64,000 nucleotides of DNA from Sphingopyxis panaciterrae (lineage in GTDB: Bacteria > Pseudomonadota > Alphaproteobacteria > Sphingomonadales > Sphingomonadaceae). Location of the stretch: NCBI RefSeq assembly GCF_011762125.1, contig NZ_JAASQN010000008.1, positions 1 through 64,000 of the forward strand, given 5' to 3'. The notes below the pieces were generated by a model. It was not told the DNA's origin, ran no database searches, and worked only from the letters and a program-made list of their open reading frames with translations. A program made the translations under genes and the position numbers. Below, in pieces: positions 1 through 64,000 of this stretch. Numbering within the stretch: position 1 is the first letter of the stretch; each line of letters begins with the position of its first letter.

Positions 1-109
1 CAAAGGACGCTCGCCAAGCCTCGAACGGCGGCTGATCCCTGCCGGCCCGCGCTGTTTTGAACGGGATGGCGGCTTTGGGGTGGGGAGCGGACGTTGCTTA
101 ACGCACCTT

Positions 110-202
110 CGTCATCCCGGACTTGATCCGGGATCCCGCTTTTTTGGAGGTACCAGCGGTTTTCGGCATCAAGCGGGACCCCGGGTCACGCCCGGGGTGA
201 CG
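110..202. repeat. Palindromic intergenic repeat, copy 1
   Basis: Element bounded by CGTCATCCCGG at the left and CCGGGGTGACG at the right, with internal ATCCGGGATCCCGC and GCGGGACCCCGGG segments that can fold into a long branched hairpin around a T-run. Two further copies lie at 36464-36555 and 42651-42743. The left flank (about 71-92, rich in TTTGGGGTGGG) is shared with copy 3. It is the only recognisable content of the gene-free stretch 1-406, downstream of the acyl-CoA synthetase. Confidence 0.85.
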
Positions 203-406
203 AAAAGGGGGAACGGCAACAACCGGCCGCTTCCGGCCGACCCCGACGCAGGACATCATCGCCCGGTGCAAAGACAATTCGTCCCTACCGGCGCACGATC
301 CAGTCATGCGCGGGGTCGTTGGGGCCACCAGCCCCTGCTGCACGCCGCTCCTCGCCGGCGGGCTTCACAGGGCAATCACGACGCTTCAATCTCATCAGGA
401 CAGACT

Positions 407-1966
407 CTAATTCACCATCCGCTCATAGCCCTCCCAATAGGGCGCGCGCAGGTCCTTGCGCAAAATCTTGCCGCTCGCATTCCTCGGCAGCGCCTCGATC
501 ACGTCGACGCTGCGCGGGGCCTTGAACGCGGCGATGCGGTCGCGCGCCCATGCGATGATGTCGGCTTCCTCGACCGTCATGCCGGGCTTGGCGACGCAGA
601 CCGCCTTGACCGTTTCGCCCCATTTGGCGTCGGGGATGCCGATCACCGCGACCTCCTGCACCGCCGGGTGACCGAAGATCGCGCTTTCGACCTCGGCGGG
701 ATAGACATTCTCGCCGCCCGAAATGATCATGTCCTTCATCCGGTCGTGGATGAACAGATAACCGTCGGCGTCGAGATAGCCGGCGTCGCCGGTGTGGATC
801 CAGCCGTCGCCGGTCATCGTCTTCGCGGTCGCGTCGGGCAGGTTCCAGTAACCGATCATATTGTTCGAAGACCGGGTGACGACCTCGCCCACCTCGCCTT
901 GCGGCACATCGCCGCCGCCCGGACCCAGGATGCGCACCTCGACGCCGGGGAGCGGCTTGCCCGCCGACCGCATCCGCGCATTGCCTTCGGGGTCATGATC
1001 CTCGGGCGGCAGCATGCAGATCGTGCCCGTCGTCTCGGTCATCCCATAGGCCTGGATGAACTGCGCCCCGAACATCTTGATGCACTGGCGCAGCAGTTCG
1101 AGCGGGATCGGCGCGGCGCCGTAAAGGATATATTTGAGCCGGCTGTAATCGACGCTGGCGCAGCGCGGGTGGAGCAGCAGCATCTGCAGCGCCGCCGGGA
1201 CGATGAAGAAACGCGTCACCCCATGCTGCTCGACCGCATCGAACACGCCGTCGGGGTTGAACTCCGCCAGGATCACGCCCGGCAGCCCCGACACCAGCGC
1301 CATGATGCCCAGCCCGGTCCCGCCGATATGCGCGCATGGCATCGCCACCAGCACCGCCTCGTCATCGTCCCATTTGGTGTAGGCAAGCTCGCTGTCGGCC
1401 GAATGCTTGCGCAACGCGAACAGATTATGGTTCGACAGCACCGCGCCCTTGGGATTGCCCGTCGTGCCCGAGGTATAGAGCTGGAGCACCGCCTCGTCGC
1501 GCGCCGATGGGGTGAACGGGACCCGCGCCGCGCCGTCGATCATCGCCCGCGCTTCACCGGCACCCACGATCCGCGCCTCATGCCGCAGCTTGCCCGCAAG
1601 ATGCTCCGCCGCCGCCTCGAACCCCGGCCCGGCGAAGACGATCTTCGCCTGCGTGTCATTGACGATGAACGCCCATTCGGCGGGCGACAGCCGCCAGCCG
1701 ATCGGCGCCATCACGATCCCGGCGCGCGCGGCGCCAAAGAAGAGGGTGAAATACAGGTCGCTGTTCTTGCCGATCCACGCGATCCGGTCGCCCTTCTCCA
1801 GCCCCGCGGCGATCAGCATGCTCGCGACGCGTGCGGTGCGGTCTTCCAGTTCCGCATAGCTATAGATGCGATCCTCCTCGCGCATCGCGACCCGCTCGGG
1901 CCGCTCCTCGGCCCAGTGGGTGATGAACTCGTCGAAGGTAAACAGGTCCGAAACGTCGCGGGCCAT
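407..1966 (-). CDS. AMP-dependent acyl-CoA synthetase / ligase
   Basis: A 519-aa member of the ANL adenylating family, which activates a carboxylic acid as acyl-AMP and transfers it to CoA. Visible motifs are the phosphate-binding loop YTSGTTGNPKG (about residues 164-174), YGMTET (about 310), the hinge-proximal GDAGYLD segment and the C-terminal NASGKILRKDLR with the catalytic lysine. There is no signal peptide, so it acts in the cytoplasm. Length is normal for long/medium-chain acyl-CoA ligases; the substrate cannot be read from sequence. The ATG follows a GGAGAG ribosome site. It lies 102 bases downstream of the DUF938 gene and may be on the same transcript or have its own promoter. Confidence 0.9.
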   Translation of the reverse strand: MARDVSDLFTFDEFITHWAEERPERVAMREEDRIYSYAELEDRTARVASMLIAAGLEKGDRIAWIGKNSDLYFTLFFGAARAGIVMAPIGWRLSPAEWAFIVNDTQAKIVFAGPGFEAAAEHLAGKLRHEARIVGAGEARAMIDGAARVPFTPSARDEAVLQLYTSGTTGNPKGAVLSNHNLFALRKHSADSELAYTKWDDDEAVLVAMPCAHIGGTGLGIMALVSGLPGVILAEFNPDGVFDAVEQHGVTRFFIVPAALQMLLLHPRCASVDYSRLKYILYGAAPIPLELLRQCIKMFGAQFIQAYGMTETTGTICMLPPEDHDPEGNARMRSAGKPLPGVEVRILGPGGGDVPQGEVGEVVTRSSNNMIGYWNLPDATAKTMTGDGWIHTGDAGYLDADGYLFIHDRMKDMIISGGENVYPAEVESAIFGHPAVQEVAVIGIPDAKWGETVKAVCVAKPGMTVEEADIIAWARDRIAAFKAPRSVDVIEALPRNASGKILRKDLRAPYWEGYERMVN

Positions 1967-2068
1967 GGCATCGCTCTCCTCGAATCGCGTCGTTTTTGCG
2001 CGATCCGCGGCAAAGCTAGCGGTTGTACGCGGCAGGTAAAGCGCCGATGCGCCACCCTGTCAGGTCCG

Positions 2069-2701
2069 TCAGGTCCGGCGGAACAGCAGCATCAGATTGT
2101 TCGCGGGCATCGCGCGGCGTCCGGCGAAGCTCAGCCCGGCCGCGCCGGCGGCCGCTTCGACCGCCGCGGTATCGCGCAGGCCCCAGTCGGGATTGCGGGC
2201 GCGCAGGCTGACATCAAACGCCCGGTTGCTCTCGGCCGTCGGTACGTCCGCCTCGATATAGGGGCCATAGAGGACCAGCGGCGCGCCGCGCGGCAGCAAC
2301 TGCGCCGCGGCCGCGAACAGGCCCAGCGTCGCCGCCCACGGACTGATGTGGACCATGTTGATGCAAAGGATCGCGTCCGCACCCGTGAGCGGCGAGCCCG
2401 GCGCCGCGGCGTCGAGCTTGAGTGGCGGCGCGACATTGGCCAGCCCCGCCTCCGCGCTCCACGCGGCGATCGAGGTCAGCGCCGCCGGGTCGGGGTCGCT
2501 CGGCTGCCATATCAGATGCCCGAAAGCGGCGGCGAAATGGACGATATGCTCGCCCGACCCGCTCGCGACCTCCAGGACCCTGCCCGATGGCGGCAGCCAG
2601 TCGGCGAGCACGGCGGCGATTGCGTCGCGGTTGCGCAGCGTCGCCGGGGCATGGCGTTTGCCGGCGCGGCCGCCCTCGCCCGGCGTCCAGGGTGTGGTCA
2701 T
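2069..2701 (-). CDS. DUF938 class I SAM-dependent methyltransferase-like protein
   Basis: A 210-aa protein with the DUF938 pattern: an early KRHAPATLRNRDAI segment, the SAM-binding motif VLEVASGSGEHIVHFA near residue 40, and the conserved INMVHISPW segment. The family has a Rossmann methyltransferase fold and no firmly established substrate. The ATG overlaps the TGA of the ABA4-like gene upstream (ATGA), so translation is probably coupled. It is the last tightly coupled gene of the series starting at gcvT. A longer in-frame extension upstream runs antisense-like through the ABA4 gene and is not used. Confidence 0.85.
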   Translation of the reverse strand: MTTPWTPGEGGRAGKRHAPATLRNRDAIAAVLADWLPPSGRVLEVASGSGEHIVHFAAAFGHLIWQPSDPDPAALTSIAAWSAEAGLANVAPPLKLDAAAPGSPLTGADAILCINMVHISPWAATLGLFAAAAQLLPRGAPLVLYGPYIEADVPTAESNRAFDVSLRARNPDWGLRDTAAVEAAAGAAGLSFAGRRAMPANNLMLLFRRT

Positions 2702-3144
2702 GACGCTTTTGCCAGCGCCCGCGCCCGCCGCTCGCGCACGATCAGCCACGCGAACAGTCCGACCGGCCCCGCCATCAGGGTCAGGAAAAGGAAAGGTATC
2801 TGGACGATCCGCCCGAATCGCTTCTGGTCCGCATCGCGCGCGATCCAGATCCCGACGAACAGGTCGAACGCCAGATAATGGACCCACCCCAAAACCGCCC
2901 CGCCCGGCGCGTCGAACAGCTTCATCACCCCGGCAAGCGAGGTGAAGCTGCCGCCGGTGCCGCCGGGGTCGATCCCGCCGCTCAGGAAACCGGCGATCAG
3001 GACGGTATAGGCAAGGCAAAGCAACGCGACGCCGGCGTAAAGGATCAGCGCCGATATCTTCGGTCCGCGCGGCGCAAAGGCGAGCGCAGCCCAGTTGGCG
3101 AGCGCCCAATAATTGGCCAGCAGGTACAGATTATCCCAGCTCAT
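2698..3144 (-). CDS. ABA4-like (DUF4281) integral membrane protein
   Basis: A 148-aa protein with four predicted membrane segments and the signature WVHYLAFDLFVGIW, typical of the ABA4-like/DUF4281 family. Plant ABA4 is needed for neoxanthin synthesis; bacterial members are uncharacterised but often occur in pigmented bacteria, so a link to carotenoids is only inference. It starts 19 bases after the upstream small membrane gene and overlaps the DUF938 gene by 4 bases. Its place downstream of gcvPB suggests co-transcription with the glycine cleavage genes. Confidence 0.8.
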   Translation of the reverse strand: MSWDNLYLLANYWALANWAALAFAPRGPKISALILYAGVALLCLAYTVLIAGFLSGGIDPGGTGGSFTSLAGVMKLFDAPGGAVLGWVHYLAFDLFVGIWIARDADQKRFGRIVQIPFLFLTLMAGPVGLFAWLIVRERRARALAKAS

Positions 3145-3163
3145 CGGCCGCCCCCTTGCCGTT

Positions 3164-3511
3164 TCAGATCAGTCCGCCGAGCCCGAACAACAGGACCCCG
3201 CCCAGCAGCGCAATGGCGCCCGTGACGACGATCAGCAAGGTCAAGCGCGCCGCCGACGCCCGGCGTGATGCCCAAAAGGCGGCCGCGGTGGCAAGCCCGA
3301 TCGCGAACAAAGGCGCGTACAGAAAGGCCCAATCATAGCTGAACTCGCGGCGAACCTCGATCATCTCCCATTGCTCGACGACCAGGCCATAGGCGGTGAT
3401 CGCGATGAGCCAGCCGATGATCGCGACGATCGCAAACAGCGCGCCGGTCCCCAGACACCCGGCGGCGGACCGCTTTGCCGGGCGCTCGGGACCGGGCGCG
3501 ACGTCGGTCAT
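3164..3511 (-). CDS. Small three-helix membrane protein, unknown function
   Basis: A 115-aa protein with three hydrophobic stretches (about 20-45, 62-82 and 90-113) and a short basic N-terminus; I do not recognise the family. The ATG at 3511 shares its A with the TGA of gcvPB (TGATG), a classic termination-reinitiation junction. A TTG codon one position earlier (3514) is a less likely alternative. Its coupling to gcvPB suggests it is made in step with glycine decarboxylase, perhaps as a membrane partner, but nothing in its sequence shows a function. Confidence 0.7.
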   Translation of the reverse strand: MTDVAPGPERPAKRSAAGCLGTGALFAIVAIIGWLIAITAYGLVVEQWEMIEVRREFSYDWAFLYAPLFAIGLATAAAFWASRRASAARLTLLIVVTGAIALLGGVLLFGLGGLI

Positions 3512-5058
3512 CAACCCTCCCAGGCCAGCACCGGCTTGCGCGCGGCGCCCGTCTCGTCGAGCCGGGCGCGCGGCGCGAAATGCGGCGCCGATTTCAGCGC
3601 CGGATCGCCGTTCTTCGCCCGCATCGCGATGCTGCGCAGCGCACCGATGAACTGGTCGAGCACCGCCTTCGATTCGGTCTCGGTCGGTTCGACCAGCATC
3701 GCGCCATGCACGACGAGCGGGAAATAGACCGTCATCGGGTGATAGCCTTCGTCGATCAGCCCCTTCGCGATATCGAGCGTAGAGAAGCCCTCGGCCAGCC
3801 CGCGATCGCTGAACAGCGCCTCATGCATGCACGGGCCCGAAGCGCCGAAGGGCGCATCGAGCACATCGTCGAGACTGCGGAGCAGATAATTGGCGTTGAG
3901 CACCGCATCCTCCGCGACCTGCTTCAATCCGTCGGCACCATGGCTCAGGATATAGGCCAGCGCGCGGGTGAACATCCCCATCTGGCCGTGGAAGGCGGTC
4001 ATGCGGCCAAAGCTCTGCGGATGCTGCTCATCCGCGCTCTCTTCCTCGATCAGGCGGAAGCCGCCTTCCGCCTGCTTCGCCACGAAGGGCAGCGGCGCGA
4101 AGGGCGCCAGCGCTTCGGACAGCACGACGGGCCCCGAACCCGGACCGCCGCCGCCGTGCGGGGTCGAAAAGGTCTTGTGGAGGTTGATGTGCATCGCGTC
4201 GACGCCCAGATCGCCGGGCCGCACCCGGCCGACGATCGCGTTGAAGTTCGCGCCATCGCAATAGACATAGCCGCCCACCGCATGCACCGCGTCCGAAATC
4301 GCCTTCATGTCGCGCTCGAACAGGCCGCAGGTATTGGGATTGGTGATCATCACCCCGGCGATGTCGGGGCCGAGGCGCGCCTTCAGCGCCGCCAGATCGA
4401 CGCGGCCTTCGCTGGTCGCCGGAATATCCTCGACGGAAAAGCCGGCAAAGGCTGCGGTCGCGGGATTCGTCCCGTGCGCGCTTTCGGGAACCAGCAGCAC
4501 GCGCCGGTCCTCGCCGCGCGCCTCGAGCGCCGCCTTGATGCAGAGGATGCCGCAAAGCTCGCCATGCGCGCCCGCCTTGGGCGACATCGCGACGCTGTGC
4601 ATGCCGGTCAGCGTGACCAGCCATTCGGCGAGTTCGTGGATCACCGCATAGGCGCCCTGCACCGTTTCCTGCGGCTGCAAAGGGTGCGCGTCGGCAAAGC
4701 CCGACATCCGCGCGACCTTTTCGTTGAGGCGCGGATTATGCTTCATCGTGCAGCTGCCGAGCGGGAAGAGGCCGAGGTCGATCGCGTAATTCTGCCGCGA
4801 CAAGCGCGTGTAGTGGCGCACCGTTTCGGATTCGCTGAGCCCCGGCAAGCCGATCGGCGCCGACCGCGCGAGCCCGCCAAGGTCGCCCGCGGACGCCGCT
4901 TCGTCGAAATCGACCCCGGTCGTCTCGGTCGATCCGATCTCGAAAATCAACGGCTCTTCCAGCATCAGGGCGCGGTTGCCCGTGAAGGTGACATTGTCGT
5001 CAGCGCCGCCGGCGGCGTTCATTTCGGGGCGCCAGCCGGCGCGGTTGAGCGCGGTCAT
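3511..5058 (-). CDS. gcvPB: Glycine dehydrogenase (decarboxylating) subunit 2, P-protein C-terminal half
   Basis: A 515-aa PLP-dependent subunit of the split P-protein. With GcvPA it decarboxylates glycine and passes the aminomethyl group to lipoylated GcvH. Key features are GSCTMKHNP (about 101-109), ESAHGTNPA (about 192-200) and the PLP lysine K295 in [18 protein letters not shown]. The length fits split-type PB subunits. It overlaps gcvPA by four bases (ATGA) and ends in a TGATG junction with the small membrane gene. Expression should follow the glycine riboswitch upstream of gcvT. Confidence 0.97.
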
Positions 5059-6413
5059 GCCAGCACCTCCTTCAGCGCCGCGGCAAAGGCGGCAATATCA
5101 TCCTCGGTCACGGTTTCGGTCACCGCCACGACGAGACCATTCGCGAGGGCATCATTGCCGGGGAACAGGCGGCCGAGCGAGACGCCGCCCAGAATATCCT
5201 TTTCGGCGAGCGTGTGGACCACCGGACGCGCGGCCGCCGGGAGCAGCAGCGTGAATTCGTTGAAGAAGCTGTCGTTCATCACCGACACACCCGGCACCTT
5301 CGCCAGCTCCGCCGCCGCCATCTTCGCGCGGTCATGGTTGATCGCCGCGAGCCGGCGCAGCCCCGCTTCGCCGAGCAAGGTCATATGGATGCTGAAGGCC
5401 AGCGCGCACAGACCGGAATTGGTGCAGATATTGCTCGTCGCCTTTTCGCGGCGGATATGCTGCTCGCGCGTCGACAGGGTCAGCACGAAGCCGCGCTTGC
5501 CGTTCGCATCGACCGTCTCACCGCACAGGCGCCCCGGCATCTGGCGGACATATTTCGCCTTGCACGCGAACAGGCCGACATAAGGTCCGCCGAACTGAAG
5601 CCCGACGCCGAGCGACTGCCCCTCGCCCACCACGATATCGGCGCCCATTTCGCCGGGCGCCTTGATCAGGCCGAGCGCGACGGGTTCGGTGACGACCGCA
5701 ATCAGCAGCGCGCCGGCCGCCTGACAAGCTTCGGCAAGTGCGGTCATGTCGTCGATGCGGCCAAGGATGTCGGGATACTGGACGACGACGCAGCTCGTAT
5801 CCTTGTCGATGGCTGCGGCGAGCGCGGCCCAGTCGGTGCCGGCCTCCAGCGCCGGATCGCCATCGACCAGCACATCGCCGGTATATTTGGCCATCGTGCG
5901 GGCGACGCTGCGGTAATGCGGATGCACGCCGGTCGAAAGCAGCGCCTTGGCCCGCTTGGTGATACGCCGCGCCATGACGATCGCTTCCCAGCAGGCAGTC
6001 GAGCCGTCGTACATCGACGCGTTGGCGACGTCTGTGCCGAGCAAGCGCGCGACCTGGCTCTGGAACTCGAACAGCATCTGCAACGTGCCCTGCGCGATTT
6101 CGGGCTGGTACGGCGTGTAGGCGGTCAGGAACTCGCCGCGCTGGATCAGATGGTCGACGCTCGCCGGGACATGGTGGCGATAGGCGCCGGCACCAAGAAA
6201 GAAAGGCCCGTCGCCCGCCGCACGGTTGCGACGCGCGAGGGCGCCCATATGACGTTCGACCGCCAGTTCGCTGGCGTGCGGCGGCAGACCGGCGATCGGA
6301 CCATCGAGCCGCGCTTCGGCGGGAACGTCGGCAAACAGATCGTCGATCGACGCCGCGCCGATGGTGGCGAGCATCGCGCTGCGATCATCGGGGGTGAGAG
6401 GGAGATAACGCAT
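5055..6413 (-). CDS. gcvPA: Glycine dehydrogenase (decarboxylating) subunit 1, P-protein N-terminal half
   Basis: A 452-aa N-terminal half of split glycine decarboxylase, forming the active (PA-PB)2 assembly with the adjacent gcvPB product. The start [10 protein letters not shown] and the segments [26 protein letters not shown] and [14 protein letters not shown] are typical of the subunit. The ATG lies three bases after the stop of the glycosyltransferase-like gene, with a GGAG ribosome site inside that gene. Nothing is missing compared with the family. Confidence 0.97.
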
Positions 6414-6416
6414 GAC

Positions 6417-7235
6417 TTACTCCGGAGAAGAAGCGGGGGATGCAGCAAGAAGCTGCGCAACGTCGGAAAGCGAACCGTGGAAAATGGCGGGGCCGCTGTG
6501 GGTGACCTTGACCCACGGGGCGAGCCAGATGCGGAAACCCGCCTCGCGGACGCGGCGGCAAAAGGCATAATCGTCGGACAGGAGCGACCGGGTTTCGGGC
6601 TCGATCATCGGATAGAAGAAAGCGTGGGCCTGCTCGCCGATCCGGTGCGCCTGCCGCTCGGCCGGGTCGGTCCGGAAGGCGATGTCGGGATAGCGGTCGC
6701 GCATCCCTTCGAACACCGCGCGGCGGATCAGCATCATCGCGGTGCCGAGATGCGCCAGTTCGACAAGGTCGGTGAGCGCAAAGCTTTGCCCCGGATTCAG
6801 GAATTGCAGCGCGAATTCGCCCGCAAAGCGCGCGAGCTCGCCCGGATTATCCTTGGCCAGCCCCGTTTCGACCGCGCGCGCGACGTTGCGCCAGTTCGTC
6901 ATCCGCCGCGGATAGGCGGCGCCGACCACCCCGCACTCGGGATGGCCGTCCATCGCGCGCACCAGCGAAAACGCATCCGCGGCCGCAAAGTCGATGTCGG
7001 CGTCGACGAACAGCAAATGCGTGCAGTCGCTGGCGAGGAACATCGCCGCCAGCATGTTGCGCGCGCGGGTGATCGACGGCTGGTAGAGGATGAACTCGAA
7101 CCGCACCGAAAGGCCCTGCGCCTGCGCCTGCAGCGCCAGGTCCAGCGCGGCGCGGACATAGCTTCCCTGCGCCCCGTCATAGATGGGCGTCGCCACCATC
7201 AGGCGGCAGTTGGCAAGGGCGTCGGTGGTCGTCAC
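6417..7235 (-). CDS. Putative GT-A-fold glycosyltransferase inside the gcv operon
   Basis: A 272-aa soluble protein resembling nucleotide-sugar glycosyltransferases: a start of the form MVATPIYDG, a central LLFVDADIDF with a DxD-like metal/nucleotide motif near residue 78, and conserved SDDYAFCRRVREAG and WVKVTHSG segments near the C-terminus, as in GT2-like or MNN9/ANP1-like proteins. It begins with GTG behind a GGAGG site. It sits between gcvH and gcvPA, where no glycosyltransferase is expected. A perfect palindrome separates it from gcvH. The substrate is unknown; the fold assignment is moderately secure and the role is not. Confidence 0.65.
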   Translation of the reverse strand: MTTTDALANCRLMVATPIYDGAQGSYVRAALDLALQAQAQGLSVRFEFILYQPSITRARNMLAAMFLASDCTHLLFVDADIDFAAADAFSLVRAMDGHPECGVVGAAYPRRMTNWRNVARAVETGLAKDNPGELARFAGEFALQFLNPGQSFALTDLVELAHLGTAMMLIRRAVFEGMRDRYPDIAFRTDPAERQAHRIGEQAHAFFYPMIEPETRSLLSDDYAFCRRVREAGFRIWLAPWVKVTHSGPAIFHGSLSDVAQLLAASPASSPE

Positions 7236-7244
7236 GCGTCCTCC

Positions 7245-7264
7245 CCCCTCCCGCGCGGGAGGGG
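7245..7264. repeat. Perfect palindrome between gcvH and the glycosyltransferase gene
   Basis: A 20-base perfect palindrome with arms of the form CCCCTCCCGC/GCGGGAGGGG lies in the 36-base gap. In the transcript it forms a strong hairpin ending a few bases before the GGAGG site of the GTG-start gene. It could stabilise the gcvTH part of the mRNA or reduce translation of the next gene. There is no U-tract, so it is not a standard terminator. Confidence 0.7.
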
Positions 7265-7271
7265 CCCTGAA

Positions 7272-7643
7272 TTACAGATCGTCGCAGAAGGTCTTGTACG
7301 CCGCGGCGTTCATCAGCCCTTCAAGCTGGCTCTTGTCGCTCAGCGTCATGCGGAAGAACCAGCCCTCGCCTTCGGGATCCGAATTGACGAGCGCAGGGTC
7401 TTCTTCGAGCTGGCCATTGCCTTCGGTCACCACGCCATCGACCGGCGCATAGACGTCGCTCGCCGCCTTCACCGATTCGACCACCGCGGCGTCGCCGCCC
7501 GCGCTCAGTTCGGCGCCGGTGTCCGGAACCTCGACGAAGACGATGTCGCCGAGCTGGCCCTGCGCGAAGTCGGTGATGCCGACCGTCGCGATGTCGCCGT
7601 CGACGTCGACCCACTCATGTTCTTCGGTATAATAACGCGGCAT
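7272..7643 (-). CDS. gcvH: Glycine cleavage system H protein
   Basis: A 123-aa lipoyl carrier that shuttles the aminomethyl intermediate between the P, T and L proteins in the cytoplasm. The start [12 protein letters not shown] and the lipoylation site [12 protein letters not shown] (K59) are standard. Length is normal for the family. It starts three bases after gcvT, so the two are co-translated from the riboswitch-controlled transcript. Confidence 0.98.
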
Positions 7644-7646
7644 CGG

Positions 7647-8771
7647 TCAGCCTCCCTGTTTGCGGACATAATTATGCGGAACGAATGGCATCGCGGCGAC
7701 GGTGCAGGGCACGCGCTTGCCGCGCACCTCGGCGGCGATCGCGGTGCCGGGCGCGGCGTGGTCGCGCGGCACATAGCCCATGGCGATCGGGGCGCCGACG
7801 CTGGGCGCAAACCCGCCCGAGGTGACAATCCCGATTTCGGTGTTTCCATCGAACAATTTGGCGCCTTCGCGCACCGGCAGCTTGCCCTCGACGAGCAGGC
7901 CGACGCGCTTGCGCGGGCTTCCGTCGGCGAGATGGCCAAGGATCCGCGCCGCGCCGGGAAAGCCGCCTTCCTCGCGGCGGCGCTTGCTGATCGCGAACGC
8001 CAGGTCGCCCTCGACCGGGTCGATCTCTTCATCGAGGTCGTGGCCGTAGAGCGGCAGTCCCGCCTCCAGGCGCAGACTGTCGCGCGCGCCGAGGCCGATG
8101 GGCTCCACCTCTTCCATCGCGCACAGCGCGTCGGCAAAGGCGGTGAGCGCCTCGTTCGGCAGCGAAATCTCGAACCCGTCCTCACCCGTATAGCCCGAGC
8201 GGCTGAGGCCGATCGCATGGCCGTTCCACGTCGCGCGCGCGGCCTGCATGAAGACCAGCGCCGAAGCCTGTGGCACCAGCCGCGCGAGCGCCTCGGCCGC
8301 CTTGGGGCCCTGCAAGGCGAGCAGGCCATAATCCTCTTCATGGTTGAGCGTGATATCGTCGGGAAGATTCTCGCGCAGATAGCCGATGTCTTCCCATTTG
8401 ACCGCGCCGTTGACGACGATGCCAAGCTGGTCGCCCTCGTTGGTGATCATCAGGTCGTCGAGGATGCCGCCATCTTCGCCGAGCAGCAGCGAATAGCGCA
8501 TCCGCCCGGGCTTCAGCGCCGAGATATCGCCGGGAACGAGCGCTTCGAGCGCTTCGGCAGCCCCCTCGCCCGACAGGCTGATCTGCCCCATATGGCTGAC
8601 GTCGAACAGGCCGGCATTCTCCCGGACCCACAGATGTTCGGCCATGATGCCATCGTACTGGATCGGCATCCAATAGCCGGCGAATTCGACCATCCGGCCG
8701 CCTTTCGCGCGGTGCCAGGCGTCGAGCGGCAGCGTCGCCGTTTCGACCGCAACTTCTTCATCTTCGCGCAT
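7647..8771 (-). CDS. gcvT: Glycine cleavage system aminomethyltransferase (T protein)
   Basis: A 374-aa tetrahydrofolate-dependent aminomethyltransferase that releases ammonia and makes 5,10-methylene-THF. Recognisable segments are LPLDAWHRAKGGRMVEFAGYWMPIQY, the GLFDVSHMGQ motif and SRSGYTGEDGFEI. I chose the ATG at 8771 because GGGAG sits eight bases before it; an in-frame ATG at 8795 would add eight residues without a clear ribosome site. It is the first gene after the glycine riboswitch and therefore the primary regulated cistron. Confidence 0.95.
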   Translation of the reverse strand: MREDEEVAVETATLPLDAWHRAKGGRMVEFAGYWMPIQYDGIMAEHLWVRENAGLFDVSHMGQISLSGEGAAEALEALVPGDISALKPGRMRYSLLLGEDGGILDDLMITNEGDQLGIVVNGAVKWEDIGYLRENLPDDITLNHEEDYGLLALQGPKAAEALARLVPQASALVFMQAARATWNGHAIGLSRSGYTGEDGFEISLPNEALTAFADALCAMEEVEPIGLGARDSLRLEAGLPLYGHDLDEEIDPVEGDLAFAISKRRREEGGFPGAARILGHLADGSPRKRVGLLVEGKLPVREGAKLFDGNTEIGIVTSGGFAPSVGAPIAMGYVPRDHAAPGTAIAAEVRGKRVPCTVAAMPFVPHNYVRKQGG

Positions 8772-8830
8772 ATTGCGTACTCCCGTCGTTGACATGGCAA
8801 GTCACGGCCGGATGCCGCCCTGTCGCCATG

Positions 8831-9030
8831 CCCCCTCTGTCACGGGAACCTGAGAGTTTTCCTCCATGCACGCATGGAGTTACCCCTTCGGTGGTCGTGG
8901 TCAAAGCCACGACGCTTTCCAGAGTGTCCGTTCCAGTCCGCGCGGTCCGTTGACCTGAGAGTTTCCGGGGCGGTTGCTCCTTCGGTGGTGAGGCGCCGGT
9001 TACCCTGCCCTCACGCTCTCCCGCGCGACC
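8831..9030 (-). promoter_or_regulatory. Tandem glycine riboswitch
   Basis: Read on the minus strand, two aptamers follow each other. The first (about 9030-8955) has GCGGGAGAGC, CACCGAAGGAGCAA and AAACTCTCAGG. The second (about 8930-8831) has GGACACTCTGG, CACCGAAGGGGTAA, AAAACTCTCAGG and GACAGAGGGGG. These are the conserved elements of the glycine (gcvT) riboswitch in its usual two-aptamer form with a short linker. It ends about 60 bases before the gcvT start. Glycine binding normally turns expression on. Confidence 0.96.
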
Positions 9031-9031
9031 G

Positions 9032-9056
9032 GTCGAATCCCTTTGGAAGATTCGAC
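9032..9056. repeat. Hairpin between the NAD(P)-binding gene and the glycine riboswitch
   Basis: GTCGAATC and GATTCGAC form a perfect 8-base stem around a 9-base loop just upstream (in transcript sense) of the first aptamer. No T-run follows. It could weakly terminate transcripts of the preceding gene or extend the riboswitch leader. No confident promoter for the gcv operon could be picked in 9031-9091. Confidence 0.45.
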
Positions 9057-9091
9057 GGACGCCCGAGCCTTGGCGCCGCCCCGTTGCGGAG

Positions 9092-9739
9092 TCAATCGGC
9101 GAGCGCGCGGATCGCGTCGTTTTCGTGGATGTGGATGCCGGTGCCGCCCAGCCCGGCGAGCCGGACGATCGCAGCGGCGACTGCGGCGGCGGGGATCGAG
9201 CGATAGCGGCGCAGCGATCCGTGCATCAGCGCATTGGCGAGCGGCGCCGCGAGCATCGCGATCCCCTCCCCCAGCCGCGGCGGTCCCGCGCGCTCGCCGG
9301 TCAGCAAACCGGGGCGCAGGATATCGAGCCGGTCGAAGCCGAGCGCGCGCAGCGCGTCCTCGATCTCGCCCTTGGTACGCAGATAGAAATTGCGGCTCTC
9401 CGCCGCTGCCCCGACCGAACTGACGGCGATCATATGCGACGCCCCCGCCTGCTTCGCCGCGCCCGCCACGGCAAGCACCAGATCATGGTCAACCGCGCGA
9501 AACGCGGCTTGCGATCCCGCCTGACGGATCGTCGTCCCGAGGCATGAAATGATCGCAGCAGGTTTTTCGGCGGCGATGATGTCGCCCCACCGCTCGGGCG
9601 GCGCGACGCATATATGGTGATCCGCCGCTATCCCCTCGATGGCGCGCCGAGCCAGAACCGTCGCCTTCCGCACCCCGAGCCGCTCGATCACCGCGCGTCC
9701 GACCAGCCCGGTCGCACCGACGATCAGCAGGTCAGACAT
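9092..9739 (-). CDS. NAD(P)H-binding oxidoreductase, atypical SDR (HTATIP2-like)
   Basis: A 215-aa Rossmann-fold protein with the dinucleotide motif LIVGATGLVGRAV at the N-terminus, a central SHMIAVSSVGA strand and FYLRTKGEIEDALRAL, which carries the YxxxK-like position (YLRTK). This fits atypical short-chain dehydrogenases of the HTATIP2/NmrA-like group; the substrate is unknown. I placed the start at the ATG at 9739, since the extra upstream residues are low-complexity arginine-rich readthrough of the dgt gene. It overlaps the end of dgt by eight bases and is probably coupled to it. Confidence 0.8.
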   Translation of the reverse strand: MSDLLIVGATGLVGRAVIERLGVRKATVLARRAIEGIAADHHICVAPPERWGDIIAAEKPAAIISCLGTTIRQAGSQAAFRAVDHDLVLAVAGAAKQAGASHMIAVSSVGAAAESRNFYLRTKGEIEDALRALGFDRLDILRPGLLTGERAGPPRLGEGIAMLAAPLANALMHGSLRRYRSIPAAAVAAAIVRLAGLGGTGIHIHENDAIRALAD

Positions 9740-10904
9740 GCGCCAGCGCCTCCGGCACCGCGTCGCGGCCGAAGATATCGGCATAACGGTCGATGGCGAA
9801 ACGGTCGGTCATGCCGGCAATATAATCGCCGATGTGGCGCGCTGTCGCACATATTTCGCCAGGCAGTCGCCCCGACCAGTCCTCGCCCATCAGGCGCGGA
9901 TCCGCGGCATAGGCGGCGAAGAGGCGTCCGATCACCTCGTTCGCCGCTTCGGCGGCGGCGAGCTGTTCGGGATGGTGATAGAGATTGGCGTACATGAACC
10001 GCTTGAGGTCGCGCTCCTCGGCCGCAAGCCCCGCCGAAAAGCCGCCGAGCGGACGGCCCGCGGCGCGAACCTCTTCGACGCTCGCCGTTCCCGCTTCGGC
10101 GACATTCGCCCGCGTGGCGGCGATCACGTCATTGACCATCACGCCGATCTGGTCGCGCACCAGCTCACGGAGCAGGCGGTCGCGCGGCGCGGCGGTAAAG
10201 CGCCCCTCGACCGCCCGGAAATTCGCGGCAACAAACGGCTGTGCCATCAACTGGTCGAGACTGAGCAATCCTGCCCTGAGCCCGTCGTCTATGTCGTGAT
10301 TGTCATAAGCAATATCGTCGGCCACTGCCGCGATCTGCGCCTCGAGGCTGGCATGACTGCCGAGGTCCAGTGAAAAATCCGCGTCGATTTCCGCCAGCGC
10401 CCAACCCGGGCGGCGCACCGGACCATTGTGCTTGGCGAGCCCCTCCAGCGTCTCCCACGTCAGGTTGAGCCCGTCGAATAACGGATAGGGGCATTCGAGC
10501 CGCGCCAGCGTGCGCAGCGTATGGCCGTTATGATCAAAGCCGCCATGCGCCTTCATCGCGGCCTTCAGAGCATCCTCCCCCGCATGACCGAAAGGCGGGT
10601 GGCCGATATCATGCGCGAGGCACAGCGCCTCGGTCAGATCCTCATTGAGCCCGAGGGCCCGCGCGATGCCGCGGCCGATCTGCGCAACCTCGATGCTGTG
10701 GGTCAGGCGCACGCGATAATGGTCGCCGTCGGGCGCGACGAAAACCTGCGTCTTGTGCCGCAGCCGGCGGAAGGCGATCGAATGGATGATGCGGTCGCGG
10801 TCGCGCTGAAATGCGTCGCGCGGCCCGCGCACGACGCGGCCGACCTCTTCATAGCGACGCCCGCGGCTCTGAGCGGGGTCGCTGGAACAGCTCGCTACGC
10901 TCAC
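9732..10904 (-). CDS. dgt: dGTPase-like HD-domain deoxynucleotide triphosphohydrolase
   Basis: A 390-aa HD-superfamily protein that probably hydrolyses dNTPs to nucleosides and triphosphate. Motifs are RDRIIHSIAFRRLRHKTQVF, the metal-binding HDIGHPPFGHAGE and a distal DDIAYDNHDIDDG. Alphaproteobacterial members of this dGTPase-like family are usually about 390 aa, as here. It starts with GTG overlapping the TGA of the SPOR gene (GTGA). Its place just downstream of the division cluster may link dNTP pools with growth, but that is inference. Confidence 0.92.
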   Translation of the reverse strand: MSVASCSSDPAQSRGRRYEEVGRVVRGPRDAFQRDRDRIIHSIAFRRLRHKTQVFVAPDGDHYRVRLTHSIEVAQIGRGIARALGLNEDLTEALCLAHDIGHPPFGHAGEDALKAAMKAHGGFDHNGHTLRTLARLECPYPLFDGLNLTWETLEGLAKHNGPVRRPGWALAEIDADFSLDLGSHASLEAQIAAVADDIAYDNHDIDDGLRAGLLSLDQLMAQPFVAANFRAVEGRFTAAPRDRLLRELVRDQIGVMVNDVIAATRANVAEAGTASVEEVRAAGRPLGGFSAGLAAEERDLKRFMYANLYHHPEQLAAAEAANEVIGRLFAAYAADPRLMGEDWSGRLPGEICATARHIGDYIAGMTDRFAIDRYADIFGRDAVPEALAHV

Positions 10905-12775
10905 CTGACCGGATCGACTTCCTGGCCGACTTCGCTGTTGAACAGGAAGCCGTCACCGCCCGCCTTCTTGTAGCTCGCAAGCCAGTCCTGCGCCGCCTTG
11001 CGATCCTTGAACGGCCCGACGAGCAAGCGGCGGGTGCGCCCCCATTCGGCGGTTGCCGCCGACTTGCCCTTGAAAATATCCGGGCTCTTCTTCGCAAACT
11101 TGCCATAGTCGGTAGCCAGCGCCTTGGCGTTGGCGCCCGTCGCCACCTGGACCCAGAGACGCGCGGGATTGGCCTTTTTCTCGGCCGCCTCCTCTTTCGC
11201 CTTGGCCTCGGCTTCCGCCTTGGCTTTCGCAGCGGCGGCGTCCTTTTCGCGCTTGGCGGCCTCGGCCGCCTCGGCGCGCCGTTTCTCTTCCTGCAGCTTG
11301 GCGAGCGTGTCGGCGCCGATCGCATTGGCCGTTCCCGCCAGTTCCTCGGGCGGAATTTCGATCGACCCGACGATGTCGGCGAGTGAAGCGAGCGGCGCGG
11401 CCGACGCGGCTCCAACCGGCGGAGCGGCCGCGGCCGAAGCGGGAGCAGGCGTCGGCGGCGTCGAAGCGGCGGGCTGCGGCGAAACGGCCTGCGGCGGCGG
11501 AACAGCTGCTGCGGCGGACGCTGGCGACGGCGCGGTAGTTTGTCCGAAATCGGCGATCGAGAAGCCTGGACCGACCGGCCCCGATTCGCGCCGCACCGCG
11601 ACACCGATCGGCGGTGTGTCAGGCGCTGCGGCGGGGGCCGGCGCAGGCACCGGTCTGGAGGCGGGAGCGGTTACCGGAACCGGCGCAGCTGCCGGCGCCG
11701 GCGCCGGTAGAACCGCCGCGACGCTTGGCGAAGGTGCTGGCGTGGGGGCAGGTGTCGGCGAAGCCGCCAATGAAGTCGCGGGCGCTGTCGTGACGGTGGC
11801 CGGACGCGCCGACGAAGCAACCGCCGCCGTTTGTGGGGCGCGCCTGACCGGCGCGGGCAAGACCGTACCGCGTACACGCTCGCCGTTCGCACGCCGTTTG
11901 GCTGCCGTCGGCGCCGCGGTCGCCGGGGTCGCGGCGGCCACCTGTACCGGCTTGCGCCGCGGACCAAGTTCGCCCGAGGGGAAACGCCCGAAATGCGCCG
12001 CTGCGGCCTGCTGCGCGGGATTGAGCCGGTCCATCCGGGTCAGATAGGGCAGGATATTCTGGGCGAGCTGCGGCGGCATCGTCGCGTTGACGAGTTGCGT
12101 CGCCTCATCATCGCGCCCGGCGATCGCCAGCATCATCGCGCGCAACCGCCACGCGCCGCGATCCTGCGCGCGCAGCTGGGGGGTCAGCATCTGGATACCG
12201 CGATCGGCGTCGCCGCTGATGGCGAGCGATAGCGCGTAGCGGCGCGTCACTTCATCATTCGGTGCGATTGACAGCGCGAGCTGATAGTCGCGCTGCGCCG
12301 CCTCCTGCTGCCCAAGCAGGTCGCGTGCGAGACCGCGATCGGCAAGGAACAGCCGTTCCGAAGCCCCAAGAAGCTGCGCCTCGCCGAAATAGTCGAGCGC
12401 GCGGGTCGGATTTTCCATATGGACCGCCGCCGATCCGAGCGCCGCCTTCACGGCGCCGTCGCGCGGGCTGCCCTGTTCGGCGCGCGCGAGGAAACCGAGC
12501 GCGGCGCGATAATCCTCCAGATCGATCGAGGCGCGTCCGGCGTCGAGCAGCGCCGCCGTATCGCTGTTGTTCGCCGCAATACGGGCAAGCGCCGTCGACA
12601 GCAGCGTCCGCGCCGCGGTGCGCTTGTCCATCGCTGCCTTGGTCGCGGCATCGGGCGGCGTGACCTGCAGCGCCTGCACCGGCGGCACGATCGCGGTTCC
12701 AAGGCACAGGGCCGCAAACGCGCCCGCATAGCGCGCCGCGCGTCCCGGCCTGCCCGTCAATTTCGGTCGCCGCAT
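10901..12775 (-). CDS. Exported TPR and SPOR-domain protein
   Basis: A 624-aa protein with an N-terminal signal sequence (hydrophobic AGAFAALCLGTAIVPPVQA), TPR-like helices over about residues 40-260, a roughly 200-residue Pro/Ala-rich linker, a charged Ala/Lys/Glu coiled-coil-like stretch, and a C-terminal SPOR domain (about 545-620, RLWVQVATG to GDGFLF). SPOR domains bind glycan strands lacking stem peptides at the septum, so it is probably a periplasmic division factor. I use the ATG at 12775 rather than a TTG two codons earlier. It lies 62 bases downstream of ftsZ. Confidence 0.85.
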   Translation of the reverse strand: MRRPKLTGRPGRAARYAGAFAALCLGTAIVPPVQALQVTPPDAATKAAMDKRTAARTLLSTALARIAANNSDTAALLDAGRASIDLEDYRAALGFLARAEQGSPRDGAVKAALGSAAVHMENPTRALDYFGEAQLLGASERLFLADRGLARDLLGQQEAAQRDYQLALSIAPNDEVTRRYALSLAISGDADRGIQMLTPQLRAQDRGAWRLRAMMLAIAGRDDEATQLVNATMPPQLAQNILPYLTRMDRLNPAQQAAAAHFGRFPSGELGPRRKPVQVAAATPATAAPTAAKRRANGERVRGTVLPAPVRRAPQTAAVASSARPATVTTAPATSLAASPTPAPTPAPSPSVAAVLPAPAPAAAPVPVTAPASRPVPAPAPAAAPDTPPIGVAVRRESGPVGPGFSIADFGQTTAPSPASAAAAVPPPQAVSPQPAASTPPTPAPASAAAAPPVGAASAAPLASLADIVGSIEIPPEELAGTANAIGADTLAKLQEEKRRAEAAEAAKREKDAAAAKAKAEAEAKAKEEAAEKKANPARLWVQVATGANAKALATDYGKFAKKSPDIFKGKSAATAEWGRTRRLLVGPFKDRKAAQDWLASYKKAGGDGFLFNSEVGQEVDPVR

Positions 12776-12837
12776 GGGCAAATCATCCCGATTTCCGGCC
12801 CGCCTTGCCCATCGATCGCCGCGGCCGCTTGACCCTG

Positions 12838-14298
12838 TTACTGGTTGTTCTGTCGCCCCAGGAAACGCGGGATATCAACCCCGTCTTCCTTGTCCGCATC
12901 GCCAGCCTCGGCCGGAACCGATCCGCGCGACAGCCGCGACATACGTTCGAACAGCGTCCCGCCGCCGACCGCACGCGCCGGCGATTCCTCGGCCGGGGCC
13001 GCGGGCGAACCGACAGGCCGATATTCGGCGGCGGGTGCCGCGGGTGCGCCGAGTACCAGTTCGTCGGCAGTATCGTCATAGGTCGCCGCAACATGCGACA
13101 ATTCCATCGGCTCTTCCTCGGCCTCAGCCGCCTGCGCCTCGGGTTCGACGGCGTCGTTCAGCGAAAAGCCGGGGGCCGGATCCGGGTCGAGCGCCGGCTG
13201 CGCTGCGGCGACCGGCTCTTCCTCGGCCACCGGCTCCAGAACTTCCTCGACTGCCGGGGCGGGCGTTGCCGCGCGCGCCGGAGCGAAAGAGAAGCTGCGC
13301 GTCGCGGGTGCGGCCTGCGCCGCGATCTCGCCGTTGCTGTCGATGCCGGTAGCAACGACCGATACGCGAATCTTGCCGTCGAGGCTGTCGTTGAACGCGC
13401 TGCCCCAGATGATGTTGGCGTCGGGATCGACCAGCTCGCGAATATGGTTCGCAGCCTCGTCGACTTCCATCAGGCGCATGTCTTCACCGCCGGTGATCGA
13501 GATGATGACGCCCTTGGCGCCTGCCATCGACACGCCATCGAGCAGCGGGTTGGCGATCGCCTTTTGCGCCGCTTCGAGCGCGCGGCCATCGCCTTCGGCT
13601 TCGCCGGTGCCCATCATCGCCTTGCCCATTTCGCGCATCACGCTGCGCACGTCGGCAAAGTCGAGGTTGATCAGGCCAGGCATGACCATCAGGTCGGTGA
13701 TCCCGCGCACGCCCTGCTGGAGCACTTCGTCCGCCATCGTGAACGCTTCCTTGAAGGTCGTGTTCGGATTGGCGACGAGGAAGAGATTCTGGTTCGGAAT
13801 AACGATCAGCGTATCGACATGTTCTTGCAGTTCGGCGATCCCCGAATCCGCCGAACGCATGCGGCGCTGCCCCTCGAAAGTGAAGGGCTTGGTCACGACA
13901 CCGACGGTCAGGATACCGCGGTCGCGCGCCGCCTTGGCGATGACCGGAGCCGCACCGGTGCCGGTGCCGCCGCCCATGCCGGCGGCGACGAAGCACATAT
14001 GCGCGCCGTTCAGCGCCTCTTCGACCTGCGCGATGCTTTCCTCGGCGGCCGCGCGGCCGACTTCGGGACGCGAACCCGCGCCCAGTCCCTGGGTTATCTG
14101 CGTCCCCAGCTGGATGCGCCGTTCGGCCGGCGAGGCGTTGAGCGCCTGCGCATCGGTGTTCGCGACGATGAAATCGACGCCCTCGACGCGGGCGGCGATC
14201 ATGTTGGCGATGGCATTGCCGCCCGCGCCGCCGACGCCGATCACCGCGATCCGCGGCTTCAGCTCATCGACCTGCGGCGGGCCAATATTGATGCTCAT
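12838..14298 (-). CDS. ftsZ: Cell division GTPase FtsZ
   Basis: A 486-aa tubulin-like GTPase that polymerises into the Z-ring. The GTP-binding signature GGGTGTGAA is at about 109-117, preceded by [10 protein letters not shown] near residue 21. The globular core ends near residue 320. A long Pro/Ala/Glu-rich linker follows, and the C-terminal conserved peptide [12 protein letters not shown] should bind FtsA. The start is the ATG following a TTG. A 152-base gap from ftsA is the largest in the cluster and may hold its own promoter. Confidence 0.99.
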
Positions 14299-14400
14299 CA
14301 ATCAATCTCCCTGCAGCGGCGAACCAGCGCCGCTTCCCTCACCATGCGACCCTGCCGGTCGGTGGTCAGACCGCCCGGCTTTCTTACCGTGCATTGCACT

Positions 14401-14431
14401 ATTGTTACGCGGGAATCACCCAAAAAATTAA
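14401..14431 (-). promoter_or_regulatory. Possible ftsZ promoter
   Basis: In the 152-base ftsA-ftsZ gap, TTAATT (plus 14426-14431) and TAACAAT (plus 14401-14407) are separated by 18 bases on the minus strand, a weak sigma-70-like pair about 100 bases before ftsZ. The GGTTAA next to it resembles half of a CtrA box, but the second half at the right spacing is missing. A tentative call. Confidence 0.25.
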
Positions 14432-14450
14432 CCTTTTCGTCGCTCTGCAG

Positions 14451-15707
14451 TCAGAAACTGCTTTTCAGTGCCGCCATCAGCCGGTGAATGATCCCGACGC
14501 CCTTCGGCCGGTACACATCCTGTCCCATCATCGGCAGATCGCGAAGATCCACCGGGTCCGATGCGGCATAGAGAACCAGACCCGCGAGCGTTGCGAAAGC
14601 CGGTCCCGAATGCGCATCGGGCAGGCCGTGCAAGCCGCGCGGCCGCCCGACGCGCGCGGCGCGGCCGAGCGCGCTCTGGGTATAGTCGGCGATGCCTTTC
14701 AGGTCCGCTCCGCCGCCCACCAGAACCACTTGCCGCCCGATCGGGCCGACGAAATGCAGGTCTTTCAGCGTCCTGCCAATCTCTCCCATCATCGCATCGA
14801 GCCGCTGGCGGATCACCGACACAAGCTGTGCGCGCGTGATGCGCGGGGAATCACTGCCCGCCGGGGCGCCGGGTTCGAGTTCGATGATCTCATTATTATC
14901 GCGCGGGCTGGCCGACGCCGAGCCATAGAAGCTCTGGAGCCGCTGCGCCTGGCTGCGCCGGATGCCAAAGGCCGATGCGATATCGTCGGTGATGTCACTG
15001 GCACCGAACGGCAGCGACGCCATTTCGACGAGCATGCCGCCGGCATAAAGCGAAACCGTGGTTACCGCGGCGCCGAGTTCGACGAGCGCGACGCCGAGGT
15101 CGCGTTCCTCGTCCGACAGGCAGGCCAGCCCTGCCGCGATCGGCGAAGCGACGACGGCGCGCACGTCGAGATGCGCCTGCCGCACCGCCGCTTCGAGGTT
15201 CCGCACCGGCGCGCCCTCAGCCATGATGATGTGAATGTCGACGCCGAGCCGGTCAGCGTGGAGGCCGATCGGGTTCTTCACCCCGGTCAGCCCGTCGAGC
15301 GTATAGAGCGCGGGCTGTGCGTGGAGGATCATCCGCCCTTCGGGATCGATGCCGGCGCGGCCCGCGGCGAGCAGGTCGTCGACATCCTCCTGCTCGATGC
15401 GGTGGCCGCCAAGCTCGCTTTCGATCGGCGCGACGTCGCTCATCAGGCTGCCCGCCGAAAAGGCGACCCAGACGTCATCGATGTTCAGCCCGGCGATGCG
15501 TTCGGCCTGTTCGATCGCCTCGCGGACGATATGTTCTGTCTGCTCCATGTCGGCGACATAGCCGCGCTGGACGCCGCGGCTTTCGCGCTGGCCGGTGCCG
15601 AGGACATGAAGCTGGCCATCGGCGGTCTGCCCGGCGATCAGCGCGCAGACCTTCCACGACCCGACATCGAGCGCGGTGATGATCTTCTCGATCCGCGGCG
15701 GCGCCAT
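14451..15707 (-). CDS. ftsA: Cell division protein FtsA
   Basis: A 418-aa actin-fold ATPase that anchors FtsZ to the membrane and recruits late division proteins. Visible are the phosphate-1 region ITALDVGSWKVCALIAG, VVLVGGGADLKGI (adenosine motif) and a C-terminal amphipathic helix IIHRLMAALKSSF that should bind the membrane. The ATG at 15707 lies four bases after the ftsQ stop. A longer open frame upstream of it only runs through ftsQ in another frame and was discarded. Confidence 0.97.
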   Translation of the reverse strand: MAPPRIEKIITALDVGSWKVCALIAGQTADGQLHVLGTGQRESRGVQRGYVADMEQTEHIVREAIEQAERIAGLNIDDVWVAFSAGSLMSDVAPIESELGGHRIEQEDVDDLLAAGRAGIDPEGRMILHAQPALYTLDGLTGVKNPIGLHADRLGVDIHIIMAEGAPVRNLEAAVRQAHLDVRAVVASPIAAGLACLSDEERDLGVALVELGAAVTTVSLYAGGMLVEMASLPFGASDITDDIASAFGIRRSQAQRLQSFYGSASASPRDNNEIIELEPGAPAGSDSPRITRAQLVSVIRQRLDAMMGEIGRTLKDLHFVGPIGRQVVLVGGGADLKGIADYTQSALGRAARVGRPRGLHGLPDAHSGPAFATLAGLVLYAASDPVDLRDLPMMGQDVYRPKGVGIIHRLMAALKSSF

Positions 15708-15711
15708 GACC

Positions 15712-16653
15712 TTATCCCTTCTCCGCCGAGCTGGCGGCCGCAACCGCGTCGACGGCGGCGCGCGCATCGTCGAGCTTGGCGGGTGCCACCTGCCCTTCGT
15801 GGGGCAGACGTAGCACGAAACGTTCGGGATCGCGCATATCGAAACGCAGGATGCCGCGGCCGAGCAGGCGATTGGCGCCGTCCATATGCGCGAATTTGGC
15901 GAGCGCGAGCTTCGCTTCCGCCTCGCCTTCGGGCAGCGACAGCGTCTCGCCGCTGCGGAAGCGCAGGTCCCAGCGGCGGTTGCCGACCCAGGTCGCACCC
16001 GCCAGCAGATCCTTCAGCGAGCTCGCCTCGGCCAGCAGCCGGTCGAGATCCTGCGAGCGCTGGTTCGCCTTTGGCCCGATGACCAGCGGCAGGTCGGGCA
16101 TCGTCGCGACCGACACCGGTTCGAGCACGACGCCCTTTTCGTCGATCAGCGACAGGCGGTTATTATGCTGCCAGATCGCCGCGGGTGTCCGTTCGACGAT
16201 ATCGACGACGAGCGTGTCGGGCAGCCGCCGCGATACGCGCGCATCCTTGATCCAGCCATATCGCATCAGGTCGTGGCGAACCTCGGCGATATCGACCGCC
16301 GCCATCGAGCGATCCTTCTGCGCCAGCGCGATGTCATAGACCTTCAGCCGGTCGATGCGGTCGGCACCGACGACTTCGACTTTCTTGACCTGAAAGCCCG
16401 CGCGGCCGACGACCTGCGCCCATTCTTCCTGGACCTTTGCCGTCACCCCGGTCGCGTGGGCGGCAAGGCCCGCCACCGCGAACAGGCTGAGGCCGATCGT
16501 CCAGTTGGCGACCTTCTGCAGCCGCTGGGGGCTGATCGGCAGCGCATTGATGAGCGCATTGACCCGCGAGGTCTTGATCGTCCGGCGTTTTTTCGGCGCC
16601 CGCGACGGCCGCCGCGGCGGCGCCTTGGCGCGTTTGATCTTCGTACTGCTCAT
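15712..16653 (-). CDS. ftsQ: Cell division protein FtsQ
   Basis: A 313-aa bitopic division protein. A strongly basic cytoplasmic tail (about residues 1-45) is followed by one membrane helix (WTIGLSLFAVAGLAAHATG), a POTRA domain starting at FQVKKVEVVGADRI, and the beta domain. It bridges the early cytoplasmic ring and the periplasmic FtsB/FtsL complex. It overlaps ddl by four bases (ATGA) and ends four bases before ftsA. Confidence 0.96.
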   Translation of the reverse strand: MSSTKIKRAKAPPRRPSRAPKKRRTIKTSRVNALINALPISPQRLQKVANWTIGLSLFAVAGLAAHATGVTAKVQEEWAQVVGRAGFQVKKVEVVGADRIDRLKVYDIALAQKDRSMAAVDIAEVRHDLMRYGWIKDARVSRRLPDTLVVDIVERTPAAIWQHNNRLSLIDEKGVVLEPVSVATMPDLPLVIGPKANQRSQDLDRLLAEASSLKDLLAGATWVGNRRWDLRFRSGETLSLPEGEAEAKLALAKFAHMDGANRLLGRGILRFDMRDPERFVLRLPHEGQVAPAKLDDARAAVDAVAAASSAEKG

Positions 16654-17576
16654 AATAACGCTTCCCCCACGATGCGTTCGACAAGCTCGGCATAATCCAT
16701 GCCGACGGCGCGGCCCTGTTCGGGCACGAGACTGAGCGGCGTCATCCCCGGCTGGGTGTTGACCTCGAGCAGGAAGATGCCGGCAAGGCCATGTTCGTCG
16801 TCCCAGCGGAAGTCCGAACGCGACGCGCCCTTGCAGCCGAGCAGGCGGTGCGACTGCAGCGCCAGATCCTTCATCCGCTGCGCGACCTCTTCGGGAACGT
16901 CGGCGGGACAGACATGTTCGGTCAGGCCGTCTGTATATTTCGCGTCATAATCGTAGAAGCCCGACTTGACGCGCAGCTCGGTCACGGCGAGCGCGATGTC
17001 GGCGAGCACCGCGACGGTCAGCTCGCGACCCTTGATGAAGGGTTCGGCGAGCAGGCGGTCGAATTCCTGCCACGGGCCGACCGCGTCGCGCGCGATCGGA
17101 TTGCCGTAATTGCTGTCATCCTTGACGATCGCGACGCCGACCGACGAGCCTTCGTTGACGGGTTTCAGGACATAGGGCCGCGGCAAGGGGTCGGCTGAAA
17201 ACAGGCTTTCGCTGTCGACCATCGTCCCCGTCGGCATCGGGATTCCATGCGGCACCAGCGCCTGTTTCGTCAATTCCTTGTCGATCGCGATCACCGAGGT
17301 GACGAGCCCGCTGTGGGTATATTTGAGCCCCATCAGGTCGAGCATGCCTTGCACCGTGCCGTCCTCGCCCGGGACGCCGTGGAGCGCGTTGAACACGACA
17401 TCGGGCTTCGCCTCGGCGAGCCGCTGTGCGACGTCGCGATCCATATCGATGCGAGTGACCTTGTGCCCGCGGCTTTCAAGCGCGTCGGCGACGCCATTCC
17501 CGCTCATCAGCGACACTTCGCGCTCTGCCGACCAACCGCCCATCAGGACGGCAACATGCCAAGGACCCCGGCTCAC
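16650..17576 (-). CDS. ddl: D-alanine--D-alanine ligase
   Basis: A 308-aa ATP-grasp enzyme making the D-Ala-D-Ala dipeptide for MurF. Motifs are the HVAVLMGGWSAEREVS start, VFNALHGVPGEDG, the ATP-contacting PYVLKPVNEGSSVGV, and the metal-binding LEVNTQPGMTPLS. The best start is the GTG at 17576, overlapping the murB stop (GTGA) and giving the usual family length; an upstream in-frame ATG would overlap murB by about 70 bases. Confidence 0.97.
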   Translation of the reverse strand: MSRGPWHVAVLMGGWSAEREVSLMSGNGVADALESRGHKVTRIDMDRDVAQRLAEAKPDVVFNALHGVPGEDGTVQGMLDLMGLKYTHSGLVTSVIAIDKELTKQALVPHGIPMPTGTMVDSESLFSADPLPRPYVLKPVNEGSSVGVAIVKDDSNYGNPIARDAVGPWQEFDRLLAEPFIKGRELTVAVLADIALAVTELRVKSGFYDYDAKYTDGLTEHVCPADVPEEVAQRMKDLALQSHRLLGCKGASRSDFRWDDEHGLAGIFLLEVNTQPGMTPLSLVPEQGRAVGMDYAELVERIVGEALL

Positions 17577-18508
17577 TTTGCCACTCCCACGTTCATCTCC
17601 TTTGGCGCTTCGGCAAAAATGCCCACGCGCTGAATCTCCCATTGCAATTCGATGCCGCTCTTGGCCTTCACCCGGCGGCGGACTTCCTCACCGAGCGCTT
17701 CGATATCGGCGCTCGTCGCTTCGCCGGTGTTGATCAGGAAATTGGTGTGCTTCTCGCTGACCTGCGCGCCGCCAACGGCGAAGCCGCGGCAGCCGGCTTC
17801 GTCGACGAGCTGCCAAGCCTTGTGCCCGTCGGGGTTCTTGAAAGTCGAACCGCCGGTCTTCGAACGCAGCGGCTGCGACGCTTCGCGGCTCGCCGAAATG
17901 CGGTCCATTTCGGCCTGGATGGCTGCGGGTTCTCCCGCCCGGCCGCGGAACGTCGCTCCGATAACAACCGCGCCATCGGGCAAGTCGCTGTGGCGATAGG
18001 TATAGCCAAGATCGGCGAGCGGCAGCGTCTTCCGCTCGCCCGAGCGGAGCACGACATCGCAGTTGATGAGGATATCCTTGACCTCGCCACCATAGGCGCC
18101 GCCGTTCATGCGCACGAAGCCGCCGACGGTGCCGGGAATCGAGCGCAGGAATTCGAGCCCCGCGATGCCCGCATCGCGCGCGGTCGAGGAGACGAGAATG
18201 CCCGACGCGCCGCCGCCGCAGCGCAACGCCGTCGCATCGATCGCTTCGACTTTGGCGAAGGCCTTGCCAAGCCGGACGACGACACCCGCGAAGCCACCGT
18301 CGCGGACGATGAGGTTCGAGCCGAGCCCGAGCGCCATCACCGGCACAGCGGGATCGAGATCGCGCAGGAAATCGGCGAGATCGTCGGCGTCCTTCGGTTC
18401 GAACAGCCAGTCGGCCGGGCCGCCCGACTTGAACCAGACGAGCGGCGCCAGCGGCGCCTTCGCCGTCAGCTTGCCGCGAACGGATGGAAGGGTTGCGACG
18501 GCGCTCAT
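17573..18508 (-). CDS. murB: UDP-N-acetylenolpyruvoylglucosamine reductase
   Basis: A 311-aa FAD-dependent enzyme reducing UDP-GlcNAc-enolpyruvate to UDP-MurNAc. The FAD-binding domain shows TWFKSGGPA-like [23 protein letters not shown] and [17 protein letters not shown]. The C-terminal domain contains [11 protein letters not shown] with the catalytic serine. It overlaps murC by four bases (ATGA) upstream and ddl by four bases downstream. Confidence 0.97.
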
Positions 18509-19935
18509 GCCGCCTCGACAGCGACAGCGAGACCCGCCGCCATCTTCGTAATATCCCCCGCGCCAAGGCAGATGACCATATCGCCCGCGCTCAAATCGCC
18601 CGCCTTGATGCTCGCAGCAATGCTAGCGGACAGCGCATCCGCGTCGGCGACGACATTCGCCTGACGGTGCCCGCGATCGCGCAGGCCCTGAACCAGCGCA
18701 TCCGACGACACGCCGTCGATCGGGCTTTCACCCGCGGCATAGACGGGCAGCGCCAGTACCATGTCGGCGTCGTTAAATGCCTGCTGGAAATCGTCCATAT
18801 GATCGCGCAGGCGCGTGAAGCGGTGCGGCTGAACGACGCCAACGACGCGCCCCGCCCCCGCCCCTTCGCGCGCGGCCGACAGCACCGCGCGGATTTCGAC
18901 AGGGTGATGGGCGTAATCGTCGATCACGGTCACGACGCCTTCACCCACCGCGATCTCGCCAACTTTGGTGAAGCGGCGCTTGACTCCGGCAAAGCCGTTG
19001 AACCCCGAAACGATCTTGTCGTCCGGTACCCCCATGTGCAGCGCCACCGCGATCGCGGCGAGCGCGTTCTGGACATTGTGGCGCCCCGACATCGGCAGGT
19101 GAATGCCCTCGATCGTGCGGCTGTTGCCGTCGCGGTCGCGCACGACGACATCGAAGCGGTTGCCGTCGGGGCCCGGCGTCACATTGGTGCCGCGCACGTC
19201 GGCCTGCGCCGAGAAGCCGTAGGTGACAATGCGCCGGTCGCGGATGCGCGGGATGATCGCCTGCACCTCGGGATGGTCGAGACAGAGCATCGCAGCGCCG
19301 TAAAAGGGCACATTCTCGATAAACTCGACGAAGGCGTCCTTGATCGCGTCGAAGCTGCCATAATGGTCGAGATGTTCGGGATCGATGTTGGTGACGACCG
19401 CGATCGTGCCGTCGAGACGCAGGAAGCTGCCGTCGCTCTCGTCGGCCTCGACCACCATCCAGTCGCTGGCGCCGAGGCGCGCGTTCGAGCCATAATTGTT
19501 GATGATGCCGCCGTTGATCACCGTCGGGTCGATCCCGCCCGCGTCGAGCAACGCCGCGACAAGACTGGTCGTCGTCGTCTTGCCATGGGTGCCCGCAATC
19601 GCGACGGTCGATTTCAGCCGCATCAGTTCGGCGAGCATTTCGGCGCGGCGGACGATCGGGATGCGGTGCGCGAGCGCCGCCTCGACCTCGGGATTGCCGC
19701 GCTTGACCGCGGTCGAGGTGACGACGACCGCCACGCCGTCGACATTCGACGCTTCATGTCCGATCGCGACCTTGATCCCGCGCTTGCGAAGGCCCTCAAC
19801 GACATAAGAATCAGCGATGTCGCTGCCCTGCACCCGGTAGCCCAGATTGTGCATGACCTCGGCGATGCCCGACATGCCGATACCGCCGATACCGATGAAG
19901 TGGATGGTGCCGATATCGGTCGCAACGCCGCGCAT
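18505..19935 (-). CDS. murC: UDP-N-acetylmuramate--L-alanine ligase
   Basis: A 476-aa Mur ligase adding L-Ala to UDP-MurNAc. The N-terminal [22 protein letters not shown] binds the UDP substrate, the ATP loop is [15 protein letters not shown], and the [10 protein letters not shown] segment is family-typical. Two ATG codons stand in tandem; the second (19935) is better spaced from the GGGAGG site and overlaps the murG TGA. A MurC/Mpl-like paralogue is at 39739. Confidence 0.97.
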
Positions 19936-21119
19936 CATTCGCCTCCCTGACGCGCCGCAGCGATCCCGCTCGCGGACGTACGCTGAACCGACGGCGCGCC
20001 GACGCGGATCACATCCATCATCGGCGGCGCGGCGAGCGACTCGACAAGGTCGGCAAGGTTGCGCGTCGCATCGGGAAGCCCGCAGCTTGCCGCACGCTCG
20101 GCGGCGTCTTCGAGCGCGCCGGGTTCGAGCGCCATGCGCTGGATATGCTTGGCGACCTCGGCCGGGGTAAAGTCGGGCTGCCGAAAGGCGATCGCCCCGC
20201 CCGCGTCGACGAGGTCGACGACATTATAAGTCTGGTGATCATCCATCGCCCCCGGATAGGGCACGAAGATCGCGGGACGTCCCGCGCAGGCGAGTTCGGC
20301 AACGGTCGAGGCTCCCGCGCGCGCGATGACCATATGCGCCCAGCGCAGCCGGTCGGGGAAATCCGTGATGTAGGAGGCACATTCGGCGGCGACGCCGAGT
20401 TCGGCATATTTGGCGCGCACCGCCTCGATATCATCCTCGCGGCATTGCTGGACGACCTGCAGCCGGTCGAGCAGCGCACGCGGCAGCATCGCGATCGCGG
20501 CGGGCACGACTTCGCTGAGCACCGTGGCCCCCAAACTTCCTCCGACCACAAGCAGGCGGAAGATGCCGTCCTCGGGCAACGGAGGGAAACCGTCTTCGCG
20601 GATCGCGATGATCTCCTCGCGAACCGGGTTGCCGGTGATGTGGAGCTTGGCTTCGTTCCCGGCCGGAAGCCGCTGGATGTTGCGATAGGCGACCGCGACG
20701 GCGTTGACGCGCGGCGCCATCAGCCGGTTGACGCGGCCCAATACGGCATTTTGTTCGTGCAGCACCCGCGGGCGCTTCGTCGCCCCCGCGGCGAGCAAGC
20801 TGGGAAGCGAGGGATAGCCGCCGAAGCCGACGACGACGGCAGGGTCGAAGGTACGGATCAGGTCGATGGCCATGCGGCGGCCCTTGCGGATCGCCATCGC
20901 GGCCTTGAGCCAGCCGAGGGGGCCTCCCGATACGCGGCCGGCGGGAAGGATGTGAGTGTCCATCTCGGCCGGTGCGCCGGGAATCCTGAGTCCGCGATCG
21001 TCGCTGACCAATGCCACGCGGTGGCCGCGCGAAATCAGTTCGCCCGCAAGCGCATAGGCCGGCAGCATATGGCCGCCCGTCCCGCCGGCGGCGAGAAGGA
21101 AATGGCGCGTTGCTGTCAT
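19935..21119 (-). CDS. murG: Undecaprenyldiphospho-muramoylpentapeptide beta-N-acetylglucosaminyltransferase
   Basis: A 394-aa GT-B transferase that adds GlcNAc to lipid I to give lipid II on the inner face of the membrane. The N-terminal [14 protein letters not shown] is the lipid I-binding G loop, VVGFGGYPS and [11 protein letters not shown] are conserved, and SGASTVAEL-like [11 protein letters not shown] is the UDP-GlcNAc site. About 30 extra C-terminal residues exceed the usual 360. Its stop overlaps the murC start. Confidence 0.97.
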
Positions 21120-21129
21120 TGGGAGACCG

Positions 21130-22368
21130 TCATCTTTTGTTCCAGTTGCGGGTCATCGATATCCGCGCGGCATAGGGGTTTCGCCGGGTCAGCGACAAGA
21201 GCAAACCCATGCCCATCGACAGCGCGATGAAGGACGAGCCGCCATAGCTGATGAAGGGCAAGGTCATGCCCTTCGACGGGAAAAGCTGGGTGTTCACCGC
21301 CATGTTGATGATCGCTTGGCCGCCGAACTGCGCGATCAGCCCCGCGACCGCGAGGATCAGGAAGCTGTCCTCTTCATCGAGCAGGCGGACGAGCACGCGG
21401 ACAATGATCGCGAGATAGAGGATCGCGATCGCGATGCACGCGATCATCCCGAACTCCTCGCCAATGACCGAGAAGATATAATCGGTGTGCGCTTCGGGCA
21501 GCTGGAACTTGGCCAGCCCCGCGCCGGGTCCGGTGCCGATCAGTCCGCCGGCCGTGAGGGTGGCATGCGCCTTGTCGACCTGGAAGCTGTCGCCCTCGGC
21601 AAACAGCCAGATATTGATGCGCTGCTGCGCGACCGGATAGAAGAAATAGGCGAGTACGATCCCCGCGAGCCCCGCCCCGGCGAGCATTCCCATGATCCGC
21701 ATCGACAGGCCGGCGACCAGCACCAGCACGAACCAGGTCGCCGCAAAGATGATCGTCTGCCCCAGGTCAGGCTGTCCCATCAGCAACAGCGCGATGACCC
21801 CGGTGAGCACGAAGGAGAGCGGCACCACCGGCAGGCTCTGGTCATGGAGCCGCAGCGACAATATCCACGCGAGCGAGACGGCGAAGAAGGGTTTCAGGAA
21901 TTCGGACGGCTGGAGCCGGAAAGCCCCGCTGCCGAGCCAGCGCTGTGCACCGTTCACCGACGCCCCGACGAGCGGGACGAGGAAGAGCAGCGCCAGAAAG
22001 AGGATCGTGCCGTAGATGGCAAAGCGCCGCGCCTGCGGCTTGGGCAACATCGACACCGCCGCCATCACCGGCACCCCGACAATCACCCACATCAGCTGGC
22101 GATAGAAATAATAGAGCGGATCGAGGCTGGCGGTCGTCGTCGACAGCTTTTGCGCCGCGACCGGCGACGCCGCGGCGACGGCGACGAGCCCGACCGCGAT
22201 CAGCATCGATACGAGCAGCAACAGCACCCGGTCGATTTCCCAGAACCACAGGCCCAGCGGGGTGCGATCGGCGCGGCTGAGACGCGGCCCGCGGCGCTTG
22301 ACCGTGCGCGTGGTGGCGATGACCGGCCGTTCCGACGTTGCGTCCATATTGTCCATCCCCCCGCTCAT
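21130..22368 (-). CDS. ftsW: Septal peptidoglycan glycosyltransferase FtsW (SEDS family)
   Basis: A 412-aa SEDS protein with about ten membrane helices that polymerises lipid II together with FtsI at the septum. It has a cytoplasmic basic tail (TVKRRGPRLSRADRTPLG), the conserved GAQRWL and LQPSEFLKP segments, and the C-terminal FPSKGMTLPFISYGGSS that marks SEDS proteins. It overlaps murD by four bases and ends ten bases before murG. Confidence 0.97.
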   Translation of the reverse strand: MSGGMDNMDATSERPVIATTRTVKRRGPRLSRADRTPLGLWFWEIDRVLLLLVSMLIAVGLVAVAAASPVAAQKLSTTTASLDPLYYFYRQLMWVIVGVPVMAAVSMLPKPQARRFAIYGTILFLALLFLVPLVGASVNGAQRWLGSGAFRLQPSEFLKPFFAVSLAWILSLRLHDQSLPVVPLSFVLTGVIALLLMGQPDLGQTIIFAATWFVLVLVAGLSMRIMGMLAGAGLAGIVLAYFFYPVAQQRINIWLFAEGDSFQVDKAHATLTAGGLIGTGPGAGLAKFQLPEAHTDYIFSVIGEEFGMIACIAIAILYLAIIVRVLVRLLDEEDSFLILAVAGLIAQFGGQAIINMAVNTQLFPSKGMTLPFISYGGSSFIALSMGMGLLLSLTRRNPYAARISMTRNWNKR

Positions 22369-23669
22369 GCCCCAAGTGCCCGCACCAGCCCACGAAAAAC
22401 ATCGCCGCGCTGCTCATAATCCTTGAACTGGTCGAACGACGCGCAGGCCGGCGATAGCAGGATGATGTCGCCGGGCGCCGCCGCCGCCGCCGCACGCGCA
22501 ACCGCGGTCGCAAGGTCGCCCGACCGGTCGGCCGGGATCGTGTCGCCGATTTCCGCCGCGAACGGCTCCATCGCTTCACCGATCAGATAGGCGCGCTTGA
22601 CGTTGGCGAACCAGGGTCGGCAGGCCTCCAGCCCGTCGCCCTTCGCCTGCCCTCCGGCGATCCAGTGCAAACGCTGGTCCGGCGCCGGCGGAAAGGCCGC
22701 CAGCGCCGGTGCAGCGGAAGCCGCGTTGGTCGCCTTGCTGTCATTGTACCAGCGGGCGCCAGCGACTTCGCCAACCAATTCCATGCGATGCGGCAGTGCG
22801 TTGTATGTCGCGAGGCCGCTTTCGATCTGTTCGTCGTTCAGCCCAAGCACGCGGCAGACCGCGATCGCGCATACGGCGTTCTGGGCATTGTGCGGGCCCT
22901 GCAATGCGGGCCAGCGCATCTGATCGGCGGGGTCGATATCCTTCGCCGAGACGCGATGAAGACGATGGTTGATCCGGCTGGCGATCGCCTTCGACGGACC
23001 GTCATCGACCGCGACGATCGCAACCTGATCACGGTGCTGGAGCGAAAATAGCCGCGCCTTCGACGCCGCATAGCCCTCGAACCCGTCGTAGCGATCGAGA
23101 TGGTCGGGGGTGATATTGGTCAGCACCGCGACGTCGCACGCCAGGCTGTGCGACAGATCGATCTGATAGCTCGACAGTTCGAGCACATAGACGCCGCCCT
23201 CCGGGAGCGGATCGCGCGACAGGATCGGCAGCCCGATATTGCCGCCCATCAGCGCCGGCACGCCCGCGCTTTCCAGCATATGGTGGATCAGCGCGGTGAC
23301 GGTCGACTTGCCGTTGGTGCCGGTGATACCGACGACCTTGTGCGGCGGCAGGTCGGCGCGCGCCTCGGCGAACAGCTCGATATCGCCGATGACGGGCACA
23401 TGCGCCTCACGCGCATGCGCGGCGATCGGATGGCGGTTCAGCGGCACGCCGGGCGACACGACAACGCCCGCAAAGCCGACCAGGTCGATTTCAAGCGGAT
23501 CGCCGATATCGGCGTTCAGCGCCATCGCCTCGTCGCGCGCATTCTCGCGATTGTCCCACGCGGTGACGCCTGCGCCGCTGGCGACAAGCGCCTCGACGGT
23601 CGCCAGACCCGAGCGCGCCAGTCCCAGCACCGCATAGCGGCGGCCGGCAAAGGCGCGCGCGGTGATCAC
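22365..23669 (-). CDS. murD: UDP-N-acetylmuramoylalanine--D-glutamate ligase
   Basis: A 434-aa Mur ligase adding D-Glu to UDP-MurNAc-L-Ala. Motifs are [14 protein letters not shown] at the N-terminus, the ATP loop [28 protein letters not shown], and [11 protein letters not shown] near the substrate site. Its length is slightly under the E. coli enzyme. It overlaps mraY and ftsW by four bases each, so the order is kept by translational coupling. Confidence 0.97.
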
Positions 23670-24739
23670 CGCAGCTTCAAGGTCGCGAGTCCCGCGAGCG
23701 CAAGGATGATCGAGACGATCCAGAAGCGGATGACGACGGTGGATTCGGGCCAGCCCAATTGCTCGAAATGATGGTGGATCGGCGCCATGCGGAAGACGCG
23801 CTTGCCGGTACGTTTATACCAGAAGACCTGGATGATCACCGACAGCGCCTCGACGACAAACAATCCGCCAACGATCACGAGTACCAGTTCATGCTGCGCG
23901 GTGACCGCGATCGTCGCCAGCGCGCCGCCAAGCGCAAGGCTGCCCGTGTCGCCCATGAAGACCGCGGCGGGGGGCGCGTTGAACCACAGGAAGGCAAGGC
24001 ACGCCCCGATGATCGCGGCAGCGAAGATCGCCAGCTCGCCCGCCCCCGGAACATGCGGAATCCCCAGATAGTCGGCGAACTTCACATTACCCGACAGATA
24101 GACGATGACGAGGAAGGTCAGGCTGGCGATGATCACGGGGAAGGTCGCGAGACCATCGAGCCCGTCGGTCAGGTTCACCGCATTGCCGAAACCGACGATC
24201 AGTACCATCGCGAAGACATAATAGAGCGGCCCGAGTTCGAGCACGACCCCGCTGAAGAAGGGCAGATAAAGGTCGGTCCCGGTCCGCGACACGATCAGGA
24301 ACACCGCGACACCGGCAATCAGAAATTCGATGAGCAGGCGCACGCGCCCTGGAATTCCGCGGTGGCTGGCTTTCGTCACCTTGTCGAGGTCGTCGAGAAA
24401 ACCGACCGCCGCGAACCCGCCGGTGACAAATATGCACGCCCAGACGAAGCGGTTCGACAGGTCCATCCACAGCAAGGCGGAAATCATCAGCGAGATGAGG
24501 ATCATCAGCCCGCCCATCGTCGGCGTGCCTTTTTTGGCGAGATGGCTTTGCGGGCCATCGTCGCGGATCGGTTGCCCCTTGCCCTGCCGCATGCGCAGCA
24601 TCTGGATGAAGCGCGGGCCGATCCACAGCCCGATGATCAGCGCGGTCGCAACGGCGGCGCCCGACCGGAAGCTCAAGTATCGAATGAGGTTGAGCACCCC
24701 CGGAAAGCCAAGCCATTCCGCCAGCCAATATAACATCAA
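23666..24739 (-). CDS. mraY: Phospho-N-acetylmuramoyl-pentapeptide transferase
   Basis: A 357-aa polytopic enzyme that moves phospho-MurNAc-pentapeptide to undecaprenyl phosphate, giving lipid I. Conserved are [11 protein letters not shown], the aspartate pair in [25 protein letters not shown] and [11 protein letters not shown]. About ten membrane helices are present and the length is normal. Four-base overlaps with murF (upstream) and murD (downstream). Confidence 0.98.
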
Positions 24740-26112
24740 TAATCCCCGTTGGTCAGCGCCGTCACGATGTGCGACAGGCCGACGCTGTTCGACCCCTTGA
24801 TCAGCACGGCATCGCCGGCGCGGATCAATTCGCCCAGCCGCGCCCTGGCGGTCGGGTGGTCGGGCACATGCGCGAAATCGATGCGACCCTCAAGCGCTTT
24901 GGCGAGCGGTGTCATCTCGTCGCCGACGAGCAGGGCGAACTGCACCCCCGCCGCGACGAGCGGAGCTGCCAGCGCCGCATGATAATCGTCGCTGCCCGCG
25001 CCAAGTTCGCGCATCGCCCCCAATATCGCGATCCGGCGCTCGGCGGATTCGCTGCCGAACTGGCCGATGGTCGCCGCCATCGAGGCGGGATTGGCATTAT
25101 AGCTTTCGTCGATGACCAGAACGTCGCCGCCGGTCACGGCCATGCGATGACGCGCGCCGCGTCCCGCGATCCCAGGCATTTCGGCGAAGGCGAGCCCCGC
25201 CGCGGGCAGATCGCCGCCCACCGCCTTGACCGCGGCGAGCACCGCGAGCGAATTCGACACCCAATGCGCGCCGGCCTGCGCAATCGTGAAACACAGCAAC
25301 GCATCCTGCACCTGCGCGGTGACCAGCGAGCCGCCCTGCCCGTCGGACAGCCAATCGATCGCGCGCACGTCGGCGCCTTCGCCCAACCCGAAGCTGACGA
25401 CATGCGCCGCATGGTTTTCGGCTTTTCCGCGGAGCTGCGCATAATAGGGGCTGTCGAAGGGAATGATGGCGGTGCCGCCGGGTTCGAGCCCTTCGAAAAT
25501 CTCGCCCTTCGCGTCGGCAATCGCTTCCTCGCTGCCGAAATGCTCCAGATGCGCGGGCGCGATGGTGGTGACGATGGCGACATGCGGGCGTACCAAGCGC
25601 GTCAATTCGGCGAGTTCGCCCGCATGGTTCATCCCCATTTCGAACACGCCGTAATCGGCGGTCGACGGCATGCGCGCGAGGCTCAATGGCACGCCGACAT
25701 GATTGTTGTAGCTTTTGACCGAGCGATGCGCCTTGCCGGGGCGGAAGCGGTCGAGCGCCGCGAACAGCGCCTCCTTCGTCCCCGTCTTGCCCGCCGATCC
25801 GGTAACCCCGATGATCCGCCCATGGCTGCGCGCGCGCGACGCGGTGCCGAGCACGTTCAGGGCGGCGGCGCTGTCGGGGACGCGAACATGGGGATGGTCG
25901 ATCGCGGCTTCGCAGATGACACCCGCGGCGCCCGCCGCAATCGCTTTATCGATAAAGGCGTGGCCGTCGGCAAATTCGCCCTTCATCGCGACGAACAAGT
26001 CACCTTTTTTCACCTCGCGCGAGTCGAACGCAACGCCCTGCACGGTGAAGTCGGCGCTGGCGGTGCCGCCGGTCGCCTGGGCGATGGCGCGTGCGGTCCA
26101 CAGCGGGGTCAT
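24736..26112 (-). CDS. murF: UDP-N-acetylmuramoyl-tripeptide--D-alanyl-D-alanine ligase
   Basis: A 458-aa Mur ligase that adds the D-Ala-D-Ala made by Ddl to the tripeptide precursor. The ATP loop is [15 protein letters not shown], followed by [34 protein letters not shown] and [11 protein letters not shown], all characteristic of MurF. It overlaps murE and mraY by four bases each. Confidence 0.97.
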
Positions 26113-27548
26113 GCCGCCGCCTCGCGCGCGACCGCGACATCGTCGAACGGAATGACGCGCATATCGTCGCCGCGCCCGACAATCTGGCCTTGTTCATGCC
26201 CCTTGCCCGCGATGCAGATGATATCGTCGGCGCGCGCTTCGGCAATCGCGGCGGCGATCGCGGCGCGGCGATCGCCGATGATCTGCGCAGCGGGCGCACC
26301 ATCGGCGATAGCAGCACGGATGAGCGCGGGATCTTCGCCGCGCGGATTATCGTCGGTGATGATCAGCACCTCGGCCTTGGCGGCGGCGGCCTTCCCCATT
26401 TCCGGGCGCTTCGCCTGATCGCGGTCACCGCCGGCGCCGAAGACAAGGATCAGCCGGCCCGTCGCATGCGGCCGCAATGCGTCGAGCGCCGCCTCGATCG
26501 CATCCGGCGTATGCGCATAATCGACATAGACGGGCGCGCCCGCCTTGGTGATCGCGGCGCGCTCAAGGCGGCCGCGTACCGGCTGGAGTCGCGCGAGATT
26601 GGCGAGCGTCTGCGCGGTATCGCCGCCGGTTGCAATCGCCAATCCTGCCGACACGAGCGCGTTGGCGACCTGGTAGGCACCGATCAGCGGCAGGGTCACC
26701 TTATAGGTCGCGTCGCCCGATGCGATTACAAGCAACTGCCCGAGCTGGGTCGGTTCGCGCGACACGAGACGCAAATCGGTGCCGTTCGCCCCAACGGTCA
26801 TCAGCCCGATGCCGCGAGCGTTCGCTGCAGCAACCACAGCGGCCGAATATTCGTCATCGTTCCAGACAACGACAGTCCCGTCGACCTCAACGACCTCAGC
26901 GAACAGCCGCAACTTGGCGGCAAGATAGGCCTCCATCGTGCCATGATAGTCGAGATGATCGTGGCTGAGGTTGGTGAAAGCCGCCGCCTTCACCGGCAGC
27001 CCCTCGGTACGATATTGGTCGAGGCCGTGACTCGATGCTTCGAACGCGGCATGCGTCACGCCCTCGGCGGCCAGGCCCGACATGTTGCTGAGGAAAGTGA
27101 CGATGTCGGGCGTCGTCAGCCCCGTCGAGGCGCTTTCGTTCGACGTCGTGATGCCGAGCGTGCCGATAGACGCGGCGTTGAACCCCGCCATGCGCCATAG
27201 CTGGCGCGTCATTTCGACGGTCGAAGTCTTGCCGTTGGTGCCCGTCACCGCGACGCAGGTCGCGGGAAAACGATGAAAGAAGCGCGCCGCGATATGCGCA
27301 AAGGTGCGGCGAGGGTTGGTATCGGCGACATGGATCGCACCTTCGACCCGCGCCTCAGGCCGCGCGACGACGGCAATCGCGCCCGCTGCGACCGCAGCGG
27401 CAATGAAATCCTCGCCGTTGAACGTCTCGCCGACGAACGCGCCAAAGATCGTTCCCGGCGCGACCTTGCGATGATCGATGGCGAGCCCGGTCACAACCGG
27501 GTCGATGCCTGCCAGCCGTTGATCGTCGAGCAGCGCCGCGAGACGCAT
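26109..27548 (-). CDS. murE: UDP-N-acetylmuramoyl-tripeptide synthetase (meso-DAP adding)
   Basis: A 479-aa Mur ligase. The ATP loop VTGTNGKTST is at 101-110. The DNPR motif at 400-403 selects meso-diaminopimelate, so the peptidoglycan should be of the usual Gram-negative type. The ATG at 27548 shares a base with the TAA of ftsI (TAATG). Eight upstream codons in frame lie inside ftsI and have no ribosome site. Confidence 0.97.
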   Translation of the reverse strand: MRLAALLDDQRLAGIDPVVTGLAIDHRKVAPGTIFGAFVGETFNGEDFIAAAVAAGAIAVVARPEARVEGAIHVADTNPRRTFAHIAARFFHRFPATCVAVTGTNGKTSTVEMTRQLWRMAGFNAASIGTLGITTSNESASTGLTTPDIVTFLSNMSGLAAEGVTHAAFEASSHGLDQYRTEGLPVKAAAFTNLSHDHLDYHGTMEAYLAAKLRLFAEVVEVDGTVVVWNDDEYSAAVVAAANARGIGLMTVGANGTDLRLVSREPTQLGQLLVIASGDATYKVTLPLIGAYQVANALVSAGLAIATGGDTAQTLANLARLQPVRGRLERAAITKAGAPVYVDYAHTPDAIEAALDALRPHATGRLILVFGAGGDRDQAKRPEMGKAAAAKAEVLIITDDNPRGEDPALIRAAIADGAPAAQIIGDRRAAIAAAIAEARADDIICIAGKGHEQGQIVGRGDDMRVIPFDDVAVAREAAA

Positions 27549-29242
27549 TATTCGCCTTCCCCGTTTCTCCACAGCAGGGGGGTCAGCTCGGAGACGTCGA
27601 CATCGCGCGTTTCGTCGGGGAACACGCCGAGCATCGGACCGGCGCGCATCACCACTTTCCGTACCACCGGCGCCGCGGTGTAACCCGCCGTGCGCTGGCC
27701 GGAGCTGAAGGCGTTGCCCTTTGGCTCGTCGATCATCGCGATGATGACGTAGCGCGGATTATCCATCGGGAAAGCGGCTGCAAAGGTCGACACGAGCGAA
27801 TGGCGGCGATAGCCGCCCGCGCCCGGCTTTTCGGCGCTGCCCGTCTTGCCGCCGACGCGGAAACCCGGTGCATCGGCCTGACGCCCGGTACCGTCGGACA
27901 CGATCAGGCGGAGCAGCTGGCGCATCCGTGCGCTGGTTGAAGCCTTGAACACGCGGCGGCCCTGAGGCGGCGCCTTGTCGCCGAGTTTCATCAAGGTCGC
28001 GGGGCGCCAGATGCCACCGTTGACCAGCGCAGCATAGGCGCTCGCGAGGTGCAGCGGGGTCACCGCGATGCCGTGGCCATAGCTCGCCGTCATCGTGGTG
28101 ACGCGACCCCAATCCTTGGGCCAGAGCGGGAAGGCGCGTTCCTTCAGTTCGATATGCGGGCGGCCGTCGAACTCGAGGCCGCGGAACAATTGCTCCATCT
28201 TTTCGCGGCCCAACTGGTCGCCGATCTGCGCGGTGACGATGTTCGAGCTATGGATCAGCGTCTCGGGCACGTTGAGCCAGCGGCCCATATTGTGCGAATC
28301 ACGAATCCGGAACCCGGCGATTGCGAGCGGCTTGGTCGCGTCATATCGCTTTGCCATGCTGGTCACGACGCCATTGTCGATCGCTGCGCCGATGGTCAGC
28401 GGCTTGAAGGTCGAACCAAGTTCGTAGAGATTATAGGTCACCGCATTGCGCCGCGTCATCGGATCGCTGCCGGTCAGCTTGTTGGGATTGAATGTCGGCA
28501 GCGATGCCATCGCAAGCACTTCACCCGAATGCACGTCGAGGATGATGCCGGCACCCCCGATCGCCTCGAGGTTGGTCACCGCATTACCAAGCTCGCTTTC
28601 GAGCACGCCCTGCACGCGCGCGTCGATCGATAGTGCCATCGGTTCGGCGCGCGTCGCCTTGTCTACCAGCCGGTCGTCGAACGCGCCCTCGACCCCTGTG
28701 ACGCCGTGCCCTTCGGCATTGGTGAAGCCAAGGACATGCGCCGCAAGCGTCAGCTGCGGATAAAGCCGCTCTTTCTCGCGCGGGAAATCGAAACCGACAT
28801 CGCCGATCGCATTCACCGCCGCAACCTGGTCGGGCAGCGCACGGCGGCGGATATAGGTCGGCCGCGCACCGCTAACCTTCGCGAGCAGTTCCTCGCGCGG
28901 CATGTCGGGAAAAATCTTGTGCAGTTCGTCTGCCAGATATTGGCGGTTGTTGAGCAGTTTCGATGGCACGACGCGGATCGAATAGCCGTCGATCGTGCGC
29001 GCCAGCGGCACGCCGTTGCGATCGACGATATCGGCGCGCGCGGGCACGAATGCCGCCGAGCCCGAGCCTCGGCCGGTCGAGGAGTCGAAGACCGCGAAAT
29101 AAAGCAGGCGCATCGACACGAGAAAAAAGGCGGCCGTGAACAGCAGCATCAGGATCATCAGCCGCTGTTGCGCGGTCAGCAATATTTGCTGCCGCACCCC
29201 CGCGGTGCGCACCCGGGCCGGACGGACGACCAACGTGTTCAT
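27548..29242 (-). CDS. ftsI: Peptidoglycan DD-transpeptidase FtsI (PBP3)
   Basis: A 564-aa class B penicillin-binding protein. It has a short cytoplasmic tail, one membrane helix (about 29-50), a PBP dimerisation domain, and a transpeptidase domain with the nucleophile S277 in GSTFK (S-x-x-K), SSN at 332-334 (S-x-N) and KTGSA from 466 (K-T-G). It crosslinks septal peptidoglycan with FtsW. It starts six bases after the ftsL-like gene. Confidence 0.97.
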   Translation of the reverse strand: MNTLVVRPARVRTAGVRQQILLTAQQRLMILMLLFTAAFFLVSMRLLYFAVFDSSTGRGSGSAAFVPARADIVDRNGVPLARTIDGYSIRVVPSKLLNNRQYLADELHKIFPDMPREELLAKVSGARPTYIRRRALPDQVAAVNAIGDVGFDFPREKERLYPQLTLAAHVLGFTNAEGHGVTGVEGAFDDRLVDKATRAEPMALSIDARVQGVLESELGNAVTNLEAIGGAGIILDVHSGEVLAMASLPTFNPNKLTGSDPMTRRNAVTYNLYELGSTFKPLTIGAAIDNGVVTSMAKRYDATKPLAIAGFRIRDSHNMGRWLNVPETLIHSSNIVTAQIGDQLGREKMEQLFRGLEFDGRPHIELKERAFPLWPKDWGRVTTMTASYGHGIAVTPLHLASAYAALVNGGIWRPATLMKLGDKAPPQGRRVFKASTSARMRQLLRLIVSDGTGRQADAPGFRVGGKTGSAEKPGAGGYRRHSLVSTFAAAFPMDNPRYVIIAMIDEPKGNAFSSGQRTAGYTAAPVVRKVVMRAGPMLGVFPDETRDVDVSELTPLLWRNGEGE

Positions 29243-29248
29243 CGTGGC

Positions 29249-29854
29249 TTACTGCCCTCCCGCGGCTTCGCGCGCAGCGGCGCGCTTGAGATCGGCGAGC
29301 GTCGATTCGGCAAGGAGCTGGTCCTCGATCATCTTCAACTGCTCGCGGCGCCGGGTCGGGGCGAGGCGCGGTGCAGCATCGCTGCGGACGTCGCCGCCGC
29401 GAATTTCGGCCTGAGCCAGCTGGACCGGCTTCGCGGCCGGCGCCTTGACGTTTTCGGGTTTTACTTCGGGCTTGGCCTCGGCTTTTTCGGGGGTGCCGAC
29501 GGGGCTGACCATTGCCATCAGCACGGGCGCCACCTCATTGGCACCGCGCGCGCGCGGCAGGCGGTCGAGCGACGCGAGTTGGCGCTCGTTCGACAGATAC
29601 TGGTCCGCGGCCGGCGCCGAATAACCGAAGGTGTCCGCGTTCCACTGTTCGAGCTGGCGCATCGAGGCGCGCACCGCGAGTTCGGATTCGAGATAGCGGA
29701 TATTGTCGCGCGTGCGGTCGATCTGGCGGTTTATCTTCGCCAGTTCGCTGCGCGTCGCCGCGACCTTGAGCGATACGGGATACAACATCATCGCAATGAT
29801 GAGCACGAGGAGCACCAGGCCGATCCCCTGAAGCTTGCGAGCCGCCATCAGCAT
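29249..29854 (-). CDS. ftsL: FtsL-like bitopic division protein
   Basis: A 201-aa protein in the ftsL position between rsmH and ftsI. It has one N-terminal membrane helix (about residues 9-27) and a coiled-coil-like stretch (about 28-75), as expected for FtsL of the FtsQLB complex. It carries a roughly 100-residue Pro/Ala/Lys-rich periplasmic tail that ordinary FtsL (about 100-120 aa) lacks. FtsL is poorly conserved, so identity rests on position and topology. It overlaps rsmH by seven bases; the ATG follows a GGGAGG site seven bases away. Confidence 0.75.
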
Positions 29855-30852
29855 GAGATTGCCTCCCTATCCGTAGAGTCGTCGGCCGAGCGAACGGACC
29901 ATGCCGGAGCGCCGCTCCGCACCGCACTCCTGAGCGTCGCCGATCGCGCGCGCGGATTGCGCGCCTCTTCGGCCTTGCCCGGCCGCACCTTGCGGGCCGG
30001 GGTTTCGAAAGTTGCGGCCCGCGCCGGAGGGGTAGGCGCGGGCCGGTGGCGCGAACCGGCGGCATCGCCTCCGCTCCGTTCGCGCAAGAAATTCTTCACG
30101 ATGCGATCCTCGGTGCTGTGAAAGCTGACGACGGCGAGCCGGCCGCCGGGGCGCAGCACGCGCTCGGCCGCGGCCAGACCCGCGACCAGTTCGTCGAGTT
30201 CGCCGTTGATGTGGATGCGGATCGCCTGAAAGCTTTTCGTCGAGGGATCCTTGGGCGCGCCGGGCGGATGGCGCAGCGCCTTGCGGATGACTGTCGCCAG
30301 TTCGGCGGTGCGGGCGAGCGGGCGAGCGGCGACGATCGCGCGGGCGACGCGGCGCGACTGGCGCTCGTCACCATAATGATAAAGCACGTCGGCAATTTCG
30401 GTCTCGTCGGCGCGGTTGAGCCAGTCGGCCGCGCTTTCTCCTTCCTGCGCCATGCGCATGTCGAGCGGACCGTCCTTCTGGAACGAGAAGCCGCGCTCAT
30501 CGCGATCGAGCTGCATCGACGAGACGCCGATGTCGAAGGTGATGCCGTCGACGGCGTCGATCCCGCGCTCGGCGAGCAGCCGGTCGATCTCGCCGAAGCG
30601 ACCGTGCACCAGCGTCAACCGGCCATCGGCTTCGGCGACCAGCGCCTGCCCCTCAGCGATCGCGTCGGGATCGCGGTCGCAGGCGATGACGTCGGCGCCC
30701 GCCGCGAGCATCGCGCGCGTATAGCCGCCGGCGCCGAAGGTCGCATCGACGTGGCGCTCGCCCGGGGCGATGGCGAGCGCGGCGAGGACTTCGTCGCGAA
30801 GGACCGGGTCGTGGCGCGGGTCGCGGGAGAGCTGAGGGGAAAGGTCGATCAT
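29848..30852 (-). CDS. rsmH: 16S rRNA (cytosine-1402-N4) methyltransferase
   Basis: A 334-aa SAM-dependent enzyme. It starts [14 protein letters not shown], binds SAM through [15 protein letters not shown], and has [19 protein letters not shown] and the C-terminal [15 protein letters not shown], all typical of RsmH (MraW). The start is the ATG overlapping the mraZ TGA. A basic, Ala/Pro-rich C-terminal tail makes it slightly longer than the E. coli protein. Confidence 0.97.
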
Positions 30853-31349
30853 TTGCGCGCCTTCCCTTTTGCAGCACCCCACGACGCCGCAAGGCGCTGG
30901 AGCACCGGGTCTGCGTCGGCGCATTCGGCCAGTGTCGGCAGCCACCAGATTTCGAGCCGGCGGCCCGAGCCCACAAATGCCGTCGCGCCGGCATCGCCGA
31001 CGCGGTCGCGGTGGATGAAGCTGGGGAGGAAGCGCCCGCTGTCGTCGAGCGTGTAGGGCTCGGTGTAACTGAAGCGCTTCTTGAACTCGCTATCCTCGTC
31101 GAAATCGATGTTACGCAGCCGCGCGGTTTCGCGGTCGCGTTCGATCTCGCCGTTCAGGCGGTCATACTGATCCTGGCCATAGGCGACCAGGCAGGGCAGC
31201 TTTTCGTGGAACCCGACCCAAAGCACGCGCTGGCCGTCCGCTGTAAGGGGCACATTGTTGCGGAACTGAGAGGGGACGGCGATGCGCCCCTTGCCATCGA
31301 TCGCGGCGAAGTTGGTGCCTGCATATTGACCGGGCGTCACAACCGCCAT
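30849..31349 (-). CDS. mraZ: Transcriptional regulator MraZ
   Basis: A 166-aa protein with two SpoVT/AbrB-like DNA-binding halves: [19 protein letters not shown] and the later [19 protein letters not shown]. MraZ assembles as a ring and represses its own division-cluster promoter by binding short repeats. As first gene of the cluster with a 272-base upstream gap, it is well placed to do this. The four-base overlap with rsmH couples the two. Confidence 0.96.
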
Positions 31350-31471
31350 CGCTATGCCCCCTGCCGTGCGCCACCGGGCAAAACTTCCCTGATCCCGGAA
31401 TCACGAATTCCGGGCCGAATGACTCAGGCGGAGATTGCCCCTCTCCGATTCCTGACTATCAACTATAAATC

Positions 31472-31520
31472 GGGGTGGAAAGGGGTATTTTAGGGTAAAA
31501 TAGGGAATCTACTCCCTATT
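31472..31520. promoter_or_regulatory. Candidate MraZ operator: four phased G-triplets plus inverted repeat
   Basis: On the plus strand GGGT occurs at 31473, 31483 and 31493 and GGGA at 31503, each exactly ten bases apart, with A/T-rich spacers. The last box is also the left arm of a perfect inverted repeat: AATAGGGA (31499-31506), six bases, TCCCTATT (31513-31520). MraZ boxes in other bacteria are short G-containing repeats at one-helical-turn spacing before mraZ. The array is 124-171 bases upstream of the mraZ start; the promoter itself is not clear. Confidence 0.55.
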
Positions 31521-31621
31521 CGTCGCAAAAATGGGGGCAAATCGTTGAAATGCGCCTCCGAACGGCACGGCAGCGATACTCGCGCTGGGGCAAGCCGGGG
31601 AAAAACGGCGATAGGACGGGG

Positions 31622-32788
31622 TCAGAAGCGCGGCGGGCGCATCCACAGCGGACGGAGCACCGCGCGGTTCGCGGCATCGTCCCACAGCCGCGCGGCAAGC
31701 CAGTCCATCGTGTCGGCGCGGCGCAGATGGGACGCGCCCCTCACCAGCGGCTGCCACAGGGGTGCGAAGAGCAGGTCGGCATCGCCGACGATCCACACCT
31801 TACCCGCGCCGACCGGACAGGCGGCAACGCGGCGATCGGCGTAGGACAGGCACGGCGGCGGCAGGCGAACGAACCGTCCGGCACTGAACAATCGCAGGCG
31901 CGCACCATCGACATCGACCACTCGCGCCCCGGTTTCGCGGGCGGGCGCCGCGCCGAGCACAATCCCCCAATGGTCGAGCAAAGGGGTGAGCAGGCTGGTG
32001 ACGGGCGGATTGCGCGGATCGCCCAGCGGATAGCGCGCGGGCCAGCCCGACAGCGCATCGGCAAGGATGACCGCACGCCCTCCCCTGCGCACGAAAGTAT
32101 CGATCGCGACCAGCTCGCGCGGCGCCAGCGCGCGCGGATGGGCGAGGAGAAGCGCACCGCCGCGCGGCGGCACATGATCGACGATGCTGTCGACTAGCGC
32201 GACGGGGCCCGCCGCCTCCAGTCGTGCCAGCGCCGGATCGTCCGCCGCGCCTTCGGCGATCATCGCGGCGATATCGCCCCCCGCGGTCCAGCGCAGCGGC
32301 AGCCCGGTGAGCATCGTCACCGAGGGAGCGTCCGCCGCCGCAACCGCAGGGCGATAGAGCCAGGACAGCAGCCCGTGCCCCGCCGCAAACCAGCCGAGCG
32401 CGAACCCCAGCACGGCGAACAACCGGATCGCCCTGCCCTTCGCACGCCATTGCACCAACGCATCGGCAGCGAATGCAGCAGCGGCGACGGCGATCAGGAT
32501 CAGCAGCAATTGCGCCCAGCCCGGCGAACCGGCGAGCCCGAATGCGAGGAGCGCCTGAGCGGACAACAGGATCGCCGCGGCGATCAGAATGCACCGCCGG
32601 CGGTCGCGCACCGCTGCGCCGCGCTGCCACCAGCCCAGCAACAGCATCGGCGGTGCCAGCAAAGGCAGGGCCAGCGCCGGATCGATGCGATCGAGCCAAT
32701 ATTGTCCGCCCGCGAACCAGCCGAGCGCGATCGTCAATGCGGAAACCGCCAGCGCGCGCCGCCCCGGCCCGAATGCGCGGGTCGTCAC
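31622..32788 (-). CDS. Membrane protein with DUF4350/GldG-like domain, unknown function
   Basis: A 388-aa protein. About 140 N-terminal residues hold four hydrophobic helices. A soluble part contains LLLAHPRALAPRELVAIDTFVRRGGRAVILAD and a later KVWIVGDADLLF, the layout of DUF4350 or GldG-like proteins with a degenerate class I glutaminase-like fold. I cannot assign a reaction. It overlaps the 126-aa gene upstream by four bases (ATGA), and its stop lies 272 bases before mraZ. Confidence 0.7.
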   Translation of the reverse strand: MTTRAFGPGRRALAVSALTIALGWFAGGQYWLDRIDPALALPLLAPPMLLLGWWQRGAAVRDRRRCILIAAAILLSAQALLAFGLAGSPGWAQLLLILIAVAAAAFAADALVQWRAKGRAIRLFAVLGFALGWFAAGHGLLSWLYRPAVAAADAPSVTMLTGLPLRWTAGGDIAAMIAEGAADDPALARLEAAGPVALVDSIVDHVPPRGGALLLAHPRALAPRELVAIDTFVRRGGRAVILADALSGWPARYPLGDPRNPPVTSLLTPLLDHWGIVLGAAPARETGARVVDVDGARLRLFSAGRFVRLPPPCLSYADRRVAACPVGAGKVWIVGDADLLFAPLWQPLVRGASHLRRADTMDWLAARLWDDAANRAVLRPLWMRPPRF

Positions 32789-33165
32789 TGTTTCGATTGG
32801 CGGGCCCGGGCGAGTGCTGGATCGGGTTCAAGGTCGGGAACGGTCGTCGCCGCCGGCGCCGCCGGCACGGCCTGCGGCACCTTCACCGGCGTCAGCGCAT
32901 TTTCATCCTTGGAAACCGGCTGCACGCCCAGTTCCTCAAGCGGGGCGCTGGCGCTCTTCTGCTCCTCGCCGGGCATATTGACCGCGGGATCGAGCGCCGC
33001 GCTCTGCCCGGCATTTTCGCGTGCGCGATCACCGATCAGCCCGGCCATGCCGACGAGCAACAGCACCGTCAGCACACCCGCTATCCCGATCTGCAAGCGC
33101 CGCATCGTATCGTGGGCGGGCGTGACGGGAGCCGGCACTGCCGTTTCGACCTTTCCCTGGTTCAT
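32785..33165 (-). CDS. Small single-pass membrane protein, unknown function
   Basis: A 126-aa protein with a short N-terminal cytoplasmic part, one membrane helix (LQIGIAGVLTVLLLVGMAGLIG, about residues 24-45) and a Pro/Ala-rich periplasmic tail. I do not recognise a domain. The ATG overlaps the cysK stop and its own stop overlaps the next start, so three genes are translationally chained. It probably works with the DUF4350-like protein. Upstream in-frame codons lie in cysK and were rejected. Confidence 0.65.
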   Translation of the reverse strand: MNQGKVETAVPAPVTPAHDTMRRLQIGIAGVLTVLLLVGMAGLIGDRARENAGQSAALDPAVNMPGEEQKSASAPLEELGVQPVSKDENALTPVKVPQAVPAAPAATTVPDLEPDPALARARQSKQ

Positions 33166-34148
33166 GCCGCGGCCTCCGTATCCGCCAGCCCTTTGCTCGC
33201 CAGCCACTGAGGGTTGAAGAGCGTCGACAGATAGCGAAACCCGCTGTCGCACAGGATAGTTGCAATGCGCTTGCCGGGACCAAGCTGGCGCGCCAGCGCC
33301 ATCGCGCCCGCGACGTTGATCCCCGACGACAGGCCGAGGCATAACCCCTCCTCGTCGAGCAGTTGGCGCACGACCGCGAGCCCTTCAGCGTCCGAGATAC
33401 GGAACTGGGTGTCGATCGGCGCGCCTTCCAGATTGGCGGTGATGCGGTTCTGGCCGATCCCTTCAGCGACGCTCGACCCTTCGGGCTTCAGCTCGCCGCA
33501 CTGATAATAATTATAGAGCCCGGCGCCGTGCGGATCGGTCAGTGCGATGACAATGTCGGCGCTCTTCGCCTTCAGTCCCAGCCCGGTCCCCGCGATCGTC
33601 CCGCCGGTCCCCGCCGCACAGGTAAAGCCGTCGATCCGGCCGTCCATCTGCGCCCAGATTTCCTCGGCGGTGCCGAGCACGTGCGACTTGCGGTTGGCGA
33701 TATTGTCGAACTGGTTGGCCCAGATCGCATTGTCGGTTTCCTCGGCAATGCGGCGCGAGGTGTGGACGAAATGGCCGGGATTCGCGAAGGGTGCGGGCGG
33801 GACCAGCACCAGCTCGGCGCCCAGCGCGCGGATCGTCGCCATCTTCTCGGCGCTCTGGTTGTCGGGCATGACGATGATCGTCTTATACCCCAACGCATTG
33901 CCAACGAGCGCAAGCCCGATGCCGGTGTTGCCCGCGGTCCCCTCGACAATCGTGCCGCCGGGACGCAGGCTGCCGTTCGCTTCGGCATCGCGCACGATAT
34001 AAAGCGCTGCGCGGTCCTTCACCGAACCGCCGGGGTTGGCATATTCGCACTTACCCCAGATTTCGCACCCAGTGGCTTCGCTTGGCCCCTTGAGCAGCAC
34101 AAGCGGGGTGTTGCCGATCAGGGCCAGACTGTTTTGAGCAATGGTCAT
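33162..34148 (-). CDS. cysK: Cysteine synthase A (O-acetylserine sulfhydrylase)
   Basis: A 328-aa fold-type II PLP enzyme making cysteine from O-acetylserine and sulfide. It has IGNTPLVLL, the PLP lysine K44 in NPGGSVKDRAA, the substrate loop EGTAGNTGIGLA and the phosphate-binding GTGGTIAGTG. The EGTAGNTG loop matches the subgroup that includes fungal and some proteobacterial cysteine synthases. The start is the ATG at 34148; earlier codons are divergent-promoter sequence. It heads a three-gene coupled unit. Confidence 0.93.
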   Translation of the reverse strand: MTIAQNSLALIGNTPLVLLKGPSEATGCEIWGKCEYANPGGSVKDRAALYIVRDAEANGSLRPGGTIVEGTAGNTGIGLALVGNALGYKTIIVMPDNQSAEKMATIRALGAELVLVPPAPFANPGHFVHTSRRIAEETDNAIWANQFDNIANRKSHVLGTAEEIWAQMDGRIDGFTCAAGTGGTIAGTGLGLKAKSADIVIALTDPHGAGLYNYYQCGELKPEGSSVAEGIGQNRITANLEGAPIDTQFRISDAEGLAVVRQLLDEEGLCLGLSSGINVAGAMALARQLGPGKRIATILCDSGFRYLSTLFNPQWLASKGLADTEAAA

Positions 34149-34284
34149 AAGGTCCGATTTAGGACGGCGCCAAGGCGGCTGCAAGACAGCTTCGTTTTTC
34201 CCGCTCCATCTTCGGCTTTGTCGACCAACGGGGCACAGCCGCCGACGAACGACCGGCCATAAGCAAGCGAAGGGCTTGTTATGG

Positions 34285-34302
34285 TAACAGTATATCATTA
34301 CT
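34285..34302. promoter_or_regulatory. Candidate Zur box upstream of the ZnuD-like receptor
   Basis: GTAACAGTATATCATTAC is an imperfect palindrome with GTAA and TTAC ends and an AT-rich core, 14 of 18 positions agreeing with the form GTAATGTTATAACATTAC that I associate with proteobacterial Zur sites. It ends 42 bases before the receptor ATG, inside the 196-base divergent gap with cysK. No alternative operator stands out there. Confidence 0.5.
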
Positions 34303-34344
34303 GGACCGGCGACAGCCTCCCCAAGCTACAGGATATTTCCACCG

Positions 34345-36432
34345 ATGCGTTTGCTCTCTTCCGCGGGTTCCGCGCTTGCCATCGCTCTCGTAACCGTCGC
34401 CACCCCCGCCTTTGCGCAGGACCGCCCCGCGGCGACGGGGGAGGATGATTATCACACCGGCGACCCGATCATCGTCACCGCGCCCTATGTCCGCAGCCTC
34501 GACATCCTCGGCAATGTGTCGGTGATGGAAGGCGAGAAGCTGGCGCAGGATATTCGCGGCCAGATCGGCGACAGCCTGACCCGCCTGCCCGGCGTGTCGA
34601 CGAGCAGCTTCTCGCCCGGCGCGTCGCGCCCGATCCTGCGCGGCTTTTCGGGGGAGCGGGTGAGCGTGCTCGTCGACGGGCTCGGCGCGATCGACGCGTC
34701 GTCGACTTCCGCCGATCACGGCGTCAGCATCGATCCGCTGACCGCCGAACGCATCGAGGTCCTGCGCGGCCCGTCGGTCCTGCTCTTTTCGAGCCAGGCG
34801 ATTGGCGGCGCCGTCAATGTCTTCGACCGCCGCATCCCGCGCAGCATCCCCGAAGAGCCGTTCCACGTCGACGCCCTCGCCAGCTATGGCAGCGCCTCGG
34901 ACGATAAGAGCATCGGCGCCTCGGTCGACGTGCCGCTGACCCAGCAATTCGTCGTCCATGTCGACGGCAATTACCGCGATTCGAACGATGTCCGCGCGGG
35001 CGGCCTCATCTATGCGGAACCGCTGCGCCAGCGCCTGCTCGGCCTCGCCGCCGATGCGGCGGCCGATGGCGATGCCGACGAAGCCGCGCGGCTGACCGGC
35101 GCCGCGAACAGCCGCGGCCGCATTCCCAACAGTGCAAGCACCAGCACCAGCGCCGGCATCGGCGCCGCCTATATTAACGATGGCGGCATGCTCGGCCTGT
35201 CGTTCGGCTATCTTGAAACCGACTATGGCATCCCGCCGCGCGCCGACCTTGGCGAAGAGCCGACGATTTCGTCGCGCCAATATCGCGTCGATCTGCGCGG
35301 CGAGGTCAACCTCGGCGACGGCCTGTTCGAAAAGCTGCGCGTCCGCGGCGCCTATGGCGACTATGCGCATACCGAGTTCGACGATGGCGTCCCTGGCACG
35401 ACCTTCCTCAACAAGGGGATCGAGTTCCGCACCGAACTGGCGCAGAACGACCGCGGCGGCTGGCGCGGCGCAAGCGGCCTCCAGTACAGCTTCCGCGATT
35501 TCGCCGCGATCGGCGACGAGGCCTTCCTGCCGCCCAACGAAACCACCCGCCTCGCTGCCTTCACGCTGCAGGAACTGGAGATGGGACCGCTGACGCTCGA
35601 AGGCGCGCTGCGCTTCGAAAAATCCAACGTCAAGGCGAGCAGCATCGGCTTCGACCGGTCGTTCAACGCCTTTTCGGGCGCAGGCGGCTTCAGCTATGCG
35701 ATCGCCGACGGCCTGAAGGCGAGCGTCTCGGTCTCGCACAGCGAACGTGCCCCCTCGGCCGAGGAGTTGCTGTCCGACGGCCCGCACGCCGCAACGCAAA
35801 CCTTCGAACGCGGCAACCCCGATTTCGACAAGGAAACCAGCTGGGGCGGCGAAGCATCGCTGAAGTTCAATCGCGACGGCTATGCGATCGCGCTCACCGG
35901 CTATGCGAGCTGGTTCGACGGCTTCATCTATGAAAGCGACACCGGGCTGATCGAGGACGACCTGCCGCTGTTCCAGTTCCTGCAGGACAAGGCGCGCACC
36001 TGGGGCTTCGAATTCGAAGCGAGCGCCCCGCTCGCCCAGATCGGCGGCTTCAATATCGTCGCCGACGCGACCGCCGACATGACGCGCGCCAAGATCAAGG
36101 GCGCCGGCGTCGACGGCAATGTCCCGCGCATCCCGCCGCTGCGCATCCTCGGCGGGCTCGAAGCGCAAGGCGAGCGCATCGACGCGCGTGCCGAAGTCGA
36201 ATGGACCGACGACCAGACCCGCATCGCGACCTTCGAGACGCCGACCAAGGGCTTCACTCTCGTCAACGCCTCGCTGACCTGGCGTCCGCTGCCCGACACG
36301 AAGAATTTGTCGCTGACGCTGGCGGCGAACAATATCTTCGACGTCGACGCCCGCCGCCACGCCAGCTTCACCAAGGATTATGTGCCGCTGGCGGGGCGTG
36401 ACATCCGGATTACCGCGCGGGCGAGTTTCTGA
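34345..36432 (+). CDS. TonB-dependent outer-membrane receptor, ZnuD-like (probable zinc uptake)
   Basis: A 695-aa receptor with signal peptide (cleavage near ATPAFA-QD), a TonB-box-like DPIIVTAPY, the plug with LRGFSGERVSVLVDGLGAID and SADHGVSIDPLTAERIEVLRG, then a beta-barrel ending in ITARASF. The SADHG segment before the LRGP motif and the short barrel are typical of the ZnuD group of zinc receptors. The upstream Zur-like palindrome supports this. Substrate is inferred, not shown. It converges on fabG, with a palindromic repeat between them. Confidence 0.85.
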   Translation: MRLLSSAGSALAIALVTVATPAFAQDRPAATGEDDYHTGDPIIVTAPYVRSLDILGNVSVMEGEKLAQDIRGQIGDSLTRLPGVSTSSFSPGASRPILRGFSGERVSVLVDGLGAIDASSTSADHGVSIDPLTAERIEVLRGPSVLLFSSQAIGGAVNVFDRRIPRSIPEEPFHVDALASYGSASDDKSIGASVDVPLTQQFVVHVDGNYRDSNDVRAGGLIYAEPLRQRLLGLAADAAADGDADEAARLTGAANSRGRIPNSASTSTSAGIGAAYINDGGMLGLSFGYLETDYGIPPRADLGEEPTISSRQYRVDLRGEVNLGDGLFEKLRVRGAYGDYAHTEFDDGVPGTTFLNKGIEFRTELAQNDRGGWRGASGLQYSFRDFAAIGDEAFLPPNETTRLAAFTLQELEMGPLTLEGALRFEKSNVKASSIGFDRSFNAFSGAGGFSYAIADGLKASVSVSHSERAPSAEELLSDGPHAATQTFERGNPDFDKETSWGGEASLKFNRDGYAIALTGYASWFDGFIYESDTGLIEDDLPLFQFLQDKARTWGFEFEASAPLAQIGGFNIVADATADMTRAKIKGAGVDGNVPRIPPLRILGGLEAQGERIDARAEVEWTDDQTRIATFETPTKGFTLVNASLTWRPLPDTKNLSLTLAANNIFDVDARRHASFTKDYVPLAGRDIRITARASF

Positions 36433-36463
36433 CCCGGCCGCTGCCATAGCTACCATCCACTTT

Positions 36464-36555
36464 CGTCATCCCGGGCTGGACCCGGGATCCCGCTTTTTTA
36501 AAGTCATCTGTTGTTTTCGAGAGCAAGCGGGACCCCGGGTCCAGTCCGGGGTGAC
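36464..36555. repeat. Palindromic intergenic repeat, copy 2
   Basis: Same element as at 110-202: CGTCATCCCGGG left end, internal GGATCCCGC plus T-run, AGCGGGACCCCGGG, and CCGGGGTGAC right end. It lies between convergent genes, where it may also serve as a bidirectional terminator. The right flank (AAGGAAATGGCAGC) resembles that of copy 3. Confidence 0.85.
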
Positions 36556-36615
36556 AAAGAAGGAAATGGCAGCTTCCAGCCGAAACCCACCATTCCCGCC
36601 CCGACCCCGTCGCCT

Positions 36616-37356
36616 CTACGACAGCATCGCCATCCCGCCGTTCACATGCAGCGTCTGGCCGGTAACATAGCCGGCTTCCTTCGAAGCCAGATAGACCACC
36701 GCCGCCGCGATATCGCTGCCTTCGCCCATGCGGCCCGCCGGAATGCGCTGGTTCAGCGCTTCCTTCTGCGCGTCGGGCAGGTCATCGGTCATCGCGGTGG
36801 CGATGAAGCCGGGCGCGACGCAATTCGCCGTCACGCCGCGGCTCGCCAGTTCCTGCGCCAGCGCCTTGGTCATGCCCGTGACGCCCGCCTTCGATGCCGC
36901 ATAATTGGCCTGCCCCGGATTGCCCGTCGCGCCGACGACGCTGGTGATCGAAATGATGCGCCCGAAGCGCGCCTTCATCATCGGCTTGGCGGCGGCGCGC
37001 GCGAGGCGGAAATTGGCCTCCAGATTGATGCGGATGACGTCCAGCCACTCCTCATCCTTCATCCGCATGATCAGATTGTCGCGCGTCACCCCCGCATTGT
37101 TGACGAGAATATCGAGTTGCCCGAGCACATCGACCGCCGACGGCACGAGCGCGTCGACCGCGGCAGCATCGCCAAGGTTGCACGGCAGCGCGACATGATC
37201 GCCGCCGAGACTGTCGCGAAACGCGGCCAGCTTTTCGGCATTGGATCCCGAAACCGCAAGCCGCGCGCCCTGCGCCGCCAGCGCCTGCGCAACAGCCGAA
37301 CCGATACCGCCCGAGGCGCCGGTAACAAGGGCGGTCATGCCGGTGAGATCGAACAT
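36616..37356 (-). CDS. fabG: 3-oxoacyl-[acyl-carrier-protein] reductase
   Basis: A 246-aa classical SDR that reduces beta-ketoacyl-ACP with NADPH in fatty-acid elongation. It has VTGASGGIGSAVA for cofactor binding, NNAG, the catalytic S139, Y152 and K156 (YAASK), and the C-terminal VTGQTLHVNGGMAM typical of FabG. The ATG follows AGGAGA. It is 293 bases downstream of fabD. The usual acpP and fabF do not follow; instead a repeat and the ZnuD-like receptor do. Confidence 0.95.
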   Translation of the reverse strand: MFDLTGMTALVTGASGGIGSAVAQALAAQGARLAVSGSNAEKLAAFRDSLGGDHVALPCNLGDAAAVDALVPSAVDVLGQLDILVNNAGVTRDNLIMRMKDEEWLDVIRINLEANFRLARAAAKPMMKARFGRIISITSVVGATGNPGQANYAASKAGVTGMTKALAQELASRGVTANCVAPGFIATAMTDDLPDAQKEALNQRIPAGRMGEGSDIAAAVVYLASKEAGYVTGQTLHVNGGMAMLS

Positions 37357-37425
37357 CTGAATTTCTCCTGAAATCTTAAACTAGAATCGATGGGGGCTGC
37401 GCGTTCGAACGTGTAATTTTATTCC

Positions 37426-37443
37426 AAAGGTCACAAAGGTCAC
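37426..37443. repeat. Tandem 9-base direct repeat in the fabD-fabG gap
   Basis: AAAGGTCAC occurs twice back to back in the 293-base fabD-fabG gap (37357-37649), about 70 bases before the fabG start. It may be a regulator half-site pair. I see no gene in the gap; a 68-codon frame at 37440-37646 has no ribosome site and no family resemblance. Confidence 0.4.
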
Positions 37444-37649
37444 GCTACACACCCCACACATTGCGAGAACCATCGCAAAGCAGATGGTCGACTGGGGGCG
37501 GTTCGCGAAGAGGCCTGAACAAGCATATCGAGGCGAAAGTAAGCCCGCGCGATAATGTAGGACAGCGGTTTTTCCTGCCTGGTTCCGACTGGACCTGGTC
37601 GCCGGGGACCGGGTTTAGAAACGCATCGTAGAAGCCGTGTTCTCACAGG

Positions 37650-38588
37650 CTACAGCGTCTTGAGCAGCGCTTCGATATCGTCCATCGAAATCACGCTCAC
37701 CGTCTCGACCTCACCCGCCGCGCTGCGCTTGACCATCGGCGAGAGGACCTTGCCGCCGAATTCGACGAATTGCTGGACGCCGATATCCTCCATCGCGCCG
37801 ACGCTCTCGCGCCAGCGGACGCGGCCGGTGACTTGCTGGACGAGCAGGTCGCGGATCGTGCCGGCGTCGCTGACCGGGCTCGCGGTGACGTTGGCAACCA
37901 CCGGCACCAGCGGGGCGGCGGGCGGATTGGCGCCGAGTGCTTCGGCCATCGCATCGGCCGCCGCCTGCATCAGCGGGCAGTGGAAGGGTGCCGACACCGG
38001 CAGCAGCACGCCGCGCTTGATCCCGAAGTCCTTGACCAGCGCGACCGCGCGCTCGACCGCGCCCTTGTGGCCCGAAATTACGACCTGCGACGGGTCATTG
38101 TCGTTGGCGACGGTGCACACCTCGCCCTCGGCCGCCGCATCGGCAAGCTTCTGCGCGGTCTCGATATCGGCCCCGAGCAACGCCGCCATCGCGCCGACGC
38201 CAACCGGCACCGCCGCCTGCATCGCCTGTCCGCGCGTCTTCAAAAGACGCGCGGTGGTCGCGAGGTCAAAGGCACCCGCGGCGCAGAGCGCGCTATATTC
38301 GCCAAGGCTGTGCCCCGCGACATAATCGGCCGTGGCAGCGAGGGTCACGCCGCCTTCCTTTTCGAGCACGCGCAATGTTGCGATCGCATTCGCCATGATC
38401 GCCGGCTGGGCATTTTCGGTAAGGGTCAGCTGATCCTCGGGACCTTCGCTCATCAGCTGAAACAGCTTCTGGCCAAGCGCGTCGTCGACTTCCTGAAACA
38501 CTTCGCGTGCGTGCCGAGAGGCGCCGGACAGCGCCTTGCCCATGCCGACCGCCTGGCTGCCCTGACCCGGAAAGATGAATGCGCGCAT
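37650..38588 (-). CDS. fabD: Malonyl-CoA--ACP transacylase
   Basis: A 312-aa acyltransferase that loads malonyl groups on ACP. It begins FIFPGQGSQAVGMG and has the nucleophile S94 in AGHSLGEYSA, an R near 118, and the catalytic histidine in SAPFHCPLM. Length is standard. The ribosome site is weak (TAGGGT). A perfect 25-base inverted repeat lies just upstream, and fabG follows on the same strand. Confidence 0.97.
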   Translation of the reverse strand: MRAFIFPGQGSQAVGMGKALSGASRHAREVFQEVDDALGQKLFQLMSEGPEDQLTLTENAQPAIMANAIATLRVLEKEGGVTLAATADYVAGHSLGEYSALCAAGAFDLATTARLLKTRGQAMQAAVPVGVGAMAALLGADIETAQKLADAAAEGEVCTVANDNDPSQVVISGHKGAVERAVALVKDFGIKRGVLLPVSAPFHCPLMQAAADAMAEALGANPPAAPLVPVVANVTASPVSDAGTIRDLLVQQVTGRVRWRESVGAMEDIGVQQFVEFGGKVLSPMVKRSAAGEVETVSVISMDDIEALLKTL

Positions 38589-38605
38589 GACCCTAAACCC
38601 TTTAT

Positions 38606-38675
38606 CGTCGCCCCCGCGAAGGCGGGGGCCGTTGTCGTTCTAACTCTAGCGGCCCCCGCCTTCGCGGGGGCGACG
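38606..38675. repeat. Perfect 25-base inverted repeat upstream of fabD
   Basis: Arms at 38606-38630 and 38651-38675 are exact reverse complements around a 20-base loop. Each arm is itself a small palindrome (CCCCCGC-GAAG-GCGGGGG). This is the style of REP-like elements of alphaproteobacteria. It lies between the LD-carboxypeptidase stop and the fabD start on the same strand, so it is in the fabD leader or acts as a barrier between them. Confidence 0.85.
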
Positions 38676-38699
38676 CAATAGGATCAGGCGCCTATTGCG

Positions 38700-39527
38700 T
38701 CACCCGGCGCGATGCAAGCCGAAGGGCACGACCTTGTTGCCCGCATCATGGCCGATGTCGGCGCGGCCGAGCCAGGCGATGCCGGTGCGTGCGCACCAGC
38801 CCTGCGCAATTTCCTCGGCCGCCATGCCGAACGGACGGTCGTTTTCGGGAACATCGCTCACCCGCCCGAGCCGGATGCCCGCCAGCCCACGCGGGGCGAG
38901 GTAGCTGGCGACATGAAAAAAGGCGCGGTCGAAAGCATAGAGATATTCGCTCACCTCCTCGACGAGCAGGACATGGCCCGCCAGATCGGGTTCGAGCGGG
39001 GTGCCGAGCAGCATCGACAGCGTCATCAGGTTGAACGCGGCATGGCGCGCACCGTGCGCAAGTCCGCCCTCGCACGCCGCCGGATCGCGCGCGACGAGCC
39101 AGTCGAGCGCGCGCACCACCGCCGCATCGCCGCCCTCGCGGCGGACGTCGGCGACCATCGGCCCGTGCGCGACATGATCGAAGCCGTCGCGATAAAGGCA
39201 CCCAAGCAGATTGCCCTGATCCGAATAGCCGAGGAACGCCTTGCCGCGTGCCGCCGGGGTCATCGCCGCAACCGCATCCTCGGCGATCCGGCACGCGCCA
39301 TAGCCGCCGCGCGCGAACCACACCGCGTCGATATCGGGCCGGTTCGCCATATCAACCAGCGCCGCGAAGCGATGCCCGTCTTCACCCGCAAAATGGCCGT
39401 GGACCGCAAAACATTGCGGGTCGAACTCCATCTCGACATCGGGATAGCCAAGGCTGGCAATCGCGCGCACAGCCTCGGCATCGTCGGGCAGGATGGGAGT
39501 CGACGGGGCGACGATTCCGATACGCAT
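38700..39527 (-). CDS. LD-carboxypeptidase (peptidase family S66)
   Basis: A 275-aa cytoplasmic protein resembling LdcA, which removes the terminal D-Ala from murein tetrapeptides during recycling. The expected triad is visible: S102 in FLGYSDQGNLL, a glutamate in LLVEEVSEY (190-191) and H260 in DIGHDAGNKVVPFG. WFARGGYG near residue 70 is a family mark. It is somewhat shorter than E. coli LdcA (about 300). It is divergent from the Mur-ligase gene at 39739, which supports a recycling role. Confidence 0.88.
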   Translation of the reverse strand: MRIGIVAPSTPILPDDAEAVRAIASLGYPDVEMEFDPQCFAVHGHFAGEDGHRFAALVDMANRPDIDAVWFARGGYGACRIAEDAVAAMTPAARGKAFLGYSDQGNLLGCLYRDGFDHVAHGPMVADVRREGGDAAVVRALDWLVARDPAACEGGLAHGARHAAFNLMTLSMLLGTPLEPDLAGHVLLVEEVSEYLYAFDRAFFHVASYLAPRGLAGIRLGRVSDVPENDRPFGMAAEEIAQGWCARTGIAWLGRADIGHDAGNKVVPFGLHRAG

Positions 39528-39532
39528 TACAG

Positions 39533-39699
39533 CCTTCTCCCCTTGGGAGAAGGATATGAAGCCTTGCCGGCTTGCCGGCTAGGCGGAGTTGGATGAGGGT
39601 ATCTGCCGTATGATATTCGCGCCATCCCTGATCCCCTCACCCAGCTACGACTAGGTGCTTCGCACCAAGTCTGCGCAACCCTCTCCCTATGGGAGAGGG
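39533..39699. repeat. MITE-like intergenic element bounded by hairpins
   Basis: A 167-base non-coding element fills the divergent gap. Its left end is a perfect 9-base-pair hairpin CCTTCTCCC-CTT-GGGAGAAGG (39533-39553). Its right end is a similar hairpin CCCTCTCCC-TAT-GGGAGAGGG (39679-39699). Between them are GGCGGAGTTGGATGAGGGT and CCCCTCACCCAGC segments. The similar ends suggest a small mobile or REP-type unit; no other copy is in this window. Confidence 0.6.
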
Positions 39700-39738
39700 A
39701 GTGTTGCCATTGTTCGCGAGAGGCCATATCGCGCCGCC

Positions 39739-41127
39739 ATGGCGGAAAACAAATCCTATTTCTTCTGCGGCATCGGCGGGTCGGGCATGTTGCCGCTGGC
39801 GATGATCGTCGCGGCGCGCGGCAGTGCGGTTTCAGGGTCGGACCGCAGCCGCGACCAGGGCCGGACACCCGAAAAATTCGCCTGGCTCGAACGCCAGGGC
39901 ATTGCCTTTTATCCGCAGGACGGCAGCGGACCGCAAGCGGGCCAGACCCTCGTCGCCTCGGCGGCGATCGAGGACAGCGTGCCCGATGTTGCCGCCGCCG
40001 CCGCACTCGGCCTGCCGCGCATGACGCGCGCCGACCTCAACGCCGCGCTTTTCAACGCAGCCGACAAGGCGATCGGTGTCGGCGGGACGAGCGGCAAGTC
40101 GACCGTCACCGGCATGATCGGCTGGATCCTGGAGAGCGCCGGCGCCAAGCCGACGGTGATGAACGGCGCGGTGATGCGCAATTTCGCGGGCGCGGACATG
40201 CCCTTCGCGAGCGCACTCGTCGGCGAGGCGGCGACCTATGTCAGCGAGGTTGACGAAAGCGACGGCTCGATCGCGCTCTACCAGCCCGACGTCGCGGTGG
40301 TCACCAACATCAGCCTCGACCACAAGAGCCTTGCCGAACTGCACCAATTGTTCGGCGATTTCGCTGCCAAGGCGCGGATCGCGGTGATCAACGCCGACGA
40401 CCCCGAATCCACCCCGCTACTCGCGGGCGACAATGTCATGCGCTTCGGCTTTTCGGATGCGGCAGCAATCAAGGGCAGCGATTTCGAGGCGCTGCCTGAC
40501 GGGTGCAGCTTCGCCGTCAGCTTCGCGGGCGACCGTCACGACGTCCGGCTGCGGATGCCAGGGCGGCATAATGCCGCAAACGCCCTCGCCGCGATCGCGG
40601 CGGCGCGCGCGGTGAACATACCGGTCGCGAGTTCGGTCGCCGCGCTCGCCGAATTCGCCGGCCTCGCGCGCCGCTACGAGGTGCTCGGGCAGGCAAATGA
40701 CGTCACGGTAATCGACGACTTCGCGCACAATCCCGACAAGGTTGCCGCCACCCTCGCCGCCGTCGCCGAACTTCCGGGCCGCGCTTTGCTCTTCTTCCAG
40801 CCGCACGGCTATGGTCCGCTGCGCCAGATGGGCCAGGAACTCGCCGCCAGTTTCGCGAGCGGCATGCGGCCCGACGACAGGTTGTTCGTCTGCGACCCCG
40901 TCTATTTCGGCGGCACCGTCGACCGCAGCGTCGGCAGCGAGGCGCTGGTCGCCGATATCGTGGCGGGGGGCGGCGACGCTGTGCATATGACCACCCGCGC
41001 GGCTTGCGGCACCGCGATGCTCGACGAAGCGGCGGCCGGCGACCGTATCCTGATCCTTGGCGCGCGCGATGATACGCTGACCGAATTTGGGCGCGACTTG
41101 CTGGAAAAGCTCGCCGCGCACGCTTGA
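39739..41127 (+). CDS. Mur ligase of the MurC/Mpl type, probable peptidoglycan-recycling ligase
   Basis: A 462-aa second MurC-like ligase. It has the UDP-binding start FFCGIGGSGMLPLAMI, the ATP loop GVGGTSGKSTVTGM (GTSGKST at 116-122), SEVDESDGSIALYQPDVAVVTNISLDHKS, and DDFAHNPDK where MurC and Mpl have DDFAHHP. The true MurC is in the dcw cluster, and this gene is divergent from an LD-carboxypeptidase. Mpl, which re-ligates recovered tripeptide to UDP-MurNAc, is therefore the most likely role. The GTSGKST loop departs from the usual GTHGKTT. The start is the ATG at 39739. Confidence 0.75.
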   Translation: MAENKSYFFCGIGGSGMLPLAMIVAARGSAVSGSDRSRDQGRTPEKFAWLERQGIAFYPQDGSGPQAGQTLVASAAIEDSVPDVAAAAALGLPRMTRADLNAALFNAADKAIGVGGTSGKSTVTGMIGWILESAGAKPTVMNGAVMRNFAGADMPFASALVGEAATYVSEVDESDGSIALYQPDVAVVTNISLDHKSLAELHQLFGDFAAKARIAVINADDPESTPLLAGDNVMRFGFSDAAAIKGSDFEALPDGCSFAVSFAGDRHDVRLRMPGRHNAANALAAIAAARAVNIPVASSVAALAEFAGLARRYEVLGQANDVTVIDDFAHNPDKVAATLAAVAELPGRALLFFQPHGYGPLRQMGQELAASFASGMRPDDRLFVCDPVYFGGTVDRSVGSEALVADIVAGGGDAVHMTTRAACGTAMLDEAAAGDRILILGARDDTLTEFGRDLLEKLAAHA

Positions 41128-41161
41128 TTTCCGTGCGCGAATCTGTATAGGCGCGTCCATT

Positions 41162-41198
41162 CGGGGCGAGGCCTTATGCCTGTCGCCCCGTTTGTTTT
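41162..41198 (+). terminator. Rho-independent terminator after the Mur ligase
   Basis: CGGGGCGA (41162-41169) pairs with TCGCCCCG (41183-41190), with GGC/GCC pairing inside, followed by TTTGTTTT. It should end the ligase transcript and separate it from rpsF. Confidence 0.85.
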
Positions 41199-41232
41199 GC
41201 ACCAATAGGCAAGACTGGACGACAGCCGGAGG

Positions 41233-41255
41233 GGTTTCGCGATTGGCGCGGAACC
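41233..41255 (+). promoter_or_regulatory. Possible S6:S18-binding leader hairpin of the rpsF operon
   Basis: GGTTTCGCG (41233-41241) pairs with CGCGGAACC (41247-41255), with one G-U pair, around a five-base loop, 30 bases before the rpsF start and preceded by AGCCGGAGG. Many bacteria autoregulate rpsF-rpsR through a leader hairpin carrying a CCG bulge that binds S6:S18. Position and CCG are suggestive but the consensus was not checked. Confidence 0.35.
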
Positions 41256-41285
41256 AGCGATCGGCCAAATCGAAGGACGCTACCC

Positions 41286-41654
41286 ATGCCGTTTTACGAG
41301 CATGTCTTTATCGCGCGTCAGGACCTGAGCCAGGCTCAGGTCGATGCGCTGGCGGAAACCGTCACCAACGTCATCGGCGAGTATAAGGGCCAGGTTCACA
41401 AGACCGAAACCTGGGGCCTGAAGCAACTCGCCTACAAGATCGCGAAGAACCGCAAGGGCCATTATGTGATGCTCTCGGCCGAAGTGTCGGGCGAAGCCAT
41501 CGCGGAAATCGAGCGCCAGGCCGCGATCAACGAAGATATCCTCCGCTGGCTCACCATCAAGGTCGACGAACTCGAAAAGGGTCCGTCGGTGATGATGCGC
41601 AAGCAGGAACGTCGCGGCGGCCGTGGCGGCCGTGACCGCGACGGCGAAGAATAA
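41286..41654 (+). CDS. rpsF: 30S ribosomal protein bS6
   Basis: A 122-aa small-subunit protein that binds 16S rRNA together with bS18. [15 protein letters not shown] and [20 protein letters not shown] are standard. The C-terminus is a Gly/Arg-rich tail ending in an acidic DGEE, a feature of alphaproteobacterial S6. First gene of a three-gene ribosomal operon; rpsR follows 11 bases later. Confidence 0.98.
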
Positions 41655-41665
41655 GGAACAGCATC

Positions 41666-41890
41666 ATGGCACGACCCTTTTTCCGCCGCCGCAAGACCTG
41701 CCCCTTCAGCCAGAAGGACGCACCGGTCATCGATTACAAGGACGTCCGTCTGCTCCAGGGTTACCTGTCGGAGCGCGGCAAGATCGTCCCGTCGCGGATC
41801 ACCGCGGTGTCCACCAAGAAGCAGCGTGAGCTGGCGAAAGCGATCAAGCGCGCGCGCCACATCGGCCTGCTTCCCTACATTGTGAAGTAA
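41666..41890 (+). CDS. rpsR: 30S ribosomal protein bS18
   Basis: A 74-aa protein. [26 protein letters not shown], the [26 protein letters not shown] core and the [17 protein letters not shown] end are the bS18 family pattern. It forms a heterodimer with bS6, encoded just upstream; bL9 follows after 13 bases. Confidence 0.99.
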
Positions 41891-41903
41891 GGAGAGCAGC
41901 GTC

Positions 41904-42533
41904 ATGGAAATCATCCTGCTCGAACGTATCGAGAAACTGGGCGGTATCGGCGATGTCGTCACCGTCAAGAACGGCTTTGCCCGCAACTTCCTGTTGCCCA
42001 ACAACAAGGCGCTGCGCGCGAACGACGCGAACCGCAAGCTGTTCGAAGCCAACCGCGGCAAGATCGAGGCCGATAATGCCGAGCGTCGCACCGACGCCGA
42101 AGGCCGCGCCAAGGACATCGACGGCAAGCAGATCATCCTGATCCGCCAGGCGTCGAACACCGGCCAGCTTTATGGCTCGGTTTCGGTGCGCGACATCGTC
42201 GATGCGCTCACCGAAGACGGCGTCGAAGGCATCGGCAAGTCGATGGTCGAACTGGAACGCCCGATCAAGTCGCTCGGCCTCGTCGACGTCAAGGTCAAGC
42301 TGCACCCCGAAGTCATCGTGTCGGTCGGCGTCAACGTCGCACGTTCGCCCGATGAGGCCGAAATGCAGAAGCAGGGCATCGACGTCATCGCCGCGATGTT
42401 CGAGGAAGAGCAGGCCGAGGCCGTCGCCACGGCTCTGGAACCCGACAGCGAAGACGAGTTCGAAGAGGGCACGCCCCCGTCGGAAGTCGCCGCCGTGGAA
42501 GCTCCCGCTGCTGACGAGGATGAAGAGGCTTAA
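41904..42533 (+). CDS. rplI: 50S ribosomal protein bL9
   Basis: A 209-aa protein. The N-domain MEIILLERIEKLGGIGDVVTVKNGFARNFLLP binds 23S rRNA, followed by the long connecting helix and the C-domain ending near residue 148 (LHPEVIVSVGVNVARS). About 55 further residues are strongly acidic (many Glu and Asp), which the 150-aa E. coli protein lacks. Similar acidic tails are common in alphaproteobacterial L9. Last gene of the operon. Confidence 0.98.
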   Translation: MEIILLERIEKLGGIGDVVTVKNGFARNFLLPNNKALRANDANRKLFEANRGKIEADNAERRTDAEGRAKDIDGKQIILIRQASNTGQLYGSVSVRDIVDALTEDGVEGIGKSMVELERPIKSLGLVDVKVKLHPEVIVSVGVNVARSPDEAEMQKQGIDVIAAMFEEEQAEAVATALEPDSEDEFEEGTPPSEVAAVEAPAADEDEEA

Positions 42534-42556
42534 GCCCTTCTTCTCTCACATGAGAC

Positions 42557-42594
42557 AAAAAGGCTCCGGAACCCAGCGTTCCGGAGCCTTTTTC
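42557..42594 (+). terminator. Rho-independent terminator of the rpsF-rpsR-rplI operon
   Basis: GGCTCCGGAAC (42562-42572) and GTTCCGGAGCC (42578-42588) form a perfect 11-base-pair stem with a CCAGC loop, flanked by AAAAA and followed by TTTTTCTTT. A strong intrinsic terminator 30 bases after rplI. Confidence 0.95.
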
Positions 42595-42650
42595 TTTGAC
42601 GGCAAGGTCGGCTTTGGGGTGGGAAGCGGACATAGGTACCACCCTACTTT

Positions 42651-42743
42651 CGTCATCCCGGGCTTGACTCGGGATCCCGCTTTTTTTTCCGCATAATCCG
42701 TCTTTGACTTCAAGCGGGACCCCGGATCAAGTCCGGGGTGACG
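42651..42743. repeat. Palindromic intergenic repeat, copy 3
   Basis: Third copy of the CGTCATCCCGG...CCGGGGTGACG element, with a TTTTTTTT run inside. The left flank GGCTTTGGGGTGGGAAGCGGAC (about 42610) matches the flank of copy 1, and the right flank AAGGGTAATGGC resembles copy 2. The repeated unit is therefore longer than the palindrome. It lies between convergent rplI and folE. Confidence 0.85.
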
Positions 42744-42782
42744 ATAAGGGTAATGGCGGCAATCAGCCGCAACCTGCCCCGA

Positions 42783-43379
42783 TCAATAACCCATCAGGCT
42801 CAGCACTTCCTTGCGGCTGCTTTGATCTTCAAGGAAACTGCCGAGCAGGCGGCTGGTCACCATGCCGACGCCGGGGGTGCGGACGCCGCGGCCGGTCATG
42901 CAGCCATGCTGGGCATCGATGACCACCGCGACGCCATGCGGCTGGAGATTGTCCCAGATGCATTTGGCGACCTCGGCCGTCAGCCGTTCCTGCACCTGCA
43001 GGCGGCGCGCATAGCCGTTGAGCACGCGCGCGAGCTTGGAAATGCCGACGACGCGGTCCTTGGGCAGATAGGCGATCGACGCCTTCCCCGTGATCGGCGC
43101 CATATGATGTTCGCAGTGCGACTGGAACGGAATATCGCGCAGGAGGACGATCTCGTCATAACCGCCCACCTCTTCGAAGGTGCGCGACAGGTGGAGCGAC
43201 GGATCGTCGGCATAACCCGAACAATATTCCTTCCACGCGCGCGCGACGCGCTTCGGCGTATCCAGCAATCCTTCGCGCGCCGGATCCTCGCCCGTCCATT
43301 CGATGAGCGTGCGGACCGCGTCGAGCACGTGGGCGGGCACCACCGGCTTGCCATCGGGTCCTAGTTCCACCTTCGTCAT
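42783..43379 (-). CDS. folE: GTP cyclohydrolase I
   Basis: A 198-aa enzyme for the first step of tetrahydrofolate (and pterin/queuosine precursor) synthesis. The zinc ligands appear in PFQSHCEHHMAPI and HGCMTGRGV, and the active-site SKLARVLNGYARRLQVQERLT is complete. I prefer the ATG at 43379 (AAGG seven bases upstream) over one at 43412, which would add a poorly conserved 11-residue leader. It stands alone, convergent with the ribosomal operon. Confidence 0.97.
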   Translation of the reverse strand: MTKVELGPDGKPVVPAHVLDAVRTLIEWTGEDPAREGLLDTPKRVARAWKEYCSGYADDPSLHLSRTFEEVGGYDEIVLLRDIPFQSHCEHHMAPITGKASIAYLPKDRVVGISKLARVLNGYARRLQVQERLTAEVAKCIWDNLQPHGVAVVIDAQHGCMTGRGVRTPGVGMVTSRLLGSFLEDQSSRKEVLSLMGY

Positions 43380-43554
43380 CGCGTTGCCTTCACTGTTGCT
43401 ATCATGTCGCACATCTCAACGCGAAATCGCCCGTGCGCAACCCCGCGCCGCGAAGATTTTCATCGCGGCAATCAAGTTTACGTTGCGGAATCGGACCTTT
43501 TTCAAACAGCTCTCACAACGGGATTTTTCGTGGATTCGCCCGCAAACAAGTGGC

Positions 43555-43570
43555 TTGACGCTTTCGTCAA
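43555..43570. promoter_or_regulatory. Palindromic operator candidate upstream of the 1007-aa receptor
   Basis: TTGACG-CTTT-CGTCAA is a perfect inverted repeat with six-base arms and a four-base spacer, 246 bases before the receptor start. Its left arm also fits a -35 hexamer, although no clear -10 follows at 16-18 bases. No known regulator can be assigned. Confidence 0.45.
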
Positions 43571-43628
43571 CTGGGCGCACCTTCCTTGCCATACAGAACT
43601 CGCTCAAGCGGGTCGTATTCCGGAGAGG

Positions 43629-43728
43629 CCGGCGTATTCCCCGACGCCGGTGGGGAGAGGACGATGACCAGCAGAGCTGGCAGGTGGGAAATATGCAGGC
43701 ACTTGGCCGACCAGGCCGGGTGCCTTTT
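43629..43728 (+). promoter_or_regulatory. Structured leader with terminator-like hairpin before the TonB receptor
   Basis: Three hairpins follow each other: CCGGCGT/ACGCCGG (43629-43650), CCAGC-AGA-GCTGG (43668-43680) and GGCAC...GTGCC (43698-43724) with an inner GGCC/GGCC pairing and TTTT right after. The last resembles an intrinsic terminator 88 bases before the receptor ATG, which suggests attenuation or a short regulatory RNA. It does not show the conserved boxes of cobalamin, TPP or FMN riboswitches. The rest of the 400-base gap (43413-43815) holds nothing I can name. Confidence 0.45.
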
Positions 43729-43768
43729 GCCATCTCTGGTCACACCCCTTCCCCTTACCACAAATTGA
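43664..43768 (+). CDS. Possible 34-codon leader peptide
   Basis: An ATG directly behind GGGGAGAGGACG opens 34 codons (starting MTSRAGRWEICRHLADQAG) and ends 47 bases before the receptor start. Its coding sequence runs through the terminator-like hairpin, the layout of a translational attenuator. It has no homologue I recognise, and the frame could be chance. Confidence 0.25.
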   Translation: MTSRAGRWEICRHLADQAGCLLPSLVTPLPLTTN

Positions 43769-43815
43769 GTTTGGGCGGCCCCGCACCTCGCGGGTTCGAA
43801 AAAGGGAGGATATAG

Positions 43816-46800
43816 ATGAAGTTCAAGGCACTGATCGGAACCTCGGTCCTTGCGATGGCGCTGGCGACACCGGCCTTCGCACAAGGGGCACCGGACGAAA
43901 CGGAACGCGATGCCTTCGGCGGCGAAATCGTCGTCACCGCGCAACGCCAGTCGGAACGCCTGCAGGACGTCCCGATCGCGGTCAGCGCCTTTTCGGCCGA
44001 AGCGCTCGAAGCGCAGCAGATCGAAAACAGCTCCGATCTGCAGCTGACCTTGCCCAACATCACTTTCACGAAGACGAACTTCACCTCGTCGAGTTTCACC
44101 ATCCGCGGCATCGGCGATCTGTGCGTCGGCGTCACCTGCGACCAGGCGACGGCGATCCATCTCAACGGGTCACCGCTGTTCCAGACCCGCCTTTTCGAAA
44201 CCGAATTCTTCGACCTGGAACGGGTAGAAGTCTTGCGCGGCCCGCAAGGGACCTTGTTCGGACGCAGCGCCACGTCGGGCGTGGTAAACGTCATCACGGC
44301 AAAGCCGAAGACGGGTGTGTTCGAAGCGGCGGCAGACGCCGAATATGGCAATTATGACGCGATCAAGGTCAAAGGGATGGTCAACATTCCGATCGGCGAT
44401 ACGCTCGCCGCCCGCGTTGCCGGCGTTTATGTCAAGCGCGACGGCTATACCAAGAATCTGTTCGACAACAGCCGCATCGACGGACGCGATCTCTATTCGG
44501 TGCGCGGATCGCTGCGCTGGGAACCGACCGACGACACCGTCGTCGACCTGATGGGTTCCTACTTCCGCGAAAAAGACGACCGCATGCGCATCCAGAAGCA
44601 GCGCTGCCAACGCGATCCGACCGGCGTGCTCGGCTGCCTCAACAACCGCCGCGACGCCTCTGCCGCGAATGGCAACGCGACGCTCGCATCGATCTTTTCG
44701 TCGCGCGAACTGTTCGCGATCCAGGGACTGCCCACGGCGCTCGCGCTCGGCAGCCTTTACGGGACCGACTTTTTCCACGACGCCGTGGTGCCAGAGGATT
44801 CGCGCACCGTCAGCACCGCCTTCACCCCCGAATATTTCACCAGCGAGCTGACCTTCGAAGGCCGCATCCAGCATAATTTCGGGCCGATTTCGGCCCAGCT
44901 GTCCGGATCGTACCAAAAGGTGAAGGTCGATTCGCGGAACGACTATTTCCTCGCGACCGGCGACCGCACCCTTTACGCTGGCGCGCTCAACACGCTGGCC
45001 TTCTTCGCCGCCAATGGTGTTCCAACGGGCCTTCCCGCTCCGGCACCGGCCTTTGTGCCCGGCTCGGCCGCCTATTTCGCGCCAATCGCCGCCGCGTTGA
45101 TCCCCAATGGACCGAACGGACCGCTCTGCACTTCGGACACCGATCCGACGGGGCTTGGCGCATTCGGCGGCAACAGCATTTGTTCGGCCCAATCGCTGCA
45201 ATATGACCGTTCGAACCAGATCAACGATGCCTGGTCCGCCGAACTGATCTTCAACAGCGACTTCGACGGCATGTTCAATTTCCTGGTCGGCGGCATCTAT
45301 GCGCGGTCGAACACGACGGAAAACAGCTATTACGTCAACGCCTTCGGCCTCGATTATGCGTCGGGCATCCTGGGGTCGTTCTCGACCTTCGCCGCCGGCC
45401 TGCCGCCCTCGTCGCTCGGGCAGCCCTTCTTCCGCAACAACACCTCGGATTTCTCGCTGAAATCCTATGGCTTGTTCGGCGAAACATATTTCGAATTCAA
45501 CGACCGGCTGAAACTCACTCTTGGCCTTCGCTACAACAACGACAAGAAATATGTTCAGGCCCGTTCGATCCTGCTCAGCTCCAACGGAAATTTGCTGGTG
45601 CCCTATGGCCAGACCGGGAGCATCTATAATAGCCCGCTCGGAGCTCTCTTCGACGCCGATCCCTTCACGACCTGTACCGCGGCATCGCCCGTGGGCGCCG
45701 TCGGCTCGGCGGCGGGCTGCGAAGCCTTTCAGGAACGAACGGTCGGCTTCAACAAGCTGACCGGCCGCGCCGTGATCGACTTCAAGGTGACAGAGGACAA
45801 TCTCCTCTACGCGTCCTATTCGCGCGGCTATAAATCGGGCGGCATCAATCCGCCGCTACAGGCCAGCACCGGCGTTCAGGAAAGCTTCCGCCCCGAACAG
45901 GTCGACGCGTTCGAAATCGGGTCGAAGAACACCTTCGGCAACGGCGCGCTCCAACTCAACCTGACGGCTTTCTATTATAAATACAAAGACCTCCAGCTTA
46001 GCCGCATCGTGTCGCGAACCGCCGTCAACGATAATATCAATGCCAATATCTGGGGCGCGGAAGTCGAGGCGATCATCCGGCCCGATCCGAACATGCTGAT
46101 CAACATCGGCTTCAGCTATCTGAAGAGCAAGGTGAGCGGCGATTCCTTCTTCTCCGACACCCGCGACTTCGGTGGCGGCCGTTCCGATGCGGTCATCATC
46201 AAGGACATCAGCAACGCGGCAAACTGCGCGGTGGCATCCGGAACGGCCGGCAACGCCGCCGGGGTCAATGCCTTTGTCGCAGCGGTGAACGGCTCGCTCG
46301 GGCTTCGGGCCCCGACGGCCTTCCCCGCCGACGGCGGCATCGCCTCGACCGGTGCCTACAGCATCTGCAGCATCCTGGCCTCCGCGGCGGTCGATGCCAA
46401 TGGCAATCCCACGCCGACGGCGCTGGCGTTCGATCCGAACGGGATTCAGATCTTCGCCGCGGGCATCCCCGTCAACATCAAGGGTAACGAACTGCCGCAG
46501 GCGCCGAACCTGAAATTCTCGGTCGGCGCGCAATATAAGATCAACTTCCAGAATGACATGAGCCTCGTCCCGCGTGTCGATATGGCCTATACGGGCGAAA
46601 GCTTCGGCACGATCTTCAACGGCAACGTCAACAAGATCAAAGGCTATGCGCAGGTCAATGCGCAAATCCAGCTCAATGGAGCCGATGACCGCTGGTATGT
46701 GCGGGGCTTTGTCCAGAACCTGTTCGACAGCAACTCGACGACCGGCCTCTATGTGACCGACCAGTCATCGGGGCTGTTCACCAACATCTTCACGCTCGAA

Positions 46801-46839
46801 CCCCGCCGCTACGGGATCGGGATCGGCGCGAAATTCTAA
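43816..46839 (+). CDS. TonB-dependent receptor (1007 aa)
   Basis: A large outer-membrane receptor with signal peptide (MKFKALIGTSVLAMALATPAFA), TonB-box-like GEIVVTAQR, plug motifs (SFTIRGIG, VEVLRGPQGTLFGRSATSGVVNVIT) and a C-terminal strand RRYGIGIGAKF. It carries several cysteines in extracellular-loop regions and a long barrel typical of sphingomonad receptors for organic substrates rather than siderophores. The ATG follows GGGAGGATATAG. No substrate can be assigned; a structured leader suggests independent control. Confidence 0.93.
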   Translation: MKFKALIGTSVLAMALATPAFAQGAPDETERDAFGGEIVVTAQRQSERLQDVPIAVSAFSAEALEAQQIENSSDLQLTLPNITFTKTNFTSSSFTIRGIGDLCVGVTCDQATAIHLNGSPLFQTRLFETEFFDLERVEVLRGPQGTLFGRSATSGVVNVITAKPKTGVFEAAADAEYGNYDAIKVKGMVNIPIGDTLAARVAGVYVKRDGYTKNLFDNSRIDGRDLYSVRGSLRWEPTDDTVVDLMGSYFREKDDRMRIQKQRCQRDPTGVLGCLNNRRDASAANGNATLASIFSSRELFAIQGLPTALALGSLYGTDFFHDAVVPEDSRTVSTAFTPEYFTSELTFEGRIQHNFGPISAQLSGSYQKVKVDSRNDYFLATGDRTLYAGALNTLAFFAANGVPTGLPAPAPAFVPGSAAYFAPIAAALIPNGPNGPLCTSDTDPTGLGAFGGNSICSAQSLQYDRSNQINDAWSAELIFNSDFDGMFNFLVGGIYARSNTTENSYYVNAFGLDYASGILGSFSTFAAGLPPSSLGQPFFRNNTSDFSLKSYGLFGETYFEFNDRLKLTLGLRYNNDKKYVQARSILLSSNGNLLVPYGQTGSIYNSPLGALFDADPFTTCTAASPVGAVGSAAGCEAFQERTVGFNKLTGRAVIDFKVTEDNLLYASYSRGYKSGGINPPLQASTGVQESFRPEQVDAFEIGSKNTFGNGALQLNLTAFYYKYKDLQLSRIVSRTAVNDNINANIWGAEVEAIIRPDPNMLINIGFSYLKSKVSGDSFFSDTRDFGGGRSDAVIIKDISNAANCAVASGTAGNAAGVNAFVAAVNGSLGLRAPTAFPADGGIASTGAYSICSILASAAVDANGNPTPTALAFDPNGIQIFAAGIPVNIKGNELPQAPNLKFSVGAQYKINFQNDMSLVPRVDMAYTGESFGTIFNGNVNKIKGYAQVNAQIQLNGADDRWYVRGFVQNLFDSNSTTGLYVTDQSSGLFTNIFTLEPRRYGIGIGAKF

Positions 46840-46858
46840 ACGAAGAGCCGCCGCATCA

Positions 46859-46898
46859 AAAACCCCGGCCTCTCGATCGAGAGGCCGGGGTTTCTTTT
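46859..46898 (+). terminator. Terminator after the 1007-aa receptor
   Basis: A perfect palindrome centred on CTCTCGATCGAGAG with AAACCCCGGC/GCCGGGGTTT ends, followed by TTTCTTTTT, 20 bases after the stop codon. A strong intrinsic terminator for the plus-strand receptor. Confidence 0.93.
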
Positions 46899-46917
46899 TG
46901 ATCACCGCAGGCAAACA

Positions 46918-46957
46918 AAAGGGCCGGACCATGCCTCCGCATGGTCCGGCCCTTTCT
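46918..46957 (-). terminator. Terminator for the convergent minus-strand receptor
   Basis: AAAGGGCCGGACCATG and CATGGTCCGGCCCTTT form a perfect 16-base-pair stem with a CCTCCG loop. On the minus strand it is followed by TTTTGTTTG, 27 bases after the receptor stop. It would also work on the plus strand, making the convergent junction doubly insulated. Confidence 0.92.
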
Positions 46958-46984
46958 TCATTCCGCCTGCTTGGCGCCCGGCTA

Positions 46985-49342
46985 TCAGAATTTGGCGCGC
47001 AGCTTCACGCCATAGAGCCGCGGCGGCGCCGGATAGACCGCGAAGCTCGCGCTCTGTTCGGGGATCGGGAACGAGGTGATATTGTAATATTTGTTGAACA
47101 GATTTTCGACGTAGAATTCGACCGCATAATTCTGGTCGGGCCCGAAGTTGAGGCCGGCCCGGGCATTGACGATCGCATGGCCGTCGTTGGTCGTGAACCG
47201 CACCCCGACCGGATCGTTGATCGTGTTCGCGTCGCTGTTGCTGCGCCAGTCGACATGCAGCAGGCCGCCGACATTGTTGCTGATCTGCGGGGTCCAGGTC
47301 ACCGCGCCGGTGACCACATGCTTCGGCGAATTGGTGAGCGGCAGGCCATTGTCCGAACCGGCCGCCGGATCCTTCACTTCGGTATCGACATAGGAATAGC
47401 CGAGCGTGATCGAGAGGTCCGAAGCCTGCGCGCCGTTGCCGCCGAGGAAGCGGGTATCGAACGAGCCGCGATCAAGGTTGTAACCGCCCGATTTATAACC
47501 GCGGTCATAACCGCCATAGATCATGACCCGTTCGTCGAGCTTGATCGAAAGCTTGGCCGTGCCGGTCAGCTTGCTCTCGCTGCGCTTGTCGCGATAGATC
47601 CCGTTGAATTCGGGATTGACCACGGGGTTGCAGACGAGGTTGAAGATGGCGTTGCCAAGACCCGAAGGCAGACCCTGCAGGGCTTGACGATAGAGGCCAT
47701 AGCGGTCGCTCTGCAGCGTCGAGCACGACGCCAGGCTCGATTGCAGATCGGCGTTCAGCTTCTTCGATTCATGGTTGTAACGCAGACCCAGGGTCAGCGA
47801 GATATTATCGTTGAAGTCGATGATATTGTGGGTGAACAGTGCAAAGGCTTCGGTGTTGACGCGATAGGCGTCGCCGAGCTGCCCTTGGCCCGCCTGCGGC
47901 GAGGGCAGCGGGGTGAGGAAAGTGTCGAGCACGCCCGCCTGCGCGGCAGCCGCTGCCAGTTGTGCGTTCGACGCCAGCAGCACCTGACCGACCAGCGGCG
48001 AATTCGGGATCGAATTGAAAATCTGGAAACCCGTGGGACCAGGTACCGCGGCATCGGTCAGCGCGTTGACGAACGCGTCGACATATTGCGCACCCTGGGT
48101 GCCGAAGCGCGTCCGTTCGGTATATTTCAGCTTTTCATTGAGATAGAAGCCGCCGACGAGCCAGTCGACATGATCATCGAAGGCCGTGCCCTTGAGGCGG
48201 ATTTCCTGCGTGAAATCGCGCATGCCGATCGGCATATTTTCACGATAGGCGCGGTCGATTCCCGAGAAATCGACGTCCATGCCGCGGGTCGCCTTCCAGT
48301 CGCGCCATGCGGTGATCGACGTCAGCTCGACAGCGCCCAGATCCCAATCGAGCTGGCCCGACACACCCCATTCGCGCATCTTTTCGGTGAGGTCGCGATC
48401 GGGCGAGTAGGCCACTTCACGCTTCTTGGGATCGAACGGCGTTACGATGCCGGTCAGGCCGTTGGCGGCCGCCAGCCCCTGAATGACCGCGCTCGCGGCG
48501 AACGCCGGCGTCCCCGGCTGCGCGAAGCCCGAGTTGGTGTTGAGCGCGCCGCAGCATTGCTCGTTGGTCCGGGCATAGTCCGCGATCAGGCGGAACGAGA
48601 CATCGTCCTTTTCAAACAAAGCCTGCCCGCGCACCGACCAGCGGTCGAGATCGTTGAAGCGGCGATCGCTGTTCACATCTTTGATATAACCGTCGCGCTT
48701 GTGGTAGCCGCCGTCGATGCGCACCGCGAGCACATCCGAAACCGGCCCCGTGACACCGGCCTTCAGCTCGATCTCGTCCAGATTGCCATAGCTTGCTTCG
48801 GCATAGCCGCCGAGCTTGAACGCCGGTTTCTGGGTGATGATGTTGAGCGCACCCGCCGACGTGTTGCGGCCGAACAATGTTCCCTGCGGCCCGCGCAGGA
48901 CTTCGACGCGCTCGATCGGCGGCAAGTCGGCAAGCGCAAGACCGGCACGGGCACGGAAGACGCCGTCGACGAACACCCCGACCGACGGTTCGAAGCCGGG
49001 ATTGTCCCCCGCCGTGCCGATACCGCGGATGCGAAGCACCACGCCGGAAGCCGACGACTGACCCGTTGTAGCCTGGAAGCTCGGCGCAATCTGCCGAAGG
49101 CCGCGAATGTCGCTGATTCCCGAATTTTCGAGCTGTTCCCCGCTGACCACATTGACCGCGATCGGAATATCCTGCGACCGTTGCGCGCGGCCGGTCGCCG
49201 TGACGATGATGTCGCCGCTATAATCGGTGTCGTCGGCCGCGGTTCCGGCGTCTGCCGGAGCAGCATCCTGGGCAAAGGCATAAACGGGGGTAGTGGCGGC
49301 GCACAGCACGGTGGCGCCCAACAGAATGTTGCGCAAAGTCAT
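46985..49342 (-). CDS. TonB-dependent receptor (785 aa)
   Basis: An outer-membrane receptor with signal peptide (LLGATVLCAATTPVYAFA), TonB-box-like DIIVTATGR, plug motifs VVLRIRGIGTAGDNPG and VEVLRGPQGTLFGRNTSAGALNIIT, and a terminal strand LYGVKLRAKF. The start is the ATG after a GAGAGAGA-rich site; an earlier in-frame ATG at 49456 adds 38 non-signal residues. It follows the MFS-S9 pair on the same strand after 234 bases and may belong to the same nutrient system. Substrate unknown. Confidence 0.92.
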   Translation of the reverse strand: MTLRNILLGATVLCAATTPVYAFAQDAAPADAGTAADDTDYSGDIIVTATGRAQRSQDIPIAVNVVSGEQLENSGISDIRGLRQIAPSFQATTGQSSASGVVLRIRGIGTAGDNPGFEPSVGVFVDGVFRARAGLALADLPPIERVEVLRGPQGTLFGRNTSAGALNIITQKPAFKLGGYAEASYGNLDEIELKAGVTGPVSDVLAVRIDGGYHKRDGYIKDVNSDRRFNDLDRWSVRGQALFEKDDVSFRLIADYARTNEQCCGALNTNSGFAQPGTPAFAASAVIQGLAAANGLTGIVTPFDPKKREVAYSPDRDLTEKMREWGVSGQLDWDLGAVELTSITAWRDWKATRGMDVDFSGIDRAYRENMPIGMRDFTQEIRLKGTAFDDHVDWLVGGFYLNEKLKYTERTRFGTQGAQYVDAFVNALTDAAVPGPTGFQIFNSIPNSPLVGQVLLASNAQLAAAAAQAGVLDTFLTPLPSPQAGQGQLGDAYRVNTEAFALFTHNIIDFNDNISLTLGLRYNHESKKLNADLQSSLASCSTLQSDRYGLYRQALQGLPSGLGNAIFNLVCNPVVNPEFNGIYRDKRSESKLTGTAKLSIKLDERVMIYGGYDRGYKSGGYNLDRGSFDTRFLGGNGAQASDLSITLGYSYVDTEVKDPAAGSDNGLPLTNSPKHVVTGAVTWTPQISNNVGGLLHVDWRSNSDANTINDPVGVRFTTNDGHAIVNARAGLNFGPDQNYAVEFYVENLFNKYYNITSFPIPEQSASFAVYPAPPRLYGVKLRAKF

Positions 49343-49415
49343 GATGATCTCTCTCTCCAAAACCCACCGAGGCGCAGCCAAAGGCTTATCGGGAGATGCC
49401 CGGCAGTTGGAGATC

Positions 49416-49443
49416 GGTCTAACGCGCCATCGTCCCGCGTCAA
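49416..49443 (-). promoter_or_regulatory. Possible promoter of the 785-aa receptor
   Basis: On the minus strand TTGACG (plus 49438-49443) and TAGACC (plus 49416-49421) are 16 bases apart, about 75 bases before the ATG. A moderate -35 and weak -10, the best pair in the gap. Confidence 0.35.
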
Positions 49444-49576
49444 CGCACCGGCGCATGCGAGCGCGTTTTTCGGGAGGATTAGTGGCTAAAAAGCAACAGT
49501 TTACCCCAGGGCGCGCGCGGCGTGCCCAAAATGGCGGAAATATAAGGTGTACGGATATCGCGTCGGGCGCGCTTCC

Positions 49577-51568
49577 TCAGCCCGCCACGATATGACGTTC
49601 GCACCAGTCGACGATCCGCGCGGCGGAATCGAGATAGGCCGGATAACCACGCAAGCTGTGCCCATCCTCCGGGTAAATCGCCAGCGCGGCTTCGGCGCCC
49701 GCTTCCGTCAGCGCGCCGAAAAATTCGATCGCCTGTCCGGTCGGCGTATTCTTGTCGCGCCCGCCCGCCAGCACCAATGTCGGCGTCGTCACGCCCCCGG
49801 CGAAGAACACCGGACTCCGATCGAAATATTGCCCGCCCGGCCGCCGCGGCGAACCGTCGAGCAGCGCCTGATCGAACCAGGGGATCTGCGATGCATAATG
49901 CTGGCTGTACCAGTTGGCGACCGGCGAGATGGGAATGGCGGCGGCGAAGCGATCGGTCTGCGTCACCAGCCACGCGCTCATGAAGCCGCCATAGCTCGTC
50001 CCCGATACCCCGACACGCCCTGGATCGGCGATGCCGGCGGCGACGAGGCTGTCGATCCCCGCGAGATAGTCATGCATATCCTCCCCGCCCATATCGCGGT
50101 GGACCTTGCGCGCGAAATCCTGTCCGCGCCCGCCCGAACCGCGTGGATTGGGCAGCAGCAGCGCATAGCCTTTCGCCACCAGGACCGGCCCGGCCCGCAA
50201 GACCGCCGCATAGCGATTGCGGTGCGCCCAGACCGGGCCGCCGTGAATGTCGACGAACAGCGGCAGGTTCGACGCATCGCCATCGGGCAGGACCAGCCAG
50301 CCGCCAATTTCCAGCCCGTCGCGGCCGCGCCATCGATGATATCGCATGGTCCCCGGGATCGCGGGCGCCGGCGATGGCGCGAACCCGGCGAGCACGGCGG
50401 TTTCGCCATTCGACAGGCTGGCGATGGCGGGCGGTTCGGCATAGCCTTCGATCACTGCCAGCGCCCCGCCGCCGGGAGCGGGAACGGCTTTTGGATACCA
50501 GCCGCTGATCGTCAATCGGTCCGACGACCAATGTTCGCGTCGTTCGCCCGTCGCCAGATCGATCTCCCCGACCACCGTCTCGGCATCGCGCACGCCGGCG
50601 AACAGCAGGCGGCTTTCATCGCGCCAGCGGATATCGGAAACCTCGACACCGCCGGTATCGAGGACACGCTGCGCACCCTCCTCCCCCAGCGTGATCGGGC
50701 CGCAAACGAGTCCGCGATCGCTGCAAAAGGCTTCGATTACCGCCCAGTATCGCCCGTCGGGTGAACCTGCCGGCACACCCGCCTGTTCGGCGGGCACATA
50801 ACGTCCCCGCTCTTCGCCCGTTTCGGCATCGATGACGCGCAGCGACGCCTCGTACCAGCTGCCTTCGCCATGATGGTCGCTTGCGACAACGGCGAAACGG
50901 TCGTCGCCAAGCCATGCGGCTTCCCACACGTTGACCGGCGGCCGGGTCACCGCTTGCGGGGCGGCCATATCGTCCGACCAGCGATAGAGTCGCCGCCAGA
51001 GGTCTTGCGCGCCGGATGCCGCAACATCGGGCAGCCAGCTTGGCCCCGACGCTCCGCCCCGCAAGGCATAGCCACCCTCGGCGCCCGACACATCGGCACC
51101 AGCGTCGGCGCCCAAGATCAGAAGCGCGCTACCACCCGGTGCCCATGCGAGGGCTTCGACCCGGACGTCGACTGCGGCGGAAAAAAGCTGCTCGCGGGCT
51201 TCGGACAGGATAACGAGCCGTTCCCGCCCGTCTTCGCCAGCCTCGATGTAAGCGGCGCGGCCATCCGGCGAATTACGATACAGGCGGCCGCGTGCGACCC
51301 GATGTACCGCGCCGCCGGCCAGATCGATCCGGCAGACGATCGTTGCCGGCCCCTCCGCCAATGCGCCTTCGAAACATTGGCCCGTGAAATGAACGCTGCG
51401 CCCGTCTGCCGTCGGGTCGAGGTCCGCCGCCGTCCACAATATATCCTCGCCGGGGCGAAACAGCGTGCGGTAGAAATCGTTCACGTCGCGCGCCGCGCCC
51501 GCTTCGCGCATGTCTCGTTCAATCATTGCGGATTCCCTATTGTTTTTCGGATTGTTTTTCGGTGTCAT
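49577..51568 (-). CDS. S9-family serine peptidase (prolyl oligopeptidase / acylaminoacyl-peptidase type)
   Basis: A 663-aa protein with an N-terminal beta-propeller-like region (to about 400) and a C-terminal alpha/beta-hydrolase domain. The triad is visible: S525 in GTSYGGF, D605 in GGRDKNTP and H637 in EDGHSLRG, with NPRGSGGRGQDF before it. It has no signal peptide, so it should cut oligopeptides in the cytoplasm. The ATG overlaps the MFS stop (ATGA), a strong hint that the transporter imports its substrate. An ATG at 51526 is a possible alternative start. Confidence 0.9.
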   Translation of the reverse strand: MTPKNNPKNNRESAMIERDMREAGAARDVNDFYRTLFRPGEDILWTAADLDPTADGRSVHFTGQCFEGALAEGPATIVCRIDLAGGAVHRVARGRLYRNSPDGRAAYIEAGEDGRERLVILSEAREQLFSAAVDVRVEALAWAPGGSALLILGADAGADVSGAEGGYALRGGASGPSWLPDVAASGAQDLWRRLYRWSDDMAAPQAVTRPPVNVWEAAWLGDDRFAVVASDHHGEGSWYEASLRVIDAETGEERGRYVPAEQAGVPAGSPDGRYWAVIEAFCSDRGLVCGPITLGEEGAQRVLDTGGVEVSDIRWRDESRLLFAGVRDAETVVGEIDLATGERREHWSSDRLTISGWYPKAVPAPGGGALAVIEGYAEPPAIASLSNGETAVLAGFAPSPAPAIPGTMRYHRWRGRDGLEIGGWLVLPDGDASNLPLFVDIHGGPVWAHRNRYAAVLRAGPVLVAKGYALLLPNPRGSGGRGQDFARKVHRDMGGEDMHDYLAGIDSLVAAGIADPGRVGVSGTSYGGFMSAWLVTQTDRFAAAIPISPVANWYSQHYASQIPWFDQALLDGSPRRPGGQYFDRSPVFFAGGVTTPTLVLAGGRDKNTPTGQAIEFFGALTEAGAEAALAIYPEDGHSLRGYPAYLDSAARIVDWCERHIVAG

Positions 51569-52869
51569 TCTTCGGCGTCGGCTTTCAGATATTTCGCCGC
51601 GCGAAGCATGAAGACACCGGCCGGCAAGAAGGTCAGCGACATGATCATCAGCGCATAGCGCAGCCCCTCGGCCGGGCCGTAGATTTGCGACATATGATCA
51701 CTGATCGCGCCCGCCAGCACGGGGCCGAGTCCCAGACCGATCAGGTTGGCGAAGAAGAAGGCCAGCGCGACGGCCATTGCCCGCCGCTTACTCCCGCAGA
51801 CCGCGTGGAGCGCCGCGAAGATCGTCGGGACGGCGCCGGTCAGCAAAATCCCTCCGACCAGCGAGATCGGGATCATGACATAGAGCGATCCGACCGCGAA
51901 CGACCCGACGTAGAGCGGCAGGGCGACGATCAGCGCAATCCCGGGAAATCTGGCGGCCCAGGAGATGTCGCGCTTGGCCAAACGGTCACCCAACTTGCCC
52001 CCGCCCAGGTTGCCGACGACCGCGCCGACGGCCGACATGATGCCGAACAGCCCGCCCGCCTCGGCAACGGTCAACCCGTGGACGCGGATCATGAAGGATG
52101 CGGTGAAGACCAGTGCGCCATAGGCCATCAGGAAATAGACGACGAGCGCATAGACGATGTTGCGGTATGCCGGCTTCGCGAGCAGCAGCCGGATGCTCAC
52201 CCACGCATCTTCCGCTGCCTCGGGCGCGACGGCGAAGCGTGCGTGGAGCCGCGGTTCGCGCAAGACGAAACGCGCCGCGATCGCCAGCAGGAATCCCGGC
52301 AGGCCGATGACGATAAACGCCTCGCGCCAGCCATAATGCTGCGCCACCCAGCCGCCCGCCGCCATGCCGATGATATAGCCGGCCATCGACGACATCATAT
52401 AAAAGCCCAGCGCCCCCGCGCGCTGGTCGGGCGGATAATAGTCGGCGATGAGGCTCTGCGCAGGCGGAATCGCCCCCGCCTCGCCCGCCCCGACCCCGAC
52501 ACGCGCCAGCGCCAATTGCCAGAAATTCTGCGCCATGCCGCACAGCACCGTCATGATGCTCCAGACCATCAGCGACCAGACGATGATCTTCTGCCGGTTG
52601 CCGCGATCGGCCAGCCAGGCGATCGGGAGCCCGACCGTCACATAGAAAATCGCAAACGCCAGCCCCGTCATCAACCCGAGCATCGTGTCCGATACGCCGA
52701 ATTCCGCCTTGATCGGTTCGAGCAGCACGCCGATCACATTGCGGTCGGCATAGTTGGATGTGCCAGTGAGGAAGAGGATGAAGAGAAGCGTTCGTCGCTG
52801 ACCCGGCCCGTAGAGGTCCCAGGGGTTCGCGGCGCCCGCCGCATCGATCGCTTCCGATTTGCTGCTCAT
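51565..52869 (-). CDS. MFS transporter, Spinster-like
   Basis: A 434-aa transporter with about 12 membrane helices and the family patterns TSNYADRNVIGVLLEPIK, GLPIAWLADRGNRQ (loop 2-3 motif) and VGVGAGEAGAIPPAQSLIADYYPP. This group is common beside TonB receptors in sphingomonads and may carry the periplasmic product into the cytoplasm. The start is the second of two tandem ATGs, five bases after AAAGG. It overlaps the S9 peptidase gene by four bases and is divergent from the DUF885 gene. Confidence 0.9.
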   Translation of the reverse strand: MSSKSEAIDAAGAANPWDLYGPGQRRTLLFILFLTGTSNYADRNVIGVLLEPIKAEFGVSDTMLGLMTGLAFAIFYVTVGLPIAWLADRGNRQKIIVWSLMVWSIMTVLCGMAQNFWQLALARVGVGAGEAGAIPPAQSLIADYYPPDQRAGALGFYMMSSMAGYIIGMAAGGWVAQHYGWREAFIVIGLPGFLLAIAARFVLREPRLHARFAVAPEAAEDAWVSIRLLLAKPAYRNIVYALVVYFLMAYGALVFTASFMIRVHGLTVAEAGGLFGIMSAVGAVVGNLGGGKLGDRLAKRDISWAARFPGIALIVALPLYVGSFAVGSLYVMIPISLVGGILLTGAVPTIFAALHAVCGSKRRAMAVALAFFFANLIGLGLGPVLAGAISDHMSQIYGPAEGLRYALMIMSLTFLPAGVFMLRAAKYLKADAEE

Positions 52870-52963
52870 CATCACCTTTCCCGTGACGCGGCCGAACGCC
52901 TGCCCGCCGGAACGGGCGTCGAATGGCCATCGCAAATGGGTATCGTGAACCAGTGCACCATTC

Positions 52964-52979
52964 AATGCATAAATGCATT
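52964..52979. promoter_or_regulatory. Operator AATGCA-N4-TGCATT at the MFS/S9 promoter
   Basis: AATGCATAAATGCATT is a perfect palindrome with six-base arms and a four-base spacer, about 95 bases before the MFS start. It follows an AT-rich stretch on the minus strand (TTGAAA then GATAAAAT) that probably holds the promoter, so a bound repressor would cover the -10/start region. The same architecture recurs at 53101 and 57465. Confidence 0.6.
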
Positions 52980-53087
52980 ATTTTATCCTCGGTCATATTT
53001 TCAATTAATTTCAATATCTTAACTAGATATATACCGCGGATGGGCGGACAAATGCGACAGAGTGCTCCGAATTTCCGGGCAGATTCG

Positions 53088-53117
53088 TTGACAATCAAAC
53101 ATGCAGAAACGTATTTA
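53088..53117 (+). promoter_or_regulatory. Promoter of the DUF885 gene with internal operator
   Basis: TTGACA (53088-53093, perfect -35) and TATTTA (53112-53117) are 18 bases apart. Between them lies ATGCAGAAACGTAT (53101-53114): its first nine bases are identical to the site before tetR, while the second arm is imperfect. A repressor there would block RNA polymerase. Confidence 0.55.
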
Positions 53118-53154
53118 AATTGGCGAAGTCGATGACTCACCGGGAGAGATTGCC

Positions 53155-54873
53155 ATGATGCTCAGCCCCCTTGAAAATTTCGGTGCCGCCTTGCGCGTGG
53201 TGGACGACGTCTGGTCGGCGGCGAGCGCCGGCGGCTTTCTTGGTGACAAGTCCGCGCCCTTGCGATTGCCCGACATCGGCTTTGCAGCAGCGGCCGAACG
53301 GTCGGCGCTCGGCCGTACGCTGCTCGACCGCATCGCGGCCGTCGACGCTGACGCCCTGCCCCACGACCTCCCTTATACGCTGGAGATCGCCCGGCAGATC
53401 GCCGAGCGGTGGTCGCGCGAAGAGGCGTGGTACTGGCTCGTCTTCGACCCGCTGGGCGGCGGCTTTTATGCGATGTTCGCGCCGACCGCCTATTGCGGCG
53501 GTTTCCTGCTGAACACCTACCGGCCGCGGTTCGCGGGATACAGTTTTCGATCGGCGGGCGACGGCGACCGCTATGTCGGGCTCGTCCGCGACTATGGCCG
53601 GCTCATCCGGCAGATGCACGAACGGACCGCGGGCCAGGCCGAGCGCGGTATCTACATGCCGCGCCCGCAGTTCGAACAGGCCGTCCCGCTGATCGAAGGC
53701 CTGCGCGCCAGCACCGAAGCGCTGCTGACACCCGATGCCTCGCGGCTGACCGGAGTCGATGGCCCATCGTTGCTCAGGCAAATATCTGCAGCCATCGCGA
53801 GCGACGTCATGCCCGCATTCGACGCCTTCACCAACTTCCTCAAAAACCCTGCCTATGCCAAAAACGCGCCCGAAAGCGTCGGGATTTCGCAATATCCGGG
53901 CGGCGGCGATGTCTATGCCGAACTGGTTCGCCTGCACACCACGCTCGACCTGAACCCCGAACAGGTTCACGCAACCGGCCTCGCGCGCATGGCCGACATC
54001 CGCTCGCAAATGCGGACGCTGCTCGACGAGGCGGGTTTCACGGGCAACCCCGCCGACTATCTCGAGCAGATCAAAAACAATCCCAAATGGCGCGCCTCGG
54101 GCGCCGAGGACGTCGGCGCAGTGTTCCGGCGCTATATCGATCGCATCGCGCCGCACATCGACGCAACATTCAATTTCAAGCCGAAGGCGCCCCACGGCGT
54201 CGCACCGCTGCCCGATGCGTTCACCGACACGATGACCTTTGGCTATTATACGCCGCCGACCCCCACGGACGACCATGGCCGCTATGTCTTCAACGCGCCG
54301 AACCTGTCGCAGGGGCCGCTCAATCACATCGGCGCGCTCAACTATCACGAACTCGTGCCCGGGCATCATTTCCATCTCGCGACCCAGGACGAGAATGAAA
54401 CACTGCACCCGCTGCGCCGCAAGGCGTTCATCAACGCGTTCAACGAGGGCTGGGCCGAATATGCGGCAACATTGGCCGGCGAGATGGGCATGTATCCCGA
54501 ACCCGAGGAACGGTTCGGCCGGCTGATGATGGACGCGTTCCTGACCTGCCGGCTCGTCGTCGATACCGGCATGAACGCCTTTGGCTGGCCGCTCGAACAG
54601 GCGCGCGATTATATGCGCGAGAATGCATTCATGCCCGAAAAGGAGATCCGGTCGGAATCGGTTCGCTATTCGTCCGACATTCCGGGACAGGCACTCGCCT
54701 ACAAGCTCGGCGACACGGTCCTTTACGAAGCGCGGGAGAAAATGCGCGCCGCGCTCGGCAATCGCTTCGACCTTCGCGATTTTCATGACGCGGTACTCAA
54801 ACCCGGCGCCCTCCCGCTGCCGCTCGTGCAGCGCCATGTCGAAGACCAGACCCGTCGCATCGCCGCGAACTGA
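53155..54873 (+). CDS. DUF885 putative zinc metallopeptidase
   Basis: A 572-aa protein of the DUF885 family, viewed as metallopeptidase-like. The zinc site HELVPGHH is at 398-405, followed by FNEGWAEYA with a glutamate ligand at 431 or 435. A further conserved segment is RSESVRYSSDIPGQALAYKLG near the C-terminus. Many DUF885 proteins are exported lipoproteins, but this one begins MMLSPLENFGAAL without a signal peptide, so it is probably cytoplasmic like the S9 peptidase. The start follows GGGAGAG. It is divergent from the MFS/S9 pair and precedes a TonB receptor. Confidence 0.85.
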   Translation: MMLSPLENFGAALRVVDDVWSAASAGGFLGDKSAPLRLPDIGFAAAAERSALGRTLLDRIAAVDADALPHDLPYTLEIARQIAERWSREEAWYWLVFDPLGGGFYAMFAPTAYCGGFLLNTYRPRFAGYSFRSAGDGDRYVGLVRDYGRLIRQMHERTAGQAERGIYMPRPQFEQAVPLIEGLRASTEALLTPDASRLTGVDGPSLLRQISAAIASDVMPAFDAFTNFLKNPAYAKNAPESVGISQYPGGGDVYAELVRLHTTLDLNPEQVHATGLARMADIRSQMRTLLDEAGFTGNPADYLEQIKNNPKWRASGAEDVGAVFRRYIDRIAPHIDATFNFKPKAPHGVAPLPDAFTDTMTFGYYTPPTPTDDHGRYVFNAPNLSQGPLNHIGALNYHELVPGHHFHLATQDENETLHPLRRKAFINAFNEGWAEYAATLAGEMGMYPEPEERFGRLMMDAFLTCRLVVDTGMNAFGWPLEQARDYMRENAFMPEKEIRSESVRYSSDIPGQALAYKLGDTVLYEAREKMRAALGNRFDLRDFHDAVLKPGALPLPLVQRHVEDQTRRIAAN

Positions 54874-54968
54874 GCGAACCAACCAGCGGCCGCCGCGCGC
54901 CATATCTCGTTTAAAGTACATTAATGAATTTTATTATACGGCCACCTGCGTCAAGCTGGAGCGGGAAT

Positions 54969-54992
54969 AATATGCTATAATATAAGCATATT
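54969..54992. promoter_or_regulatory. AT-rich perfect palindrome upstream of the 750-aa receptor
   Basis: AATATGCT, eight bases (ATAATATA), AGCATATT: perfect eight-base arms, 146 bases before the receptor start and 96 after the DUF885 stop. The surrounding 54910-55080 is unusually AT-rich for this genome and likely contains the receptor promoter. A regulator-binding site is likely; the regulator is unknown. Confidence 0.5.
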
Positions 54993-55137
54993 TTTGCCAT
55001 ATTCTTGGAAGCGTATCGTCGGGCTCCTCGAAATCCGCCAAACTCGGGGTTGATTTTCCAGAATCTATATATGACAGTTCTGCATAAAATAGCGACTCAA
55101 GTCGCAGAGGAACATGTCACCATAAGGGAGGTTCTCG

Positions 55138-57390
55138 ATGCAACGAAAATGGGTCATTCACACATCCTGCGCGGTATTTGCCATGGCGATGCCCCAGCTG
55201 GCCGCGGCGCAGGATAGGCCGGCGGGCTCGGACTATAACGACGGCAACGACATCGTCGTCACCGCAAGCAAGCGCGCCGAAAAGCTGCAGGACGTTCCCG
55301 CCGCCATCACGGCTGTCTCCTCGGAGAAGATCGAGGCGCTCGGCATTCGCGACTTCCGCGATTACGCGACCCTCGTGCCGGGGCTCAGCCAGCGCGACAG
55401 CGGCGCCCCGGGGCTTGGATCGATCATCCTCCGCGGGCTCAATTCGGGCCCGCAGCAGGTGTCGAACACCACCGCCGTCTACATCGACGAAACCCCCTTC
55501 ACCGCCAGCGGCTTCCTGTCGGCCGGCGCCCTGCTGACGCCGTCGCCCGAACTGGCGGAGGTCGAACGCATCGAAGTGCTGAAGGGCCCGCAGGGCACGC
55601 TCTATGGCGCGAGCAACCTCGGCGGCCTGGTTCGCATCATCACCAAAAAGCCCGATCTGTCGACATTCTCCGGCATGGCGGGCGGCGAGGTTTCGACCGT
55701 CGCGCATGGCGAAATGGGCTTCATGGTCCGCGGTTCGGTCAATGTCCCCATCGTCAAGGATCAGCTGGCGCTGACCGCAACGGGTTATTACCGGCGCGCG
55801 GGCGGCTTTACCGACAATGTCCAGACGGGATCGGAGGATGTGAATCGGTCGAACCTTTATGGCGGGCGCGTCGCGTTGCGCTATGCGCCGACCAGTGATT
55901 TCACGATCGATCTCAGCGGCATCTACCAGAATATCGAAAACCTCGGCTATTCACTCCAGACGCTCGTGCCGGGAAGCTTCGATCCCGCTTTTGAAAAATA
56001 TGCCTATTCCAGCTTCGCCGACCTGGGATCGGAGATCAAATATCGCATCGTCAACGCCAATGTCGAATATCGTGTCGGCATCGGCACCTTCACTGCCTCG
56101 GGCAGCTATGCGCGATACAAATCGCGGACCGAAACCGATGCGACGGCGACCTATATTCCGGTGGCGCGCGCCGTCCTGGGGCCGATCGCCGAAACGACCT
56201 TCGGCGTTCCGATCGATACTTTGCTTCCCGCCAATTCGAAGGCGCGGTTCCTCGCGTCCCCGAACATGGAAAAATGGACCGGCGAAGTCCGGTTCGCCTC
56301 CGACCGGCTGGGGCCCGTCGAGTTCATGGTCGGCGGCTTCTACACCAACGAAGACAATATCTATTATACCACCGTTTTCGCGCATGACGCCCAGGGCAAG
56401 CTCCGCACCGCGCCGTTCGACCAGCTTGTGAAGGCGACGACGACATCGCGTTATGAGGAGATCGCGGGCTTCGGCAACCTGACCTTCTATCTCAGCGATA
56501 CGCTCGATATCACCGGCGGCCTCCGTTACGCACACAACAAGCAGGTCGCGGGCACCGGTGGCCCCGGCGGCATCACCTATTATCTTCCCCGCACCCCGCG
56601 GATATTCGACTTCAGCGACAATTCGCTGAGCTATCTAGCGACCTTGCGCTGGCGCCCCGCACGCAACATCAGCGCCTATCTGCGCGCGGCGAGCGGCTAC
56701 CGCCCCGGCGGCCCGCAGACCAATCCGACCCCGCCGCCGGGTGCCCAGACATTTGTCCGGCCTGACACGGTGTGGAATTACGAAGCGGGCATCAAAGGCT
56801 CGGTCCTCGACGGCGCCCTCGCCTTCGACATTTCGGCTTTTCACATCGACTGGAAGGATATTCAGCTCAATTCGCTGGTCAACGGCATCATTCTTCAGGG
56901 TAATGCGGCGAGCGCCACGGTCGACGGCTTCGAATTGCAGCTTACCGCGCGGCCTTCCGACCTGCTGACCGTCAGCATCAGCGCCGGGCACACCGACGGC
57001 AAGATCAAGGCGATCGATCCGCTGGCGTCCTCGGCCACCGGCGCCCGGGCCGGCGACAAACTGCCCCTCACCCCAAGCTGGACGACGTCACTGATCATCG
57101 ATCATCAGCTGCCTTTGGGCAGTTCGATGACCGGCAACGTCGGGGCAACGCTCCGCTTTCAGTCGGACATGCCCGCCACCTACCCGGCGCTCGACCCGTC
57201 GCGGCAACAGAAGCTGCCCGACGTCACGACTGTCGACCTGCGCGCCAGCATGACCTTCGACGAACGTTTCACCGCGCAACTGCGCGTCGACAATCTCTTC
57301 GACAAGCTCGGCTTTACCAACGTCACCATCGACGGTGCCAATCTGATCCGGCCGCGGACAATATCGCTCGGTCTCTCGACGAAATTCTGA
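55138..57390 (+). CDS. TonB-dependent receptor (750 aa)
   Basis: An outer-membrane receptor with signal peptide (CAVFAMAMPQLAAAQ), TonB-box-like DIVVTASKR, plug motifs SIILRGLNSG and IEVLKGPQGTLYGASNLGGLVRIIT, and the terminal strand ISLGLSTKF. Position between the DUF885 peptidase and a TetR regulator suggests uptake of a peptide or peptide-like compound, but no specificity motif is visible. GGGAGG lies six bases before the ATG, and a terminator follows. Confidence 0.93.
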   Translation: MQRKWVIHTSCAVFAMAMPQLAAAQDRPAGSDYNDGNDIVVTASKRAEKLQDVPAAITAVSSEKIEALGIRDFRDYATLVPGLSQRDSGAPGLGSIILRGLNSGPQQVSNTTAVYIDETPFTASGFLSAGALLTPSPELAEVERIEVLKGPQGTLYGASNLGGLVRIITKKPDLSTFSGMAGGEVSTVAHGEMGFMVRGSVNVPIVKDQLALTATGYYRRAGGFTDNVQTGSEDVNRSNLYGGRVALRYAPTSDFTIDLSGIYQNIENLGYSLQTLVPGSFDPAFEKYAYSSFADLGSEIKYRIVNANVEYRVGIGTFTASGSYARYKSRTETDATATYIPVARAVLGPIAETTFGVPIDTLLPANSKARFLASPNMEKWTGEVRFASDRLGPVEFMVGGFYTNEDNIYYTTVFAHDAQGKLRTAPFDQLVKATTTSRYEEIAGFGNLTFYLSDTLDITGGLRYAHNKQVAGTGGPGGITYYLPRTPRIFDFSDNSLSYLATLRWRPARNISAYLRAASGYRPGGPQTNPTPPPGAQTFVRPDTVWNYEAGIKGSVLDGALAFDISAFHIDWKDIQLNSLVNGIILQGNAASATVDGFELQLTARPSDLLTVSISAGHTDGKIKAIDPLASSATGARAGDKLPLTPSWTTSLIIDHQLPLGSSMTGNVGATLRFQSDMPATYPALDPSRQQKLPDVTTVDLRASMTFDERFTAQLRVDNLFDKLGFTNVTIDGANLIRPRTISLGLSTKF

Positions 57391-57399
57391 CAATATCTT

Positions 57400-57433
57400 G
57401 CGATCGCCCGGCTGCGGGCGGTCGCAGTTTTCT
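57400..57433 (+). terminator. Terminator after the 750-aa receptor
   Basis: GCGATCGCCCG (57400-57410) pairs with CGGGCGGTCGC (57415-57425), one G-T pair, loop GCTG, followed by AGTTTTCT. It lies ten bases after the stop and separates the receptor from the tetR gene. Confidence 0.85.
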
Positions 57434-57464
57434 GATCCGGAACGGCTTACTCGCCGTTCGCTAG

Positions 57465-57480
57465 CATGCAGAAATGCATG
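57465..57480. promoter_or_regulatory. Operator CATGCA-N4-TGCATG upstream of tetR
   Basis: CATGCAGAAATGCATG is a perfect palindrome with six-base arms and a four-base spacer. It shares the ATGCA-N4-TGCAT core with the site at 52964 and nine consecutive bases with the one at 53101. Its place in the leader of a TetR gene fits autoregulation. Confidence 0.6.
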
Positions 57481-57560
57481 ACGACTTTGTTGTTCCCGGA
57501 AAATATGACATGAGCGTATCGGGCGGCGCGCCGGACTGCGCCGCGATACAGGGAAAACAC

Positions 57561-58178
57561 ATGGTTGGACGGACGCCGAAAAATACGGTACGGGACTGGA
57601 TCGAGGCCGCACAGCGGACCTTGGTCGACGAAGGTATATCGGGCCTGAAAGTGGACCGGCTGGCCAATCGCCTTGGTGTGACGCGCGGCGGTTTCTATCA
57701 TAATTTCAAGGATCGGGACGATTTCTTCGACCAGTTGATCCGGCACTGGGAAGACACCTGCCGTTTCCTGCCCGACGCCCCGCCGCCGGCCCGCCCCGCC
57801 GACGCGATCGACTGGTTCGACCGGGTGATCAGCCGCCTGATCGATGCCGATGGCTATGACTATCATTTCGACCTCGCAGTGCGCGAATGGGCGCGCGCCG
57901 ACAAACGCGCCGAATGGGCGGTCGAACGCGCCGACCGCGAACGGCTCGACACGCTACAGAAATTCTTCGAAGCGATCGATTATGACAGCGAGCATGCGGC
58001 GATCCGGGCACGCGTCTTCTACTATCACCAGATCGGCTATTACGCGATCGGCGTGCAGCAGAGCATTTCCGAACGGCGGAAGAACGCGCAGCTTTATCTC
58101 GACATATTGTGCGGCGAGCAAGCCATAGCGGCCGCCCGCGCGAGTTCGCGAAAGGCCCGCAAGCCGAAGGCTGCCTGA
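57561..58178 (+). CDS. TetR/AcrR-family transcriptional regulator
   Basis: A 205-aa regulator. The helix-turn-helix (VDRLANRLGVTRGGFYHNFKD, about 31-51) is a clear TetR match; the C-terminal part (residues 60-190) is an all-helical ligand domain without known specificity. In-frame ATGs exist at 57474 and 57510, but the 57561 start has AGGGA six bases upstream and begins MVGRTPKNTV, the normal TetR opening. The 57474 ATG would fall inside the palindrome. Likely represses the adjacent peptidase, transporter and receptor genes. Confidence 0.85.
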   Translation: MVGRTPKNTVRDWIEAAQRTLVDEGISGLKVDRLANRLGVTRGGFYHNFKDRDDFFDQLIRHWEDTCRFLPDAPPPARPADAIDWFDRVISRLIDADGYDYHFDLAVREWARADKRAEWAVERADRERLDTLQKFFEAIDYDSEHAAIRARVFYYHQIGYYAIGVQQSISERRKNAQLYLDILCGEQAIAAARASSRKARKPKAA

Positions 58179-58247
58179 CGCTTTCCGCCCGTCGCGCCCG
58201 GCCGGCACGATTGGCGCGGCCGCCATTGCCCGCTACAGGCCTCAGCC

Positions 58248-59876
58248 ATGCTTCGCCTGACCGAACTGACACTGCCGCTGCACCACGCACAAGAGGCGCT
58301 GCCCGCCGCTATCTGCAAGCGGCTGCGCATCACCCCGCGCGAACTGGTGCGCCATGTCGTGGCCCGGCGCGCGCACGATGCCCGCGACAGGACCAATATC
58401 CAGCTCGTCTATTCGATCGATGTGAATGTGAAAGACGAGCGTGCGGTGCTCGCGCGGTTTCGCAAGGACCGCAACGTCCAGCAAACGCCCGACACCAGCT
58501 ATAAATTCGTCGCAAAGGCACCCGCCGCCGGATCGAAGCGGCCGGTGGTCATCGGCGCCGGACCGTGCGGGCTGTTCGCGGGACTGATCCTCGCGCAGAT
58601 GGGATTCCGGCCGATCATCCTCGACCGCGGCAAGGTGGTTCGCGAGCGGACGAAGGACACCTGGGACCTGTGGCGGCGCAGCGTGCTGCACCCCGAATCG
58701 AACGTCCAGTTCGGCGAAGGCGGCGCCGGGACCTTTTCCGACGGCAAGCTCTACAGCCGGATCAAGGATCCCCGCCATCTCGACCGCAAGGTGCTGACCG
58801 AATTCGTCAAGGCCGGCGCGCCGCCCGAAATCCTGACCGAGGCGCATCCCCACATCGGCACATTCCGGCTGGTGACGATGGTCGAAAGCCTGCGCGAGAC
58901 GATCGAGGGCCTGGGCGGCGAATATCGCTGGCAGCACAGGGTCGATGGGCTCGATATCGAAACCGGCGCGGACGGGACGCGGCATATGCGCGGACTGCAC
59001 CTCCACGATGGCGGCTATATCGAGGCCGATCATGTCGTGCTGGCGATCGGCCACAGTGCGCGCGACACCTTCGCGATGCTGCACGCGGCGGGGGTGCATG
59101 TCGAGCCCAAGCCCTTTTCAATCGGTGTCCGCATCGAACATCCGCAATCGTGGATCGACCGGTCGCGCTTCGGCGCCGATGCCGGCAACCCGATCCTCGG
59201 CGCCGCCGAATATCATATCTCGCATCACTGCCGGAACGGGCGCACCGTCTATAGCTTCTGCATGTGTCCCGGCGGCACCGTCGTCGCCGCGACCTCCGAG
59301 GAGGGGCGCGTCGCGACCAACGGCATGAGCCAATATTCGCGCAACGAACGCAACGCCAATTCGGGCTTCGTCGTCGCGATCGACCCGGCGCGCGATTATC
59401 CCGGCGATCCGCTCGCCGGCCTTGCATTTCAGCGGCACTGGGAATCGCTCGCCTATGTCGCGGGCGGTTCGAACTACCGGGCGCCCGCGCAACGGGTCGG
59501 GGATTTCCTCGCCGGCCGCGCATCGACTTCGCTCGGCAGCGTCATCCCCTCCTATCGCCCCGGCGTGACGCCGACCGACCTTGCACAATGCCTGCCCGCT
59601 TTCGCGGTCGAGGCGATGCGGGAGGCGATCCCGGTCTTCGGGCGCCAGATCGCGGGCTATGACCATCCCGATGTCGTGATGACGGGGGTCGAGACGCGCA
59701 CCTCGTCGCCGGTGCGCTTCACCCGCGGCGACGATTTCCAAAGCTTGAATACCGCGGGCCTCTTCCCCGCCGGCGAGGGGGCGGGTTACGCCGGGGGCAT
59801 ATTGTCGGCGTCGGTCGACGGCATCAAGGTTGCCGAGGCGGTGGCGCAAAGCATCGTCGGGGGCATCACGCGGTGA
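58248..59876 (+). CDS. NAD(P)/FAD-dependent oxidoreductase (COG2509 type)
   Basis: A 542-aa flavoprotein of the uncharacterised FAD-dependent dehydrogenase group. An N-terminal domain of about 90 residues ([10 protein letters not shown]...) precedes the FAD motif [16 protein letters not shown] (GAGPCG at 103-108). Later come [13 protein letters not shown] and the C-terminal [22 protein letters not shown]. The reaction is unknown. Its stop overlaps the GTG start of the pseudouridine synthase by four bases. Confidence 0.88.
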
Positions 59877-60421
59877 CGCTGATCCTGTTCAACAAACCCT
59901 ATGACGTGCTGAGCCAGTTCACCGATCGCGGCACCGCGGGATCGACGCGCCGCACGCTGTCCGACTTCATCGACATGCCGGGCGTCTATCCGGCGGGCCG
60001 GCTCGATCTCGATAGCGAGGGGCTGATGCTCCTGACCGACGATGGCCGGTTGCAGGCGCGGATCGCCGATCCGAAGTTCAAGATGCCGAAAACCTATCTC
60101 GTTCAGGTCGAAGGCGATGTGACCGAGGCGGCCCTGGCGATGTTGCGCGGCGGCGTCCGCCTGAAGGACGGCCTGACCCGCCCCGCCGAAGCCGAACGGA
60201 TCGCCGACCCCGAGCTATGGCCGCGCGACCCGCCGATCCGTGTCCGCAAGAGCGTCCCCGACAGCTGGATCAGGCTGACCATCCACGAAGGGCGCAATCG
60301 TCAGGTTCGCCGGATGACCGCCGCAGTCGGTCATCCGACATTGCGGCTGATCCGCTGGAGCATCGGCTCCTGGACGCTCGAAGGGGTGCCGCCGGGGCAA
60401 TGGCAAAGGGCATCACCCTAA
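59873..60421 (+). CDS. rluE: 23S rRNA pseudouridine synthase, RluE type
   Basis: A 182-aa RsuA-family enzyme lacking the S4 domain, as in RluE, which makes pseudouridine in domain V of 23S rRNA (position 2457 in E. coli). It begins [15 protein letters not shown], carries the catalytic D45 in [18 protein letters not shown], and ends with [25 protein letters not shown]. It starts with GTG overlapping the oxidoreductase stop (GTGA). Confidence 0.92.
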
Positions 60422-60488
60422 GCGGCAACGGACGTCCATCGCCGTTCCGCAAAAAAGCGTTGCCTGCCGATCCGCCGCGCCTTGCAAA

Positions 60489-60509
60489 TGCGAATAACTA
60501 TCATTAGGG
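60489..60509. promoter_or_regulatory. Fur box upstream of the siderophore receptor
   Basis: TGCGAATAACTATCATTAG and the next two bases resemble the classic form TGCGAATGATTATCATTCGCA, with the left half nearly perfect and ATCATT conserved in the right half. It lies 36 bases before the receptor ATG, where Fur-Fe would block transcription when iron is sufficient. Confidence 0.7.
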
Positions 60510-60545
60510 CGCCCTCCAAATCGGATATATCCGCAAAGGGGGACA

Positions 60546-62693
60546 ATGATGCGTCGTTCATTTCGCTTGCTACTGACCGGATCGGTGTTGATGTGCGCAC
60601 CGGCATGGGCCCAATCGCAGCAGGACCAGCGGCCGATCGCAGCCGAAGACGAGCAAGGCGATGCGATCGTCGTCACCGGCTACGGCCGCACCGACCAGCC
60701 CACCGCCGCCACCGGCCTGCCCCTGTCGCCGCTCGAAACGCCGCAGACGATCAGCGTCATCACGCGCCAGCAGATCGACGATCAGGCGTTCAACTCGATC
60801 AACGACGCACTCGATTTCACCGTCGGCATTTCGAAGAAGGACGTCGACCGTGGTCGCAGCTCGATCTCGTCGCGCGGTTTCGAGGTCCAGAATTTCCAGC
60901 TCGACGGAGCCCCGTTCGTCAACGGCAACGTCGGCTTTGGCGAGACCAGCACGGCGCAATATGAACGCGTCGACCTGGTCCGCGGCGCCGCGGGCCTGAT
61001 GCAGGGCGCCGGCGATCCGTCCGCGGTCGTCAACCTCATCCGCAAGCACGCCACCGAGCGCGAATTCGCCGGCTACGTCAGCCTCGAAGCCGGCTCGTGG
61101 AACCGCTTCGCCGCGACGGTCGACATTCAGTCGCCGCTCAATAGCGCCGGCACCGTGCGCGCCCGCGCCGTTGCCCAAGCGTTCACGCAGGACGGCTTCG
61201 TCAATCTGGAAAAACGAAAGGGCCTCCTCCTCTATGGCGTGATCGACGCCGACCTCGGCGAGCGCACGACCTTGTCCGTCGGCGCCAGTTATCAGCGCGA
61301 CGAGCGCGACGGCATCATGTGGGCGCAGCTTCCCTATTGGTACAGCGACGGCACGCGCACCGATTGGCCGCGCTCGAAGACCACGGGCACCGACTGGGGC
61401 CACTGGAACACCACCGAGATTTCGGCCTTTGCCACGCTGGCGCACGAACTCGGTGGCGGCTGGCACATTCGCGGCGATGTCGGCTATCACAAGGGTCTCG
61501 AAGATTCGAAGCTGTTGTGGCTCGAAGGCATGCCCGACCGCGTTACCGGCGCGGGAATGGGAACCTATGGCTATTGGTTCAATGCCAATCCCGAACAATG
61601 GCACGGCAGCATCCAGGCCAACGGCCCCTTCACGCTGTTCGGTCGCGAGCACGATCTCGCCGTGGGCGCGATGGCGAGCCGCATCGATGGCGGCTGGACC
61701 AATCGCGACCCCATTGATCTCGAACCGATGACCGATTTCAACAGCTTCGACGGCACCCAGATTGCCGCGCCCGAATGGGGCGACCGGTATATATCCGACC
61801 ATGGCAACACGACGCAGGCGGCGGTTTATGCATCGACCCGGCTCAGCCTGGCCGACGGACTCAAGCTGATTGCGGGCGGCCGCCTCAGCTATACCAAGCG
61901 CAACGAACTGGGCGCGACGCCTGACATCGCCGACTATAGCGTGACCTCGAAGGGCATATTCACGCCCTACCTCGGGCTCATCTATAATTTTACGGACAAT
62001 GTGTCCGCTTACGCGAGCTACACCAGCATCTTCAAGCCGCAGACCTACTTCCGCGACCGCAATGGCGACTTTCTCGATCCCGTCGAGGGGAGCAGCTACG
62101 AGGTCGGGTTGAAGGCGCTGCTCCTCGACGGCAAGCTGCTGGCGACGGCGTCGGTATACCGTATCGAACAGGATAATCTTGCCGTTACCGATCCCGGGTT
62201 CCTCGTGCCCGGCACCGCGATGCCGGCCTACATCGGCGCCAAGGGCGTCGTCGCCAAGGGCTATGAACTCGAAGTGGTCGGCAAGATCACCCAGCAATGG
62301 GACATCAGCGCCGGCTGGAGCGATTATAGCGCGAAGGACGCCGATGGCGTCGACGTGCTCAATTTCCAGCCGCGCCGGGCGTTCAACCTCTCGACCAAAT
62401 ATGCCTTCACCGGCGCGCTCGACGGGCTCAGCCTCGGCGGCGCGGTCAAATGGGAAAGCCGGCCGCCGGTAACGGCGGAAAATCCCGGCACCGGGCTCGA
62501 AACCCGCATCGGCCAGCCTGCCTACGCAATAGCCAACATCATGGCGCGCTACGACCTGACCGAAGCTTTGTCGCTCCAGCTCAACATCGACAATCTCTTC
62601 AACAAGCGTTTCTACAGCGGCAACGGCTGGTTCCCGGGCTTCGTTTATGGCGAACCGCGTAACGCCCGGGTCATATTGAAATACCGTCTCTGA
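60546..62693 (+). CDS. TonB-dependent siderophore receptor (FhuE/FpvA-like)
   Basis: A 715-aa outer-membrane receptor with signal peptide (LLLTGSVLMCAPAWAQ), TonB box DAIVVTGYGR, and the siderophore-receptor plug pattern: SPLETPQTISVITRQQIDDQ, SSISSRGFEVQNFQLDGAP and VRGAAGLMQGAGDPSAVVNLIRKH. The barrel ends RNARVILKYRL. This plug type is typical of receptors for hydroxamate or mixed siderophores such as coprogen/pyoverdine; the exact ligand is unknown. A Fur box precedes it. No siderophore biosynthesis genes are nearby. Confidence 0.93.
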   Translation: MMRRSFRLLLTGSVLMCAPAWAQSQQDQRPIAAEDEQGDAIVVTGYGRTDQPTAATGLPLSPLETPQTISVITRQQIDDQAFNSINDALDFTVGISKKDVDRGRSSISSRGFEVQNFQLDGAPFVNGNVGFGETSTAQYERVDLVRGAAGLMQGAGDPSAVVNLIRKHATEREFAGYVSLEAGSWNRFAATVDIQSPLNSAGTVRARAVAQAFTQDGFVNLEKRKGLLLYGVIDADLGERTTLSVGASYQRDERDGIMWAQLPYWYSDGTRTDWPRSKTTGTDWGHWNTTEISAFATLAHELGGGWHIRGDVGYHKGLEDSKLLWLEGMPDRVTGAGMGTYGYWFNANPEQWHGSIQANGPFTLFGREHDLAVGAMASRIDGGWTNRDPIDLEPMTDFNSFDGTQIAAPEWGDRYISDHGNTTQAAVYASTRLSLADGLKLIAGGRLSYTKRNELGATPDIADYSVTSKGIFTPYLGLIYNFTDNVSAYASYTSIFKPQTYFRDRNGDFLDPVEGSSYEVGLKALLLDGKLLATASVYRIEQDNLAVTDPGFLVPGTAMPAYIGAKGVVAKGYELEVVGKITQQWDISAGWSDYSAKDADGVDVLNFQPRRAFNLSTKYAFTGALDGLSLGGAVKWESRPPVTAENPGTGLETRIGQPAYAIANIMARYDLTEALSLQLNIDNLFNKRFYSGNGWFPGFVYGEPRNARVILKYRL

Positions 62694-62706
62694 CGGGAGC
62701 CAACAG

Positions 62707-62738
62707 CCGGTCGCCGCTCGGGCCGTGGCGGCGACCGG
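62707..62738. repeat. Hairpin between convergent receptor and aldolase genes
   Basis: CCGGTCGCCGC and GCGGCGACCGG form a perfect 11-base-pair stem with a 10-base loop in the 51-base convergent gap. It lacks a T-run on either strand, so it may slow polymerase or protect the 3' ends rather than terminate efficiently. Confidence 0.55.
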
Positions 62739-62744
62739 ATGCCA

Positions 62745-63665
62745 TCAGCGCAAGACATAGCCATATTTTGCGTCGAGCCCGAGGTCGCGGATGATCTCCA
62801 CGCCCGCCGCAACGGCCCCGGCATCGAGTTCGCGAAGCGGTTTGCGCAGCGCGCCGACCGGCAGCCCGCACGCACGCATCAGCGATTTCACCGCGACGGG
62901 GTTGATCGCCGAATAGTTGAAATGCATCAGCGGCAGCAGGGCCAGATATTGCTCGCGAAAGGTCGCGGCCTCCCCCTCCCCCGACCATGGCGTCGAGATC
63001 GCCGCCATTTCGGCGGGCGCAAGATTGCCGCCCATATTGGCCGTGCCATGCCCGCCCAGCGCCATCGTCGGCACGACCAGGCCGAGGTTGGGGGAATCGC
63101 AGCACATCACCGCGACATCGGGCGCCGCGGCCAATAGCTGCGCCACCTGCCCGACCCGCGCCGTCGATTCCTTGTGAATGACGATGTTGGGGTGGCGGAA
63201 CAGCCGCAACAGCTGATCCCAATGCAGATCGGTCTTCACCCGCGGCGGATTGTTATAGATGCCGAGCGGCAGGTCGACCGCATCGGCAACCTCCAGATAG
63301 AATTGCTCGATATCGCTCTCCGACGCGCAGATATAGGGCGGCGGCGCGATGATCGCCCCGTCGGCGCCGTTCGCGGCGGCAAAGCGGACATTCTCGATCA
63401 CCTGCTGGGTCGACGGGCCGGTGCAGCCGTAGAAAAAGGCGATGCCCTCGGGACGCATCTTCGCCGTTTCGACGACCACCCGCTTTTTCTCTTCGGGCGA
63501 CAGCAGTGATGGCTCGCCGGTCGACCCCATGAACAGGATCGCGCGCGTGCCGTGACGGTGCTGATGGTCGATCAGCGTCCGCCAGGCGCCGAAATCAATC
63601 TCGCCCTGTCCGTCGAACGGCGTGACGGTGGCGACGAACGAGCCGGTGATCTTCGATTTCGACAT
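62745..63665 (-). CDS. DapA-family (class I pyruvate-dependent) aldolase/lyase
   Basis: A 306-aa TIM-barrel protein of the dihydrodipicolinate synthase/N-acetylneuraminate lyase family. It keeps GSTGE (48-51 region), the catalytic Y137 in YNNPPR and the Schiff-base lysine K165 in IHKES. The core lysine-biosynthesis enzyme usually has other spacings and a GTTGE loop, so this is probably a catabolic member (for example hydroxyproline- or sugar-acid-type). Divergent from the amidohydrolase start at 63839. Substrate cannot be read from sequence. Confidence 0.85.
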   Translation of the reverse strand: MSKSKITGSFVATVTPFDGQGEIDFGAWRTLIDHQHRHGTRAILFMGSTGEPSLLSPEEKKRVVVETAKMRPEGIAFFYGCTGPSTQQVIENVRFAAANGADGAIIAPPPYICASESDIEQFYLEVADAVDLPLGIYNNPPRVKTDLHWDQLLRLFRHPNIVIHKESTARVGQVAQLLAAAPDVAVMCCDSPNLGLVVPTMALGGHGTANMGGNLAPAEMAAISTPWSGEGEAATFREQYLALLPLMHFNYSAINPVAVKSLMRACGLPVGALRKPLRELDAGAVAAGVEIIRDLGLDAKYGYVLR

Positions 63666-63838
63666 ATGGCAAATTCCTTGGAGCCCTGATGGATATCGGG
63701 AACGATGGGTAAGGGCCCCAGAATCCGCTATTCGGGATGGCGGAATTACGCTTCCAATCCATCGTAGGATGCGGGGCGTCCAAATCCCGGCCGGGGTCGG
63801 GATCCATAAGACCGTCGAAGATCGCGGGGGATCGTAAA

Positions 63839-64000
63839 ATGCAGAAAGCCGCCCATCGCCTTACGCGTGCCTTTGCCGCCTGCGCGCTGCTGCTCTGCGG
63901 CTGGTCCGGCACCGCCGGATCGGCGCAGGATGCGGCGGAGACGACTGTGCTCCGTGCGGCAAGAATGTTCGACGCGACGAGCGAGCGGATGCGCACCGAT
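63839..64000 (+). CDS. Exported amidohydrolase-like protein, 5' end only
   Basis: The first 54 codons of a gene that runs out of the window. A signal peptide (FAACALLLCGWSGTAGSAQ) is followed by TTVLRAARMFDATSERMRTD, the usual opening of metal-dependent amidohydrolases of the imidazolonepropionase/prolidase-like group. GGGGGA lies eight bases before the ATG. If complete it would probably be a periplasmic or secreted hydrolase; the active site lies beyond the window, so this rests on the N-terminal pattern alone. Confidence 0.55.
   Translation, partial: MQKAAHRLTRAFAACALLLCGWSGTAGSAQDAAETTVLRAARMFDATSERMRTD

Follow-up and report, generated by a model that had tools for sequence, protein, structure and literature searches.

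A candidate operator for a TetR-family regulator at peptide-uptake, peptidase and sarcosine oxidase genes of Sphingopyxis

Two perfect palindromes in a 64,000-nucleotide stretch of Sphingopyxis panaciterrae DNA (hereafter the window) raise the question of whether they are operators of the TetR-family regulator encoded beside one of them and, if so, which pathway that regulator controls. An earlier note had reported AATGCA-TAAA-TGCATT (52964-52979), CATGCA-GAAA-TGCATG (57465-57480), the sequence ATGCAGAAACGTAT at 53101-53114 between TTGACA (53088-53093) and TATTTA (53112-53117), and a half-site TGCAT before the TonB receptor gene (55081-55085), all of which we found at these coordinates on re-reading the sequence. 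In the window, two copies of the exact motif ATGCA-N4-TGCAT are present where 0.04 would be expected (two or more in 0 of 100 shuffles); the whole 4.84-Mb genome has three, against a single occurrence of the reversed control motif. By these counts, and by its recurrence at the same promoters of related genomes, the motif stands above chance and is conserved before orthologues, which had been set beforehand as a check. With up to two mismatches allowed, the window shows no enrichment (18 matches vs. 23 expected), and the degenerate sites therefore count as evidence only where they are conserved. Comparison of relatives widened the consensus to ATRCA-N4-TGYAT. From the analyses below we conclude that the window TetR probably represses its own gene, the MFS-S9/DUF885 divergon and related operons via this motif, in a pathway of peptide import, cleavage and N-methyl oxidation; the link between regulator and site, taken by itself, is highly probable.

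The genes and sites concerned are collected in Table 1. MFS and S9 form one minus-strand unit in which the start of the S9 gene overlaps the MFS stop, and the DUF885 protein is related to PDB entries 3o0y, 3iuk and 3u24. Neither the S9 nor the DUF885 N-terminus has an obvious signal peptide by eye, and cleavage by these enzymes is therefore probably cytoplasmic. More specific assignments of two products were rejected: the receptor scores below the cut-off as a siderophore receptor (TIGR01783, 150.7 vs. 223.5 bits), as does the S9 protein as a lasso-peptide isopeptidase (NF033523, 65.3 vs. 400 bits). A further TonB receptor gene (46985-49456) was dropped as a regulon member, its counterparts at that place in two relatives (G213, G212) being only 37% identical.

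Table 1 Genes and candidate regulatory elements of the locus, in window coordinates.
Feature	Coordinates	Strand	Remarks
S9 prolyl-oligopeptidase-family peptidase	49577..51568	-	PF00326 151 bits; 73-83% orthologues
MFS transporter	51565..52872	-	PF07690 182 bits; 86-91% orthologues in same place
Candidate operator ATGCAtaaaTGCAT	52965..52978		MFS-S9 / DUF885 divergon; overlaps predicted -10 of MFS promoter
Degenerate candidate operator ATGCAgaaaCGTAT	53101..53114		Spacer of DUF885 promoter; two mismatches, statistically weightless alone
DUF885 putative metallopeptidase	53155..54873	+	PF05960 397.5 bits; HELVPGHH in translation; 75-84% orthologues
Degenerate site GTACAttaaTGAAT	54916..54929		Directly 3' of DUF885 stop; kept in window, G213, G212; weaker in G246, G243
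Degenerate site NNACA-gttc-TGCAT	55072..55085		TonB-receptor leader; contains earlier half-site; kept in 5/5 aligned genomes
TonB-dependent receptor	55138..57390	+	PF00593, PF07715; 80-93% orthologues
Terminator-like hairpin	57398..57427	+	Between receptor and tetR; 13-pair stem, T-run
Candidate operator ATGCAgaaaTGCAT	57466..57479		Before tetR; proposed autoregulation
TetR-family regulator, 205 aa	57561..58178	+	PF00440 36.6 bits (cut-off 24); recognition helix VTRGGFYHNF

The palindrome said to lie just before tetR is indeed upstream of the gene, although the mechanically listed reading-frame start at 57474 overlaps it; the conserved start is at 57561 (MVGRTPKNT), which places the end of the palindrome 81 bp from the gene. 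Orthologues 80–94% identical to the window TetR share this start, and the close relatives comprise proteins of 80–84% identity in four loci (L004-L007) and of 59% in L008. The structure model of the regulator (monomer, pLDDT 84.6) is all-helical with ten helices and has a TetR-type fold, including the C-terminal domain for ligand binding and dimerisation. TetR-family regulators lead among the matches listed in a PDB structure search with this model, with at least 42 matches at E <= 0.001 with TM scores of 0.34–0.66 by query length. No close sequence relative was found in PDB or NCBIfam; nearest by DNA-binding domain are the multidrug repressors AcrR and MtrR, and AcnR (NCBIfam MtrR, AcrR; PDB AcnR, AcrR, MtrR). 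The scores of the window TetR against these NCBIfam models (31 and 27 bits, cut-offs 280 and 271) are much too low for it to be an MtrR or AcrR itself, and its regulon is a different one.

A comparison of all 5-mer palindromes at spacers 0–12 in the upstream regions of 12 close tetR genes puts ATGCA-N4 in first place. The site is exact in six of the 12 regions and has one mismatch in three (L004, G213b, G212b), giving nine promoters at which binding is predicted; the remaining three (L007, L008, G243b) have no site before tetR. The terminator-like hairpin separates the receptor gene from tetR and thereby suggests that tetR has a promoter of its own; our promoter scan found no sigma70-like promoter between the two genes. 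Just 3' of the tetR operator, a block like TTTGT..AAAATATGACATG (57484-57515) is kept in most relatives, and the scan found no sigma70 promoter fit in this block either. The MFS/DUF885 site is kept in all four aligned genomes, once as ATACAtaaaTGCAT, and also in G243, and the degenerate site in the DUF885 promoter is likewise kept in four of four, reading ATACAgataCGCAT in G246. Promoter-like elements of the MFS gene lie on the minus strand (TTGAAA from 53004, AATAAT ending at 52977), a weak prediction with two scan matches in the region vs. 0.8 in shuffles. Both this operator and the one before soxB, the sarcosine oxidase gene discussed below, overlap a predicted -10 hexamer by the same two bases, the hexamers being consensus matches only; an operator overlapping the -10 element is in the usual position for a repressor. 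The leader of the TonB receptor gene additionally contains a perfect inverted repeat, GCGACT-CA-AGTCGC (55092-55105), kept in five of five aligned genomes, which is perhaps the site of a second regulator or an RNA hairpin.

Beyond the window, the relaxed motif ATRCA-N4-TGYAT occurs eight times in the S. panaciterrae genome. Six of these sites fall in apparent upstream gaps, with start codons judged by eye: before tetR, MFS/DUF885, soxB, an S9 gene, a TetR paralogue and a TonB receptor gene. The other two (C1:1595280, C5:220586) were set aside as lying inside long reading frames. Among the six genus genomes with a TetR orthologue of at least 75% identity, 26 of 37 relaxed sites adjoin such regulon genes, three of the 26 at the paralogue; this motif was suggested by L004, L005 and L007 and is thus partly derived from loci that it later scored. 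Nine sites in G212, G213 and G243 were also set aside inside long reading frames, a test that is weak in G+C-rich DNA, where a good site in L122 was likewise covered by mechanical reading frames. Homologues of amidohydrolase, S9 or DPP-IV genes are found close to three of these sites (L114, L117, L118).

A probable addition to the regulon is sarcosine oxidase. In varying combinations, several relatives carry soxB, soxA, purU, folD, gamma-glutamyltranspeptidase, amidohydrolase and M20 or S12 genes near TetR, and the operator ranks best in soxB upstream regions among all 5-mer palindromes with the third base relaxed, at spacers 0–12. The own-genome SoxB and SoxA score above their cut-offs (TIGR01373, 651.9 vs. 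529; TIGR01372, 1241 vs. 1164), PurU is above its NCBIfam cut-off, and SoxB matches the tetrameric sarcosine oxidase chain 2gag_B (E 1.8e-131). For the reading frame at the position expected of soxG, NCBIfam gave no match at E <= 1e-20. By family-level models SoxB and SoxA would form a tetrameric sarcosine oxidase, with N-methylglutamate or another N-methyl amino acid as a possible alternative substrate. In S. panaciterrae the sox cluster (C1:314-328 kb) is unlinked to the window tetR, with one site ahead of soxB (C1:320334) and another ahead of a second S9 gene (C1:325908); the 19.9 kb read in the surroundings of two gamma-glutamyltranspeptidase genes contain no site. Within the window, the product of a minus-strand reading frame (7647-8795) resembles SoxA in its folate-binding part, at 30% identity. 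The regulon envisaged in the earlier note, a TonB receptor, an MFS carrier and two peptidases, holds in so far as the sites co-occur with TetR and mark one regulon; it was drawn too small, since sarcosine oxidase, folate and gamma-glutamyltranspeptidase genes are to be added.

The foremost rival reading is that the regulon serves the use of ordinary peptides, e.g., proline-rich ones, and that sarcosine oxidase is an incidental neighbour in relatives. The window genes alone encode a transporter, a receptor and peptidases, S9 and X-Pro peptidases recur among the loci, and the TetR genes of the window and of two relatives (G213a, G212a) are unlinked to sox genes. However, ATRCA-N4-TGYAT stands directly upstream of soxB in nine of nine genomes with a 59–100% identical TetR, including S. 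panaciterrae itself and the distant L008. Moreover, TetR homologues of 37–41% identity adjoin soxB or purU in other loci (L009, L012, L014-L018, L048), although no such gene occurs within 1.5 kb of TetR in L013, L019 and L020. We regard the ordinary-peptide reading as unlikely, if still the strongest competitor to a pathway that includes N-methyl oxidation.

A second rival holds that the palindromes belong mainly to the TetR paralogue at C3:446783, which is 34% identical to the window TetR, and that the latter acts elsewhere or as a minor partner. The paralogue has a site of its own, ATACAgaaaTGTAT, conserved in G212 and G213, and the own-genome soxB site and the site at C1:577504 share its A/T-only form; because of this form, the paralogue may serve the own soxB gene, instead of or together with the window TetR. 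The two regulators differ in type: close relatives of the window TetR have His at recognition-helix position 47 (GFYHNF or GFYHHF), and aligned relatives of 34–43% identity have Trp or, in one case, Tyr. Three genomes (G201, G246, G243) contain only His-type copies at E <= 1e-20, yet sites are present, and all 11 of their regulon sites have G or C at position 3 in at least one half, in a count with one site entered twice (L066/L102). By contrast, at 12 Trp/Tyr-type loci (Tyr in L052, Trp in the rest; the overlap of L049 with L101 removed) all 23 genomic places, 21 of them distinct by 44-bp context, have A or T on both halves, with L048 (two A/T sites, one G/C site inside its tetR) and L024 and L026-L028 (eight sites, all A/T) left out of the count. 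Both sites of the window are G/C on both halves, unlike the paralogue form. At single loci, the His-type L008 has a G/C site before soxB, the distant, Trp-type L009 carries ATACActacTGTAC, which differs from the A/T form at a single position, in its soxB-tetR interval, and L020, with His at position 47, has no site within its 3.5 kb. Taken together, the covariation makes predominance of the paralogue quite improbable, and we retain the window TetR as the probable regulator of the G/C-type sites.

On one side of the paralogue gene is a DAO-family oxidase gene, and on the other a series of genes of the S9, S15 X-Pro peptidase and M81/MlrC types (L094:8190-16684, on C3). A microcystin link, considered in view of the M81/MlrC and X-Pro peptidase genes beside the paralogue, was rejected, as nothing connects the window with microcystin. 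Another cluster, on C5 (L097:4313-13068), contains DAO oxidase, TonB receptor, TetR, DPP-IV-like and MFS genes. Four TetR genes of only 30–33% identity (L024, L026, L027, L028) carry, directly upstream, a pair of ATACA-N4-TGTAT sites with a spacing of about 44 bp, and these pairs extend the operator class to a wider TetR group.

Whether the palindromes go with this regulator at all was addressed across 80 genomes of the genus, and the sites were found to depend on its presence, in line with the co-occurrence that the earlier note had proposed to look for. A TetR homologue at E <= 1e-20 is present in 13 of the 80 genomes and is at least 75% identical in six, S. panaciterrae included. Relaxed sites average 7.0 per genome in these 13 vs. 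1.75 in the 67 genomes lacking it (p = 7e-8), and the excess is also seen with the six close orthologues alone (p = 2e-4), p values that overstate independence because the genomes are related by descent. The reversed control motif averages 1.6 vs. 1.4 (p = 0.67). Some genomes lacking TetR nevertheless have many relaxed sites (G270 eight, G254 six, G273 and G274 five each). At soxB, 13 of 16 copies in TetR-bearing genomes have the site vs. none of six in TetR-less genomes (p = 0.001; 22 copies in 19 genus genomes), five of these six being distant copies, 53–57% identical to the query; the three copies without a site are in G042, G220c and G220d. Because those five are distant, the sixth, in G230, is the fair control: this genome keeps homologues of soxB (81%), MFS (65%) and DUF885 (57%) and lacks both TetR and, over 16 kb, the site. 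Outside the genus the site is found at only three of nine soxB copies, exact in G174 and with a single mismatch in G150 and G085; G011 carries a 37–38% identical TetR beside folD-soxB and no site even at one mismatch. That the palindrome serves an unrelated regulator or is a structural DNA element, with TetR hitch-hiking beside it, is highly improbable in view of the genus-wide dependence, the covariation with residue 47 and the site-less stretch of G230. Chance palindromes can practically be dismissed, for although the relaxed motif occurs even in genomes lacking TetR, it is conserved at the same promoters and only about 4e-5 sites are expected per 100-bp upstream region.

Given the computed sites, their conservation and co-occurrence and their predicted placement at promoters, we infer physical binding and repression as follows. 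The TetR repressor would bind ATRCA-N4-TGYAT palindromes over or beside promoters, shutting off tetR, the MFS-S9 operon, the divergent DUF885 and TonB receptor genes and further pathway operons elsewhere. Release of the repressor would follow when an inducer, in all likelihood the compound taken up or one of its cleavage products, binds the C-terminal domain. Judging from gene content, a peptide-like compound may enter via the TonB receptor and the MFS carrier and be cleaved by S9, DUF885 and gamma-glutamyltranspeptidase-type enzymes. The tetrameric sarcosine oxidase would then oxidatively demethylate an N-methyl amino acid such as sarcosine, and the resulting one-carbon unit would pass through folate (FolD, PurU). 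The presence of peptide import and cleavage genes together with sarcosine oxidase and folate genes suggests that the N-methyl amino acid is released from a peptide. Prolyl-type peptidases may accept N-methyl residues; the literature passages searched contained no support for their accepting sarcosine. An N-methyl peptide is thus a plausible substrate, on which we would place somewhat less than even confidence, and N-methylglutamate or N-acylsarcosine routes are possible alternatives. More tentative still is the fuller proposal of a dedicated scavenging system for N-methylated (sarcosine-type) peptides, from TonB uptake to folate recycling, controlled by a TetR clade in which an A/T to G/C operator change, together with a Trp to His helix change, allowed two paralogous regulons to diverge in one genome.

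Known regulators of sarcosine metabolism differ from this arrangement. GbdR and SouR are AraC-type activators, and we know of no peptide genes under their control. Both regulate sarcosine catabolism in Pseudomonas aeruginosa, according to the passages available from PMC8864220. AmtR of Corynebacterium glutamicum ATCC 14067 is likewise a TetR-family protein and controls creatine and creatinine degradation to glycine via sarcosine; compared by description, it is a central nitrogen regulator of an actinobacterium, and the available passages describe no peptidase/TonB-receptor regulon (PMC8864220). SoxR of Bacillus thuringiensis resembles the present regulator in being dedicated and in acting at an inverted repeat before soxB, but in the passages available it is a sigma54-dependent activator and not a TetR repressor (PMC4941409). 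Among the entries listed in searches of the open-access literature, none describes the window regulator. The TetR mode of control is ordinary; the regulator and its regulon are apparently undescribed.

An uncharacterised clade of sphingomonad TetR proteins thereby gains a candidate operator, regulon and nutrient class, and the two paralogues offer a natural pair in which a change at a single residue of the helix seemingly goes with a change at a single base of the operator. Should the nutrient prove to be an N-methylated peptide, the system would point to a way for bacteria in the environment to reclaim peptides on which ordinary proteases have little effect.
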